A stretch of 50,434 bases of DNA from Hyphomicrobiaceae bacterium (GTDB lineage: Bacteria > Pseudomonadota > Alphaproteobacteria > Rhizobiales > Xanthobacteraceae), in the NCBI GenBank assembly GCA_021324465.1, contig JAJPJB010000083.1, forward strand, positions 1 to 50,434, given 5' to 3'. Below are positions 1-50,434 of the stretch, in pieces. Both the position numbers and the translations under genes were made by a program. The number at the start of each line of letters is the position of its first letter. Positions within the stretch are counted from its first letter, which is position 1. The notes under the pieces were generated by a model, which saw nothing but the letters and a program-made list of their open reading frames with translations, was not told the DNA's origin and made no database searches.

Positions 1-1236
1 CATACCGCCGGTGACGCCCGCACCGGTGTCGCCGCCATGCAGGCTTTCATCGCGCTCACTTATGCCGCGCTGTGCATTGCCGGCCAAGCGCGGTACATCC
101 GGTCCGCCACCGAGCGGCTGTCAAGCGAGATTGAGCGGCAGATTCTTCCCGATGGCGGCCATATCAGCCGCGATCCCGGCGCGGTGATCGACATTCTGCT
201 GGAATTCCTGCCGCTGCGTCAGGCTTTCGCGGCGCGCAACATCGCGCCGCCGCAAGCGCTGCTCAATGCCATCGACCGCATGATGCCGATGCTGCGCTTC
301 TTTCGCCATTCCGAAGGCACTTTTGCGCATTTCAACGGCATGGGCGCAACGCCGGCGGATCGCTTGTCGACACTGCTTGCCTATGACGAAACCCACGGCA
401 CGCCATTCGCCAATGCGCCGCATTCGGGCTATCAACGGCTCGAGGCCGGCGGCGCCGTGCTCTTGATGGATACCGGCCGCGCGCCGCCAATCGAAATGAG
501 TCTTGAAGCGCATGCCGGGTGCTTGTCGTTCGAGTTTTCGACACCGAAGCAGGCACTCCTGGTCGTCAATTGCGGCGTCCCGGCCTCCGGCCGAGAAAGT
601 TGGCGTCAAGTCGCGCGCGCGACCGCCGCGCACTCTACGGTCACGTTTAACAACACATCGTCGGCCCGGTTCGTCGAAGCGGCGACCTTTAAGCGGATGC
701 TTGGCGGCTCGCCGATGCTCGGCGGGCCGAGACATGTCGTGACCACGCGCGAGGAAGGGTCTGACGGAACCGTTTTGCGTACCGCCCATGACGGCTATGC
801 CGACCGTTTCGACATCGTGCATGAACGGGTGCTCATGCTTGCGTTCGACGGCTTGCGGCTCGATGGCGAGGACGTCTTTCTCGATGCCGGCGGTGAACCG
901 CAGGTGCGCAGCACCCAAGACGAATTTGCCGTACGCTTTCATCTGCATCCGACGGTCAAGGCTACACGCTTGAGCGATGGCCATGGGGTCATGCTGATGA
1001 TGCCGAACCGCGACGTATGGACCTTCAGCGCGCACGAGGATCAGGTGGAACTCGAAGACAGCGTGTATCTTGCCGGCAGCGAAGGCCCGCGCCGCACGAC
1101 CCAGCTCGTCATTCGCGGTCGCGCGCGCACGGCCTCACGCGTCTTGTGGAGTTTTCAGCGGGCGCCAACAGGCGCGCTCGCCAGTACGAACGCCGCGCGC
1201 CGTGCGCGTGAAGAAGAACCGCGGCTGCCGCTGTGA
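1..1236 (+). CDS. Heparinase II/III family protein, C-terminal part (5' end outside window)
   Basis: The reading frame is open from base 1 with no stop upstream of the first ATG at 37, so the gene very probably begins before the window; about 411 residues are visible. The C-terminal half reads as a beta-sandwich-like segment rich in short strands (for example [48 protein letters not shown]), as in the heparinase II/III-like proteins often found just before purH in Rhizobiales. The likely role is a periplasmic or envelope polysaccharide lyase-like protein. The catalytic alpha/alpha-toroid part is mostly missing here, so activity cannot be judged. It ends 16 bases before purH and is probably co-transcribed with it. 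Family assignment rests on synteny and overall pattern, not on a catalytic motif. Confidence 0.75.
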
Positions 1237-1252
1237 TATCTTAAGGAACATC

Positions 1253-2845
1253 ATGACCGAACATCTTCGCCGCGCTTCGCGCGCCCTCATTTCCGTCTCC
1301 GACAAGACCGGCGTGGTCGAGTTCGCGCGTGCGCTCGCTGATTTCGGCATCGAACTGGTCTCGACCGGCGGCACGCGCAAAGCGTTGAGCGATGCCGGGC
1401 TGAAAGTGCTCGACGTCAGTGACCTCACCGGCTTTCCGGAAATGATGGACGGGCGCGTCAAGACGCTGCATCCGGCGGTGCATGGGGGCCTGCTGGCCGT
1501 GCGCGGCAATTCCGAGCATGTCAAGGCGATGCAGACGCAGCATATCCGCCCGATCGATATTCTGGTGGTCAATCTCTATCCCTTCGAACAGACGGTCGCC
1601 GGCAAGGCGGATTTCGCGACCTGTATCGAGAATATCGATATCGGCGGGCCGGCGATGATCCGCGCCGCGGCCAAAAACCATCAAGATGTCGCGGTTTTGG
1701 TCGATGCGAAGGATTACGCGGCAGTGCTCGATGAACTCGCCAATCACCAGGGCATGACAACATTGATGCTGCGGCGGCGCTTGGCGGCAAAAGCCTATGC
1801 GCGCACTGCTGCTTACGATGCGGCGATTAGCGATTGGTTCGCCGAACAGCTCGGCCAGACAACGCCCGATTATCGCGCGTTTGGCGGGCGGCTGATCGAG
1901 GCGTTACGTTACGGCGAGAACCCGCACCAAACTGCGGCCTTCTATCGCACGCCGGACATTCGCTTTGGCGTTGCGACGGCGCGTCAGGTGCAGGGCAAGC
2001 AGCTCTCCTACAACAACATCAACGATACCGACGCAGCCTATGAATGCGTCGCCGAATTTGATCCTGCGCGCACCGCCGCCTGCGTCATCGTCAAGCACGC
2101 CAACCCATGCGGCGTGGCGGAGGGTGAAAGTCTCCTCGAGGCCTATCGCAAGGCGCTCGCCTGTGACACGACATCGGCGTTCGGCGGCATTGTCGCGCTC
2201 AATCGCACGCTTGATGCCGACGCCGCGCGCGCGATCACCGAAATCTTCACCGAAGTCATCGTTGCGCCGGATGCGACGGACGAGGCGATAGCCATTGTGG
2301 GCGCCAAGAAGAATCTGCGGCTCCTTCTCGCCGGCGGCTTGCCCGATCCGCGCGCTTCCGGTCTCACCGCCAAAACTGTCGCCGGCGGACTGCTGGTGCA
2401 ATCGCGCGACAATGCCGTGGTCGACGACATGGATTTGCGGCCGGTGACCAAGCGCGCCCCGAGCAATGCCGAATTGCGCGACCTGCGGTTTGCCTTCCGC
2501 GTCGCCAAACACGTCAAATCGAACACGATCGTTTATGCCAAGGATCTGGCGACAGTGGGCATCGGCGCGGGTCAGATGAGTCGTGTCGATTCCGCGCGCA
2601 TCGCCGCGCGCAAGGCGCAGGATGCCGCGGAGGAAACGGGCCGCAAGGAGCCGGCGACCAAAGGTTCGGTGGTGGCTTCCGACGCCTTCTTTCCGTTTGC
2701 CGATGGCCTCCTGGTCGCAATCGAGGCCGGCGCCACGGCCGTCATTCAGCCCGGCGGATCAATGCGCGACAGCGAGGTGATCGAAGCCGCCGACGCGCAT
2801 GGCATCGCGATGGTGCTGACCGGAACGCGGCATTTTCGACATTGA
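1253..2845 (+). CDS. purH: Bifunctional AICAR transformylase/IMP cyclohydrolase PurH
   Basis: Catalyses the last two steps of de novo purine synthesis: formylation of AICAR from 10-formyl-THF and cyclisation to IMP, in the cytosol. The 530-residue length equals the usual ~530. The N-terminal cyclohydrolase domain shows [28 protein letters not shown] and [18 protein letters not shown]. The transformylase domain shows [44 protein letters not shown] and, near the C terminus, FFPFADG and QPGGSMRD. The ATG at 1253 is chosen over in-frame starts further upstream because it has a TAAGGA ribosome site six bases before it, gives family length, and avoids a long overlap with the preceding gene. Confidence 0.98.
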
Positions 2846-2896
2846 GTCACTCCATTCCCCGTCGGGACGAAGTGGCAAACCGGGAACCCATAATCA

Positions 2897-2915
2897 CAGT
2901 GCAGAACCTGCACTG
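2897..2915. terminator. Perfect 8-bp hairpin between convergent purH and trxA
   Basis: CAGTGCAG, a 3-base loop AAC, then CTGCACTG. It lies between the stop codons of purH (plus) and trxA (minus), where a bidirectional terminator would be expected. No T-run follows on either side, so a factor-dependent terminator or a simple repeat remnant is equally possible. Confidence 0.4.
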
Positions 2916-2977
2916 CTAGCAATGCCCATGGATTTGGGGCTTCTCACCTCGTTCGGCCCGGGACGACGGAGCATCCG

Positions 2978-3295
2978 TTACACGGACGCCGTAATCCACT
3001 GCTCGAGCTTCTGCTTCGGCGCGGCGCCGATCTGGCGCGACGCGAGTTGCCCGTTCTTGAACAGCATCAGGGTCGGAATCGACATGATGCCGTATTTCGC
3101 GGCGGTGCCGGGATTCTCGTCCACGTTGAGCTTGACGATCTTGACCTTGCCGTTGAGCGAATTGGAAATCTCTTCCAGCGCCGGCGCGATCATGCGGCAA
3201 GGACCGCACCATTCTGCCCAAAAATCCACGACCACGGGCTCGCTCGCCTTGAGCACGTCCGCCTCGAAGGTGGCATCCGTTGTTTTCGCGACCAT
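2978..3295 (-). CDS. trxA: Thioredoxin
   Basis: Small cytosolic disulfide reductase of 105 residues, the normal TrxA size. The active site WCGPC sits in [18 protein letters not shown], followed by the conserved KLNVDENP strand and the cis-proline loop [10 protein letters not shown]. The start at 3295 ([10 protein letters not shown]) is preferred to one 13 codons upstream because a GAGGTG ribosome site precedes it and thioredoxins begin here. It lies downstream of addB-addA in the same direction, the usual alphaproteobacterial order, with a 119-base gap after addA, so it may also have its own promoter. Confidence 0.96.
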
Positions 3296-3414
3296 GAAAC
3301 ACCTCATCTTTTGGGAATCGGCAGCCCGGGGCAAACGAACGTATGGACGGGCTTGCCGGGCGTCAAGGCAGCTTCACCGCAGCGTGAGGACGCCACTGCC
3401 GCAGTGTGCCCGTC

Positions 3415-6400
3415 TTAGGTTGAGTTTTTGCAAAGCTCGGACCTAAGCGCTGCCTCCAGCGCCTCATCCATCGCGCGAGCCCGGATCTCCAGCAGGACCG
3501 GGCCCTTCGTGAAAACCAGCGCGGCCCGCACAATTTTGGAGGGATAAAGCTGGTTGAGCACGGCCCGGTACAGGGCGAGCTGAGCGACGTACTGAGGCGG
3601 TATCTGATCGGGCCGCTCCGGCACGACGTTATCCGTCTTGTAATCGGCGATGAAGACGGCCCTATCGTTGACCGACAGTCGATCCACTTGACCAGAAACT
3701 GCGAGCCCCTCGCCGCCTGGCAGGCGGCCAACAATAGGCACCTCGGCGCGGCTTCCCGGCGTGAAAATCTCGGCAAAATTGTTGTCGTCGAGAATAGTGC
3801 GGACTTGGCGGGTGATCTCGACCCGCTCCGCTTCCGAGAAATTCGTTGCGGCGCGTGCTAGATAGCGGGCGATTGCCTCCGCGCGCTGCGCGGGCGGGAT
3901 ATCGGGCAGGCTTTGCATCAGCCGATGCACGATGCGGCCGCGTTCGAGGGCCTTTTGGCGTTCGACGGCGGACCTCCCAGTGGGCGCAAAGCGCTCGGCT
4001 TCGTTGGCGAAGGCTGCGGCGGGTGAGAGTGTCCTTGCTCGCGTCGTTTCGGGGACGGCCGGCCGGCGCAGCCAGGACGGCAACTCGGGCGCGGCGGATT
4101 TTGGCTCGGTGTCGCCCTGCGCGGCCTTCTCGGAAGGCGCCGCTTTTGCTTCCGGGCTGCGAAAGCGCCAGACCTTATCCTCGCCTTCGCGCTCCTCGAC
4201 CAAGAACGGCTCAAGCGGCGCGCGCGCAAGGTCATACCAGCAGCCGTCGGGCCGCTTTCTTTCGCCCTCGGCGCCGCAGATGATCAGCCGGTCGGCAGCC
4301 CGCGTCATGGCCACATAGAGCAGCCGGCGATATTCGTCCGCTGCCTCGCGCTGCGCCTGCGCCCGGGCCGCGGCAACCGCGGGCGGATCGTTCGCTTTGC
4401 GGTTGACCCAGACCAACGCATTGCCGTCGAGCTGCAGAAGGCGCGGTGGCTTCGGGCCGGCAGGCGGCGTCATCGTGTCGGCGATGATCACGATCGGCGC
4501 TTCGAGGCCCTTGGCGCCGTGCACCGTCATGACGCGTACTTCGTCGCGCGCCATTTCCATGTCGCGCTTCACTTCGGCGCGCGCCTGGCGCAGCCACGCC
4601 AAGAAGCCCTGCAGCGACGGCGTCTCGCGGCGCTCATATTCGAGCGCGAGGTTGAGGAATTCATCGAGAGCGTCGTTGGCTTCGGCACCAAGCCGGCTGA
4701 GGAAATGCCGACGTGCGCCGCCGGCGCCGAGAAGCTTTGCATAGAACGCAAACGGTGTTTCACGACGCGCGTCCTGGCTCAACCTATCGAGGCGCGCATG
4801 CGCGTCGGCGGCGAACAGATCGCCATGCCGCGCCTTGCGCGCCAGCGCCGCGCGCAGTGAGGTTCGGCCGCGATCATGAGCGACGGCGAACAGTTCGTCC
4901 TCCGAAAAACCGAACAGCGGACTGCGCAACACAGCCGCGAGCGCCAGGTCGTCTTGCGGCAGCAGCAAAGCATCCGCAAGGGCCATCAGATCCATCACTG
5001 CGATATGCTCCGTGAGCATCAGGCGATCGGCGCCCGCGACCTCGACATCCTCATGCTTGAGCGCGCGGATAATCGATTCGAACAGCTGACCGCGCTGCCG
5101 CACCAGGATCAGAATGTCGCCGTAGCGCGCGGGACGGCGCGCAATGCCGACCGGCGTTTGGTTGTCGACCAGCCGTCGCACTGTGCCGGCTATGCGCCGC
5201 GCCAATTTCACGCGCGGGCTGGTTTCGCTGATGATGTCGAACGGCGCATCCCAGCCCTCGATCTCACTACGTTCGTCGGGCTCGATTGGATCCCAGATCT
5301 CGACCAGACTCGACGGCGCATCGGGCAAGGCGATATGCGGCGGGAAACCGCCCGTGTCCGATGAAACGCTCGCGGCGACGAGCTTGTCCTTGAAGACTGC
5401 ATCGACGGCGGCCAGCACGTTTTGACCGGAGCGAAATGAATGCTTGAATTCGCGAAACACGAATTTGAGACCGCCATGGCCATGCGCGCGTTCGAAATAG
5501 TGCCGCATGGCGGCAAATTCGCGCGGCGCGGCATTTTGAAACGAATAGATCGATTGCTTCTCGTCGCCGACGGCAAAAATCGTGCGAGTGCCAAAATGCG
5601 CTCCGGCGCCGGCGGTGAATTCAGCCACAAGCCGCCGCACGATCTCCCATTGCTTATGACTCGTGTCCTGCGCCTCGTCGATCAGGAGATGATCGATGCC
5701 GAGATCGAGCTTGTAGTGCACCCAGGCGGCATCGACATTGGTGAGGAGGTCGAGCGTCTTGTCGATCAGATCGTCGTAATCGAGAAGGCCGCGGCGCGCT
5801 TTTTCGTTGTGGTAGCGCGTCAGGACGGCGTGGACGACCGTCAGCAGCGCGGCAGAACGGTCGCGACAGTCTACCGCACGCAGCCGGTCGAGCAGCGCGC
5901 AAACTCGCTGCTGCTCGGCGGTGAAACGCTCGACCAGGGCGGCATCTTTGATCGCCTTGGTCAGAATAGTTTTCCGCGGCGCGCGGTCCGCGGTGCAGAA
6001 GATATCGAGATAGGTCTCGACCTGATCACTGCGCGACAGCGAGGGGAGCAGCGCGAAGCGGCGCGCCTGTTCGCGATCGTTCTTGCCCCCCTGGCTCAAA
6101 AGCGCGGCAAGCTCGGTCCACTGCTCCCGCTTGATCGACGAGGCTGCAAAGAACTCCTCCTCGATATCGCTGCGGTTCTCCGATGGATCGACGCCGAGCG
6201 AACGCGACAGCGCGGCAATAGCGGCCTCGACGCCGCCCTCTTTGATCACCCAGCGCATCACCGCATCGCGGCGACCGATCGCGGCGCGAACGACATCGCG
6301 GAAGGTCTGATCGGCGGCTGCCGCCATGGCTAGCGCTAAGGCGCGGCCAAGCGGACCGTCCGGCTCACGCGCGCCCTCGAGCAGCACGTGTAGAGTCAAT

Positions 6401-6885
6401 TGTTCAAGCAGCTGTGTCTGCTGGATCTCGTCGAGCACAGTGAAGCGCGCGGCGACATTCGCTTCAAAAGGAAAGCGATGCAAAAGTTGGGTGCAGAAGG
6501 CGTGGATCGTCTGCACTTTGAGCCCGCCGGGCGTCTCGATGGCCTGGGCGAATAAGCGCCGCGCCAGCACGCGCCGCCGCCCGTCGATCGGCAGCCCCGC
6601 GCCCTCGCTGATCGCCTTGTCAAGCGCCGCATCGCCGAGCGTCGTCCATTGCGCGAGCGTATCGAAGACCCGCTTCGCCATATTGGCGGCGGCCGCCTTG
6701 GTGAAGGTGATGCAGAGAATTTTCTCCGGCGCGACGCCGTTCAGCAGCAGATTGACGACGCGCTGCGCCAGCACATGGGTCTTGCCCGATCCGGCATTGG
6801 CCGCGACCCAGGCAGAGACATCCGGGTCGGCGACCGCGCGCTGCGATTCGCGGACCTGCGTGGGAATTGCGTCCGGCGTCCTCAT
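3415..6885 (-). CDS. addA: Double-strand break repair helicase AddA
   Basis: Subunit of the AddAB helicase-nuclease, the functional equivalent of RecBCD, which unwinds and resects broken DNA for RecA. The 1156 residues are typical. UvrD-type motifs in order: Walker A AANAGSGKTH (about residues 28-37), Walker B-like LLIDEAQDTS, motif III VGDEKQSIYSFQNA, motif V VMTVHGAKGLEAPIV, motif VI RLLYVAMTRAADRLIICG. The C-terminal RecB-type nuclease keeps the signature GQVDRLSVNDRAVFIADYKT. Its start overlaps the addB stop by four bases (ATGA), so the two are translationally coupled. The ring of helicase plus nuclease motifs makes the call secure. Confidence 0.97.
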   Translation of the reverse strand: MRTPDAIPTQVRESQRAVADPDVSAWVAANAGSGKTHVLAQRVVNLLLNGVAPEKILCITFTKAAAANMAKRVFDTLAQWTTLGDAALDKAISEGAGLPIDGRRRVLARRLFAQAIETPGGLKVQTIHAFCTQLLHRFPFEANVAARFTVLDEIQQTQLLEQLTLHVLLEGAREPDGPLGRALALAMAAAADQTFRDVVRAAIGRRDAVMRWVIKEGGVEAAIAALSRSLGVDPSENRSDIEEEFFAASSIKREQWTELAALLSQGGKNDREQARRFALLPSLSRSDQVETYLDIFCTADRAPRKTILTKAIKDAALVERFTAEQQRVCALLDRLRAVDCRDRSAALLTVVHAVLTRYHNEKARRGLLDYDDLIDKTLDLLTNVDAAWVHYKLDLGIDHLLIDEAQDTSHKQWEIVRRLVAEFTAGAGAHFGTRTIFAVGDEKQSIYSFQNAAPREFAAMRHYFERAHGHGGLKFVFREFKHSFRSGQNVLAAVDAVFKDKLVAASVSSDTGGFPPHIALPDAPSSLVEIWDPIEPDERSEIEGWDAPFDIISETSPRVKLARRIAGTVRRLVDNQTPVGIARRPARYGDILILVRQRGQLFESIIRALKHEDVEVAGADRLMLTEHIAVMDLMALADALLLPQDDLALAAVLRSPLFGFSEDELFAVAHDRGRTSLRAALARKARHGDLFAADAHARLDRLSQDARRETPFAFYAKLLGAGGARRHFLSRLGAEANDALDEFLNLALEYERRETPSLQGFLAWLRQARAEVKRDMEMARDEVRVMTVHGAKGLEAPIVIIADTMTPPAGPKPPRLLQLDGNALVWVNRKANDPPAVAAARAQAQREAADEYRRLLYVAMTRAADRLIICGAEGERKRPDGCWYDLARAPLEPFLVEEREGEDKVWRFRSPEAKAAPSEKAAQGDTEPKSAAPELPSWLRRPAVPETTRARTLSPAAAFANEAERFAPTGRSAVERQKALERGRIVHRLMQSLPDIPPAQRAEAIARYLARAATNFSEAERVEITRQVRTILDDNNFAEIFTPGSRAEVPIVGRLPGGEGLAVSGQVDRLSVNDRAVFIADYKTDNVVPERPDQIPPQYVAQLALYRAVLNQLYPSKIVRAALVFTKGPVLLEIRARAMDEALEAALRSELCKNST

Positions 6886-9800
6886 TCGCTGCCCCAGACG
6901 TCGTCATCAAGCCCGCTCGACCACTCCTTTACGCGGGCAAGGTGGTCGTAATCGCCGTATTGCGTCTTCCACATCGGATGGACAAGCGAGCGGTAAGGCT
7001 CGGTGTCGCTGTCGAAGCGGCTCGCAAGCGCAGCAAGCTTTTGCAGCGCCCGATCGGCATGGCTGTCGGGCGAACCTTCCCTGAACGAGATCGGCTCATA
7101 TTTGCCGGGCGGCTCGCCGCCCTTGAGCAGCACATAGGCGATTTCCGCAACGGATGCGCCGGGTGGAATGGATTTGAAGCCCCCATGGCGCAGCATCGCG
7201 GCTTCAAGCGTGAGCTGGGGCGCCAGCCCCGTGCGCACTTGCTTTTCGCTGCGCGCTGAACCGGTCTTATAGTCCAGAATGGCATAGCGGCCGTCCGACA
7301 GCCGCTCGATGCGATCGGCGATGCCGCGCAGCTTGAACGTGCCATCAGCAAGCGCAATGTCGACCTCGCCGCGTATTTCCGCCTCGATTGCGGCGATCGA
7401 AGCGCGACGCTCCGCATCCCAGCGGGCGAACCAATGCGCGATGCGCAAGAAACGCGGCCACCAGAACGCGCGCGCTTCCGGAAAGTCGGCGAGCGCTGCG
7501 AAATGCGGCTCACCCAGCGCAATGAGCTCCTCCACCGGATTCGGCGGAAAATCTTTCGCATGGCGCCGGCTGAACTCGCCGATGGCGGCATGAATAATGG
7601 TGCCGCGCTCGGCGGCGCCCGGCGCGGCGTCGACCGGGTCCAGCACGCGCATGCGCAGGATGTGCCTGGCATAGATCGTATAGGGATCGCGCAGCCAATC
7701 TTCGATCTCCGTCACCGACAGACTTTTCGGCCGCGCTGCGCGTGGCGGCTTTGGCGCCGGCTGTGGCGCGGACGCGATGTGATCCGGCCGGTCGAGCTCG
7801 CGCGCCCAAGCGAGATATTTCTTGCCGCGCTCGACCGCCAATCTCCAGCGAGACCCTGCAACCGCGGCTAGCCGCTGCATGAAGCGCGACGGCACCGTCG
7901 GCGCACCGGCGATTTTGGCAGCATGGGTCAGGATCACATCGCGCGCGCCGAGCAGTTGCGCAAAATCATGCGCGGACAGGCCGATCCGACGCTCCGGCAG
8001 GTCGAGACCGAGTTCAAGCCGCATCGGCCGGCTGAGCCACGCGTCGGTATTGCTCTCCGGCGGCCAAGTCCCTTCGACCAGGCCACCGAGCACAACGCGA
8101 TCGGCTTCGGTCAGACGCGCTTCGAGCGGCCCAAGGATGCGCACGCGCAGATCCGGCTGCGGCGGTCGCCGCACGACGCGATCGGCAAGAGCTGCTGAAA
8201 ACAACTCCACATAGTCGGTCTTATCGACGGCCAGACGCGCAGCCGTATCGCTCGCTGCGAGCTCGTCGAGCGCTTCGGCAAGCTTTGCGCCATCATGGCC
8301 GGCGAAGGCCGCAGCTCCATCGCCTTGCTGCGATAGTGCCGCCAGCACGTCGCGGTGACGCTTTGCAAACTCGCTGAGCGGCCGCGGCTCACGTCCAATC
8401 GATTCGAGCGGCGCAAGTGCGACAGCAAGGTGAGCGACCAAATCTGTCGCCCCGTTCAGCTCACGATCCGTCATTTCGGTTCGCGGATCGGAAGCATGCA
8501 AGTCGACCTTTTCGCCGCGGCGGAATTTCACGAGCTGTGCCCGGAACGTCGCCAGCGCCTCGGCCAGCCCGCCGCAGCCAGCGCGCGGCCGCGGCCCGCG
8601 CAAAATGGCCCGCTCGAGCGAGGCAACGGCGCATTCATCAATGCCAAGCCGCAGCAACGGGTGCTTGAGCAAAGCAAGCAGCGTTACCGGCTCCACGCCG
8701 CCAAGTGCAGTCGCCGCCGCGAGCCTTGCAAAAATTCCGGCTTGCGTATCGACAAGCGCATCGCCGCCGGAATTTTCAGCGACAATATTCCAGCGTGCAA
8801 GCGCGGCAACAACGCGCCGTCCAAGCGCGCGGTCCGGCGTGACCAGCGCTGCGCTCTTGCCCTCATGCACGGCCTCGCGGACCGCGGTTGCGATGGCGAG
8901 TGCTTCCTCCTCCGGATTGGCGGCCTCAATTACGGTCAGCGTCCGCAAGGCCGCATCGACATGTGCTTCGAAATCCACCGCGGCCGATTTTTGCCGCCAC
9001 AGGTCGGTGACCGCGGCGGGCCGCAGCGCCTCTGAAATCAGGCGCTCGCGGCCGCGCGGTCGCGCCAAGGGCACGACCTCGGCGCGACTGATGCCGATGC
9101 GTGTCAATAGCGCCTGCATGGAGAATTGCGGATGGCCAGGCGCCGGCGCGATTTTTTTTCTCTCGTCGCCCGCGATCAGATTCCACGATTCCTCGTCAAG
9201 ATCAGTATCGAGCCCGGGCAGCACCACGGCGCCGTGCGGCAGACGCGCGATGGTGGCGATCAGCTCTGCCGTTGCAGGAATGGATGCCGTCGAGCCTGCG
9301 GCAATCACCGGCCCATCGGTTTTGCGGGCGAGACGTGCAGCTTCCGCCTTGATCAGGCGGTCGCGACGCTCGGCCGGCTCGATGCAGTTGCGCTCGCGCA
9401 GGACATCCGGCCAGCGGCGATGCGCGATCTGCAGGAAGCGCAATGTGAGCTGCCAATAGACGTCGAACTTGTCGGGCACCAGCTCGTCAAGCCGCTCCCA
9501 AGCCACGCCACGCATCGTCATGTCGTCGATCAGGCGGGCGAGATCGTCGGCTAGCGCGCAAGCCGAGGTCGGCGTCTGCGCGACCAGGGGCGAGCCGCTT
9601 ACGCCGTGCAACTCGGCCGAGGTCGCCCATTTGCTCACGAGCTGCGCCAACAAGAGCCGGCGTTCCAGTCCGCCGAGCGCCTCGGGCAGCGCCAGGGCTT
9701 CCGCCGCGATGCCGCCAGCCGCCACTTCGGCGAACGCAATCTCGTCTTCGTCGATATCGCCGATCGGGATGATACGCGGCAGGACCACCGCGCCGTCTTT

Positions 9801-9986
9801 CAGGCGGGCGAGAAAGGCATCGCGCAGCAATCCGCAGGCACGGCGGGTCGGCAGATAAATCGTCATTGGGGCAAGCGCGAGCGGATCGCCGTCGCAGCGA
9901 AACCCCAGCGCGCCGCTGTGCAAGGCTTCGATCAGCGTCGGCAGGAACGGCGCGGATGCTGGAATGGTAAAAACGCGTGGTGCCAT
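6882..9986 (-). CDS. addB: Double-strand break repair nuclease subunit AddB
   Basis: Partner of AddA, 1034 residues, as in alphaproteobacteria. The helicase-like part is degenerate: no GxGKT Walker A is visible near the N terminus. The C-terminal RecB nuclease is intact (LRGIADRIERLSDGRYAILDYKTG). The four cysteines that hold an iron-sulfur cluster around this nuclease in Bacillus AddB are not seen: the region after LSVTEIEDWLRDPYTIYA and the tail near LVHPMWKTQYGDYDHLARV contain no cysteine, which appears normal for the alphaproteobacterial form. First gene of addB-addA(-trxA). No strong ribosome site precedes the ATG. The 175 bases upstream hold short repeats that may carry the promoter. 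Confidence 0.95.
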   Translation of the reverse strand: MAPRVFTIPASAPFLPTLIEALHSGALGFRCDGDPLALAPMTIYLPTRRACGLLRDAFLARLKDGAVVLPRIIPIGDIDEDEIAFAEVAAGGIAAEALALPEALGGLERRLLLAQLVSKWATSAELHGVSGSPLVAQTPTSACALADDLARLIDDMTMRGVAWERLDELVPDKFDVYWQLTLRFLQIAHRRWPDVLRERNCIEPAERRDRLIKAEAARLARKTDGPVIAAGSTASIPATAELIATIARLPHGAVVLPGLDTDLDEESWNLIAGDERKKIAPAPGHPQFSMQALLTRIGISRAEVVPLARPRGRERLISEALRPAAVTDLWRQKSAAVDFEAHVDAALRTLTVIEAANPEEEALAIATAVREAVHEGKSAALVTPDRALGRRVVAALARWNIVAENSGGDALVDTQAGIFARLAAATALGGVEPVTLLALLKHPLLRLGIDECAVASLERAILRGPRPRAGCGGLAEALATFRAQLVKFRRGEKVDLHASDPRTEMTDRELNGATDLVAHLAVALAPLESIGREPRPLSEFAKRHRDVLAALSQQGDGAAAFAGHDGAKLAEALDELAASDTAARLAVDKTDYVELFSAALADRVVRRPPQPDLRVRILGPLEARLTEADRVVLGGLVEGTWPPESNTDAWLSRPMRLELGLDLPERRIGLSAHDFAQLLGARDVILTHAAKIAGAPTVPSRFMQRLAAVAGSRWRLAVERGKKYLAWARELDRPDHIASAPQPAPKPPRAARPKSLSVTEIEDWLRDPYTIYARHILRMRVLDPVDAAPGAAERGTIIHAAIGEFSRRHAKDFPPNPVEELIALGEPHFAALADFPEARAFWWPRFLRIAHWFARWDAERRASIAAIEAEIRGEVDIALADGTFKLRGIADRIERLSDGRYAILDYKTGSARSEKQVRTGLAPQLTLEAAMLRHGGFKSIPPGASVAEIAYVLLKGGEPPGKYEPISFREGSPDSHADRALQKLAALASRFDSDTEPYRSLVHPMWKTQYGDYDHLARVKEWSSGLDDDVWGSE

Positions 9987-10067
9987 CGATTGGTCGCGTA
10001 GCCGCTGTCGCCATTCCCGTGAACGCGAGAAGCCATAATTCCAGGCCCAGCAGATTCTGGTCGACTA

Positions 10068-10141
10068 CGAATTATAGGTTCGAATTATAGGATCCCGCTC
10101 GGTGCGGGAACGGCGAAGCTTAGGCGAAGTTTAGGCGAAGT
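10068..10141. repeat. Cluster of short direct repeats and a hairpin upstream of addB
   Basis: Within 74 bases there are two copies of CGAATTATAGG (10068-10078 and 10081-10091), a hairpin TCCCGC-TCGGT-GCGGGA (10093-10109), and two tandem copies of TTAGGCGAAGT (10120-10130, 10131-10141) preceded by a partial third. The segment lies between the addB start and the end of the MurU-like gene. It could serve as a promoter/operator for addB or as a terminator zone for the gene that ends at 10162; function is unknown. Confidence 0.6.
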
Positions 10142-10161
10142 TTGCATGGGTCTGGCCGGCT

Positions 10162-10875
10162 CTAATGCGCTGCCGCGAGCGCCGCTTCCGCTGCAGCAAC
10201 CGCCTCGGGCGTACCCACATGCATCCACACGCCCTCAAGACGCAGGCCGAACAGTCGGTCTCTCTCGCCGGCGCGGTCGAACAGCAGCGTAAGCGGGAAC
10301 GCGCCTTTCGGCGCGCCGACAAAGAGCGACGGCGAAAGAACGGCGGCTCCGGCATAGATGAACGGCACGACGTCATTCTCGGCGCGGCGGCGCAGGCGTC
10401 CGTCGGGCAGCATTATGTAGTCGCCGCGTCCTGAATAGCCGATGCTGCCCGTGGTCGGGGCCAACAGCAAAAGCGCGTCCATGCGGGCAGAATCGAAGGC
10501 TTCGCCGAGGCGAGCGAAATTGGGCCGGACGCCGTCGAGCCAGAGCGTATCAGAGTTGACCAGAAAGAACGGCGCGTCGCCAAGCTGTGACAGCGCCTTG
10601 GCGATGCCGCCGCCGGTGCCTAGGAGCTCTGCGCGCTCGTCAGAAATCACGATCTGCGGCCGACGCCGTGGCGCGAGATGCTTTTCCAGAGTGTCGGCGA
10701 GATGGTGCACATTGACCACGGCGCGCTCGACGCCGGCATCGGCCAGGCGATCGAGGCCGTAGTCGATCAGCGCCTTGCCGCCGACGGCGACCAGCGGTTT
10801 TGGAATCTGGCCGTTATACGGGCGCATGCGCGTTCCAAGCCCAGCGGCGAGCACGATCGCCCTCTTCGGCATCAT
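10162..10875 (-). CDS. murU: Nucleotidyltransferase, MurU-like (MurNAc-1-phosphate uridylyltransferase family)
   Basis: Sugar-1-phosphate nucleotidyltransferase of about 237 residues with the signature LAAGLGTRMRPY near the N terminus, the substrate lysine in IPKPLVAVGGKALID, and FFLVNSDTLW with the metal-binding aspartate. The size and the position directly after an AmgK-like kinase point to MurU, which makes UDP-MurNAc from MurNAc-1-P in cell-wall recycling. The start at 10875 (MMPKRAIVLAAG) is preferred because GGGGA lies five bases upstream; an ATG at 10896 would add seven residues. It lies 44 bases after the TsaE/AmgK fusion gene, presumably in one operon. A related NTP-transferase (ManC- or RmlA-like) is less likely given the neighbour. 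Confidence 0.82.
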   Translation of the reverse strand: MMPKRAIVLAAGLGTRMRPYNGQIPKPLVAVGGKALIDYGLDRLADAGVERAVVNVHHLADTLEKHLAPRRRPQIVISDERAELLGTGGGIAKALSQLGDAPFFLVNSDTLWLDGVRPNFARLGEAFDSARMDALLLLAPTTGSIGYSGRGDYIMLPDGRLRRRAENDVVPFIYAGAAVLSPSLFVGAPKGAFPLTLLFDRAGERDRLFGLRLEGVWMHVGTPEAVAAAEAALAAAH

Positions 10876-10919
10876 GGCATTCCCCAGCCCGGCCATTTAT
10901 CGCGGTCCGACTCGCCGCA

Positions 10920-12452
10920 TCATAGCCGATTTGGCGGCGGGATATTGGCGGCATACCAGGCCTTTAGGGCAGCGAGCGCGGGATGCGCCAGCGAGCGCTG
11001 CAAATAGTCCCATAGGCGCGGCAGGTGACGCAGATATTGCGGCTTGCCGTCGCGGCGATTAAGGCGCGCGAATATGCCGAGAATCTTGGTCGCGCGTTGC
11101 GCGGCAAGCGTTGCATAAAGCAGCGTGAATTGCGCGGTGTCGAACGACGGGCCCGCGTTGCGGCGCGCCCGTACATATTGCGTCAAAAGAGACATTTCGA
11201 GTGTTTCCGGCACATCGACACGTGCGTCTTGCAGGAGCGAAGCGACGTCGTAGGCGGCAGGACCGATCAGGCTGTCCTGAAAATCGAGGATGCCGACGCG
11301 TGCAATGTCGTCGCGGTCGGCGAGCCACAGCAGATTGGGCGAATGATAGTCGCGCAGCACCCAGGTCGGCGGCGCGTCGATCGCCGGTTGCAGCGCCTCG
11401 CGCCAGAGCGCGGTGAATTCCCTGCGCATGCCGGGTTTGACCGCTGCATCGGCCAGGTACCAGTCGAGCAGCAGCTCGGCCTCGATCAGAAGCGCCTGCA
11501 TGTCATAGCGCGGCAGACGATATTCGAGATGCGAGGCGACCGGCAGCACCTCCGGCAGTCGCCGGCTGTGCAGCGCAGCGAGAAGATCGACGGCCGCGGC
11601 ATAGCGCGCCGCGATTGGCGTCGGCGGCTCACCCGTGACGATGCGCTCCTCACCAAGATCTTCCATGATCAGTAGACCGTGATCGAGGTCGGCATGAAAA
11701 ATCTCCGGTGCCGAGAGCCCTTGCGCGCGCAGCGCCGCCGCTAGCGCCACATAGGGCGCGATGTCTTCGGCAAGGTGCGCGATGGCGCTATAAGGCTTGC
11801 CGTCGCGCACCGGCGGGCCGTCCGGCCGGCGCGGGGCGTTCATCAAAATCGTCGTTTCATCATCACGCCTCAGACGCTCGAAAATCCGCGTCGACGCATC
11901 GCCCTGCATGCGTGTACGAAGCGCCCCGCCGAAGCCAGACGCATCGAGAAAAGAGCGCACGGCCGCGATGCGCTCCGCGCGTGGCGCAAAACTGCCATAG
12001 CCGCTGTAGCGCACGTTGCGCACGTCCCGACCGAGCTGCGGTGCAAGCGTAAAGGTGATGTCGAGCCGATCGGGCGGCAGAAAGCCCGCGGCGCGGTCCG
12101 GCCATTCCATCAGCACGACCGCCCCTTCAGCCAGATCCTCGAAGCCGAGTTCGGCGAGCTCGGCCGCACCCGAAAGCCGATAGAGGTCGGCATGAACCAG
12201 CGTGAACCGCGGCAAATCGTAGGTTTGGATGAGCGTAAATGTCGGGCTTGGCACTTCGATCGTTTCATCACCGGCAAGATAGCGGATCATAGCGCGCGCG
12301 AAGGTCGTCTTCCCGGCGCCGAGATCGCCCGACAGGGTGATGAGGTCGCCTGGCTCGAGTGCGGCGGCGATATCGACCATGAAATGCCAGGTCGCCTGCT
12401 CATTCGCTAACGTCGCGGTAAAGCTTGCGCCACCTCCGGTGGTCAAAAGCAT
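10920..12452 (-). CDS. tsaE: Fusion of TsaE (t6A synthesis ATPase) with an AmgK-like sugar phosphotransferase
   Basis: A 510-residue two-domain protein. Residues 1-~150 are TsaE: P-loop GDLGAGKTTFAR (42-53), SPTFTLIQTY, HADLYRL and VVLMEWPDR, needed for threonylcarbamoyl-A37 tRNA modification with TsaB and TsaD. Residues ~165-510 are an aminoglycoside-phosphotransferase-fold kinase: GDASTRIFERL, LIMEDLGEER, the catalytic loop VLRDYHSPNLLWL (Asp368) and metal loop GILDFQDSLIGP (Asp390), which match AmgK, the anomeric MurNAc/GlcNAc kinase. The frame is continuous, with no internal stop. This domain fusion is known in Rhizobiales and the AmgK substrate is inferred from motifs and from the adjacent MurU-like gene. 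It follows divL by 56 bases. Confidence 0.9.
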   Translation of the reverse strand: MLLTTGGGASFTATLANEQATWHFMVDIAAALEPGDLITLSGDLGAGKTTFARAMIRYLAGDETIEVPSPTFTLIQTYDLPRFTLVHADLYRLSGAAELAELGFEDLAEGAVVLMEWPDRAAGFLPPDRLDITFTLAPQLGRDVRNVRYSGYGSFAPRAERIAAVRSFLDASGFGGALRTRMQGDASTRIFERLRRDDETTILMNAPRRPDGPPVRDGKPYSAIAHLAEDIAPYVALAAALRAQGLSAPEIFHADLDHGLLIMEDLGEERIVTGEPPTPIAARYAAAVDLLAALHSRRLPEVLPVASHLEYRLPRYDMQALLIEAELLLDWYLADAAVKPGMRREFTALWREALQPAIDAPPTWVLRDYHSPNLLWLADRDDIARVGILDFQDSLIGPAAYDVASLLQDARVDVPETLEMSLLTQYVRARRNAGPSFDTAQFTLLYATLAAQRATKILGIFARLNRRDGKPQYLRHLPRLWDYLQRSLAHPALAALKAWYAANIPPPNRL

Positions 12453-12508
12453 GCGCCGGTCCGTATCTCGATATCGCGCTCGAGCATGATCTCTTTTCCC
12501 AATGAGCG

Positions 12509-15016
12509 CTACTCGGCCGCGGTAAGGGCAGCTGCCGTGCCCAGCGGGAATGTGCAGGTGACGGTGGTTCCACGTCCCACGACCGAAGCGATGTTCACGG
12601 TTCCGCCGTGCAGCTCGACAAAGGAGCGCACCAGCGAGAGGCCAATGCCGGGCCCGCGATGGGCCGAGCCGAGCGAATGAGTTTCGAACCAGTCGAACAC
12701 CTTCTCCAGCACATCGGGTGGAATCCCGGGGCCCTGATCAGTGACGGAAAAGAGCACGGCGTCGGAACGCCGCTCGGCTGTCAGTGTAACTGTCCCGCCC
12801 GGCGGCGAAAAGCTTACGGCATTGGCCAACAGGTTGAACAGAATCTGACGCACCCGCAGCTTATCGGCGACGAAGCCGCCGATATTATCGGCCGCCATGA
12901 TGTCGAGTCTGAGGCTTCCGTTTCTCAGCCGGTCCTGCACGCCCTCGGCGGCGGCCGCCATGGTCTCGCGAATATCGACCGGCCCGAGGTTGAGTTGCAT
13001 GCGGCCGGCATCGATTGTTGCAAGGTCAAGGATATTGTTGATCAGCGCAAGCAGCGTATTGGTCGATACCGTGATATAATCAAGATACTCGCGCTGTTTT
13101 TCGCCAAGCGGCCCGGTAGTCGGATCGCTGAGCAAATGCACGAAGCCAATGATATTGGTCAGCGGCGAGCGCAGCTCATAAGATACGTGATGGACGAAAT
13201 CGATCTTGATCTTGTCAGCGTCCTCTAAGGCTTCGTTGCGCTCGCGCAGCGCACGCTCGACATTGACCGAGTCGGTGACATCGTGGAACGTCACCAGCGT
13301 GGCCCCGTCGGGGAGCGGCACGGTAGTCGAATCCACGACGCTGCCGTCGCGGCGCTCGATGCGGCCGGTGGTTGGTTCGCGGCTGTCGATTGCGGTGACC
13401 ACGTCGCGCAGAGCGCGCCAGGCCGGCGCATCGCCGTGCAGTGGCTGGCATAGCGCCGTGATGCGCTCGATATGCGGGCGCTCGACAAGGGCTCCCGCCG
13501 AGAGCTTCCACATCCGGGCGAAGGCGGCATTGTGCAGCCGCAGCCGGCCGTCGCTGCCGAACACGGCGACGCCTTCGGCAAGATTGTCCAGCGTTTCGCC
13601 TTGAACTCGGATCAATTCCTCAAAGCGCCGCTCCAGATCGAGCCGCTCGGTAACATCATGGAACAAATAGGTGACGCCGCCGTCGGGGTTGGGGGTCGTG
13701 ACCACGCGCAATGTGCGCCCGCCGGGCAAATGCCAAGTGTATTCCTTGGCTTCGATGGCGCGATACGCCTCGTGCAGCTGCGCCTTCCACTGCCGAAAAT
13801 CCTGCTCTTCTGGCAATTTGCGCGCCGTCCGCAGCACGTCGATGACCGCTGAATCCGTTGGCCCCTGATCGAGGAACGCCGCATCGAGGTCCCACAGCCC
13901 GCGATAGGCGGCATTGTAGAATGTCAGCCGGTGATCGGGACCGAACATGGCGACACCGGTCGAAAGCTGATCGAGCGTGCGACGATGGGCATCGGCAAGC
14001 CGCGCGAGTGCGCTGCGCATCATGTCCGCTTCGGTGACATCAAACGCGATACCGGTGCTGCCCGAGTCCGCGCGCAAGTCCATGACGTCGAAGGTCCGCC
14101 GCGTTCCGGCAGCAATGGCGCGGACGCGCCCGCCAAAACTGCCAACATTCATGCGCGCCTGCGCAATGGTTTCGCGCACGGCGTTGTCGAGGAGTTCGAG
14201 CCGTCGCTTTAAGGCATCGGCGGGATTTTTGGCCTCCACGGCGCGCGCATAGGCGGAATTGACGAAGATCAGCTGTCCGCTCGCATCGCGCGCCCATACC
14301 GGGCAATCGAGCTTGTCGATCAGCGCCCGCAGCGGCGCCGTTTCAGCCGCCAATCGTTCGTAGCGGGAGACAATCTCGACCAGTTCGCGCTTGATGCCGC
14401 TTGCGTCCTTCAGACGCAGCACCGCCCGCCCGCCAATGGCGCGGCCAATCGCTTCGATCGGCTGACCCGACAAGGTGGTGAGCGTCATGGAGAACGCTTC
14501 GCCGCTGGTGCGCAATCCCTCGACGGCGCGTTCCATCGCGCGCGCTTTGCCGGCGTCGAGCCAGCTGCCGAAGGCCAGGAGGCGGTGTGATGCAGATGCG
14601 CCTACCGCGCTTGGATCGCCCTCCACCGTTGGCTCGTCGGAGTCGACTGGCCAAACCACCACCACTTGCGGCTCCGAGCGCATCAGCGCATGGGCGCGGT
14701 CGAGCTCCTCGCGCAAACTGGCAATCTCCTCACGCGACCAGGCCTCGAGCCGTGCGGCGCGCGCGCGTGTGCGCACCAGCATGATCGCAGTGACGACGGC
14801 AAACAGCACGACGCCGCAGACCAGCGCGATGAACGCCAACTGATGCTGATCGATGCTGTTTTGCGCGGTGAGAACCAATTCATGGAGGGCCAGCGAGGAA
14901 CGGTCGGCGGCGCCGGCAGAAAGCGGCGAGGAGACGCCAATTGCCGCAAGGAATCCGCTTCCTCGCGCGTGCCGCCGCTGCGCCCTGCTCCGGCCCGTCC
15001 GGATCGTGTCCGGCAT
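12509..15016 (-). CDS. divL: DivL-like PAS-domain pseudo-histidine kinase (Tyr at the phospho-site)
   Basis: 835 residues: a short N-terminal segment, one membrane helix at about 61-81 (AFIALVCGVVLFAVVTAIMLV region), three PAS-like segments (about 250-330, 345-460, 475-590, each with a pattern like GVAMFGPDHRLTFYNAAY), a HisKA-type dimer domain and a HATPase domain (NLLANAVSFSPPGG, DQGPGIPP, GPGIGLSLVRSF). The H-box reads HHVSYELRSPLT: the expected phospho-histidine is Tyr613 (TAT codon at 13178-13180). This is the hallmark of DivL, which in Caulobacter binds DivK and controls CckA in the cell cycle. The tsaE neighbour fits DivL. An ordinary kinase with a lost histidine cannot be fully excluded. 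Confidence 0.87.
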   Translation of the reverse strand: MPDTIRTGRSRAQRRHARGSGFLAAIGVSSPLSAGAADRSSLALHELVLTAQNSIDQHQLAFIALVCGVVLFAVVTAIMLVRTRARAARLEAWSREEIASLREELDRAHALMRSEPQVVVVWPVDSDEPTVEGDPSAVGASASHRLLAFGSWLDAGKARAMERAVEGLRTSGEAFSMTLTTLSGQPIEAIGRAIGGRAVLRLKDASGIKRELVEIVSRYERLAAETAPLRALIDKLDCPVWARDASGQLIFVNSAYARAVEAKNPADALKRRLELLDNAVRETIAQARMNVGSFGGRVRAIAAGTRRTFDVMDLRADSGSTGIAFDVTEADMMRSALARLADAHRRTLDQLSTGVAMFGPDHRLTFYNAAYRGLWDLDAAFLDQGPTDSAVIDVLRTARKLPEEQDFRQWKAQLHEAYRAIEAKEYTWHLPGGRTLRVVTTPNPDGGVTYLFHDVTERLDLERRFEELIRVQGETLDNLAEGVAVFGSDGRLRLHNAAFARMWKLSAGALVERPHIERITALCQPLHGDAPAWRALRDVVTAIDSREPTTGRIERRDGSVVDSTTVPLPDGATLVTFHDVTDSVNVERALRERNEALEDADKIKIDFVHHVSYELRSPLTNIIGFVHLLSDPTTGPLGEKQREYLDYITVSTNTLLALINNILDLATIDAGRMQLNLGPVDIRETMAAAAEGVQDRLRNGSLRLDIMAADNIGGFVADKLRVRQILFNLLANAVSFSPPGGTVTLTAERRSDAVLFSVTDQGPGIPPDVLEKVFDWFETHSLGSAHRGPGIGLSLVRSFVELHGGTVNIASVVGRGTTVTCTFPLGTAAALTAAE

Positions 15017-15147
15017 GCCCCTTCGCCTCTACTGGCTGGCACCCGCCATACCGCCAGCGATCCGTCGCGGGGCGAGCCCGCGAATCGCTTGACTTTACTC
15101 TCAAGGTGAATCGTGCCGAAAGAGTCCAGATCGTGAACGATGCTGCC

Positions 15148-15585
15148 TCAGCCGCGTACGGCGGCTTTCGCCGCTGGCTTGCCTAGAGCTTGCGCATCGC
15201 GCGCCAGGTCTTCGAGGTTGATGCGGGATAGTGCGACGCCGAATTCCTGCTCGGCGTGCGCCATGGCCGGCAGCACAATCTTGGTCAAAAGGTCAGAGCC
15301 GCCGTGTGGCTCGGCCGCCTCCTCGACGGTGCCGGCCGCGCGCAAAATATCATTGGCGGTCACGCGCCGGCGGTCGCGTGCGAGCTCATAACCGCCACGC
15401 GGCCCACGAATGCCTTTAAGAATTCCGCAACGCACAAGCGCCTGCAGGACAGGTTCGAGGTGGCGCGGCGGCAGACCGTGTCGGGCGGCGAGCGTCTTCG
15501 CAGAGACAGGCTGGCCATGCGTCTGCAGGGCCACATCAATCACTGCAGCAATAGCGAGAACTCCTTTGCGCGGGAGCAGAGGCAT
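15148..15585 (-). CDS. Rrf2 family transcriptional regulator
   Basis: 145 residues with an N-terminal winged helix (KTLAARHGLPPRHLEPVLQ recognition region, then GILKGIRGPRGGYELAR wing), the Rrf2 pattern. Most of the family bind iron-sulfur clusters through three cysteines near residues 90-105; here the only cysteine is at about 53 (LVRCGIL), so a classic IscR/RirA/NsrR cluster is not possible and sensing must differ. The ATG at 15585 gives a full domain. It lies 95 bases after dut in the same direction and 131 bases before divL. The upstream gap holds an inverted repeat that could be its own operator. The target genes are unknown. Confidence 0.88.
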   Translation of the reverse strand: MPLLPRKGVLAIAAVIDVALQTHGQPVSAKTLAARHGLPPRHLEPVLQALVRCGILKGIRGPRGGYELARDRRRVTANDILRAAGTVEEAAEPHGGSDLLTKIVLPAMAHAEQEFGVALSRINLEDLARDAQALGKPAAKAAVRG

Positions 15586-15622
15586 CGATGGGGAACGTCG
15601 CTGGGCGGAAAATTGTTTCGAT

Positions 15623-15637
15623 AGCTTCGACTAAGCT
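15623..15637. promoter_or_regulatory. Inverted repeat upstream of the Rrf2 gene
   Basis: AGCTT-CGACT-AAGCT, perfect 5-bp arms, about 40 bases before the Rrf2 start; an AT-rich stretch (TTGTAATATAGTA read on the minus strand) lies just beyond. Autoregulation would place an operator here. This is only a position-based guess. Confidence 0.3.
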
Positions 15638-15680
15638 GGTACTATATTACAACTGACCCGCGGTCCAGATGAACTGCAAT

Positions 15681-16166
15681 TTAGTCGCGCTTGTCGACAG
15701 TGTTTGTTGTCGTACCGGTGGAACCGAAGCCGGATGCGTTTCGCTCAGTCAGGTCTAGACTGGCACATTCAACAAGAGTCGCCTGTATAATTGGCGCAAC
15801 GACTAGCTGCGCAATGCGCGCGCCACGCTGAATGACGAACGGCTTGGTGCCGAGATTTACAAGAATGACTTGTATTTCTCCACGGTAATCGGCATCGATC
15901 GTTCCGGGCGCGTTGAGTACGGTCACGCCTTCACGGATAGCAAGTCCCGACCGCGGTCTGACCTGTGCCTCATAGCCTGGCGGCACCGCGATCGCGACGC
16001 CTGTCGGAATGAGCGCGCGGCTTCCGGGCGCTATCTCGATCGGCGCCTCGGTGGGGACAGCGGCATGCAGATCGAGACCTGCTGCGAGCTTGCTTTGATA
16101 GGTCGGCAACGGCAGATCGGCCCCGTGCGGCAGGCGCATGATGCTCAGCGTGATGGTCAAGGTCAC
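15681..16166 (-). CDS. dut: dUTP diphosphatase
   Basis: Hydrolyses dUTP to dUMP, keeping uracil out of DNA and feeding thymidylate synthesis; acts as a trimer. All five motifs are visible: AAGLDLHA, PRSGLAI, GTIDADYRGEIQVILVN, GARIAQLVV and the P-loop-like RNASGFGSTG near the C terminus. The start is a GTG at 16166 whose GTGA overlaps the coaBC stop, suggesting coupled translation, and it gives a usual length of 161. An ATG nine codons later (16139) would remove part of the first strand. coaBC-dut is a common alphaproteobacterial pair. Confidence 0.96.
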   Translation of the reverse strand: MTLTITLSIMRLPHGADLPLPTYQSKLAAGLDLHAAVPTEAPIEIAPGSRALIPTGVAIAVPPGYEAQVRPRSGLAIREGVTVLNAPGTIDADYRGEIQVILVNLGTKPFVIQRGARIAQLVVAPIIQATLVECASLDLTERNASGFGSTGTTTNTVDKRD

Positions 16167-17614
16167 GGTCCTGCGGCGTCAAGATCCTTCAACGACCGGG
16201 CAATGCGCTGCACGAGCATGCGCGCGACATCGCCCTTGGACTGCGGCGGCCAATTCTCCACCCCGCCGGCGCTGACCAGATGAACCGTGTTGCTGTCGCC
16301 GCCCATAACACCCGTTTCAGGCGAGACGTCATTGGCCACGATCCAGTCGCAGCCTTTCTTCGCGAGCTTTGCCCGGGCATTCGCAATCACATCATGGGTC
16401 TCAGCCGCGAATCCGATGACAAGGCGCGGTCGGTTCGCCTGCCGATGGGCAATGGTGGACAGAATGTCGGGGTTTTCGACAAGCTTCAGCGCCGGGCTCC
16501 GGTCCTGCTGCTTCTTGATCTTATGGTCGCTTGGCTGTTCAGCGCGCCAATCGGCGACGGCGGCGGCGAAGATTGCGACGTCCGCCGGCAACGCGCGTTC
16601 GACCGCTTGGAGCATCTGCCGCGCGGTTTCGATCTTGACGACATCGACCCCGGGCGGATCGGGCAGACTGACTGGGCCGCTCACCAGCACGACGTCGGCG
16701 CCGGCCGCGGCGGCCGCCGCGGCGATGGCGTGGCCCTGCTTGCCCGAAGAGCGGTTGGCGATGAAGCGCACCGGGTCGATGGGCTCATTTGTGGGACCGG
16801 ACGTGACCAGCACACGTCGGCCGGTCAGCAATCGGGTACCGTGCAGGACCAGCTCGGCGGCGGCAACGATCTCGAGCGGCTCAGCCATGCGGCCGACGCC
16901 ACCTTCACCGCGCTCGGCCATTTCGCCGACATTGGGACCGACGACGTGAACACCGTCGGTCGTAAGCTGCGCCAGGTTGCGTTGGGTCGCCTTGGCAGCC
17001 CACATTTGCGGATTCATCGCCGGCGCGATCAGGATCGGCTTATCGGTCGCTAAAAGGACCGCGCTTGCGAGATCGTCGGCGTGGCCGCCGGCCATTTTCG
17101 CCAGCAAATCGGCGGTCGCGGGCGCCACCACGATGAGATCGGTGTCGCGGGCGAGGCGAATGTGGCCGACATCGAATTCGCTTTTGGGATCGAACAGATC
17201 GGTGTGGACATGATTGCCGCACAGCGCGCCGGCAGCCAGCGGCGTGACGAAATGCTGCGCGGCCGCGGTCAGAATGCAGCGCACAAGGATGCTGCGGTCT
17301 TGCAGTCGGCGAATAAGATCGAGCGATTTGTAGGCGGCAATGCCACCACCGACGATGAGAACGAGGCGATGGCGGTCGGCCGCTTCGGAGCGGAGCCCTG
17401 GTTCGGCCCGGCTCCCAGTCGAAGCGCGCCGCGGCTCAGCAAGCGCTGGATTCGGCGGATTGATCAGGTCGCGCGCGTCGCACACCGTTTCCTGGGCCGC
17501 TTCGCGCAGGATCATGCGAATCTCGTCTTCCATCGAACGGCCATGCCGGGCGGCGCGCAGCCGCAGCAGCCGTTTCAGCGTGTCGTCGAGCTGGCGGACG
17601 GTGAGACTGGCCAT
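16163..17614 (-). CDS. coaBC: CoaBC (phosphopantothenoylcysteine synthetase/decarboxylase) with an N-terminal ribbon-helix-helix domain
   Basis: Two steps of coenzyme A synthesis. The CoaC half has [16 protein letters not shown], the catalytic histidine in [20 protein letters not shown] (His151) and the PAMNPQMW loop. The CoaB half has [39 protein letters not shown] and GFAAETHD. Unusually, residues 1-40 ([20 protein letters not shown] and the following [12 protein letters not shown]) look like a FitA/Arc-type ribbon-helix-helix DNA-binding domain, joined by a ~40-residue linker. The ATG at 17614 has AGGA eight bases upstream. Between it and the CoaC domain there is no stop and no ATG followed by a good start context, though a GTG at codon 44 preceded by AGGAAAC could serve as an internal start. 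Overlaps dut by four bases. Confidence 0.93.
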
Positions 17615-17677
17615 GACAATAGTCCTAACCTGCGCAAAAGGAATAGCAGACCTATGATTGCATCGCAATCACTGCAA

Positions 17678-19249
17678 TCAAAGCCGCATGCCAATGATCA
17701 CCGCCAGCAGCGCCGCAATCACCCACAGCGCGGCCACCAGCCAATAGCCGCGTCGCCGCTCGGTCTTGTCGAGTTCGGCGATGGTCTGCGGCGACAGAAC
17801 CAGGCCATCGCGGGTGATCTCATCGAGCTGGTCGAGCACCCGGGCGCCCCGCATGAGCAGCCCCGGCGCGCTGCCCACAAAGCGGCCGATCTCGGCGGCG
17901 CCTTCGGCCGCGGTTTCCAGGCGCCCGACCAGGCCGAGATTGCGCGCCATCCATTCGCGCACCACAGGCTCCGCCGTGCTCCACATGTCGAGCTTGGGGT
18001 CCATCGCGCGGGCCACGCCTTCGACGACGACCATGGTCTTCTGCAGCAGCAACAGTTCCGGCCGCGTGCGCATGTCAAACAGGCCGGTCACTTCGAACAA
18101 CAGCGACAGCAGCTTCGCCATCGAAATATCTTCGGCGGTGCGATTATGGATCGGCTCGCCGATGGCGCGGATCGCTTGCGCAAAGCTTTCGACAGAGTGA
18201 TGCCGTGGCACATAGCCGGCTTCGAAATGGATCTCCGCGGTCCGATGATAATCGCGGGTAATGAAACCGTGCAGAATTTCGGCGAGGAACAACCGCTCCT
18301 TGACGCCCAGCCGACCCATGATCCCGAAGTCAACGGCGATCAGGCGGCCCTCTTCATCGACAAACAGATTGCCCGGATGCATGTCGGCATGGAAAAAACC
18401 GTCGCGCAGGGCGTGGCGGAGAAAAGTCTGAATGAGGTTGCGGCCAAGCCGGCGCAAATCATGGCCTCGGGCCTGCAGCCGCGCGCGGTCGGACAGCGGC
18501 ACCCCTTCGATCCATTCGAGTGTCAGCACTTCCTTGGTGGTGCGATCCCAGTCAACTGCCGGCACCCGGAAATCTGGATCGTCCTTGGTGTTCTCCGCCA
18601 TTTCCGATAGCGCCGCCGCCTCGAGGCGAAAATCCATCTCGAGCAGGACGGTACGGCGCAGCGTGTCGACGACTTCGACCAGCCGCAGCCGTTGCGCCTC
18701 CGCCGACACGCGTTCGGCGCGCTCCGCCGCATAGGTAAATGCGGCGAGATCGGCATGAAAGCGCTGCTCGATGCCGGGCCGCAGCACTTTGACGGCGACC
18801 GGGCGCGGCTCGTCTCGCCCCGCAACCGTCGCGCGATGCACCTGCGCGATCGAAGCCGCGGCAATCGCCGGGCCGAAACTCAGATAGACCGCACTGAGCG
18901 GCTTTTCGAAGGAGGCTGCGACAGCCGCCTCGGCCGCTTCTTGCGCAAACGGCGGCATCTGATCCTGCAGCCGCTCGAGGTCGCGCGCCAGTCGGTCGCC
19001 GACGACATCGGGTCGGGTCGCCAGGAACTGGCCAAGCTTCACATAGCTCGGGCCGAGCCGCGCCAATGCCGCCGAGAGGCGCACGTCAGTGCCGTCTTTG
19101 GCCGGCCGCTCGAACATGCGCGCGAGCCGCAGCAGCGGCCGCGCCGGTACCGGGACCATGGTCGGCTCGATCACGCCAAGCACGCCTTCGCGCGCAAACA
19201 CAAAGCCGGCGCGGGCCAGACGGATCAGATGCGCGGGTGCGGAGATCAC
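17678..19249 (-). CDS. ubiB: Ubiquinone biosynthesis ATPase/kinase-like protein UbiB
   Basis: Membrane-anchored member of the ABC1/ADCK family required for ubiquinone synthesis. Of 523 residues: KxGQ motif KLGQ (71-74), the alanine-rich loop [11 protein letters not shown] (~130-140) that replaces a glycine loop, the lysine in VAVKVLRP (154), catalytic HADMHPGNL (287-295) and AVDFG (~305-309). A C-terminal transmembrane helix ([20 protein letters not shown], about 498-518) fits the family. The GTG start at 19249 overlaps the ubiE stop (GTGA), so the two are probably coupled. It is followed after 63 bases by coaBC. Confidence 0.96.
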
Positions 19250-20007
19250 AAACGCCAGCCGGAATGCAGCGTGACGATGCCGCCGCTCATGGGCTGCATC
19301 GAAACGCGCGCAAAACCAGCGCCTCGCAGCATCGCGGCGAAGCTTTCCGGTTTCGGAAAGCGGCGGATCGATTCGACCAGATACCGGTAGGACCGGGCAT
19401 CGCCAGCGACGATGCGGCCGAGCGCGGGAATGACATTGAAGGAATAGAGATCATACAGCCGGTCAAGACCCGGCACATCGACCGCAGAGAATTCGAGGCA
19501 GAAAAAACGGCCGGCGATCCTGAGCACGCGAAATGCTTCGGCCAGGGCGCGCTCGATGCGCGGCACGTTGCGGATGCCGAACGCGATCGTAGCGGCATCA
19601 AAGCTCTTGTCGGCGAACGGCAAAGACTCGGCGTTGGCTTCCGCAAAGCTCACAACATCGTCGAGCCCCTTCGCGGCCACGCGGGCGCGGCCGACCTCTA
19701 GCATATGCCCGTTGATATCGCTGATCGTCGCGCGCGTTTCCGGCCCGCCGGCAGCGATCACGCGCAGCGCAATGTCGCCAGTACCGCCGGCGATATCGAG
19801 AAGCGCAAACGGCCGCTGCTTGGGTGGATTGACGGCGGTCACCAGCGCATTCTTCCAGACCCGATGCAGGCCGAGCGACATCAGGTCGTTCATCAGGTCG
19901 TAGCGCGGCGCGACGCTGTGGAACACGTCGTCAACAAGCGTCTGCTTCTCGCGCAGCGGTATCCGCCGATAGCCGAAATCGGCCTGCTGCTGATCGGAAT
20001 GGGCCAT
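19246..20007 (-). CDS. ubiE: Ubiquinone/menaquinone C-methyltransferase UbiE
   Basis: SAM-dependent methyltransferase for the C-methylation step of ubiquinone synthesis. 253 residues, normal. Motifs: [22 protein letters not shown]-binding [34 protein letters not shown], and the C-terminal family signature [12 protein letters not shown] with FCLEFS. The ATG at 20007 has AAGGA seven bases upstream. First gene of ubiE-ubiB; mutM lies divergently upstream, a conserved alphaproteobacterial order, here interrupted by a decayed gene. Confidence 0.97.
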
Positions 20008-20137
20008 GGTGCGTCCTTCGAGGCCGACGATAGCGCGGCGCGCGCCGCGGCGCTACAAAGCCGGGCCGGCATGGTTTAAGCCACGCTTCCCGGGGGCGTG
20101 CAGCCGGATCGCCAAACACGTCATAGCGGGGCCCCTC

Positions 20138-20519
20138 ATGACGTTCGAGTTTCCGCGTATCGTTCCGAAACTTCGGATACTTTCGTTGGACAAAGCAAAG
20201 CCAAGGAATTCGATGTGGATGATCTGGGATTCAATGTCGGCTGGGACATCGTTTCGAGTCCGGTGCTCCGGCCTATATGCAAGTCTTCCGCAACGGCCTT
20301 GTTTTTCATCGCGAGCAACGCAACGCCGGGCTCGCATGTCTACGGGTTACTCGCATGTCTACGGGTTATATGACGGGCGTCTGGGCTTGGCGGAAGGCCT
20401 GTCGCCAAAATCGCGCAGGCTGACCGCAGCAGGAATGGGGCATGACCGAACTGACTGTCGGTGATCCGTTCGGCAACCGCATCACCTTCGGTGAGCGCAC
20501 CGAGACGGCGGCCGCATGA
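20138..20519 (+). pseudogene. Decayed glyoxalase/bleomycin-resistance-fold gene
   Basis: No single frame is open over the stretch, but recognisable pieces follow each other in different frames: PRIVPKLRILSLDKAK (from ATG 20138), then AKEFDVDDLGFNVGWD, then HRFESGAPAYMQVFRNGLVFH, then ATPGSHVY, and finally MTELTVGDPFGNRITFGERT with a stop at 20519. In order these resemble a ~125-residue glyoxalase superfamily protein (start PKLRILS, end DPFGNRITF). At least three frame changes are needed; one coincides with a 19-bp tandem duplication. It ends eight bases before mutM. It is judged a true pseudogene because the damage is multiple. Confidence 0.8.
20331..20368. repeat. 19-bp perfect tandem duplication inside the pseudogene
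   Basis: CTCGCATGTCTACGGGTTA is present at 20331-20349 and again at 20350-20368 with no spacer. Nineteen is not a multiple of three, so the duplication by itself shifts the frame of the glyoxalase-like gene. Confidence 0.95.
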
Positions 20520-20527
20520 GGCGCTAG

Positions 20528-21406
20528 ATGCCCGAGCTTCCCGAAGTCGAAACGGTGCGCCGCGGCCTCGAGCCGGCCATGGACGGTGAACACTTCGTCA
20601 AAGTCGAAGTGCATCGCGCCGATCTGCGCTGGCCGTTGCCGAAGGACTTTGCGGCGCGACTGACCGGCAAGACCGTGACCGGCCTGGGCCGGCGTGCCAA
20701 ATATCTGCTCGCCGATCTCTCCTCGGGCGACGTGCTGCTCATGCATCTCGGCATGTCCGGGTCGTTTCACGTCTTTGCCGAAAAGGACAAGCATCTCGGC
20801 CGTTACTACCACGAGCGGCGGAAGCACGTCGCGCACGACCACGTCGTGTTTTATATGTCGTCCGGCGTCACAGTGACTTTCAATGATCCCCGCCGGTTTG
20901 GATCAATGAAGCTCGTGTCGCGCAGAAATCTCGATTCTGAGCCGCTGTTGAAGGGGCTGGGTCCGGAACCCCTCGGCAATGAATTCGACAGCGCGATATT
21001 GGCGCGCATCTGCAAGGGTAAAAAAACAAGCCTCAAGGCGGCGCTGCTCGATCAGCGTGTGGTCGCTGGTCTGGGCAACATCTATGTCTGCGAGGCGCTG
21101 CATCGTGCGCGGCTGTCGCCCCAACGGCAGGCTTCGACCATCGCGGACAGAAAAGGACAGCCAAATGAGCGCGCGGTGCGGCTGGTTGATGGGATCAAGT
21201 CGGTGCTGCAGGCCGCCATCAAGGACGGCGGCTCCTCACTGCGCGACCACCGGCTCACCGACGGCGAACTCGGCATGTTCCAGCATAATTTCCGCGTCTA
21301 TGACCGCGAGGGCCAGCCGTGCCGCACGCCGGACTGTCGCGGCACCGTCAAACGCATCGTGCAAAGCGGCCGCTCGACGTTTTATTGTCCGGTGTGCCAG
21401 AAGTGA
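20528..21406 (+). CDS. mutM: Formamidopyrimidine-DNA glycosylase MutM (Fpg)
   Basis: Excises 8-oxoguanine and other oxidised purines and nicks the abasic site. It starts with the catalytic [14 protein letters not shown] (Pro as N-terminal nucleophile after Met removal, Glu next), has the lysine loop RRAKYLL, the helix-two-turn-helix around [18 protein letters not shown] and a C-terminal zinc finger of four cysteines (CRTPDC, CPVC). 292 residues, normal. A GAGG precedes the ATG by seven bases. Divergent from ubiE; followed after 16 bases by an enoyl-CoA hydratase. Confidence 0.97.
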
Positions 21407-21422
21407 TCCGGGAGACGCATTC

Positions 21423-22208
21423 ATGAGCGCGGAAAAGAGCCATCAGAATATCATCGTCGAGCAGCACGACAAAGTCGGCCTGATCCGGCTCAATCGCCCG
21501 CAGGCGCTCAATGCGCTCAATGCCGCGCTTATGGAAGAGCTCGCACGCGCTGTTGATGAATTTGAGCTCGACGACACGATCGCCTGCATGGTGATCACCG
21601 GGTCCGACAAGGCTTTCGCCGCGGGGGCCGATATCAAGGAGATGGCGGATAAGGGATTCAGGGATGTGTTTCTCGGCGATTTTGCCGCAGACTGGCACCG
21701 TGTCGCGGCGGCGCGCAAGCCGATCGTCGGCGCGGTGGCCGGCTTTGCACTCGGCGGCGGCTGCGAGCTTGCCATGCAATGCGATGTGATCGTTGCCGCC
21801 GACAACGCCAAGTTCGGCCAGCCGGAAATCAAGCTCGGTATCATTCCTGGCATCGGCGGCACGCAGCGGCTGACCCATGCCGTGGGCAAGGCCAAGGCGA
21901 TGGACCTGATCTTGACCGGGCGGATGATGGATGCCGCCGAAGCCGAGCGCGCCGGCCTCGTTGCGCGTGTCGTGCCGGTGCAAAATCTCCTCGACGAGGC
22001 GCTGAAGATCGCAGCGACAATCGCTTCGATGTCGCTGCCTTCGGTGCTCGCAGCCAAAGAGGCTGTCAACCGCGCCCTGGAGACGCCGCTTGCCGAGGGC
22101 GTGCGTTTTGAGCGGCGGATCTTCCATTCCTTATTCGCGACGCATGATCAGAAAGAGGGCATGCGCGCCTTTGTCGAAAAGCGCGCGCCGAAATTTTTGA
22201 ACGAGTGA
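21423..22208 (+). CDS. Enoyl-CoA hydratase
   Basis: Crotonase-fold protein of 261 residues that hydrates trans-2-enoyl-CoA in beta-oxidation. Oxyanion-hole segments [11 protein letters not shown] and [12 protein letters not shown] are present, and both catalytic glutamates can be seen: in GGGCELAM and in [19 protein letters not shown]. This pair favours a true hydratase over an isomerase or other crotonase. The ATG at 21423 directly follows mutM and gives the standard start ([14 protein letters not shown]). mutM-echA adjacency is common in this group. Confidence 0.95.
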
Positions 22209-22212
22209 GGCG

Positions 22213-22248
22213 AACTACGTGCGCACACAGAACTACTTGCGCACACAA
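22213..22248. repeat. 18-bp tandem repeat at the convergent gene ends
   Basis: AACTACGTGCGCACACAG (22213-22230) followed at once by AACTACTTGCGCACACAA (22231-22248), 16 of 18 identical. The second copy encodes the last residues and stop of the minus-strand trypsin-fold gene, so the first copy is a duplicated gene end lying beyond the stop. Confidence 0.9.
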
Positions 22249-23585
22249 ATGACGCGCAAGACCAACTGATCGGTCGCGGCAACGCCCGTTTGAGCAGGCG
22301 TTATCCCGTGCGCCAGCAGAAATGCACGCACGTCGCCCGCGGGGATCAGTGTCGCCCGTGGCATCGCCGCCGTTGCGCCGGCCATCATCGGCGATCTGAT
22401 CTCGACCACACCGGCCAGCTGTCCCTGGCCATCGACGGCGGCGGCGCCGGAAAATCCAGGCGGCGGCGCCGGATTAAGGCCCCGCTCGGCGAGTTGCGCG
22501 TCGACCCGCGTCGCTGAACTGTCGCTTGCCTGTGCGATCGGATCGGCAACACCCATGAGCGTCAGGGCGGCCCCCGAGTCGGCGGTGTTGGCGGCGAGCG
22601 GCATTGGAGCGAGGTTACGTGCCCCGTAAAGCTTGAGAAGCGCCAGACCGCTGGCCTGGTCCGCAGCGACCCGGTCAGCATGGCCGAAGCCCGGTATCGT
22701 GATGGATCGGCAATCGTCAGCAATCTGCGCACTTGTCAGCAGATCGCCGCGGCTGCTCACCACAATGGCGCTGCCATATTCAACGCCCCGCCTTCGTCCG
22801 CTCGGCGGGGCAGTTGGGTCTGGAAAGCCTTCGAAAGTGTCGGCGACCGCCAGCGCAATCGGCGCCATAATGCCTTCGATCGCCTGGTCGTAGAGGATGG
22901 TTACGCCGCGCAGTTCGCCGCCGCTCGACTGCACCCGCTCGACGAATTTCTTCAATCTCTGCTCGCCGGTGATGAGGAAGGAATTCGATTCGAGCACGCT
23001 CGAGCCGATGGCGCGCTTTGCGACCTTCTTCTCCTGGTCGAACAGCGCCGATAGCGAGGCCTCGTGCAGACGAAATGTCTCGATCTGGACCTGACCCTGC
23101 GCCGAGCTCCAGCGGCTGCCGGTGCGCGTCGTGCTTGTCTTCGGCACCAGCCTTTCGGGCACCCCAAGGCGGGCGCCGGTTGCGCTGTCGTCAATCAGTT
23201 GCCAGCCGACCGCGGCCTGCGGCGCTTTGGCAGCCTCGGCGAGCGCGGCGCGCTCTTGCTCGGTCAAACTGCCAGTCTCCTTGCCATTGTTGCGCCGCTG
23301 GAAGGCTTTGATCTGGTCGAGCAAATGCGCATTGATTTCCTCAACGCTCATCTCACCGTAGCCGCCAAGCCAGACGATATCGGCCTGGATCGCCAAGCGC
23401 CGCGATTCCGGAAGGCCGTTATTTGACGCGGCCCCGCGGGTGTTTTCGCTCGGGCTCGGCTTTGCATGAGCTTTCGCATGCGCTGCGCCGGACTTCGTCG
23501 GCTTCGCGGCGGCCGGCAGTATGGCGGCCAAGCTGCCTGCCAGAACCAGCCCGAGGCTGATCTTCCATAATATCCTCGCCCGCAT
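22233..23585 (-). CDS. Secreted trypsin-fold protein with N-terminal peptidoglycan-binding-like segment; catalytic triad apparently lost
   Basis: About 450 residues. An N-terminal signal peptide (MRARILWKISLGLVLAGSLA, then AILPAAAKP) is followed by a Lys/Ala-rich linker. A helical segment (about 63-120, RLAIQADIVWLGGYGEMSVE to LTEQERAALAEAA) resembles a PG_binding_1 domain. The C-terminal ~180 residues have an HtrA/trypsin-like layout (GSAIVVSSRGDLLTSAQIAD, ASGLALLKL, GFSGAAAVDGQGQLAGVVEI). The position expected for the catalytic histidine (TNAHV) reads TSAQIA, the expected aspartate (DLALL) reads GLALL, and only the serine at about 379 remains. A non-catalytic role is therefore inferred. The ATG at 23585 is preferred over a TTG seven codons upstream. 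Confidence 0.8.
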   Translation of the reverse strand: MRARILWKISLGLVLAGSLAAILPAAAKPTKSGAAHAKAHAKPSPSENTRGAASNNGLPESRRLAIQADIVWLGGYGEMSVEEINAHLLDQIKAFQRRNNGKETGSLTEQERAALAEAAKAPQAAVGWQLIDDSATGARLGVPERLVPKTSTTRTGSRWSSAQGQVQIETFRLHEASLSALFDQEKKVAKRAIGSSVLESNSFLITGEQRLKKFVERVQSSGGELRGVTILYDQAIEGIMAPIALAVADTFEGFPDPTAPPSGRRRGVEYGSAIVVSSRGDLLTSAQIADDCRSITIPGFGHADRVAADQASGLALLKLYGARNLAPMPLAANTADSGAALTLMGVADPIAQASDSSATRVDAQLAERGLNPAPPPGFSGAAAVDGQGQLAGVVEIRSPMMAGATAAMPRATLIPAGDVRAFLLAHGITPAQTGVAATDQLVLRVICVRK

Positions 23586-23694
23586 GGGAACAACCCAACA
23601 CGCCAACTCAAACCTAGATCAACACAGAGGGAAGTCCAGGCATGTCCGGCTTCCGCCGGTCGCCGCTGCGCCTTTTGTCACCTATATTGGCGGC

Positions 23695-24507
23695 ATGCTG
23701 GCCGCCGAGCTGAGTGCCGAAGAACTTGAACGCTACGCCCGCCATATCGTGCTGCGCGAGGTGGGCGGACCGGGACAGGCCGCGCTCCGCCGCGCTCGCG
23801 TGCTGGTGGTGGGTGCCGGCGGCCTGGGCGCGCCGGCGCTGCTCTATCTGGCCGCGGCCGGCGTCGGAACCCTTGGAGTGATCGACGACGATGTGGTGGC
23901 GCTTTCGAATCTGCAGCGTCAAGTGATCCACGGCACGACCGAGCTCGGCACGCCCAAGGTGGAAAGTGCGGCGGCCGCAATCCGCAGGCTTAATCCGCAT
24001 GTCGCCGTCGAGCAGCACGGCTTCAGGCTCAACGCGCAAAACGCGCTCGAACTGATCAAGGATTATGACGTGGTTGCCGACGGTTCGGACAATTTCACCA
24101 CGCGCTATCTGGTCGCCGATGCATGCTACTTCGCGAAGAAGCCGCTGGTGACGGCTGCGCTCGGCACGTTCGACGCGACGCTCACGACAATTCGTGCCCA
24201 CGAGCGCGGTTCGGACGGCAGGCCCAATCCGACCTATCGCTGCCTTTTTCCGGAGCCGCCGCCTCCCGGCACGGTGCCGGCCTGCGCCGAAGCCGGCATT
24301 CTTGGCGCGCTTGCCGGTGTGATCGGCTCCATGGTGGCGCTCGAAGTGATCCGCGAGATTGTCGGCTTCGGCGAAAACCTGGTCGGCCGTCTCGTTATGT
24401 TCGATGCGCGGGCCGTGCGCTTTGAGACACTGAGCTATGGCTGGGATCCCGCCAATCCGCTCTCAGGCGAGCAACCGACCATCCACGATTTGTCGATCCA
24501 TCAGTAA
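23695..24507 (+). CDS. moeB: MoeB/ThiF-family adenylyltransferase (molybdopterin-synthase adenylyltransferase)
   Basis: E1-like enzyme that adenylates the C-terminal Gly-Gly of a sulfur carrier (MoaD or ThiS). 270 residues. ATP-binding motif VVGAGGLGAPALLYLAAAGVG, the asparagine/arginine patch DVVALSNLQRQVIH, the DGSDNFTTRYLVADAC segment and the conserved PACAEAGILGALAGVIGS. Of the two CxxC zinc motifs of E. coli MoeB, the first is reduced to TYRC and the C-terminal one is absent, so zinc is probably not bound. The ATG at 23695 is the first that gives the standard start (LSAEELERYARHIVLREVGG). Divergent from the trypsin-fold gene with a 109-base gap. MoeB versus ThiF cannot be separated by sequence alone. 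Confidence 0.87.
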   Translation: MLAAELSAEELERYARHIVLREVGGPGQAALRRARVLVVGAGGLGAPALLYLAAAGVGTLGVIDDDVVALSNLQRQVIHGTTELGTPKVESAAAAIRRLNPHVAVEQHGFRLNAQNALELIKDYDVVADGSDNFTTRYLVADACYFAKKPLVTAALGTFDATLTTIRAHERGSDGRPNPTYRCLFPEPPPPGTVPACAEAGILGALAGVIGSMVALEVIREIVGFGENLVGRLVMFDARAVRFETLSYGWDPANPLSGEQPTIHDLSIHQ

Positions 24508-24596
24508 CTTCGGCGCGAGCGGCAAAGCGCCGATACAATCAGGCTTCGTGGCTTGAGCGCGCTTGTTTTGCTTCGATTGCAATCACGCTCAAGGTG

Positions 24597-24980
24597 CTAC
24601 TTGCTCCAGGTCGCCATGATGGTCGAGCCCTTGAGCACCGACCATTTGTTTTCGCCGGCCCTGACCACCGTGAAACAGTTGGCGCCGGCGCCTTTCCATG
24701 CGGTGCAAAAACCGTCTTTCGACAGTTTCCAGGTGCCCTCGCCCTTGGAGCCGCGGCCGCCCGCCGGCACCCGAGCCATTTTGCCGTCAGGCGTAAACGT
24801 CATCTTGAATTTCACGTTCGAGTTGGTCGTCGCCGTGAACGGCTGGCCGTTGAAGAAAGTCGATTGGATCGCCTCCGGCGCCAGCCTTTCCGGCGGCGCG
24901 GCGAAAGCGGACGTAATGAGGAATGAGACGACGGCGCCCCCCACAGCGCCTGTCAGAACACCCGTTCTGTGGGCATGCAT
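24597..24980 (-). CDS. Small secreted protein of unknown function
   Basis: 127 residues. A signal peptide (MHAHRTGVLTGAVGGAVVSF, then LITSAFA|APP) suggests periplasmic export. The mature part is rich in beta-strand patterns (TFTPDGKMARVPAGG, GEGTWKLSKDGFCTAWKG) with two cysteines that could form a disulfide; TWKLSKDGFCTAW recalls small secreted domains found in many rhizobial proteins (DUF995-like), but I do not claim a family. The ATG at 24980 is used because GGGGGGA precedes it by five bases; an ATG 13 codons upstream is weaker. Convergent with moeB; 42 bases after the AhpD-like gene, likely in its transcript. Confidence 0.75.
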   Translation of the reverse strand: MHAHRTGVLTGAVGGAVVSFLITSAFAAPPERLAPEAIQSTFFNGQPFTATTNSNVKFKMTFTPDGKMARVPAGGRGSKGEGTWKLSKDGFCTAWKGAGANCFTVVRAGENKWSVLKGSTIMATWSK

Positions 24981-25022
24981 CGTGATCCCCCCGAAGCTCG
25001 TGCATCTCCCGGCCAGCATAAG

Positions 25023-25655
25023 TCAACGGGCCTGCCGATGATACGTGCGGTTCGGCCTCATATCGGTCGCCGAGGCGACGCGGTTGGTCATGTTAAAGAA
25101 GGCGGCAACCGCGGCAATGTCCCAGATATCGCGGTCGGTAAAACCGGCGCTGCGCAACCGTGCTCGATCGTCCTCTTCAACGAGCCAAGGCTCGGCCGTG
25201 AGCTTCACCGCGAAGTCGAGCATGGCGCGCTCTCGTTTGCTCAGGCGCGCCGCGCGATAATTCATCACCATCAATTCGCCCAGCAGCGGATCGCCTGAGA
25301 GCTCGCGTACGGCCGCGCCATGCGCGACAAGGCAGTAGTAGCAGCGATTTTGCGCTGAAACCGCCACGGCGATCATTTCGCGCTCGAGCTTGCTCAGGCC
25401 CGACTGCGCCAGCATCAGATCGTTGTACATAGCGACAAAGGCCGACAGCTTCTCCATGTCGAAGGCATAGGCCTTGAGCACATTCGGCACGAAGCCAAGC
25501 CTCTCCTGACATTTGGCGAAATAGGCCGCTATATGCGGCGTCAGCGGTTGCGCCGGCAGATCGAGCGCCGTGATCGCGTTATCGTCATCCGCCGCCGCGC
25601 TGGGTCGCGCTGGTTTCGGAGTTTTTTGCACTGCGGTCTCGTTGCGGCTGGTCAT
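25023..25655 (-). CDS. AhpD-like/carboxymuconolactone decarboxylase-family peroxidase-related protein
   Basis: 210 residues, helical. It carries the AhpD redox motif: Glu near 91-93 (LEREMIAVAVS), then CYYC (Cys105, Cys108) and His112 (AHG). The first ~30 residues are a Lys/Pro/Ala-rich low-complexity tail. Members of this subfamily reduce peroxides or act as thiol oxidoreductases, but their physiological substrates are mostly unknown. The ATG at 25655 is the only sensible start. It is divergent from the glutamate dehydrogenase gene with a 161-base gap. Confidence 0.87.
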   Translation of the reverse strand: MTSRNETAVQKTPKPARPSAAADDDNAITALDLPAQPLTPHIAAYFAKCQERLGFVPNVLKAYAFDMEKLSAFVAMYNDLMLAQSGLSKLEREMIAVAVSAQNRCYYCLVAHGAAVRELSGDPLLGELMVMNYRAARLSKRERAMLDFAVKLTAEPWLVEEDDRARLRSAGFTDRDIWDIAAVAAFFNMTNRVASATDMRPNRTYHRQAR

Positions 25656-25704
25656 GCTGCCCTCTTCAATGCTTTTCGTTTTGTGGACGGCTGGGCACGA
25701 CTAT

Positions 25705-25728
25705 ATCAAATACATGATCAAATACATG
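25705..25728. repeat. 12-bp perfect tandem repeat in the divergent promoter region
   Basis: ATCAAATACATG at 25705-25716 and 25717-25728, in the gap between the AhpD-like gene and the glutamate dehydrogenase gene. The AT-rich direct repeat stands out in a GC-rich region and could be a binding site for a regulator. Confidence 0.7.
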
Positions 25729-25816
25729 CGATTATGGCCGCGCACCGTCGCGCCCTAGTGTATAGAAAGTGTTATGCGGGCAGGCGGCCGAATCGGGGGG
25801 CCGAATCGAGGGGATT

Positions 25817-28800
25817 ATGAACATCCAGGATCTTCTCCCCAGTGATCTCCCCGACGGGCTCGGTTCCGCAAGCGACGATTACGCGAATGTTGCCCTCATC
25901 GCGGACGCCGGCGGCCTGTTGAAACGGCGCAATGCCGACATTCCCGACGATTTTCTCGCCAAGCTGTTCGGCCTTGCCGTGCCTGAGGATATCGAACGCT
26001 ATACGGCCGACGAGCTTGCCGACATTGCCGAGCGCTCATGGGCGTTTCTTTTGGAACGAAAGCCGGGCGTGCCGAAGCTGCGGTTCGAGCCGGCTCACGC
26101 CAAGCGCGGCATTGCGGTGCTCGAAATCGTCAACGACGATATGCCGTTCCTGGTCGATTCCGTTATCGGCGAGATCAACCAGCGCGGCCTCGATATCCGG
26201 CTTTTCGTCCATCCGGTCTTTGTCGTCGAGCGCGATCTGTCCGGCAGGCTCGTCAACTTCAAGGGTGCGCGCACGGTCGGCGGTCATCGCGAAAGCTTCA
26301 TCCATATTCATGTGGACGGCATGGAGGACGCGGCGCAGCGCGGCGAAATCGTCCGCGAGCTCGAGAGCATTTTGGCCGATGTGCGTGTTGCCGTGCAGGA
26401 TTGGCAGGCGATGCTGGCACGCATTCGCAGTATCATCGCCGATCTGCGCACCAACCCGCCGCCGCTGCCGGTCGATGAGATCGCCGAGGCGATCCAGTTC
26501 ATGGAATGGATCGAGGATGACAATTTCACGCTGCTCGGTGCACGCGACTATTCCTTCAATGAGAGCGGCGATTCGCTGGAGCCGGCCTTCGAAACCGGTC
26601 TCGGACTGTTGCGCTCGCGCGACGTGCGACTGTTGCAGCGTTGGAATCAACCGCTCGCCATCACGCCCGAGATCCGCGCCTTTCTCGAACAGCCGCGGCT
26701 GCTGATCGTCACCAAGGCGGCCATCCGTTCGCGCGTGCATCGGCGCGTCTATCTCGATTATATCGGGCTCAAGCGGTTCGACCGCTCCGGCAAGCTGATC
26801 GGCGAACGGCGCATTTGCGGGCTCTTCACCTCGACCGCCTATACGCGCCCCGCCCGCACCATTCCCTATTTGCGGCGCAAAGTCGACAGCATCATCCGCC
26901 GCGCCGGATTCGATCCGGCAAGCCATTCCGGAAAAGCGCTGGTCAATGTGCTGGAAACCTATCCGCGCGACGATCTGTTTCAGATCGACGAAGACACGCT
27001 CTATCAGTTCGCACTTGCGATCCTTCAGCTCGACGAGCGGCCGCGCGTGCGCGTGCTGCCGCGCCGCGATCGTTTCGACCGATTCGTCTCGGCGATCGTC
27101 TATGTGCCGCGCGACCGCTACGACGGCCGTATTCGAGCGGCAGTCGGCAATTATTTGGCCAAGGCCTTCAACGGGCGGATCAGCGCCTTTCATCCATTCT
27201 TTCCGGAAGGGCCGCTGGTGCGCGTGCATTTCATCATTGGGCGCAATCCGGGAGCGGCGCCAAACCCGGATCGCGCCACGCTCGATCGTGCTGTCGAGGG
27301 GATCGTGCGCAGCTGGATCGACGGGCTGTACGAAGCGCTAGTCGCCGACCCCGATCCAGCGCGCGGCCGTACGCTGCTTGCGCGTTATCGCGAGGCCTTC
27401 CCGATCGACTATCGTGAAGTCTATTCGCCCGACACAGCGCGGACCGACATCGGCCTCATCGAGGGGCTGACCGCGGAGCGTCCGCTCGGCGTCGCGCTCT
27501 ATCGCAACGACGGCGGGGCTTTGCAGAGTGCCGGGCTGAAAGTGTTCAGCCACGGCCGGCCGATTCCCTTGTCGGAGCGCGTTCCGGTCCTGGAAAACAT
27601 GGGTTTCCGCGTCGTCGACGAGCGCACCTATCACATTCAGCCCAAAGAACGCACCGACGTCTGGTTTCACGACATGACGCTGGAAAGCGCGCTTAGCCAG
27701 GACTTCGACCTTGCCGCGCTGAAGGACCGGCTTGAGGCTTGTTTTCTGGCCGTGATGGGCGGGAGGGCCGAGAGCGACGGCTACAACGCGCTGGTCCTGG
27801 CGGCGGGTCTTGGTTGGCGCGATGTCGCGCTGATCCGCACGATTTCGCGCTTCCTGCGCCAGATCCGCGTGCCATTTTCGCAGGATTACATGTGGGCGAC
27901 ATTGCGCAAATATCCGCAAGCTGCCGCGCGGCTGGTGTCGCTGTTTTGGACGCGCTTCAATCCGCATCTTGACATTTCGTCCGACGAGCGTCGCCGCCGC
28001 GAAGCCGGCGTTGCCGCCGAGATCGAGAGGGCGTTGCAGGCTGTCGAAGGCCTCGATGAGGATCGCATCCTGCGCTGTTTCATTAACGCCGTACAGGCGG
28101 CGGTCCGGACCAATTTCTATCAGCTCGATAGCGGCGGATGCGTCAAAGAGCCGATTGCGATCAAATTTGCCAGCCGCAAAGTGGACGGCATGCCGCTGCC
28201 GCGGCCGCTCTATGAAGTCTTCATCTATTCGCCGCGGCTCGAAGCCGTGCATCTGCGCTTCGGCAAGGTGGCGCGCGGCGGCATCCGCTGGTCCGACCGG
28301 CCGCAGGATTTTCGCACCGAAATCCTGGGCTTGGTGAAAGCACAGAACGTCAAAAACGCCGTGATCGTGCCGGTCGGCGCCAAGGGTGGATTCGTTCCCA
28401 AACATTTGCCGTCTGGCGCTTCGCGCGAGGCCATTCAGGCCGAAGGTGTCGCCGCCTACAGGCTCTTTATCGGGACGCTGCTCGACATCACGGACAATAT
28501 CGGCACCGGCACGAAGGGCGTCATTCCGCCGACGAATGTCGTGCGCCATGACGGTGATGATCCCTATCTGGTCGTCGCCGCCGACAAGGGCACTGCAACA
28601 TTTTCCGACATTGCCAATGCGCTCGCGATCGCACACGATTTCTGGCTCGGTGACGCCTTTGCCTCCGGCGGCTCGGCCGGTTACGACCACAAGAAGATCG
28701 GCATCACCGCCCGTGGCGCCTGGGAATCGGTAAAGCGGCATTTTCGCGAGATCGACATCGATATCGGCGCCACGCCGTTCACCGTTGCAGGCGTCGGCGA

Positions 28801-30661
28801 CATGTCCGGCGACGTGTTCGGCAACGGTCTCCTGCGCGAGAAGACCGCCAAACTCGTCGCCGCCTTCGATCACCGCGATATCTTCATCGATCCGGATCCC
28901 GATCCGGATAAGACTTTCGCCGAACGCAAGCGGCTGTTCGAATTGCCGCGCTCGACCTGGCAGGATTTCAACAAGACGCTGATCTCAGAAGGCGGCGGCG
29001 TCTATCCGCGCAGTGCCAAAGAAATTCGTCTCTCTACACAGGCGCAAAAATTGCTCGGCGTCGGCGAGCGCCTCACTCCGCAAGAGCTCATTCGCGCCAT
29101 CCTGAAGGCGCCGATCGATCTCATCTTCTTTGGTGGCATCGGCACCTATATCCGCGCTGCCGATGAACCCGACGACACAGTCGGCGATCGCGCCAACGAT
29201 GCCGTTCGCGTGGCCGCCAAGGATCTGCGCTGCAAGGTGATTGGCGAGGGCGCCAATCTCGGCATGACACAGCGCGGCCGCATCGAGGCGGCGTTCGGCG
29301 GTATCCGCCTCAATACCGATGCCATCGATAATTCCGCCGGCGTGAACACCTCCGATATGGAGGTCAATATCAAGATCGCGCTCAGCATTCCGCTGCGTGA
29401 CGGTCGGCTCGCGATGAATGCGCGCGACGAGCTGTTGGCCGGCATGACGGACGAAGTGGCAAGCCTGGTGCTGCGTAATAATTATCTGCAGCCACTTGCG
29501 CTCTCGCTCGCGCAGCGCCGCGGCATGGAGGATTTCGGCTTCCTGCAGCGGCTGATCCAGACGCTGGAGACGCGCGGCGTACTCGACCGCGCGGTCGAGT
29601 TTCTGCCCGATGATATGCAGCTGACCGAGCGCCGCCGTCGCTCGCAGCCGTTCACGCGGCCGGAACTGTCCGTCCTGCTCGCTTACGCCAAGCTCAGCCT
29701 GTACGAGGATCTGCTCGAGTCGACGGTGCCCGACGACCCGTATTTGGCCCGTGAACTGGCGCGCTATTTTCCCAACGCCATCACCGAACTTTATCCCGAC
29801 GCGCTCGAACATCATCGCCTGCGTCGCGAGATCATCGCCACCCAGCTCGCCAATTCCATGATCAATCGCGGCGGGCCGTCACTGATCATCCGCGTTTCCG
29901 ATCAGACCGGAGCCGCGCCGCCCGCCATTGCTGCGGCTTTCGCCGCCGTGCGCGACAGCTACGGCATGACGGCGCTCAATGCCGCGATCGACGGCCTGGA
30001 CAACAGGATCTCGGGCAAGCTCCAGCTCGAACTCTATGCGGCCGTGCAGAATCTTCTGCTTGATCGTATCGTCTGGTTCCTGCGCAATGTCGATCTGTCG
30101 AAAGGCCTGGCCGGCATAGTGACCCACTTTCGCGAGGGCATTGCCGCTGTGACCGCCGCCCTGGACGCAGCCCTATCGCCGGCACTTCTGGGCGCACGCG
30201 CGGCGCGGCGGCAGGAACTCATCGCGGCCGGCCTGCCCGACGCCTTGGCCAGTCGCGTCGCGGACCTGCGGGCGCTTGCCGCCGCGCCGGATATCGTGCT
30301 GGTTGCCGATCGAACCGGCCAACACGTCGCGGCGGTGGCGGCGACCTATTTTGCCGCCGGCGCCTTCTTTCGCCTCGATCGCATCACCGCTGCCGCCGAC
30401 AATATTCCCATTGCCGATTACTTCGATCGTCTGGCGCTGGACCGCGCCCGCGACTCCATCGGCGATGCCGAGCGGCGGCTCGCGGCGGCCATGGTCGGTA
30501 ACGGCCTTGCCGGCGCCGGCGCAGTCGAGGCCTGGGCTGCGCCGCGTCGGCACGAGGTCGAGCGCATCCGCCTCGCGATCCACGAGATCGCAAATTCGGG
30601 TCTCACCCTGTCGAAGCTCTCTGTTGCCGCCAGCCTGCTTGGCGATTTGGTGAAGAACTAA
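25817..30661 (+). CDS. NAD-specific glutamate dehydrogenase (large, ~180-kDa class)
   Basis: Oxidative deamination of glutamate to 2-oxoglutarate and ammonia with NAD; a single 1614-residue chain, the expected size of the bacterial large GDH (called GdhZ in Caulobacter, GdhB in Pseudomonas). N-terminal ACT-like regulatory part (VLEIVNDDMPFLVDSVIGEI, HIHVDGM). Catalytic part: GGIRWSDRPQDFRTEILGL, the substrate lysine in VPVGAKGGFVPK, and the dehydrogenase loop VVAADKGTATFSDIAN. NAD domain further on (GEGANLGMTQRGRIE). The ATG at 25817 is preceded by GAGGGGATT, an excellent ribosome site; a GTG at 25769 would be a longer alternative. In Caulobacter this enzyme also links metabolism to cell division. 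The gene stands alone. Confidence 0.97.
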   Translation: MNIQDLLPSDLPDGLGSASDDYANVALIADAGGLLKRRNADIPDDFLAKLFGLAVPEDIERYTADELADIAERSWAFLLERKPGVPKLRFEPAHAKRGIAVLEIVNDDMPFLVDSVIGEINQRGLDIRLFVHPVFVVERDLSGRLVNFKGARTVGGHRESFIHIHVDGMEDAAQRGEIVRELESILADVRVAVQDWQAMLARIRSIIADLRTNPPPLPVDEIAEAIQFMEWIEDDNFTLLGARDYSFNESGDSLEPAFETGLGLLRSRDVRLLQRWNQPLAITPEIRAFLEQPRLLIVTKAAIRSRVHRRVYLDYIGLKRFDRSGKLIGERRICGLFTSTAYTRPARTIPYLRRKVDSIIRRAGFDPASHSGKALVNVLETYPRDDLFQIDEDTLYQFALAILQLDERPRVRVLPRRDRFDRFVSAIVYVPRDRYDGRIRAAVGNYLAKAFNGRISAFHPFFPEGPLVRVHFIIGRNPGAAPNPDRATLDRAVEGIVRSWIDGLYEALVADPDPARGRTLLARYREAFPIDYREVYSPDTARTDIGLIEGLTAERPLGVALYRNDGGALQSAGLKVFSHGRPIPLSERVPVLENMGFRVVDERTYHIQPKERTDVWFHDMTLESALSQDFDLAALKDRLEACFLAVMGGRAESDGYNALVLAAGLGWRDVALIRTISRFLRQIRVPFSQDYMWATLRKYPQAAARLVSLFWTRFNPHLDISSDERRRREAGVAAEIERALQAVEGLDEDRILRCFINAVQAAVRTNFYQLDSGGCVKEPIAIKFASRKVDGMPLPRPLYEVFIYSPRLEAVHLRFGKVARGGIRWSDRPQDFRTEILGLVKAQNVKNAVIVPVGAKGGFVPKHLPSGASREAIQAEGVAAYRLFIGTLLDITDNIGTGTKGVIPPTNVVRHDGDDPYLVVAADKGTATFSDIANALAIAHDFWLGDAFASGGSAGYDHKKIGITARGAWESVKRHFREIDIDIGATPFTVAGVGDMSGDVFGNGLLREKTAKLVAAFDHRDIFIDPDPDPDKTFAERKRLFELPRSTWQDFNKTLISEGGGVYPRSAKEIRLSTQAQKLLGVGERLTPQELIRAILKAPIDLIFFGGIGTYIRAADEPDDTVGDRANDAVRVAAKDLRCKVIGEGANLGMTQRGRIEAAFGGIRLNTDAIDNSAGVNTSDMEVNIKIALSIPLRDGRLAMNARDELLAGMTDEVASLVLRNNYLQPLALSLAQRRGMEDFGFLQRLIQTLETRGVLDRAVEFLPDDMQLTERRRRSQPFTRPELSVLLAYAKLSLYEDLLESTVPDDPYLARELARYFPNAITELYPDALEHHRLRREIIATQLANSMINRGGPSLIIRVSDQTGAAPPAIAAAFAAVRDSYGMTALNAAIDGLDNRISGKLQLELYAAVQNLLLDRIVWFLRNVDLSKGLAGIVTHFREGIAAVTAALDAALSPALLGARAARRQELIAAGLPDALASRVADLRALAAAPDIVLVADRTGQHVAAVAATYFAAGAFFRLDRITAAADNIPIADYFDRLALDRARDSIGDAERRLAAAMVGNGLAGAGAVEAWAAPRRHEVERIRLAIHEIANSGLTLSKLSVAASLLGDLVKN

Positions 30662-30709
30662 GCTTACCGCCAAGCTCGTGCCGGGAAAGACAAGATAGCG
30701 AGCAAAGAG

Positions 30710-30752
30710 AAACAAAAAAGAACCCCAAGCTGATACGCCGCTTGGGGCTCTT
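30710..30752 (-). terminator. Intrinsic terminator, strongest on the minus strand
   Basis: CCCCAAGC (30723-30730), a 9-base loop, GCTTGGGG (30740-30747), with a further four pairs after one mismatch (30718-30721 with 30749-30752). Read on the minus strand the stem is followed by TTCTTTTTTGTTT, a clear T-run; on the plus strand the following sequence (CTCTTAAGTTGTT) is only mildly T-rich. It ends the minus-strand transcript arriving from the YgjP-like gene and may also stop transcription from the glutamate dehydrogenase gene. Confidence 0.75.
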
Positions 30753-30780
30753 AAGTTGTTGCCTCAACTCAGGCTTATCT

Positions 30781-30822
30781 GACCGGGCGGTGGGGTGTCG
30801 GGGGATGGGGAACCGCCCGGTC
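30781..30822. repeat. Perfect 11-bp GC-rich inverted repeat
   Basis: GACCGGGCGGT at 30781-30791 and ACCGCCCGGTC at 30812-30822, separated by a 20-base G-rich loop. It stands next to the terminator in the gene-free stretch and would form a very stable hairpin. Possible roles are a second terminator or the body of a small RNA. Confidence 0.85.
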
Positions 30823-31054
30823 TGGCCTAGTGACGCTCACATAGCGAGCGCTCACCACGAATACAACGCAGATCACGCATTAGTGTTTGCTATTTCTGCT
30901 GCGGCAAAATGCGCGCCTCCGTGACGGTGAAGGAACAGAATGCAGTGCAACAGAGAAATCCACTATGAGCCGCGATTGCACTGCGGGATTACGTGAGATT
31001 ACGTAATTGTCATAAAGCTGAAATGTCAGCGTTGTGCGGGCTACTAGCGCACCA
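30823..31054. other. Gene-free remainder of the 393-base gap after glutamate dehydrogenase
   Basis: I see no credible coding frame. The AT content is higher than around it. GATTACGTGA and GATTACGTAA repeat in tandem at 30987-31006, ending in the perfect palindrome TTACGTAA (30999-31006). A small RNA gene or promoter is possible but nothing shows it directly. Confidence 0.4.
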
Positions 31055-31831
31055 TTAAAAAATTTCTTCGGCGGCGCCGTAGCGATGCAGATCGGTGCCA
31101 TGTAGGTCGAGCCAAACCTTCGCTTTTTCGTGCTCCGGACAAAGGCGCTCCACGAGTCGCCAGAATTTAGGCGAATGATTCATCTCGATCAGGTGCGCCA
31201 CTTCGTGCGCCGCGAGATAATCGAGCACATAGCCTGGCGCCAGGATGAGCCGCCACGAGAACGACAGCACGCCTGTGGTCGAGCATGAGCCCCAGCGGCT
31301 CGACTGATCGCGGACGGTGACTCGCTGAAACCGAAGGCCGAGCTGGTCTGCGAAGCGGCGGCTCGCCGCCTGAAGGTCGCGCTTGGCTTCGCGGCGGAGA
31401 AAGTCGCCGATCCGCCGGCCGATATGGGGCGCGTGCCCCGCAACACAGAGCAGCGCCTCGCCACTTCCATTGATCTCGGTCCACACCGTGCCGCGGGCGG
31501 CACTTCTGTGGGTGATCCGGTGCGGCACGCCGCGCAACGGCAGCACGAGGCCGTCGGCGAAAGGCGCGACCTCGGGCAAGCGGCCAAGGCGAGCTGCGAT
31601 CCAGCCGCCGTGCTTTTGCGCAAAGGCGCCGGCTTCCCTCAGCGTGCCACGCGGCGGAATTGTCAAAATCACTTCACGGGTGGTCGCCTGGATGCGCAGC
31701 GTGTAGCGCCGTGCCTGGCGGTGCCGCCGCAGCCGCACCGGATAGACCGCTCCGTCAAACACAATTTCGATGGTCTGCGGTTCGCTCGGGCGGCGATAAA
31801 GCAGCGCATGTTGCGCCCTCGGCTGCGACAT
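31055..31831 (-). CDS. M48/YgjP-like zinc metallopeptidase (DUF45 family)
   Basis: 258 residues. Zinc site HEVAH (209-213) with a third histidine in EMNHSPKFW (219), and the family signature SSRWGSCSTTG (about 178-187). The N-terminal half (VRLRRHRQARRYTLRI) matches the DUF45 start. Such proteins are predicted cytosolic metal-dependent hydrolases; physiological substrates are not established. The ATG at 31831 (MSQPRAQHALLYRRP) is preferred to in-frame starts further upstream because the extra N-terminal sequence looks like antisense-type junk and would overlap the PHA depolymerase gene. Followed by a terminator at 30.7 kb. Confidence 0.88.
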   Translation of the reverse strand: MSQPRAQHALLYRRPSEPQTIEIVFDGAVYPVRLRRHRQARRYTLRIQATTREVILTIPPRGTLREAGAFAQKHGGWIAARLGRLPEVAPFADGLVLPLRGVPHRITHRSAARGTVWTEINGSGEALLCVAGHAPHIGRRIGDFLRREAKRDLQAASRRFADQLGLRFQRVTVRDQSSRWGSCSTTGVLSFSWRLILAPGYVLDYLAAHEVAHLIEMNHSPKFWRLVERLCPEHEKAKVWLDLHGTDLHRYGAAEEIF

Positions 31832-31917
31832 TGCGGGATCACTCCAGCACTGCAAGCATGTTTGCGGCGTGAATCGCCGCCGATAATGCCATATCGCAGC
31901 GCCGGCGGGGAGACTGC

Positions 31918-33357
31918 CTAAGCGGTGTGAAGCGCAGCGCCGTTGCTCGAGCGGCGTTTGCCCACCCCGATGCGCGACAACAGGCTCTTGTCGCTCATCG
32001 ACAGGATGAAATCGGCAATGCGGGGTGCAATCTCGGCGCGGAACCGCGACCCGTTGAACACGCCATAATGGCCGACGCCGTGTTGCAGCCAATGCGCCTG
32101 CCGGTCCGCCGGAATATTGACGCAGAGCCGGTGTGCGGCCTCGGTCTGGCCGACGCCGGAAATGTCGTCGAACTCACCTTCGATCGTCAGCAGCGCGACG
32201 CGCTTGATCCGGCTCGGATCGACCAGACGCCCGCGGTGGGTCATCTCGCCTTTTGGCAATTGATGCTTGACGAAGACCGTGTCGACCGTCTGCAAATAGA
32301 ACTCGGCCGCGAGATCCATGACGGCAAGATATTCGTCATAGAACTCCTTGTGCTTCTGCGCCGAGTCGCCGTCGCCTCTGACCAGATTGAGAAACAACTG
32401 CTTGTGCGCCTCGATATGGCGATCGAGATTCATGCTGACAAAGCCGTTGAGCTGCAAGAAGCCCGGATAGACGTCGCGCATGAAGCCTGGATTCGGGAAC
32501 GGCACCTTGGTGATCACGTGCGTGCGGAACCAGTCGATGCCGCGCTTTTCGGCGAGCTCGTTGACCGCGGTCGGATTGATGCGCGTGTCGATCGGCCCAC
32601 CCATCAAGGTCATCGTTGGCGGCACATAGGGGTCATTGTCGGCTTCCATCAGCGCGACCGCGGCCAGCACCGGCACCGAGGGCTGGCATACGGCAACGAT
32701 ATTGGTCTCGCCGCCAAGGGCATGAAGAATGGAAATCACGTAGTCGATATAGTCGTCGAGATCGAACGGTCCTGCCGCAATCGGCACCATGCGCGCGTCC
32801 ACCCACTCGGTGATGTAGACGTCATGGTTGGGCAGAAAGGCCTCGACCGTCCCGCGCAAGAGCGTAGCAAAATGGCCCGACATTGGCGCCACGATGAGCA
32901 GTTTCGGCTGCGGCCGGCGCGGCGAATGTTCGAAGGTGCGCTCGAAATGCAAGAGCTTGCAGAACGGCCGCTCCCAGACCGTCGAGACACGAACCGGCAC
33001 GCGTTCACCGCCGACCATGGTCGAGTCGATGCGCCATTCCGGGCGGCCGTAACGCCGTGTCGAGCGCTCGAACAATTCGCAGGCCGCGGCGATCGATTTG
33101 CCGTATGTCGTGTAGGAGAGCGGGTTGATCGGGTTCTTGAAGAACAGGCGCGTCGCATCCGCCCAGGCCCGGGACGGGTTGAGGGCGGCATGGCTCATCT
33201 CGTAAAACCAATAAAGCGGCGTGGACACGAGGACGCCGTGGTCGCCGCCCGCTACGGCAGGCGCGCCGCCAAACTCTCCGATCGCCATCGATGAACCTTG
33301 CCCGGCTTGCTGCAGCGCAGCATTGTGAACGGCATATGTCGGATCGTCAATATACAA
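31918..33357 (-). CDS. phaZ: Intracellular polyhydroxyalkanoate depolymerase PhaZ
   Basis: Breaks down stored polyhydroxybutyrate granules. An alpha/beta hydrolase in which the nucleophile is a cysteine: VAVCQPSVPV (Cys224), as in type I intracellular depolymerases rather than lipase-type GxSxG enzymes. Further motifs: PLYWFYEMSHAALNPSRAWA near the start, LIVAPMSGHFATLLRG, GEFDDISGVGQT (acid) and GVGHYGVFNG (His). The start may be a TTG at 33357, which has AAGGA nine bases upstream, or an ATG at 33288; both keep the catalytic core. The 99-base gap upstream separates it from the ABC permease gene. Confidence 0.92.
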   Translation of the reverse strand: MYIDDPTYAVHNAALQQAGQGSSMAIGEFGGAPAVAGGDHGVLVSTPLYWFYEMSHAALNPSRAWADATRLFFKNPINPLSYTTYGKSIAAACELFERSTRRYGRPEWRIDSTMVGGERVPVRVSTVWERPFCKLLHFERTFEHSPRRPQPKLLIVAPMSGHFATLLRGTVEAFLPNHDVYITEWVDARMVPIAAGPFDLDDYIDYVISILHALGGETNIVAVCQPSVPVLAAVALMEADNDPYVPPTMTLMGGPIDTRINPTAVNELAEKRGIDWFRTHVITKVPFPNPGFMRDVYPGFLQLNGFVSMNLDRHIEAHKQLFLNLVRGDGDSAQKHKEFYDEYLAVMDLAAEFYLQTVDTVFVKHQLPKGEMTHRGRLVDPSRIKRVALLTIEGEFDDISGVGQTEAAHRLCVNIPADRQAHWLQHGVGHYGVFNGSRFRAEIAPRIADFILSMSDKSLLSRIGVGKRRSSNGAALHTA

Positions 33358-33456
33358 CTCAAATTTTCCTTATTGGTTACGAACAGGAGTCGACGCCTTG
33401 CTGGCATTTACAACGCACATAGCGCCCATGCGGAGCGCGTCATGGTCGTTCGGACA

Positions 33457-34302
33457 TTATTCACCGCTCTGCATCAGCGAACCGTGGCGGCGAGCGCTCT
33501 TGAGGAGCTTGAGGAAGCCGAATAATGCCGCGGCGAACAGCACCGCATTGAGCTCGAGCGCATCGATCATCAGGTCGGGGCGAAAGACCTTGTCGATCAG
33601 GAGCGCACGCATTCCTTCAAATACATAGGTAGGCGGCAATGCCCATGCCACTGGTTGCAGCCAGCCCGGCAATGTCGTCACCGGGTAGTAGACGCAGGTC
33701 AGCGGCATGAACAGGAACATGATCGACCAGGCGAGATTCTCAGCGCCCATGCCGTTGCGCAAAAGCAGGCCGGAGACAAAGATGCCGATCGCCCAGCTGG
33801 TCAGCATCAGGTTGAAAAAGAAAGCGACCAGCGCCAAGCCCAGGCCGTAGAGATTGAAGCCGAAGAAGGCAATGGCCAGCAGCGTGACCGGGATCAGCCC
33901 CACGGATAGTCGCACCACGCTCATCACCATCAGCGCCGCAATGAATTCGTGCGGGCGCAGCGGGCTCATCATCAGGTTGCCGATATTGCGCGACCACATT
34001 TCCTCGAGAAACGAGATCGAAAAGCCGAGCTGACCGCGAAACAGGATGTCCCACAGCAGGACCGCGCCGATAAACGTGCCTCCGGCACGGGCGAAGAATC
34101 CGGCATTGGTTGCGACGTAATATTGGAGAAAGCCCCAGGTCACCATCTGCACGGTTGGCCAATAAACGAGATCGATGAGGCGTGGCCAGGACGAGCGCAG
34201 GAGGTACCAGTAGCGCAGCATCATCGCCGCAATGCGCCGCAGCGAGCCGTGCGTCCATCCCCCAATTGCCGGCAGCGCCGCGCTGTCGACGCGATCGGTC
34301 AT
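33457..34302 (-). CDS. ABC-2 type transporter permease
   Basis: 281 residues with about six transmembrane helices (for example WPRLIDLVYWPTVQMVTWGF, FIGAVLLWDILFRGQLGFSI, LGLALVAFFFNLMLTSWAIG, SIMFLFMPLTCVYYPVTTLP). The LxxxMWSRNIGNLMMSPL loop between helices is characteristic of ABC-2 permeases. Its ATG overlaps the ATPase stop by four bases (ATGA), so the two form one exporter, ATPase plus permease. The cargo (lipid, polysaccharide or drug) cannot be told from sequence. Confidence 0.92.
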   Translation of the reverse strand: MTDRVDSAALPAIGGWTHGSLRRIAAMMLRYWYLLRSSWPRLIDLVYWPTVQMVTWGFLQYYVATNAGFFARAGGTFIGAVLLWDILFRGQLGFSISFLEEMWSRNIGNLMMSPLRPHEFIAALMVMSVVRLSVGLIPVTLLAIAFFGFNLYGLGLALVAFFFNLMLTSWAIGIFVSGLLLRNGMGAENLAWSIMFLFMPLTCVYYPVTTLPGWLQPVAWALPPTYVFEGMRALLIDKVFRPDLMIDALELNAVLFAAALFGFLKLLKSARRHGSLMQSGE

Positions 34303-35066
34303 TGCGCCGCCTCCCGCTGAATGCCGCTGCCGCGCGCCACATCAAGAAACACTTCTTCGAGCGTGCGGCGGCCGTAGTGCGCCAAAAGTTTTGGCGGCGT
34401 ATCGTCGTCCTCGATGCGACCGCGCTTCATGATGATCACACGCTCGCACAGCCGCTCGACCTCGAGCATGTTGTGGGAGGCGAGCAGCACGGTGGCGCGT
34501 CGCTCGCGGCAATAGCGCTCGAGATGGCCACGCACCCAATCGGCGGTGTCGGGATCAAGCGACGCGGTGGGTTCGTCGAGCAGCAACACGTCCGGATTGT
34601 TGATCAGCGCCTTGGCGAGCGCCACGCGGGTCTTCTGGCCGGCCGAAAGTTTTCCGGTCGGACGATCGAGCAGATCGGCAAGATCAAGCTGGCGTGCGAG
34701 CTCGGCAAGGCGTCCGCGCAGGTCCTCGACCCCGTACAGCATGCCGAACACGGTCAAGTTCTGACGGACGGTGAGCCGCATCGGCACTTCGACATAGGGG
34801 CTTTCGAAATTCATGCGATGCAGCACGCGATAGCGCTCTTTGGGCATTTCGGCCCCGAGCACGGTCACGCGGCCCGATGTGGGCAGAACCAGTCCCATAA
34901 TGGTCGCGATGGTGGTGGTCTTGCCGGCGCCGTTGCCGCCGAGGAGCCCCGTCACCGAGCCCGGCTTCAGCGTGAACGAAATGCCGTCGACCGCCGCGAC
35001 AGTCTTGTAGATTTTGACGAGGCGATCGACCGAAATCGGGGGTGGGCTTGCCAGCATCGCGCACAT
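34299..35066 (-). CDS. ABC transporter ATP-binding protein
   Basis: Nucleotide-binding subunit, 255 residues. Walker A GGNGAGKT (~43-50), signature LSAGQ (~140-144), Walker B LLLDEPTASLD (~161-171), H-loop in LLASHNMLEV. The start is one of two close ATGs (35066 or 35057; no strong ribosome site before either). First gene of the exporter pair, divergent from the GlcG-like gene with a 127-base gap that must hold both promoters. Confidence 0.93.
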   Translation of the reverse strand: MCAMLASPPPISVDRLVKIYKTVAAVDGISFTLKPGSVTGLLGGNGAGKTTTIATIMGLVLPTSGRVTVLGAEMPKERYRVLHRMNFESPYVEVPMRLTVRQNLTVFGMLYGVEDLRGRLAELARQLDLADLLDRPTGKLSAGQKTRVALAKALINNPDVLLLDEPTASLDPDTADWVRGHLERYCRERRATVLLASHNMLEVERLCERVIIMKRGRIEDDDTPPKLLAHYGRRTLEEVFLDVARGSGIQREAAQ

Positions 35067-35193
35067 TTGGCGCGGCCAGGCGCCGGAGGCAAGGGGAACG
35101 AAGGCCAGCAATGGTGCAGGGCATGGCCGCTGTTCGCGCTCTGGTCTGCACGCATTGGAGATGGCAGAACCGCACCGGGGAGGGCCTCGACAT

Positions 35194-35667
35194 ATGAGCA
35201 CTATCACGCTGGCACAGGCGGAGCGCATTATCGATGCGGCCATAGCGCTTGGCGCGGAGCTGAATTGCCGGCCGATCAGCGTCATCGTCGTCGAGCCCGG
35301 CTGCAAGGTGAAGGCCTTCAAAAAAGAGGATGGCGCGTCCATGATTCGCTTCGAAATGGCGTTTGGAAAAGCTTACGCCGCGCTCTCGCTCGGTCGCAGC
35401 TCGAAGCTCGTGCGCGAGCGCGCGGTGGAGCGGCCGATTTTCATGCGCTACCTGATCGCGGCGAGCGGCGAGCAGATATTTCCTGAGGGCGGCGGCATGC
35501 TGATCCGTGACGAGGCCGGCGAAGTGATCGGCGCGGTCGGCGTGACCGGCGATACCGAAGATCGCGACGAGGAGCTCGCGATTCACGGCATTCATGCAGC
35601 AGGGCTCAAGACGGACGAGGACTGCCGCGGCATGGGCCGGCGCATCGGTCTGCTACCGAAGCCATAG
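35194..35667 (+). CDS. GlcG/HbpS-family heme-binding-like protein
   Basis: 157 residues of the DUF336 family: TLAQAERIIDAAIALGAELN helix at the start, VIVVEPGCKVKAFKKEDGAS, KAYAALSLGRSSKLVRERA, and GGGMLIRDEAGEVIGAVGVTG, the conserved glycine-rich end. Relatives bind heme (HbpS) or accompany glycolate oxidase (GlcG), but many are uncharacterised. The ATG at 35194 has GGGGAGG about ten bases upstream. Followed by the LLM oxidoreductase after 28 bases, likely one transcript. Confidence 0.83.
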   Translation: MSTITLAQAERIIDAAIALGAELNCRPISVIVVEPGCKVKAFKKEDGASMIRFEMAFGKAYAALSLGRSSKLVRERAVERPIFMRYLIAASGEQIFPEGGGMLIRDEAGEVIGAVGVTGDTEDRDEELAIHGIHAAGLKTDEDCRGMGRRIGLLPKP

Positions 35668-35695
35668 TTTTGCAGCCAACAAGAAAAGAGAAGAT

Positions 35696-36739
35696 ATGAA
35701 AATCGGGCTTTTTGATCATGTCGAGCACGGCCAGCGGCCGCTCGCCACTCTGTTTGACGAGCGGTTGCGCTTTATCGAGGCGGCCGACGCGGCGGGCTTT
35801 TATTGCCTGCATGTCGCCGAACATCATGCCACGCCGCTCAGCATGGTGCCGGTGCCCGGCGTCTATCTCGGCGCGGTGGCGCGGGCGACCAAGCGGATGC
35901 GGCTCGGGCCGCTGGTTTATCTTTTGCCGCTCTATTCGCCCCTGCGGCTGATCGAGGAAATCTGCATGCTCGATCATTTGAGCTCCGGGCGACTCGATGT
36001 CGGCGTCGGCCGCGGCGTCTCGCCCTATGAGCTGAAATTCCACAAGGTGGAGCACGACCAATCGCGCGACATCTTCATCGACGCGTTCAAATGCGTCAGC
36101 GCCGGTTTGATCACGGATAAGCTGAGCTACAGCGGCGTGCATTTCACTTACGAGAATGTGCCGATCGCGTTGCGCCCGCTGCAGCAGCCGCATCCGCCGT
36201 TCTGGTACGGCTCCTCCAACGAGATCGGCTCGACCTGGGCCGGCGAGCAGGGCCTGCACTTCGTCACGTTGGGACCGATGGCGACTGCCAAGGCCAATAT
36301 CACAGCCTACAAGGCCGCGCTTGCCAAGCGCGGCGCGCCGGCGCAACCCAAGCCGGAATTTCCCGGCGGCGTGGCGATTGGCGTGCAGCGGCACATTTTC
36401 GTCGCCGACACGGATGCGCAGGCGCGTCGCTTCGGCAAGCCGGCGATGGACGTCCATCTCGCCCATCTGAACTGGCTGCGCACCATGCACGGCCAGAGTG
36501 GACCGACGTCGCGGCTCAATGTGCCGCGTGGCGCCGATTTCGAGGCTTGTGTCGCCGACCGCACGGTGATCGCCGGCTCGCCGCAGACCGTGCGCGCGGA
36601 GATCGAGCGGCAGGCCGAGGAGCTGGGAATCAATTATCTTTTGACGTATCTATTCCTCGGCACGATGTCGCTGCCCGAGGCGCTGCGCTCGCTGCAGCTT
36701 TTCAGCACCGAAGTGATGCCGCATCTGGCGAAGTTGTGA
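35696..36739 (+). CDS. LLM class flavin-dependent oxidoreductase
   Basis: 347-residue TIM-barrel protein of the bacterial luciferase-like monooxygenase family: MKIGLFDHVEHGQRPLATLF start, EAADAAGFYCLHVAEHHATP (the conserved AEHH), the GPLVYLLPLYSPLRLIEEIC strand-helix, LDVGVGRGVSPYEL, and a C-terminal DRTVIAGSPQTVRAEI. It would use reduced flavin to oxidise an unknown substrate. The ATG at 35696 has a purine-rich AAGAGAAG before it. Convergent with fabI. Confidence 0.93.
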   Translation: MKIGLFDHVEHGQRPLATLFDERLRFIEAADAAGFYCLHVAEHHATPLSMVPVPGVYLGAVARATKRMRLGPLVYLLPLYSPLRLIEEICMLDHLSSGRLDVGVGRGVSPYELKFHKVEHDQSRDIFIDAFKCVSAGLITDKLSYSGVHFTYENVPIALRPLQQPHPPFWYGSSNEIGSTWAGEQGLHFVTLGPMATAKANITAYKAALAKRGAPAQPKPEFPGGVAIGVQRHIFVADTDAQARRFGKPAMDVHLAHLNWLRTMHGQSGPTSRLNVPRGADFEACVADRTVIAGSPQTVRAEIERQAEELGINYLLTYLFLGTMSLPEALRSLQLFSTEVMPHLAKL

Positions 36740-36795
36740 CGCCGCACCGCGCATTGACGCGAAGATATTTTCGGGGCGGCCAGCAATGAGGAAGA

Positions 36796-37623
36796 TCACT
36801 TTCCGGTTTCGTCGATCGCCCGCTTCTGATCCGCGCGCAGCGCGTCCGGATGCGGCATGGCGATGACGTTGTAGCCGGAATCGACGAAGTGGATTTCGCC
36901 GGTGACGCCGGTCGAGAGATCGGACAAAAGATAAAGCCCGGCGCCGCCGAGCTCGTCGAGCGTTACGCCGCGATGCAGCGGCGAATGACGCTGCTGGAAA
37001 GCGAACATCGTGCGCGCGTCGCCGATACCGGCGCCCGCCAAGGTGCGGATTGGGCCCGAGGAGATCGCATTGACGCGAATGGCGCTGCCACCGAAATCGA
37101 CGGCAAGATAGCGGACCGAAGCTTCGAGCGCTGCCTTGGCGACGCCCATGGCGTTGTAATTCGGCATCGCCCGCTCTCCGCCATTATAGGTGAGCGTCAG
37201 CATGGCGCCGCCGTTCGGCATCATCGCGGCGGCGCGCTTGGCCACCTCGGTGAATGAGAAACACGAGATCAGCATGGTGCGCAGAAAATTCTCGCGCGTC
37301 GTGTCGGCATAGCGTCCGGTCAGCTGATTCTTGTCGGAAAACGCGATGGCATGGACCAAAAAATCGAGTGTGCCCCAGGTGCGGGCGAGTTCGGCAAAGA
37401 CCGCGTCGACGGAAGCGATATCTTCCACATCGCATGGCAGCACCAGATCGGCATCGACCGACGCCGCGAGCGGCTTCACCCGCTTGCCGAGTGCGTCGCC
37501 CTGATAGGTGAAAGCAAGCTTGGCATCATGCGCGGCGAGCGTTCGGGCAATGCCCCAGGCGATCGAATGATCGTTGGCGACCCCCATGATCAGGCCGCGC
37601 TTTCCCTGCATCAGTCCCGGCAT
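36796..37623 (-). CDS. fabI: Enoyl-ACP reductase (NADH) FabI
   Basis: Last reduction of each fatty acid elongation cycle. 275 residues, SDR fold: GKRGLIMGVANDHSIAWGIA, Tyr146 in TLTYNGGERAMPNYNAMG and the catalytic Tyr156-Met159-Lys163 (YNAMGVAK), which fall at the same numbers as in E. coli. The residue aligned to E. coli Gly93 is alanine (VHAIAFSDKN) and that aligned to Phe203 is alanine (GIGDARTM); both positions affect inhibitor binding in E. coli. It is the third gene of fabA-fabB-fabI, 12 bases after fabB. Confidence 0.95.
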   Translation of the reverse strand: MPGLMQGKRGLIMGVANDHSIAWGIARTLAAHDAKLAFTYQGDALGKRVKPLAASVDADLVLPCDVEDIASVDAVFAELARTWGTLDFLVHAIAFSDKNQLTGRYADTTRENFLRTMLISCFSFTEVAKRAAAMMPNGGAMLTLTYNGGERAMPNYNAMGVAKAALEASVRYLAVDFGGSAIRVNAISSGPIRTLAGAGIGDARTMFAFQQRHSPLHRGVTLDELGGAGLYLLSDLSTGVTGEIHFVDSGYNVIAMPHPDALRADQKRAIDETGK

Positions 37624-37635
37624 CAGGCGACCACC

Positions 37636-38852
37636 TTAGGCATCCACGTGCTTGAACACGACGGAGGCATTGGTGCCGCCAAAGCCGAACGAATTGGACA
37701 AGACGCAGCCGAGCCGCACATTGTCCTGGCGCGCGCGCGCGATGGGCATGTCGGCAAAGGCGGGATCGAGATTCTCGATATTGGCGCTTTCGCAGATGAA
37801 GCCCGAATTCATCATCAACAGCGAATAGATCGCCTCTTGCGCGCCGGCGGCGCCGAGCGAATGGCCGGTGAGCGATTGGTCGCCGAAATCGGCGGACATT
37901 TCGCGCCGAACACTTCGCGGATCGCCTCGATCTCCTTGAGATCGCCGATCGGCGTCGAGGTCGCATGCGGATTGATGTAATCGACCGGCGGTTTGACGCC
38001 TTCGAGCGCCATTTTCATGCACCGCACAGCGCCTTCGCCCGAAGGCGCCACCATGTCGGCGCCATCGGAGGTCGCGCCATAACCGGCAACTTCGGCGTAA
38101 ATCTTGGCGCCGCGCGCCTTGGCATGGTCGAGCTCTTCCAGCACCAGCACACCCGCGCCGCCCGCTATGACGAAGCCGTCACGGTCGGCATCATAGGCGC
38201 GCGAGGCTTTGTCCGGCGTCTGATTGAAGCTCGAGGACATCGCGCCCATGGCGTCGAACAGCACGGACAGCGTCCAGTCCAGTTCTTCGCAGCCGCCGGC
38301 AAAAATAATATCCTGCTTGCCCATTTGAATGGTCTCATAGGCATTGCCGATGCAATGGTTCGATGTCGCGCAGGCGGACGAGATCGAGTAGTTCACACCC
38401 TTGATCTTGAACCAGGTCGCAAGCGTGGCAGAGGCGGTGGAGGACATCGCCTTGGGCACTGCAAACGGCCCGACGCGCCTGGGACCCTTGCTGCGGGCGA
38501 TGTCGGCGCTCTCGACGATGGTCCGCGTCGAGGGGCCGCCTGAGCCCATGATGATGCCGGTGCGCGGGTGCGAGATCTCGGCTTCTTCCAGTCCGGCATC
38601 GCGGATCGCCTGTTCCATGGCGACGTGATTCCAGGCGGCGCCGCCGCCGAGAAAGCGCATCGCCCGGCGATCGACGGCTTCGCCGGCATCAAGCGTCGGC
38701 GCGCCATGGACCTGGCAGCGAAAGCCGAGCTCGGCATATTTGTCGGCGCGCACAATGCCGGATTTTGCCTCGCGCAGCGACGCCAAGACTTCCTGCGTAT
38801 TGTTGCCGATGGATGAGACGATGCCCATCCCGGTGACAACGACGCGTTTCAT
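37636..38852 (-). CDS. fabB: Beta-ketoacyl-ACP synthase I FabB, interrupted by a one-base frameshift
   Basis: Elongates unsaturated acyl-ACP made by FabA. The catalytic cysteine ([10 protein letters not shown], Cys161) and first histidine ([12 protein letters not shown], His296) are in the initial frame. At codon 326 the expected [14 protein letters not shown] reads ATNRSPAIR; the next frame continues perfectly as [20 protein letters not shown] and [20 protein letters not shown] to the stop at 37636. Restoring one base between 37875 and 37876 gives 405 residues, the normal FabB length. As read, translation ends at 37815 and lacks the catalytic lysine, second histidine and the C-terminal part. 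Because FabB is normally essential, a sequencing or assembly error is the leading explanation. Confidence 0.92.
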
Positions 38853-38937
38853 ATGTCCCTCGTTTGATTGTCAGTTTGTGCATGACCCTATCCAACAGCG
38901 GCCCCGATTGGCGGGATCATGCTTGAGCGCGAGCTGA

Positions 38938-39465
38938 TCAGGCTCCGCTCGGTTGGACCTCGGGATCGCGGAACAAACCGACCTTAAGATCAAGCGCGCG
39001 ATAGATCACCGAGCCGTCGGCCGAGAGCCAGCCATCGGCGATGCCGAGCACGAGCTTCGAGCGCATCACACGCTTGATGTCGATGCCATAAACGATGTTC
39101 TTCATCGTCGGCAGCACTTGACCGGAAAATTTCAATTCGCCCATACCAAGCGCCCGGCCCTTGCCGGACGAGCCGAGCCAGCCGAGAAAGAAACCGAGCA
39201 GTTGCCACAGCGCATCGAGCCCCAGGCAGCCTGGCATGACCGGGTCGCCCTTGAAGTGGCAGGGAAAGAACCAGAGATCGGGCTTGAGGTCGAGCACCGC
39301 CCGCACCAGACCTTTGCCATATTGCCCGCCGACTTCGGCAATTTCGGAAATCCGATCAAACATGAGCATGGGCGGCAACGGCAGCTGCGGGCCCTCGCTA
39401 AAGAGCTCGCCTCGACCGCAGGCCAGCAGGTCCTCATAGTCGAAATTCGAACGCCGCTCCTGCAT
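38938..39465 (-). CDS. fabA: 3-hydroxydecanoyl-ACP dehydratase/isomerase FabA
   Basis: Introduces the cis double bond in unsaturated fatty acid synthesis. 175 residues, usual length. Catalytic His70 and Asp84 sit in [20 protein letters not shown], at the same numbers as in E. coli Fab[14 protein letters not shown] is the conserved strand after it. The ATG at 39465 has GGAG about nine bases upstream. First gene of fabA-fabB-fabI and divergent from irr, a typical Rhizobiales arrangement. Confidence 0.97.
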
Positions 39466-39504
39466 GCGTCACCAACTCCGCCGCTCTCGGGCGATCTCTT
39501 ATTT

Positions 39505-39520
39505 ACCTAACATATTGGGT
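39505..39520. promoter_or_regulatory. Imperfect palindrome in the fabA-irr intergenic region
   Basis: ACCTAA-CATA-TTGGGT, arms matching at five of six positions, about 40 bases upstream of fabA, in an AT-rich patch of the 230-base divergent gap. It could be an operator for either gene; no known consensus is matched with confidence. Confidence 0.35.
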
Positions 39521-39649
39521 GAATGCGGCAAAGCCATACCCGGCCCGCCACTGGCGCAGTGGACATTTCACCGCGCCGGGGGCAAAGCAGTGTCTGCCGC
39601 GCCCGGTGTCCACAGTTGCGGTAACGCCCGGCCGATGTATATAGTTTTG

Positions 39650-39663
39650 ATTGCAAGAGCAAT
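39650..39663. promoter_or_regulatory. Inverted repeat just upstream of irr
   Basis: ATTGC-AAGA-GCAAT, perfect arms, right after an AT-rich TATATAGTTTT element and 33 bases before the chosen irr start. A place where irr could be controlled by itself or by an iron regulator. Evidence is position and symmetry only. Confidence 0.35.
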
Positions 39664-39695
39664 TGTCGGCCCCTCGCGCGGGCCATGGACGGAAG

Positions 39696-40220
39696 ATGAC
39701 AGAGACGCGTCGTGTCAATGCAGGCTTGGCGGCCGCCTTTGGGCCGATTTCGGCAACCGCGCGGCCTGGCGCGCTCCCTGCGCGGACCGATCATGCTGAC
39801 CTGACGGGTTGTCCCTGGCATGACGTCAAGGCAAAGTTGCGGGACGTCGGCTTGCGTCCGACCCGTCAGCGCATGGCCCTGGGCTGGATCCTGTTCGCCA
39901 AGGGCGACCGGCATGTTACTGCGGAAATGCTCTACGAGGAGGCGACCCGCGCCAAGGTCCCGGTGTCGCTGGCGACGGTCTATAACACGCTCCATCAGTT
40001 CACCGAGGTCGGGTTGCTGCGGCAGGTCGCCGTCGACGGCTCCAAAGCCTATTTCGACACCAACAATTCCGAACACCACCATTTCTTCATCGAGGATCGA
40101 AACGATCTGTTGGATATTCCGACCTCCGACGTGATCGTCGGCAAGGCGCCGGTCCCGCCCGAGGGTTACGAGATCGCCCGCATCGATGTCGTGGTGCGGC
40201 TGCGGCGTAAGCAGGGCTGA
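39696..40220 (+). CDS. irr: Iron response regulator Irr (Fur family)
   Basis: Heme-responsive regulator that controls iron and heme genes in Rhizobiales. 174 residues. N-terminal heme regulatory motif GCPWHDVK (Cys39-Pro40), then winged helix LRDVGLRPTRQRMALGWILF and SLATVYNTLHQFTEVGLL, and the second heme site HHH (127-129) in NNSEHHHFFIEDRND. The HRM is present in the Bradyrhizobium type but missing in several other Rhizobiales. The ATG at 39696 (MTETRRVNAG) has GGAcGGAAG upstream; a TTG at 39651 would add 15 residues. Divergent from fabA. Confidence 0.96.
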   Translation: MTETRRVNAGLAAAFGPISATARPGALPARTDHADLTGCPWHDVKAKLRDVGLRPTRQRMALGWILFAKGDRHVTAEMLYEEATRAKVPVSLATVYNTLHQFTEVGLLRQVAVDGSKAYFDTNNSEHHHFFIEDRNDLLDIPTSDVIVGKAPVPPEGYEIARIDVVVRLRRKQG

Positions 40221-40224
40221 GACA

Positions 40225-40371
40225 GTCATTCCGGCTACGAGAGCGGGAATACTCAACTGAAATTGGGCACCGACACTGCTTGGCGCCGGAGCTTCTCCGG
40301 CCCTGGCCGTAACGAGGGAGTGCGGGCTTTCGGAGCGCGGGCTTGCCGCTTTCTCGGCACCCCGCAATGAC
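40225..40371. repeat. Possible relic of a short element with inverted GTCATT ends, containing a hairpin
   Basis: The gap between the convergent irr and SH3 genes starts with GTCATTCCGG (40225) and ends with CCCCGCAATGAC (to 40371), i.e. inverted ends matching at GTCATT. Inside lies CCGGAG-CTT-CTCCGG (40286-40300), a perfect 6-bp hairpin. It looks like a decayed non-coding repeat and may act as a terminator region. Confidence 0.35.
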
Positions 40372-40377
40372 CAAGAC

Positions 40378-40893
40378 TCACTCGATCTTCTCGTTTGGAT
40401 AAACGCCCCACAGCTCGTTCTGCTCGATCCAGCCGTCAAAGCCGTCGCCGGAAATCTCGCACCAGATGCCATTGCAGTGCTTGACTGCGCCGAGCACGCC
40501 GACCTGCAAGCGCGCCGTGATGGTGCTTTTCTCGTCGGGCTTGGCGTAGAGCGGCGCCAGATCTGTCTTGGTCTTCAATTGCACCGACGCCATGCGCTTG
40601 CCGGAGAGCAGCGAGTGATAGACCCAGCCTTCCGAGCCGTCGCAATCGCGGATGCGGCGCCAGTTTTCGAACTCGGCGGTGATTTCGACCGGCCAGCCGA
40701 CCCGAGTGTAGATCCACGACACGTCATGGTCCTTGTCCGGGCCGCCGCGCACGGTGACCCGGTCGGCCTTGAGGCTTACAAAGCGCGGAACCGGCAATCC
40801 GCTTGGTGTGCCGTCGGCACCGGCCCGCGCCGGCGTCGCCGCGGCGCAGGTCAATGCGAAGAGGAGCGCGATCGCGCCCCGCGTCAAAGCCAT
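40378..40893 (-). CDS. Secreted SH3-domain protein
   Basis: 171 residues. Signal peptide MALTRGAIALLFALTCAAAT, then PARAGA. Two bacterial SH3-like repeats follow: VSLKADRVTVRGGPDKDHDV (with WRRIRDCDGSEGWVYHSLLS) and APLYAKPDEKSTITARLQVG (with WCEISGDGFDGWIEQNELWG). Such proteins bind peptidoglycan or act as envelope scaffolds; function is not known. The ATG at 40893 is preferred because it begins the signal peptide. Convergent with irr. Confidence 0.88.
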   Translation of the reverse strand: MALTRGAIALLFALTCAAATPARAGADGTPSGLPVPRFVSLKADRVTVRGGPDKDHDVSWIYTRVGWPVEITAEFENWRRIRDCDGSEGWVYHSLLSGKRMASVQLKTKTDLAPLYAKPDEKSTITARLQVGVLGAVKHCNGIWCEISGDGFDGWIEQNELWGVYPNEKIE

Positions 40894-41157
40894 CGCCAGT
40901 TGTGCTGGTCGCAAATCCGTCACCAAGCGCCCGTCCCTGTCGTCAATGCAAAGCGCCGGGAACCCCGGCCCGCTTTGTGGGAGCGCGGCCATCTGGTAGA
41001 GAGATTTTCGAAAAACCGTCTCCCGATGCCAGTTTCGGCGAGCGGAGTTAATGACACCTGAACGGGAGGACGCGGCCGCAGCGCCGCTTCAAAACCCTGA
41101 ATTTGCAAGCGGAATTGTAGCAGCTAGTATTTAGCCCTTCGCGCAAGAGGCCGCTCG

Positions 41158-42159
41158 ATGGCATTGCCCAAAAAGCCGCTGGTCGTCGTCACCCGCCGGC
41201 TGCCGGACAGCATCGAAATGCGCATGCGCGAATTGTTCGATGCGCGGCTGAATTCCGATGACGTGCCGATGAGCCGCGACAAGCTCATCGAAGCGGTCAA
41301 GACCGCCGATGTGCTGGTGCCGACGGTGACCGATCACATCGACAAGTCGGTGCTCAGCCAAACCGGCGAGCGGCTGAAGCTGATCGCCAATTTCGGCAAC
41401 GGCGTCGATAATATCGATGTGGCGACCGCGGTGCATCGCGGCATTACGGTCACCAATACGCCGGGCGTCCTCACCGAGGACACCGCCGACATGACCATGG
41501 CGCTCATCTTGGCGGTGCCGCGGCGCTTGGCCGAAGGCGCGCAAGTGCTCACCGGTGACCGCGAATGGAGCGGCTGGAGCCCGACCTGGATGCTCGGTCA
41601 TCGCATTTGGGGCAAGCGGCTCGGCATTATCGGGCTCGGCCGGATCGGCCAAGCGGTGGCGCGCCGCGCGCAGGCCTTCGGGCTGAAGATCCACTATCAC
41701 GACCGCCGCCGCGTCGCGCCGGCCATCGAAGAAGCGCTGCATGCCACATACTGGGAGAGCCTCGATCAGATGCTCGCCCGCATGGACATCATCTCCGTCA
41801 ATTGTCCCCATACGCCGGCAACCTACCACCTGCTCTCGGCGCGCCGGCTCAAACTCATTCGTCCGGACGCCTATATCGTCAACACGGCACGCGGCGAGGT
41901 CATCGATGAGAATGCATTGGCGCGGCTGATCGAGGCCGAAGAGATTGCTGGAGCCGGTCTCGACGTGTTCGAGCACGAGCCCGCGGTCAGTCCCAAGCTC
42001 ATCAAGCTCGCCCGCGCCGGCAAGGTCGTGCTGCTGCCGCATCTGGCCTCCGCGACGCTCGAGGGCCGCATCGATATGGGTGAGAAAGTGATTGTGAACA
42101 TCAAGACGTTTCTCGACGGGCATCGGCCGCCCGATCGCGTTTTGCCTTCCATGCTTTGA
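41158..42159 (+). CDS. D-2-hydroxyacid dehydrogenase (glyoxylate/hydroxypyruvate reductase-like)
   Basis: 333 residues. NAD(P) motif GLGRIG (159-164), catalytic Arg245 (NTARGEV), Glu274 (DVFEHEP) and His295 (LLPHLASAT). Basic residues after the second strand (YHDRRR, about 180-185) suggest NADPH. Close in layout to glycerate dehydrogenase/GyaR-type enzymes, which reduce glyoxylate or hydroxypyruvate. The ATG has AGAGG seven bases upstream. Followed after 21 bases by the gamma-glutamyltransferase gene in the same direction; no functional link is evident. Confidence 0.93.
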   Translation: MALPKKPLVVVTRRLPDSIEMRMRELFDARLNSDDVPMSRDKLIEAVKTADVLVPTVTDHIDKSVLSQTGERLKLIANFGNGVDNIDVATAVHRGITVTNTPGVLTEDTADMTMALILAVPRRLAEGAQVLTGDREWSGWSPTWMLGHRIWGKRLGIIGLGRIGQAVARRAQAFGLKIHYHDRRRVAPAIEEALHATYWESLDQMLARMDIISVNCPHTPATYHLLSARRLKLIRPDAYIVNTARGEVIDENALARLIEAEEIAGAGLDVFEHEPAVSPKLIKLARAGKVVLLPHLASATLEGRIDMGEKVIVNIKTFLDGHRPPDRVLPSML

Positions 42160-42180
42160 GTGAAATTTTAATTTCGAGCG

Positions 42181-43914
42181 ATGCGAAACATCAGAACAGC
42201 TCGCGCGCATCGCTTTTGCGCTTTTGCGCTCGCCTGCACGCTGCTGTGGCCCATTCTGGCGCGGGCGCAGGAGAGCAATCCCGAAATTCCGCCGGCCCAG
42301 GCCGTGCTTGCGCACAACGGCATGGTGGTGGCACAGGAGGCGCGCGCCGCGCGCATCGGCGCCGACATTCTGCAAAAAGGCGGCAATGCGGTGGATGCGG
42401 CGGTGGCGGTCGGCTTTGCCATGGCCGTCACTTATCCGCGCGCCGGCAATATCGGCGGCGGCGGCTTCATGCTGATTCACCTCGCCAACGGTGACGATAG
42501 CAGCATCGATTATCGCGAGACCGCGCCGGCGCGCATCAACGCCAAAAGCTTCCTCGACGCACAAGGCAATGCCGATCCGCAAAAATCGCGCGACTCCGCG
42601 CTTGCCATCGGCGTGCCGGGCACTGTCGCCGGCCTGGCGCTGGCCGAAGAGAGATACGGCTCCGGCCATTTCACGCTTGCCGAGTTGATGGCGCCGGCGA
42701 TCGCCATGGCGCGCGATGGCATCACCTTTGGCGACGATCGCGCCGAGGCGCTGCCGAACGAGCGATTGCGGCTTGCGCGCTGGCCGGCGACACGAAAGAT
42801 CTTCTTCAAGTCCGATGGCAGTCCTTTGTCCCCCGGTGATCGCTTCGTTCAAAGCGATCTCGCCGACACGCTGGAGGTTATCGCGCGCGAAGGGCCGGTC
42901 GGCTTCTACGAGGGCACAATCGCCGACGAGATCGCCGCCGCCGTGCAGGCGGCGGGCGGTGTGATGACGGCTGAAGATTTGCACGACTACCGCGCCATCG
43001 AACGCAAGCCGGTGCGCGGCACCTATCGCGGCTACGACATCGTGTCGATGCCGCCGCCGTCTTCCGGCGGCGTCGAGCTGATCGAGATGCTCAACATTCT
43101 CGAAGGATACGAGCTTGCCACCGCCGATCCGGCCGAAGAACTGCATCTGTTGGTCGAAGCGATGAAGCGGGCCTACGCCGACCGCACGCTGTTTCTTGGC
43201 GATCCGGACAAAGTGCAAAATCCGGTCGAGCGGCTGACGTCGAAAGATTACGCGGCGCTGTGGCGCGCGACCATCAATCTCGCGCGCGCCACCCCGGCGG
43301 GCGCCATCCGCGCCGGCGGGCAAGCGCAGGATGAAGGCCGCAACACCACGCATTTCTCCGTCGTCGACCATTTCGGCAATGCGGTCGCAAACACTTATAC
43401 GCTCAATTTCAGTTATGGCGTCGGCTTGGTCGCCGAAGGCACCGGTGTTCTGCTCAACAACGAGCTCGACGATTTCGCCGCCAAGCCCGAATCGCCGAAC
43501 GCCTATGGTCTGCTCGGCGCCGAGGCCAATGAGCCGGCGCCCGGCAAGCGGCCGCTCTCCTCGATGACGCCGACCATCGTGCTCAAGGACGGCAAGCCGT
43601 TTCTGATCACCGGCTCGCCGGGGGGCAGCCGCATTATCACCACTGTCCTGCAAATCGTGGTCGACGTGATCGATCGCGGCATGGATATCGCGAGCGCCGT
43701 TTCGGCGCCCCGCATTCATAATCAATGGATGCCCGATCAAGTCTATGCCGAGCCCGGGCTCGCGCCTGAACTCATCGACGCCTTGCAGGCGCGCGGCGAC
43801 ACGGTCGTGCCGACCCGGCCTTTCACCTCAGCCAATTCGATCATGATCACGCCCAAGGGTATCATCGGCGCCGCCGATCCGCGCACCCGCGGCGGCCTGG
43901 CGGCGGGCCAATGA
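42181..43914 (+). CDS. ggt: Gamma-glutamyltransferase
   Basis: Periplasmic enzyme that hydrolyses glutathione and related gamma-glutamyl compounds. 577 residues with a signal peptide (to about ILARAQ). Processing site and nucleophile: Thr389 in GRNTTHFSVVD, the position of autocleavage into two subunits. Also IGGGGFMLIH, SMPPPSSGGVELIEMLNI, LLNNELDDFA, KRPLSSMTPTIVLKDGKPFL and TGSPGGSRIITTVLQ. All functional blocks are intact. Convergent with the MFS gene, whose stop touches this one (43914/43915). Confidence 0.96.
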   Translation: MRNIRTARAHRFCAFALACTLLWPILARAQESNPEIPPAQAVLAHNGMVVAQEARAARIGADILQKGGNAVDAAVAVGFAMAVTYPRAGNIGGGGFMLIHLANGDDSSIDYRETAPARINAKSFLDAQGNADPQKSRDSALAIGVPGTVAGLALAEERYGSGHFTLAELMAPAIAMARDGITFGDDRAEALPNERLRLARWPATRKIFFKSDGSPLSPGDRFVQSDLADTLEVIAREGPVGFYEGTIADEIAAAVQAAGGVMTAEDLHDYRAIERKPVRGTYRGYDIVSMPPPSSGGVELIEMLNILEGYELATADPAEELHLLVEAMKRAYADRTLFLGDPDKVQNPVERLTSKDYAALWRATINLARATPAGAIRAGGQAQDEGRNTTHFSVVDHFGNAVANTYTLNFSYGVGLVAEGTGVLLNNELDDFAAKPESPNAYGLLGAEANEPAPGKRPLSSMTPTIVLKDGKPFLITGSPGGSRIITTVLQIVVDVIDRGMDIASAVSAPRIHNQWMPDQVYAEPGLAPELIDALQARGDTVVPTRPFTSANSIMITPKGIIGAADPRTRGGLAAGQ

Positions 43915-45243
43915 TCAAGTCTCCTCTGACGACGGGTTCGCCCGCAGCACGGTCGAAGCCAACAGCACGATGGCAAACCCGCACAGCGCAACCGGCGCCA
44001 GCCCGGCAAGCGGCGTGTGCGTCATATCCCAAAGCCAGCCGCCGACGACCGACAGCACCATGGCGATGCTGTAGCTGATCGTGAACATCCCGGCCGAGGT
44101 ACGATGCACGTCGTCGGGCGCGCCGAGCACCGAGGGCAGGGCGAGCGCGAGAATCAGCGTCACGGCGGTGACAAAGCCGAGCAGGCCGGACCAGAACACG
44201 ATCCAGAAACCGCTCATGGTCATCATGCCGATGACGCTGAGGATGGCGAGCCCGCCGGTGACCCGATAGGCCCACGGCTGCTTCACCAGGCGGCCGGCGA
44301 GACCGAGCATCACAAAGCTCGCCGGCAATTGACAGAAGTTGAGCGCGGTGAGCGAGGGGCCGATCAGATCGGCGCGGCCTGCCGCGGTGACATAATCCGG
44401 CAGGAACGCGTTGGTGACGAAATACATCGAATTGACGCCGCCCAGGATCAGGCCGAGCCGCCAGATCAAAGGCTGCCGCCAGTACGGCCACCAGCGGCGT
44501 CCCGCGATCGCCGTGGCATTGGTCGCGCCATTGCGCCGCGACAGACAGGCCGCGACCAGAGCTGCCGTCAAAAGGACGGGCAGCGACCAGACGACAAAAT
44601 TTCCGCGCCAGCTGCCGCCGACCAGCGGCAGTACCAGCGGAATGGTCAGCGCGACCGCGAGCGTTTCGCCGATCAGAAGGCCATTGGTGTAGACCGCGGT
44701 GGCAAAGCCAATGCGCGCCGGAAACCAGGCGCGCACCAGAGGCGGCAGCGCCGGCTGCATGATCGACACGCCGGCCGCCATGACGATGGTCGCGGCGTAG
44801 AGCGAGATGGCGCTCGGATAGGCGGCGCGCGCCGCCGAGCCGAAGGCGTTGAGCAGCAGGCCGACGATCAGCGCCGGCACGGTGCCAAAGCGCGCAATCA
44901 AGAGCGCGCCCGGCACCGCGGCGATGGCGAACAGCATCGGCGGCAGGCTCGAGAGCCAGCCAATGTCGGTCTCGGACAGATTGAGATCCGCGTGCAACAG
45001 CGGCACGACCGGCGGCACCGCCAAGACAGTGAAGCGCAGACACGCCCCGGCGAGCCAGAGCAATGTCAGCAGGATGAAAGGTCGGCGAATGATGGCTCTC
45101 TTTCGCGCCGCTCTGGCGCTTGGCTTTTGGTTTTCGTCGGGCGTCTTCCTATGAACACTGCCTATAACGCATTCGCGCCGGAAAGCGAGCCGCCCGCGCT
45201 CGACGCGCGCGTCACGCGCGATCCCCTCTTGCAATCCGCGCAT
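43915..45243 (-). CDS. MFS transporter (CynX/NimT-like)
   Basis: About 12 membrane helices from residue ~55 on, for example FILLTLLWLAGACLRFTVLA, DIGWLSSLPPMLFAIAAVPG, LGLILGGVNSMYFVTNAFLP. The ETDIGWLSSLP and LIARFGTVPALIVGL layout fits cyanate/nitroimidazole-type permeases. The substrate is unknown. The only ATG in frame is at 45243, 32 bases inside the upstream MFS gene, giving a ~50-residue basic tail; the true start may be a non-ATG codon further in. Downstream of a second MFS gene with overlap, so the pair is probably co-expressed. Confidence 0.83.
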   Translation of the reverse strand: MRGLQEGIARDARVERGRLAFRRECVIGSVHRKTPDENQKPSARAARKRAIIRRPFILLTLLWLAGACLRFTVLAVPPVVPLLHADLNLSETDIGWLSSLPPMLFAIAAVPGALLIARFGTVPALIVGLLLNAFGSAARAAYPSAISLYAATIVMAAGVSIMQPALPPLVRAWFPARIGFATAVYTNGLLIGETLAVALTIPLVLPLVGGSWRGNFVVWSLPVLLTAALVAACLSRRNGATNATAIAGRRWWPYWRQPLIWRLGLILGGVNSMYFVTNAFLPDYVTAAGRADLIGPSLTALNFCQLPASFVMLGLAGRLVKQPWAYRVTGGLAILSVIGMMTMSGFWIVFWSGLLGFVTAVTLILALALPSVLGAPDDVHRTSAGMFTISYSIAMVLSVVGGWLWDMTHTPLAGLAPVALCGFAIVLLASTVLRANPSSEET

Positions 45244-46402
45244 AGACCGCGCCCAGCGCCATCAGCATCGCGGTTGCCAAAAACACCGCGCGCATGCCGA
45301 TATGGCCGCCGACAAAGCCGCCCATCAGCGGGCCGGCGACCTGGCCGGCGAACTGCGATGACGTCGCGAAGCCGAGCACCCGCCCGACGATTGCATCGGG
45401 AACGCTGTGGCGGATGATGCTGGTGACGCAGGGCATCAACCCGCCAAGCGCGAGCCCCAACAGAAAACGCAGCGCGACGAGCTGCCAGCCCGCGGTGACA
45501 AAGGCCTGCGGGATCAGCAGCAGCGCGGACACGACCAGCGCGCCGATGATCACCTGCCAATGGCCGACGCGATCGGCGAGCTTGCCGAGCCGGGACGCCG
45601 ACAGAATGCTGCCGAGGGCCGCCGCCGACATCGCAAGCCCTGCAACCATGGTCACGCGCACGGGCTCGACGAGCTGACCGACATAGATCGTGATGATCGG
45701 CTCGATCGACATATTGGCGAACATCAAGAGCGTTCCCGTCGCCAGCATGGCGATGACCGGCCGCCTGTCGGGAATTTGCGACCAGCCAAGATCGGCGGAC
45801 GTTTTTTTCGTCAGCGTCGTGCGCTTTTCCTCCTTGATCAGGAACGTGGTGCCGAGGAACGTGAGAAAGATCACGCCGCCGGCGATCCAGAACGTCGCGC
45901 GGATGCCGATGAGCGGCGGCAGCGCGCCGCCGATCAGCGGTCCGACCAGATTGCCCGCCATGATGCCCGAAGCGAGCATGCCGAGCGCCCAGCCGGAGCG
46001 CCGCTTCGGCGTCTGCGTCGCGACCAATATGGTCGAGCCCGAGGCATAGCCGCCGGCAAAACCCGCGAACAGGCGCAGGCCGACGAGCTCGAACACATTG
46101 TGCGCCATGCCCATCAGTGATTGCGCGATCGCCATGCCGAGGCTGGCGCGCACCAGCATCAGCTTGATGCCGTAACGGTCGGCGAGGCGGCCCCACAGCG
46201 GCGCAACCAGCGCCGCGGCAAAGAAAGTCCCGGCATAAGCCACGCCCGCCCACTCCGCGACCGCCGCCGGATCGCCAACACCGAGCTCGCCGACATAGAG
46301 CGGCAGAAACGGCAGGAGCAGCGTCATCGCGACAATGGTCGTGAACGAGCCGACCAGGCAAACGGCGAGATTTCTGCGCCAATATTTCTCTTCCTGCTCC
46401 AT
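45212..46402 (-). CDS. MFS transporter (multidrug-efflux-like, DHA1-type)
   Basis: 396 residues, 12 helices. Motif A GRLADRYGIK after the second helix, and a repeated GKLADRVGHW in the second half, as in DHA1-type drug:proton antiporters. Clean ATG start (MEQEEKYWRRNLAVCLVGSF). The 3' end overlaps the next MFS gene by up to 32 bases. The efflux class is suggested by motifs; the substrate is not known. Confidence 0.9.
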   Translation of the reverse strand: MEQEEKYWRRNLAVCLVGSFTTIVAMTLLLPFLPLYVGELGVGDPAAVAEWAGVAYAGTFFAAALVAPLWGRLADRYGIKLMLVRASLGMAIAQSLMGMAHNVFELVGLRLFAGFAGGYASGSTILVATQTPKRRSGWALGMLASGIMAGNLVGPLIGGALPPLIGIRATFWIAGGVIFLTFLGTTFLIKEEKRTTLTKKTSADLGWSQIPDRRPVIAMLATGTLLMFANMSIEPIITIYVGQLVEPVRVTMVAGLAMSAAALGSILSASRLGKLADRVGHWQVIIGALVVSALLLIPQAFVTAGWQLVALRFLLGLALGGLMPCVTSIIRHSVPDAIVGRVLGFATSSQFAGQVAGPLMGGFVGGHIGMRAVFLATAMLMALGAVYARIARGDRA

Positions 46403-46506
46403 GCCTTCATATACCTCGATATCTCAGTGCGCGTGGAGCTCGCGCTGTTGCGGGCGGGTATTGCGTGTATCCGGGGGGCGCGCGGGCGCCGCCTCGCAAC
46501 CCCGTA

Positions 46507-46663
46507 TCCCGGGCGCAGCGCAGCACGGAGCGAATGCGCAGCGGTGCGCTGCCGACCCGGGACCGTCACAGGCTCCGCGCTCTTGGCACGCGCGCCGCTT
46601 GGGAAGACCCGGATCAGCGGTGCACCGCTCCGCTTCGCTGCGCGCTGCACCGCGTCCGGGGAA
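46507..46663. repeat. Dispersed GC-rich repeat, copy A
   Basis: Begins TCCCGGGCGCAGCGCAGCAC and ends CGCTGCACCGCGTCCGGG; contains GTGCGCTGCCGACCCGGGAC and a GCAGCGCAGCAC / GTGCGCTGC inverted pair, so much of it can fold. Same orientation as copies at 47.1 and 50.3 kb. I recall similar elements being abundant in Bradyrhizobium-type genomes. Confidence 0.85.
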
Positions 46664-46673
46664 CGCGAAGGCT

Positions 46674-47021
46674 TCAGCGCAGTCTGTAGAGCGCGTGCTG
46701 CCGGTTACGCGTATACGGCCGCACTTCCTTCGGCCAGCGGCCCGCTTCGCTCGCTCTCGCCCATTCCGGGCTGACGAGAACATGCGAACCGTCGATCTCG
46801 TAGACTGCGCTGTAACGCGGGCCGTTATGCGCCACCTTCTTTTCTTCGCCGCCCATGCTGAGCGCAAACGGCTCACCCTGCAGGCGCGCGACCGCATGCA
46901 CGCCCGGCACTTTCAGGAGATTGGGCACATGCTCGGTATCGTAGACTTCGTTGAACAGGGCCTCCTTGTCCGGATCGACATCCATGGAGGCGACGAACAG
47001 ATATTTGGATTTGATCGGCAT
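46674..47021 (-). CDS. Small dimeric alpha/beta-barrel-like protein of unknown function
   Basis: 115 residues. The pattern SKYLFVASMDVDPDKEALFN, then EVYDTEHVPNLLKVPGVHAV with the conserved ExH-type helix, matches ferredoxin-like dimeric alpha/beta-barrel proteins (EthD/DUF4286-like) that may be small oxygenases or chaperones. AAGGAAGG precedes the ATG at 47021. It sits between two direct copies of a dispersed repeat (10 bases from one, 32 from the other). 211 bases downstream of the MmgE/PrpD gene in the same direction. Confidence 0.83.
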   Translation of the reverse strand: MPIKSKYLFVASMDVDPDKEALFNEVYDTEHVPNLLKVPGVHAVARLQGEPFALSMGGEEKKVAHNGPRYSAVYEIDGSHVLVSPEWARASEAGRWPKEVRPYTRNRQHALYRLR

Positions 47022-47053
47022 TGGCGTTTTCCTTCCTTGGGCTCTTATTTATT

Positions 47054-47224
47054 TTCCCGGGCGCAGCGCGGAGCGAAGCGAAGTGATGCGCAGCAGACCG
47101 GGGATCGTCACGAACTCAGAGCAGGCCCGCGCGGAGCGTGCGAAGGTCCCGGATCTGCGGTGCATCACCATAGCGTGTCGAAGACGCGTGAACGCGCTTA
47201 TGGTGCTGCACCGCGTCCGGGAAA
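47054..47224. repeat. Dispersed GC-rich repeat, copy B
   Basis: Starts TTCCCGGGCGCAGCGC and ends CTGCACCGCGTCCGGG, the same ends as copy A with a more divergent middle (extra AACGCGCTTATGGTG segment). Same orientation as copy A. It lies between the 115-residue gene and the MmgE/PrpD gene. Confidence 0.85.
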
Positions 47225-47232
47225 CGTCATGT

Positions 47233-48621
47233 TCATCCCCGCAGCGGCGACAGATCGATCGGGCCGTTGAATAGATCGCCGATCCGCGTCAGCGCTTGCT
47301 GCGCGCGCGCCTCGCTCCAGCCGCCGTGCCTGGCATTGAGCAGAAATTTCTGCTCGATGTCGGTGCGCGTAAGCGGCTCCTGCGCGCCGCCGCGCATATG
47401 CGGCTGGCGCTCTTCGACGACCGAACCGTCGCGCAGCGTGGCGCGGATATGGCCGGTGAAATTTTTCGGATAGGGATTTTGCGGATCGATCCGGTAGCGC
47501 ACCTTGCTGGCGATCGCGAGCACGGCGGGATCCCTTACCGCCGCATCGGAGAAATCGCTCAATCCGACATTGCCGCGCAGGAAGCCGGCAGCAACGCAGT
47601 ACGGCGTCGAGAATTTTCCGGCGTAGCCGTTGGCCGGGCGCTGCTTAAAGGCAAGCGGCTCCCACAGCCGATGCACGGTGCCCTCGCCGACATCGCAGAT
47701 CATCTCGACAACGTCCTCGGCCTTGACGCGCTTGGCGAGCCGCCGCGCACAATCGATGTAGGGATGCGTCATGGTCCCGCAGGGATATGGCTTGAAGGCG
47801 AGCGTCTCGGCTAGCCAATGCGCGCCGAAGTCGCCGACCAGCGCGTCGTAATCGCCTTTGGTCGTATTGGCGAAGCCGTGAAACAAGCCGTGCACGCCTT
47901 CGAACACGGTGCGCGGCCCCAAGAAGCCCGCTCGGCCCAGGAGGGCCGCGCGGATGCCCGACTGCGCCGCCCAGCCGGCATGCAGCCGCTTGGTCCAGGC
48001 ACCTTCGGCGAGATATTCGATGATGCCGGACGCCAAGGAGCCGACAGTGCCAAGCGCATCGACCAATTGCCTTTCGTTGAGCTTGAGCGCGGCGCCGACG
48101 CTGGCGGCGGCGCCGACCGCGCCGAACACCGCGGTCGGGTGAAATCCGGCCTTGTGGGTCAGTGTCGGCGCAACCGTCGAGAGCCGGCACATGGTCTCGA
48201 CGCCGACGGCGATGCCGAGCAGCGCAGCGTCGCCGGACAGCCCATGCCGCTCGCAGGCGGCGAGCACCGCCGGCACGATCACTGCGCCTGAGTGAACCGG
48301 ACCGCCTTCGAACGTGTCGTCGAAATCTTCGCCGTGGATCGCGGTGCCGTTGACGAGCGCCGCCGCCGCGGTGCTCAAGGTGCGCGCATGGCCGATCGCC
48401 GTGCAGGGGCCGTCGTCCTCGCAGGCGGCGAGCGTTGATTTGACATAGTCCTCGTTGCGCGCAGTGACGGCGAGGCCGATCACGTCGATGACCAGCGCGA
48501 TGCATTTGTCGCGCACGGCCCGCGGCAGCTTCGACGAATCAAGCGCGCAGATTTTCTGCGCCAGATGCTCGGCAACGGCGATTTGGGGCAGGTCAGATGC
48601 GGGCATGGCGGGGCTGGGCAT
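47233..48621 (-). CDS. MmgE/PrpD family protein
   Basis: 462 residues of the 2-methylcitrate dehydratase/aconitate decarboxylase superfamily: KCIALVIDVIGLAVTAR, NGTAIHGEDFDDTFEGGPVH, THKAGFHPTAVFGAVGAAA, KRLHAGWAAQSGI, and FKPYPCGTMTHPYID. The AHGEDFDDT-type loop and HAGWAAQSG helix match PrpD. No prp genes are nearby, so the substrate is probably different from 2-methylcitrate. The start may be the ATG at 48621 or one 15 bases later. Confidence 0.9.
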   Translation of the reverse strand: MPSPAMPASDLPQIAVAEHLAQKICALDSSKLPRAVRDKCIALVIDVIGLAVTARNEDYVKSTLAACEDDGPCTAIGHARTLSTAAAALVNGTAIHGEDFDDTFEGGPVHSGAVIVPAVLAACERHGLSGDAALLGIAVGVETMCRLSTVAPTLTHKAGFHPTAVFGAVGAAASVGAALKLNERQLVDALGTVGSLASGIIEYLAEGAWTKRLHAGWAAQSGIRAALLGRAGFLGPRTVFEGVHGLFHGFANTTKGDYDALVGDFGAHWLAETLAFKPYPCGTMTHPYIDCARRLAKRVKAEDVVEMICDVGEGTVHRLWEPLAFKQRPANGYAGKFSTPYCVAAGFLRGNVGLSDFSDAAVRDPAVLAIASKVRYRIDPQNPYPKNFTGHIRATLRDGSVVEERQPHMRGGAQEPLTRTDIEQKFLLNARHGGWSEARAQQALTRIGDLFNGPIDLSPLRG

Positions 48622-48849
48622 GCGAAACAGCGCGGGTGCCGAGCGTTACGCCGAAATCGCGACTTTGCCCAGGGCGGCGCCGGCATGGTGAAAAGGTGAT
48701 GAAGATCAGTAGCTTGTTACCGCTTTGACTGTGGCCGCAAATCCACAGGTCGGCGAAAATCCCGTTCCAAAGCGAGAAAATCATGCACTTTCATGCAGAT
48801 CGTCCAGGGAAGCGCTGTATATTGGCGGCTCGGGGTGACGGAGATCATT

Positions 48850-50238
48850 ATGAGAAAAATTCTTTGGCCCAGCGTTGCCGTATTCGCATTCGTCGGGGCT
48901 GCGAACGCAGCGGATTTGCCGCCGGCACCGCGCTATCCCATCAAGGCGCCGGCAGCCGTCGCCCCGGCCTGGGACTGGACCGGCTTTTATCTCGGCGGCT
49001 ATTGGGGCAACTCGATCAATCAATCGAGCGCGCATACGCCTGGTGCAACCTTACCCGGAACCGGAACGAAAGCTGGCACGGTCGATCTCAATGATGGCGG
49101 CTGGACCGGCGGCGGCACCGTTGGCGCCAACTGGCAATTCGCCCCATCATGGCTTGTCGGCATTGAAGGCGACTTCGGCGAACTGGGCGGCAGGCGCCTA
49201 TTCGGTGATTTCGATGACAGTACTCCCGCTAACCTCACCGCCGGCACCAAGAACAGTTGGTATGCTACCGCGCGTGGGCGCTTTGGCTACGTCACCGGCC
49301 CGGGAGTGATCTACGTTACCGGTGGTGCCGGTTGGGTGCACGTCACCGATACGTTCGGTGCTCCGGCCGGGCCAACGCAGAGCACAACCACTGCGATCGG
49401 CGCGGCGATTGGCGGCGGCATCGAAGTCAAGCTGTCGCGCAATTGGTCGGAGAAAACGGAATATCTCTATATCAATGGCGGCGGGGATCATACTTTCGCA
49501 GGAAATCCTCTTAGCCTTGGCGGAACGCCCGTGGTCTTCAATCACAACTACCAGATCATCAAGACCGGCTTGAATTACCGCTTCGACGGGGCGTGGGACG
49601 GCCTGCCGTTCTTCAACGGCGCGCCGATGCCCTCGCCGCACAATTGGAATGGCTTCTATGTCGGCGGCAATGCCGGCGTCGGCTCGTCCTTGATTCAAAC
49701 AGCGGCACCGCTTGCGCCATACGTCGGCAACGAGGATGTCAATGGCGTCGGCTTCGTCGGCGGTGGGCAGATCGGTTACAATTATATGCTGTGGGACAAA
49801 TATCTGCTCGGCGTTGAAGGTGACTTCAATGCCTTCTCAATGAGCCACGGTGTCACAGACTGGAACGATCCCGCAGTGACGTTCACTGAGAAGACGTCCT
49901 GGTACGCCACCATTCGCGGCCGCGTCGGCACCACGACCGGCCCGGCGCTGCTCTACTTTACCGGCGGCGTCGCCTTCGTGAATTTCCAGGATGGTATCGT
50001 GCCGAATCCGGCATTGGGCGTAACCGGTGGCATCAGCAGCAAGACCAGCGCCGGTTGGACCTTCGGCGGCGGCACCGAGCTGGCGCTCGACGCGCATTGG
50101 ACAGCGAAGCTCGAGTCGCTCTACATCGATGCGGGCACCAGCACGCACCAGAGTTACACGCCGCCACCGCCGAGCTCAGTTCAGTTCAAGGAGCGCTTTG
50201 GCGTGGTGCGCGCCGGCCTGAACTACTCGTTCAACTGA
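48850..50238 (+). CDS. Outer-membrane protein with two tandem beta-barrel domains
   Basis: 462 residues. Signal peptide MRKILWPSVAVFAFVGAANA|ADLPP. Two homologous barrel domains follow: the first starts at DWTGFYLGGYWGN (about residue 40) and ends TGLNYRFDGAW; the second starts NWNGFYVGGNAGVG (about 266) and ends at the C terminus RAGLNYSFN. Both contain the GGxxG..WxxG.EGDF and SWYATxRGRxGxxTGPxxxYxTGGxAxV pattern of Omp25/Omp31-type eight-strand barrels of Rhizobiales. GGAG precedes the ATG by seven bases. A strong terminator follows. The internal duplication is unusual against single-barrel Omp25-type proteins. Confidence 0.93.
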   Translation: MRKILWPSVAVFAFVGAANAADLPPAPRYPIKAPAAVAPAWDWTGFYLGGYWGNSINQSSAHTPGATLPGTGTKAGTVDLNDGGWTGGGTVGANWQFAPSWLVGIEGDFGELGGRRLFGDFDDSTPANLTAGTKNSWYATARGRFGYVTGPGVIYVTGGAGWVHVTDTFGAPAGPTQSTTTAIGAAIGGGIEVKLSRNWSEKTEYLYINGGGDHTFAGNPLSLGGTPVVFNHNYQIIKTGLNYRFDGAWDGLPFFNGAPMPSPHNWNGFYVGGNAGVGSSLIQTAAPLAPYVGNEDVNGVGFVGGGQIGYNYMLWDKYLLGVEGDFNAFSMSHGVTDWNDPAVTFTEKTSWYATIRGRVGTTTGPALLYFTGGVAFVNFQDGIVPNPALGVTGGISSKTSAGWTFGGGTELALDAHWTAKLESLYIDAGTSTHQSYTPPPPSSVQFKERFGVVRAGLNYSFN

Positions 50239-50257
50239 CGTAATCACGAACGAAATT

Positions 50258-50292
50258 AAAGCGGCCGGGCCCATCGCCCGGCCGCTTTGATT
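50258..50292 (+). terminator. Intrinsic terminator of the outer-membrane protein gene
   Basis: AAAGCGGCCGGGC (50258-50270), a 5-base loop CCATC, then GCCCGGCCGCTTT (50276-50288): 13 perfect pairs, followed by GATT. Nineteen bases after the stop codon. Confidence 0.88.
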
Positions 50293-50303
50293 CTCGTGCT
50301 CCG

Positions 50304-50434
50304 TTTCCCGGGCGCAGCGCAGCCTCCATCCGCGTTTCCCGGGCGCAGCGCAGCACGAAGTGGTGCGCTGCCGACCCGGGACCGTCACAGGCTCAGCGCT
50401 TTTGGTACGCGCGCCGCGTGCGCAGACCCCGGAA
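50304..50434. repeat. Dispersed GC-rich repeat, copy C (cut by the window end)
   Basis: A short partial copy TTTCCCGGGCGCAGCGCAGC (50304-50323) is followed by a fuller copy from 50335 (same start) that matches copy A over CAGCACGAAGTGGTGCGCTG and CCGACCCGGGACCGTCACAG and continues to the edge. Confidence 0.85.

Follow-up and report, generated by a model that had tools for sequence, protein, structure and literature searches.

A frame break at the conserved-lysine codon of fabB, most probably a base error in a draft alphaproteobacterial genome

Results

The fabA-fabB-fabI locus

The window, the whole stretch of DNA analysed here, is the complete 50,434-base contig C13 of the draft genome G000, which comprises 4.57 Mb in 107 contigs at a completeness of 99.67 and a contamination of 0.72. 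Judged by FabB, its nearest relatives are Xanthobacteraceae and Pseudolabrys-type metagenome assemblies. The minus strand carries fabA (38938..39465), fabB and fabI (36796..37623), in that order. fabA is intact, as originally predicted, and exceeds the cut-offs of both TIGR01749 and NF003509; fabI is likewise intact, with 502.5 bits against NF005078, whose cut-off is 446. A gene for a Fur-family regulator (PF01475; 39651-40220, plus strand) lies divergently beside the three.

fabB runs from an ATG at 38852 to 37636 on the minus strand. Its starting frame is FabB-like up to the residues ISAT (37875..38852), covering positions 1-327 of the KAS I model NF005935 with PF00109 and the start of PF02801, and then leaves the family, adding an out-of-frame tail (37815..37874, minus strand) before a stop after 345 residues. 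The C-terminal 79 codons, ending in FKHVDA and a proper stop, are read in another frame (37636..37878, minus strand) that covers NF005935 positions 327-405 and the tail of PF02801. A whole-genome search with NF005935 splits the gene correspondingly, into model positions 1-327 at 37875-38852 and 327-405 at 37642-37878. KAS I is the best model for both pieces, which at 610.6 and 120.7 bits each fall below the curated cut-off of 630 for the full-length family.

The break itself lies at 37875..37878 (minus strand), where alignments with relatives and the split of the model leave the codon for the conserved lysine of ATK-SLTGH one base short. Compared with the 405-residue FabB of the genus mate G004, the C-terminal part begins 1 base early, at the codon after the conserved lysine (residue 326 in G004). 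The one-base deletion that had been predicted at this codon is borne out by the G004 alignment and by the divided NF005935 match. The predicted course of the gene also holds: read in the window, the frame is normal to ISAT and then shifts, and the other frame is perfect to a stop (37636) that leaves 12 bases before the fabI start (37623). No second lesion, that is, no further stop or break, was seen in either part, in agreement with the prediction of no other damage. The break is away from contig ends and from long homopolymers.

In the usual KAS numbering Cys163, His298, Lys328 and His333 are catalytic, the residue roles being those given in PMC2649909; by its position, the broken lysine corresponds to the conserved lysine of KAS enzymes (Lys328). 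The nucleophile cysteine motif SACATS and the motif NPHATST are in the starting frame and GHSLGAAG is in the other, and the catalytic cysteine, two histidines and lysine are not all found in one frame, the lysine codon being incomplete. Since the conserved lysine is hit and the second catalytic histidine (GHS) falls in the lost part, the starting-frame product should be dead.

The split is not due to chance, given that in each of five relatives (G021, G006, G004, G001 and G035) the FabB ORF is divided at the break into two frames. In G030 the FabB ORF is truncated where the fetched stretch stops, and only its first part is seen. Other multi-frame rows appearing beside these five were judged from their coordinates to be antisense or over-extended ORFs and were rejected. 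Among 60 relative genomes, the 15 that score best share 89-94% identity with the first 322 residues of the window's FabB, and the full-length row at the greatest distance shares 69%.

fabB in relatives

A total of 110 FabB loci (L009-L118) were fetched, 80 from one search and 30 from a survey of 60 relatives. One of these is the window itself (L089) and two end before the site (L095 and L096); each of the 107 that are informative has an open frame through the lysine. This number combines two readings, of 69 and 38 loci (17 of the 38 being read from printed ends), and is partly redundant, some loci being the same record in both sets (e.g. L009 and L100). A stricter motif recovered 104 of the loci and missed L033, L034 and L088, in which the cysteine motif deviates from the pattern.

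Of the 60 relatives, 29 are among the 110 loci and 27 more have full-length rows, with frames of 404-765 residues, that lie outside the 107-locus site count. The other four, G003, G022, G016 and G020, have no full-length FabB row. FabB is a piece at a contig end in G003 and two pieces on two contigs in G022, and a search for KAS I in G016, which is 60% complete, found none. G020, from another genus of the same family, is 98% complete and 4% contaminated, in 240 contigs. Inside its fabB (L278, G020:C41:11501-13200, plus strand) about 59 model positions are absent and the frame changes, with the junction at about 850; the second frame retains the lysine, and this genome yielded no further whole KAS I. 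The G020 lesion differs from that of the window and lies elsewhere in the gene, and may be either a real loss or a misassembly. Were it real, the family would include a case of fabB loss.

One way to reconcile the break with a working gene is recoding, in which programmed frameshifting or slippage by the ribosome or polymerase would bring the frame back and full-length FabB would be made. The perfect downstream frame is the sole point for such a mechanism, and an error in the record accounts for it equally well. By inspection, the junction has neither a slippery heptamer repeat of the common -1 type nor a long homopolymer. A deletion shared by close relatives, which the original prediction named alongside proof of recoding, was seen at 0 of the 107 informative loci. 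As the window's break was found in none of the relatives examined, conserved recoding is removed, and recoding at fabB is very unlikely.

Selection was compared across nine of the 12 named relatives, leaving out G010, G035 and G002. Before the break, the median dN/dS is 0.072 for the nine pairs with G000 against 0.0995 for the 36 other pairs; after the break, the medians are 0.154 and 0.141, respectively. Both parts of fabB are about as constrained as in the relatives, and there is no clear relaxation, on which ground an old pseudogene was rejected. Neither of the signs expected of a decaying gene, further lesions or relaxed dN/dS, was found in fabB.

Ketoacyl synthases and desaturases in the genome

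Whether a loss of fabB could be borne depends on what else the genome encodes. The original prediction allowed that a second FabB or a FabF might make the lesion tolerable. The whole-genome search with NF005935 found no second KAS I gene, the two best-fitting pieces both being in the window, and its other matches were an intact FabF on C59 that exceeds its cut-offs and a pair of KAS genes on C41. The latter, of the PRK06519 and PRK06501 families, follow a FabZ-like gene (L147, G000:C41:1-20000; 15188-18185, plus strand) in an arrangement that we take to resemble the rhizobial cluster for very-long-chain fatty acids. The C41 cluster is possibly for the very-long-chain fatty acids of lipid A. 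Rescue by a desaturase was considered and rejected: PF00487, the one family covered by the search, gave no match in the genome at E <= 0.001, with five of 14 control genomes positive. Without a further KAS I gene or a PF00487 match, the FabA-FabB route would be dead if the sequence is taken as written.

These contents bear on the possibility that the deletion is a real and very recent loss in the strain, with unsaturated fatty acids made via FabF or the C41 KAS proteins or obtained from outside. The intact FabF and the two KAS proteins side by side on C41 are points in its favour, as is the broken fabB of the same-family draft G020, even though that lesion is different and larger. PMC8319022 describes a fabB deletion in Pseudomonas putida F1 as an unsaturated fatty acid auxotroph that is readily suppressed by raised FabF2 expression, and PMC4793157 reports that FabB of Shewanella oneidensis is not the sole enzyme for the elongation step. 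The latter source also states that E. coli needs FabB. A compensated loss is conceivable by analogy, because FabF2 can replace FabB in P. putida after suppressor mutations (PMC8319022). Bypass of a lost fabB by another KAS is possible in that species, where the loss was a laboratory deletion, whereas in the window's genome such a bypass would be only conceivable. A search of the literature for essential FabB in alphaproteobacteria and for fabA-fabB in Rhizobium found nothing directly useful. Against a real loss stand the absence of a PF00487 match and the intact fabA next to the broken gene, and, in the gene itself, the lack of a second lesion and of clear dN/dS relaxation, so that any lesion must be very young. 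On this evidence a real loss is unlikely.

Other frame breaks in the same assembly

The frequency of such breaks was assessed by comparing ORFs of the relative G021 (73 stretches, 1,446,926 bases) with G000 (58 stretches and the window, 1,125,666 bases) by tblastn, an identity of 45% or more being required of each match. The final run gave 225 ORF comparisons over 72,325 aligned residues, with four multi-frame rows in three genes: fabB, secA and a BKACE-type gene. secA, which has two breaks, occupies two of the four rows, as one of the G021 stretches stops within it. Since fabB led to the comparison, the unbiased figure is 3 of 224, fabB being excluded as the starting gene. Within the window 23 comparisons were possible and fabB alone was broken. 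An earlier, stricter run of 197 comparisons gave five rows, one of which, leuD-like (L130 against L232), was discarded as false, because its start had been set too far upstream and the segment thereby added contains stops.

Each of these breaks (fabB, the two in secA and that in the BKACE-type gene) is a net loss of one base. Four breaks in 72,325 residues is a rough rate of one per 54 kb. The breaks are a minority, 221 of the 225 comparisons having none, and this counts against an error. With the roles of the two genomes swapped, 230 comparisons gave one multi-frame row, which came from the broken G000 BKACE ORF as query; taken alone, the contrast between four of 225 rows in G000 and none of G021's own is not strong. 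The BKACE-type gene (3-keto-5-aminohexanoate cleavage enzyme-like) is broken at about 18460 in L250 (G000:C58:20001-40000), on the plus strand.

The secA breaks lie at about 16690 and 15420 in L239 (G000:C1:80001-100000, minus strand) and leave the gene in three frames; compared with G021, they fall at about residue 421 and again near the C-terminus. The size of the first follows by arithmetic: 17906 aligns with query residue 16 and 16692 with residue 421, so that 1214 bases separate them, one short of the expected 1215. G000 has a single match to SecA_DEAD (PF07517), in an open frame of 429 residues. SecA is in one frame of 959-999 residues in 15 of 19 other genomes of the genus that were searched. 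In the remaining four it has 670 residues (G002), 368 residues (G016), pieces only (G001) or no match (G015); these genomes are 60-79% complete, and contig ends are the likely reason. SecA, the protein-export motor, is indispensable, and a bacterium without it is not viable. As this is the only copy, the secA breaks must be errors.

Merging of strains offers another route to the fabB break, a minority allele with a true deletion having been chosen for the consensus. Two points are in keeping with this: the draft is in 107 contigs, and metagenome-assembled genomes are its nearest named relatives by FabB. However, the same event would be needed twice in secA and once in the BKACE-type gene, and contamination is given as 0.72%; strain merging can be given hardly any credence.

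Discussion

The break in fabB is, with high probability, a base error in the draft sequence record. The base would have been lost by a read or consensus error in a draft that is probably a metagenome-type assembly, and not in the organism; we infer that the cell's own DNA carries it. The cell would then most likely have an ordinary full-length FabB, which would elongate the FabA product on the anaerobic route to unsaturated fatty acids. The error reading draws support from the 107 of 107 fetched loci that keep both frame and lysine, from a constraint on the gene about as in relatives, and from the lack of any other KAS I gene or PF00487 desaturase match to carry a loss. Its weight, however, is in secA and not in the break counts. 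A record in which secA is broken twice comes from an assembly that loses single bases, and the fabB break, of the same type and absent from the relatives examined, then needs no further cause. Of the options originally offered, a sequencing or assembly error, a very recent lesion and a loss compensated by another FabB or FabF, it is because of the single-base losses, twice in this assembly's only secA, that the first is now best supported; the other two stand much lower.

A real loss would have to coincide with the demonstrable dropping of bases in secA by the same assembly. Against an error, the position of the break, away from contig ends and from long homopolymers, also counts. Taken as a true deletion, the break would mean that an alphaproteobacterium with an intact fabA has just lost its KAS I, hit at the catalytic lysine, and depends on a different ketoacyl synthase to elongate the product of FabA, with G020 as a second, independent loss. 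This fuller account is quite unlikely; if the deletion were true, it would show that an alphaproteobacterium can bypass KAS I in nature.

For an error in the record, the practical consequence is one of caution. Gene losses called from G000, those in reconstructions of its unsaturated fatty acid pathway among them, need a check of the frame against relatives first.

Compared with FabB proteins of the NF005935 family in the fabA-fabB-fabI arrangement, the window's gene is alike in that both of its pieces match KAS I best, and differs in that its lysine codon is recorded one base short. In the latter respect it resembles the residual indel errors of draft and long-read metagenome assemblies, in which single-base losses likewise split conserved genes. 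The errors in this assembly may stem from long reads, low coverage or consensus calling.
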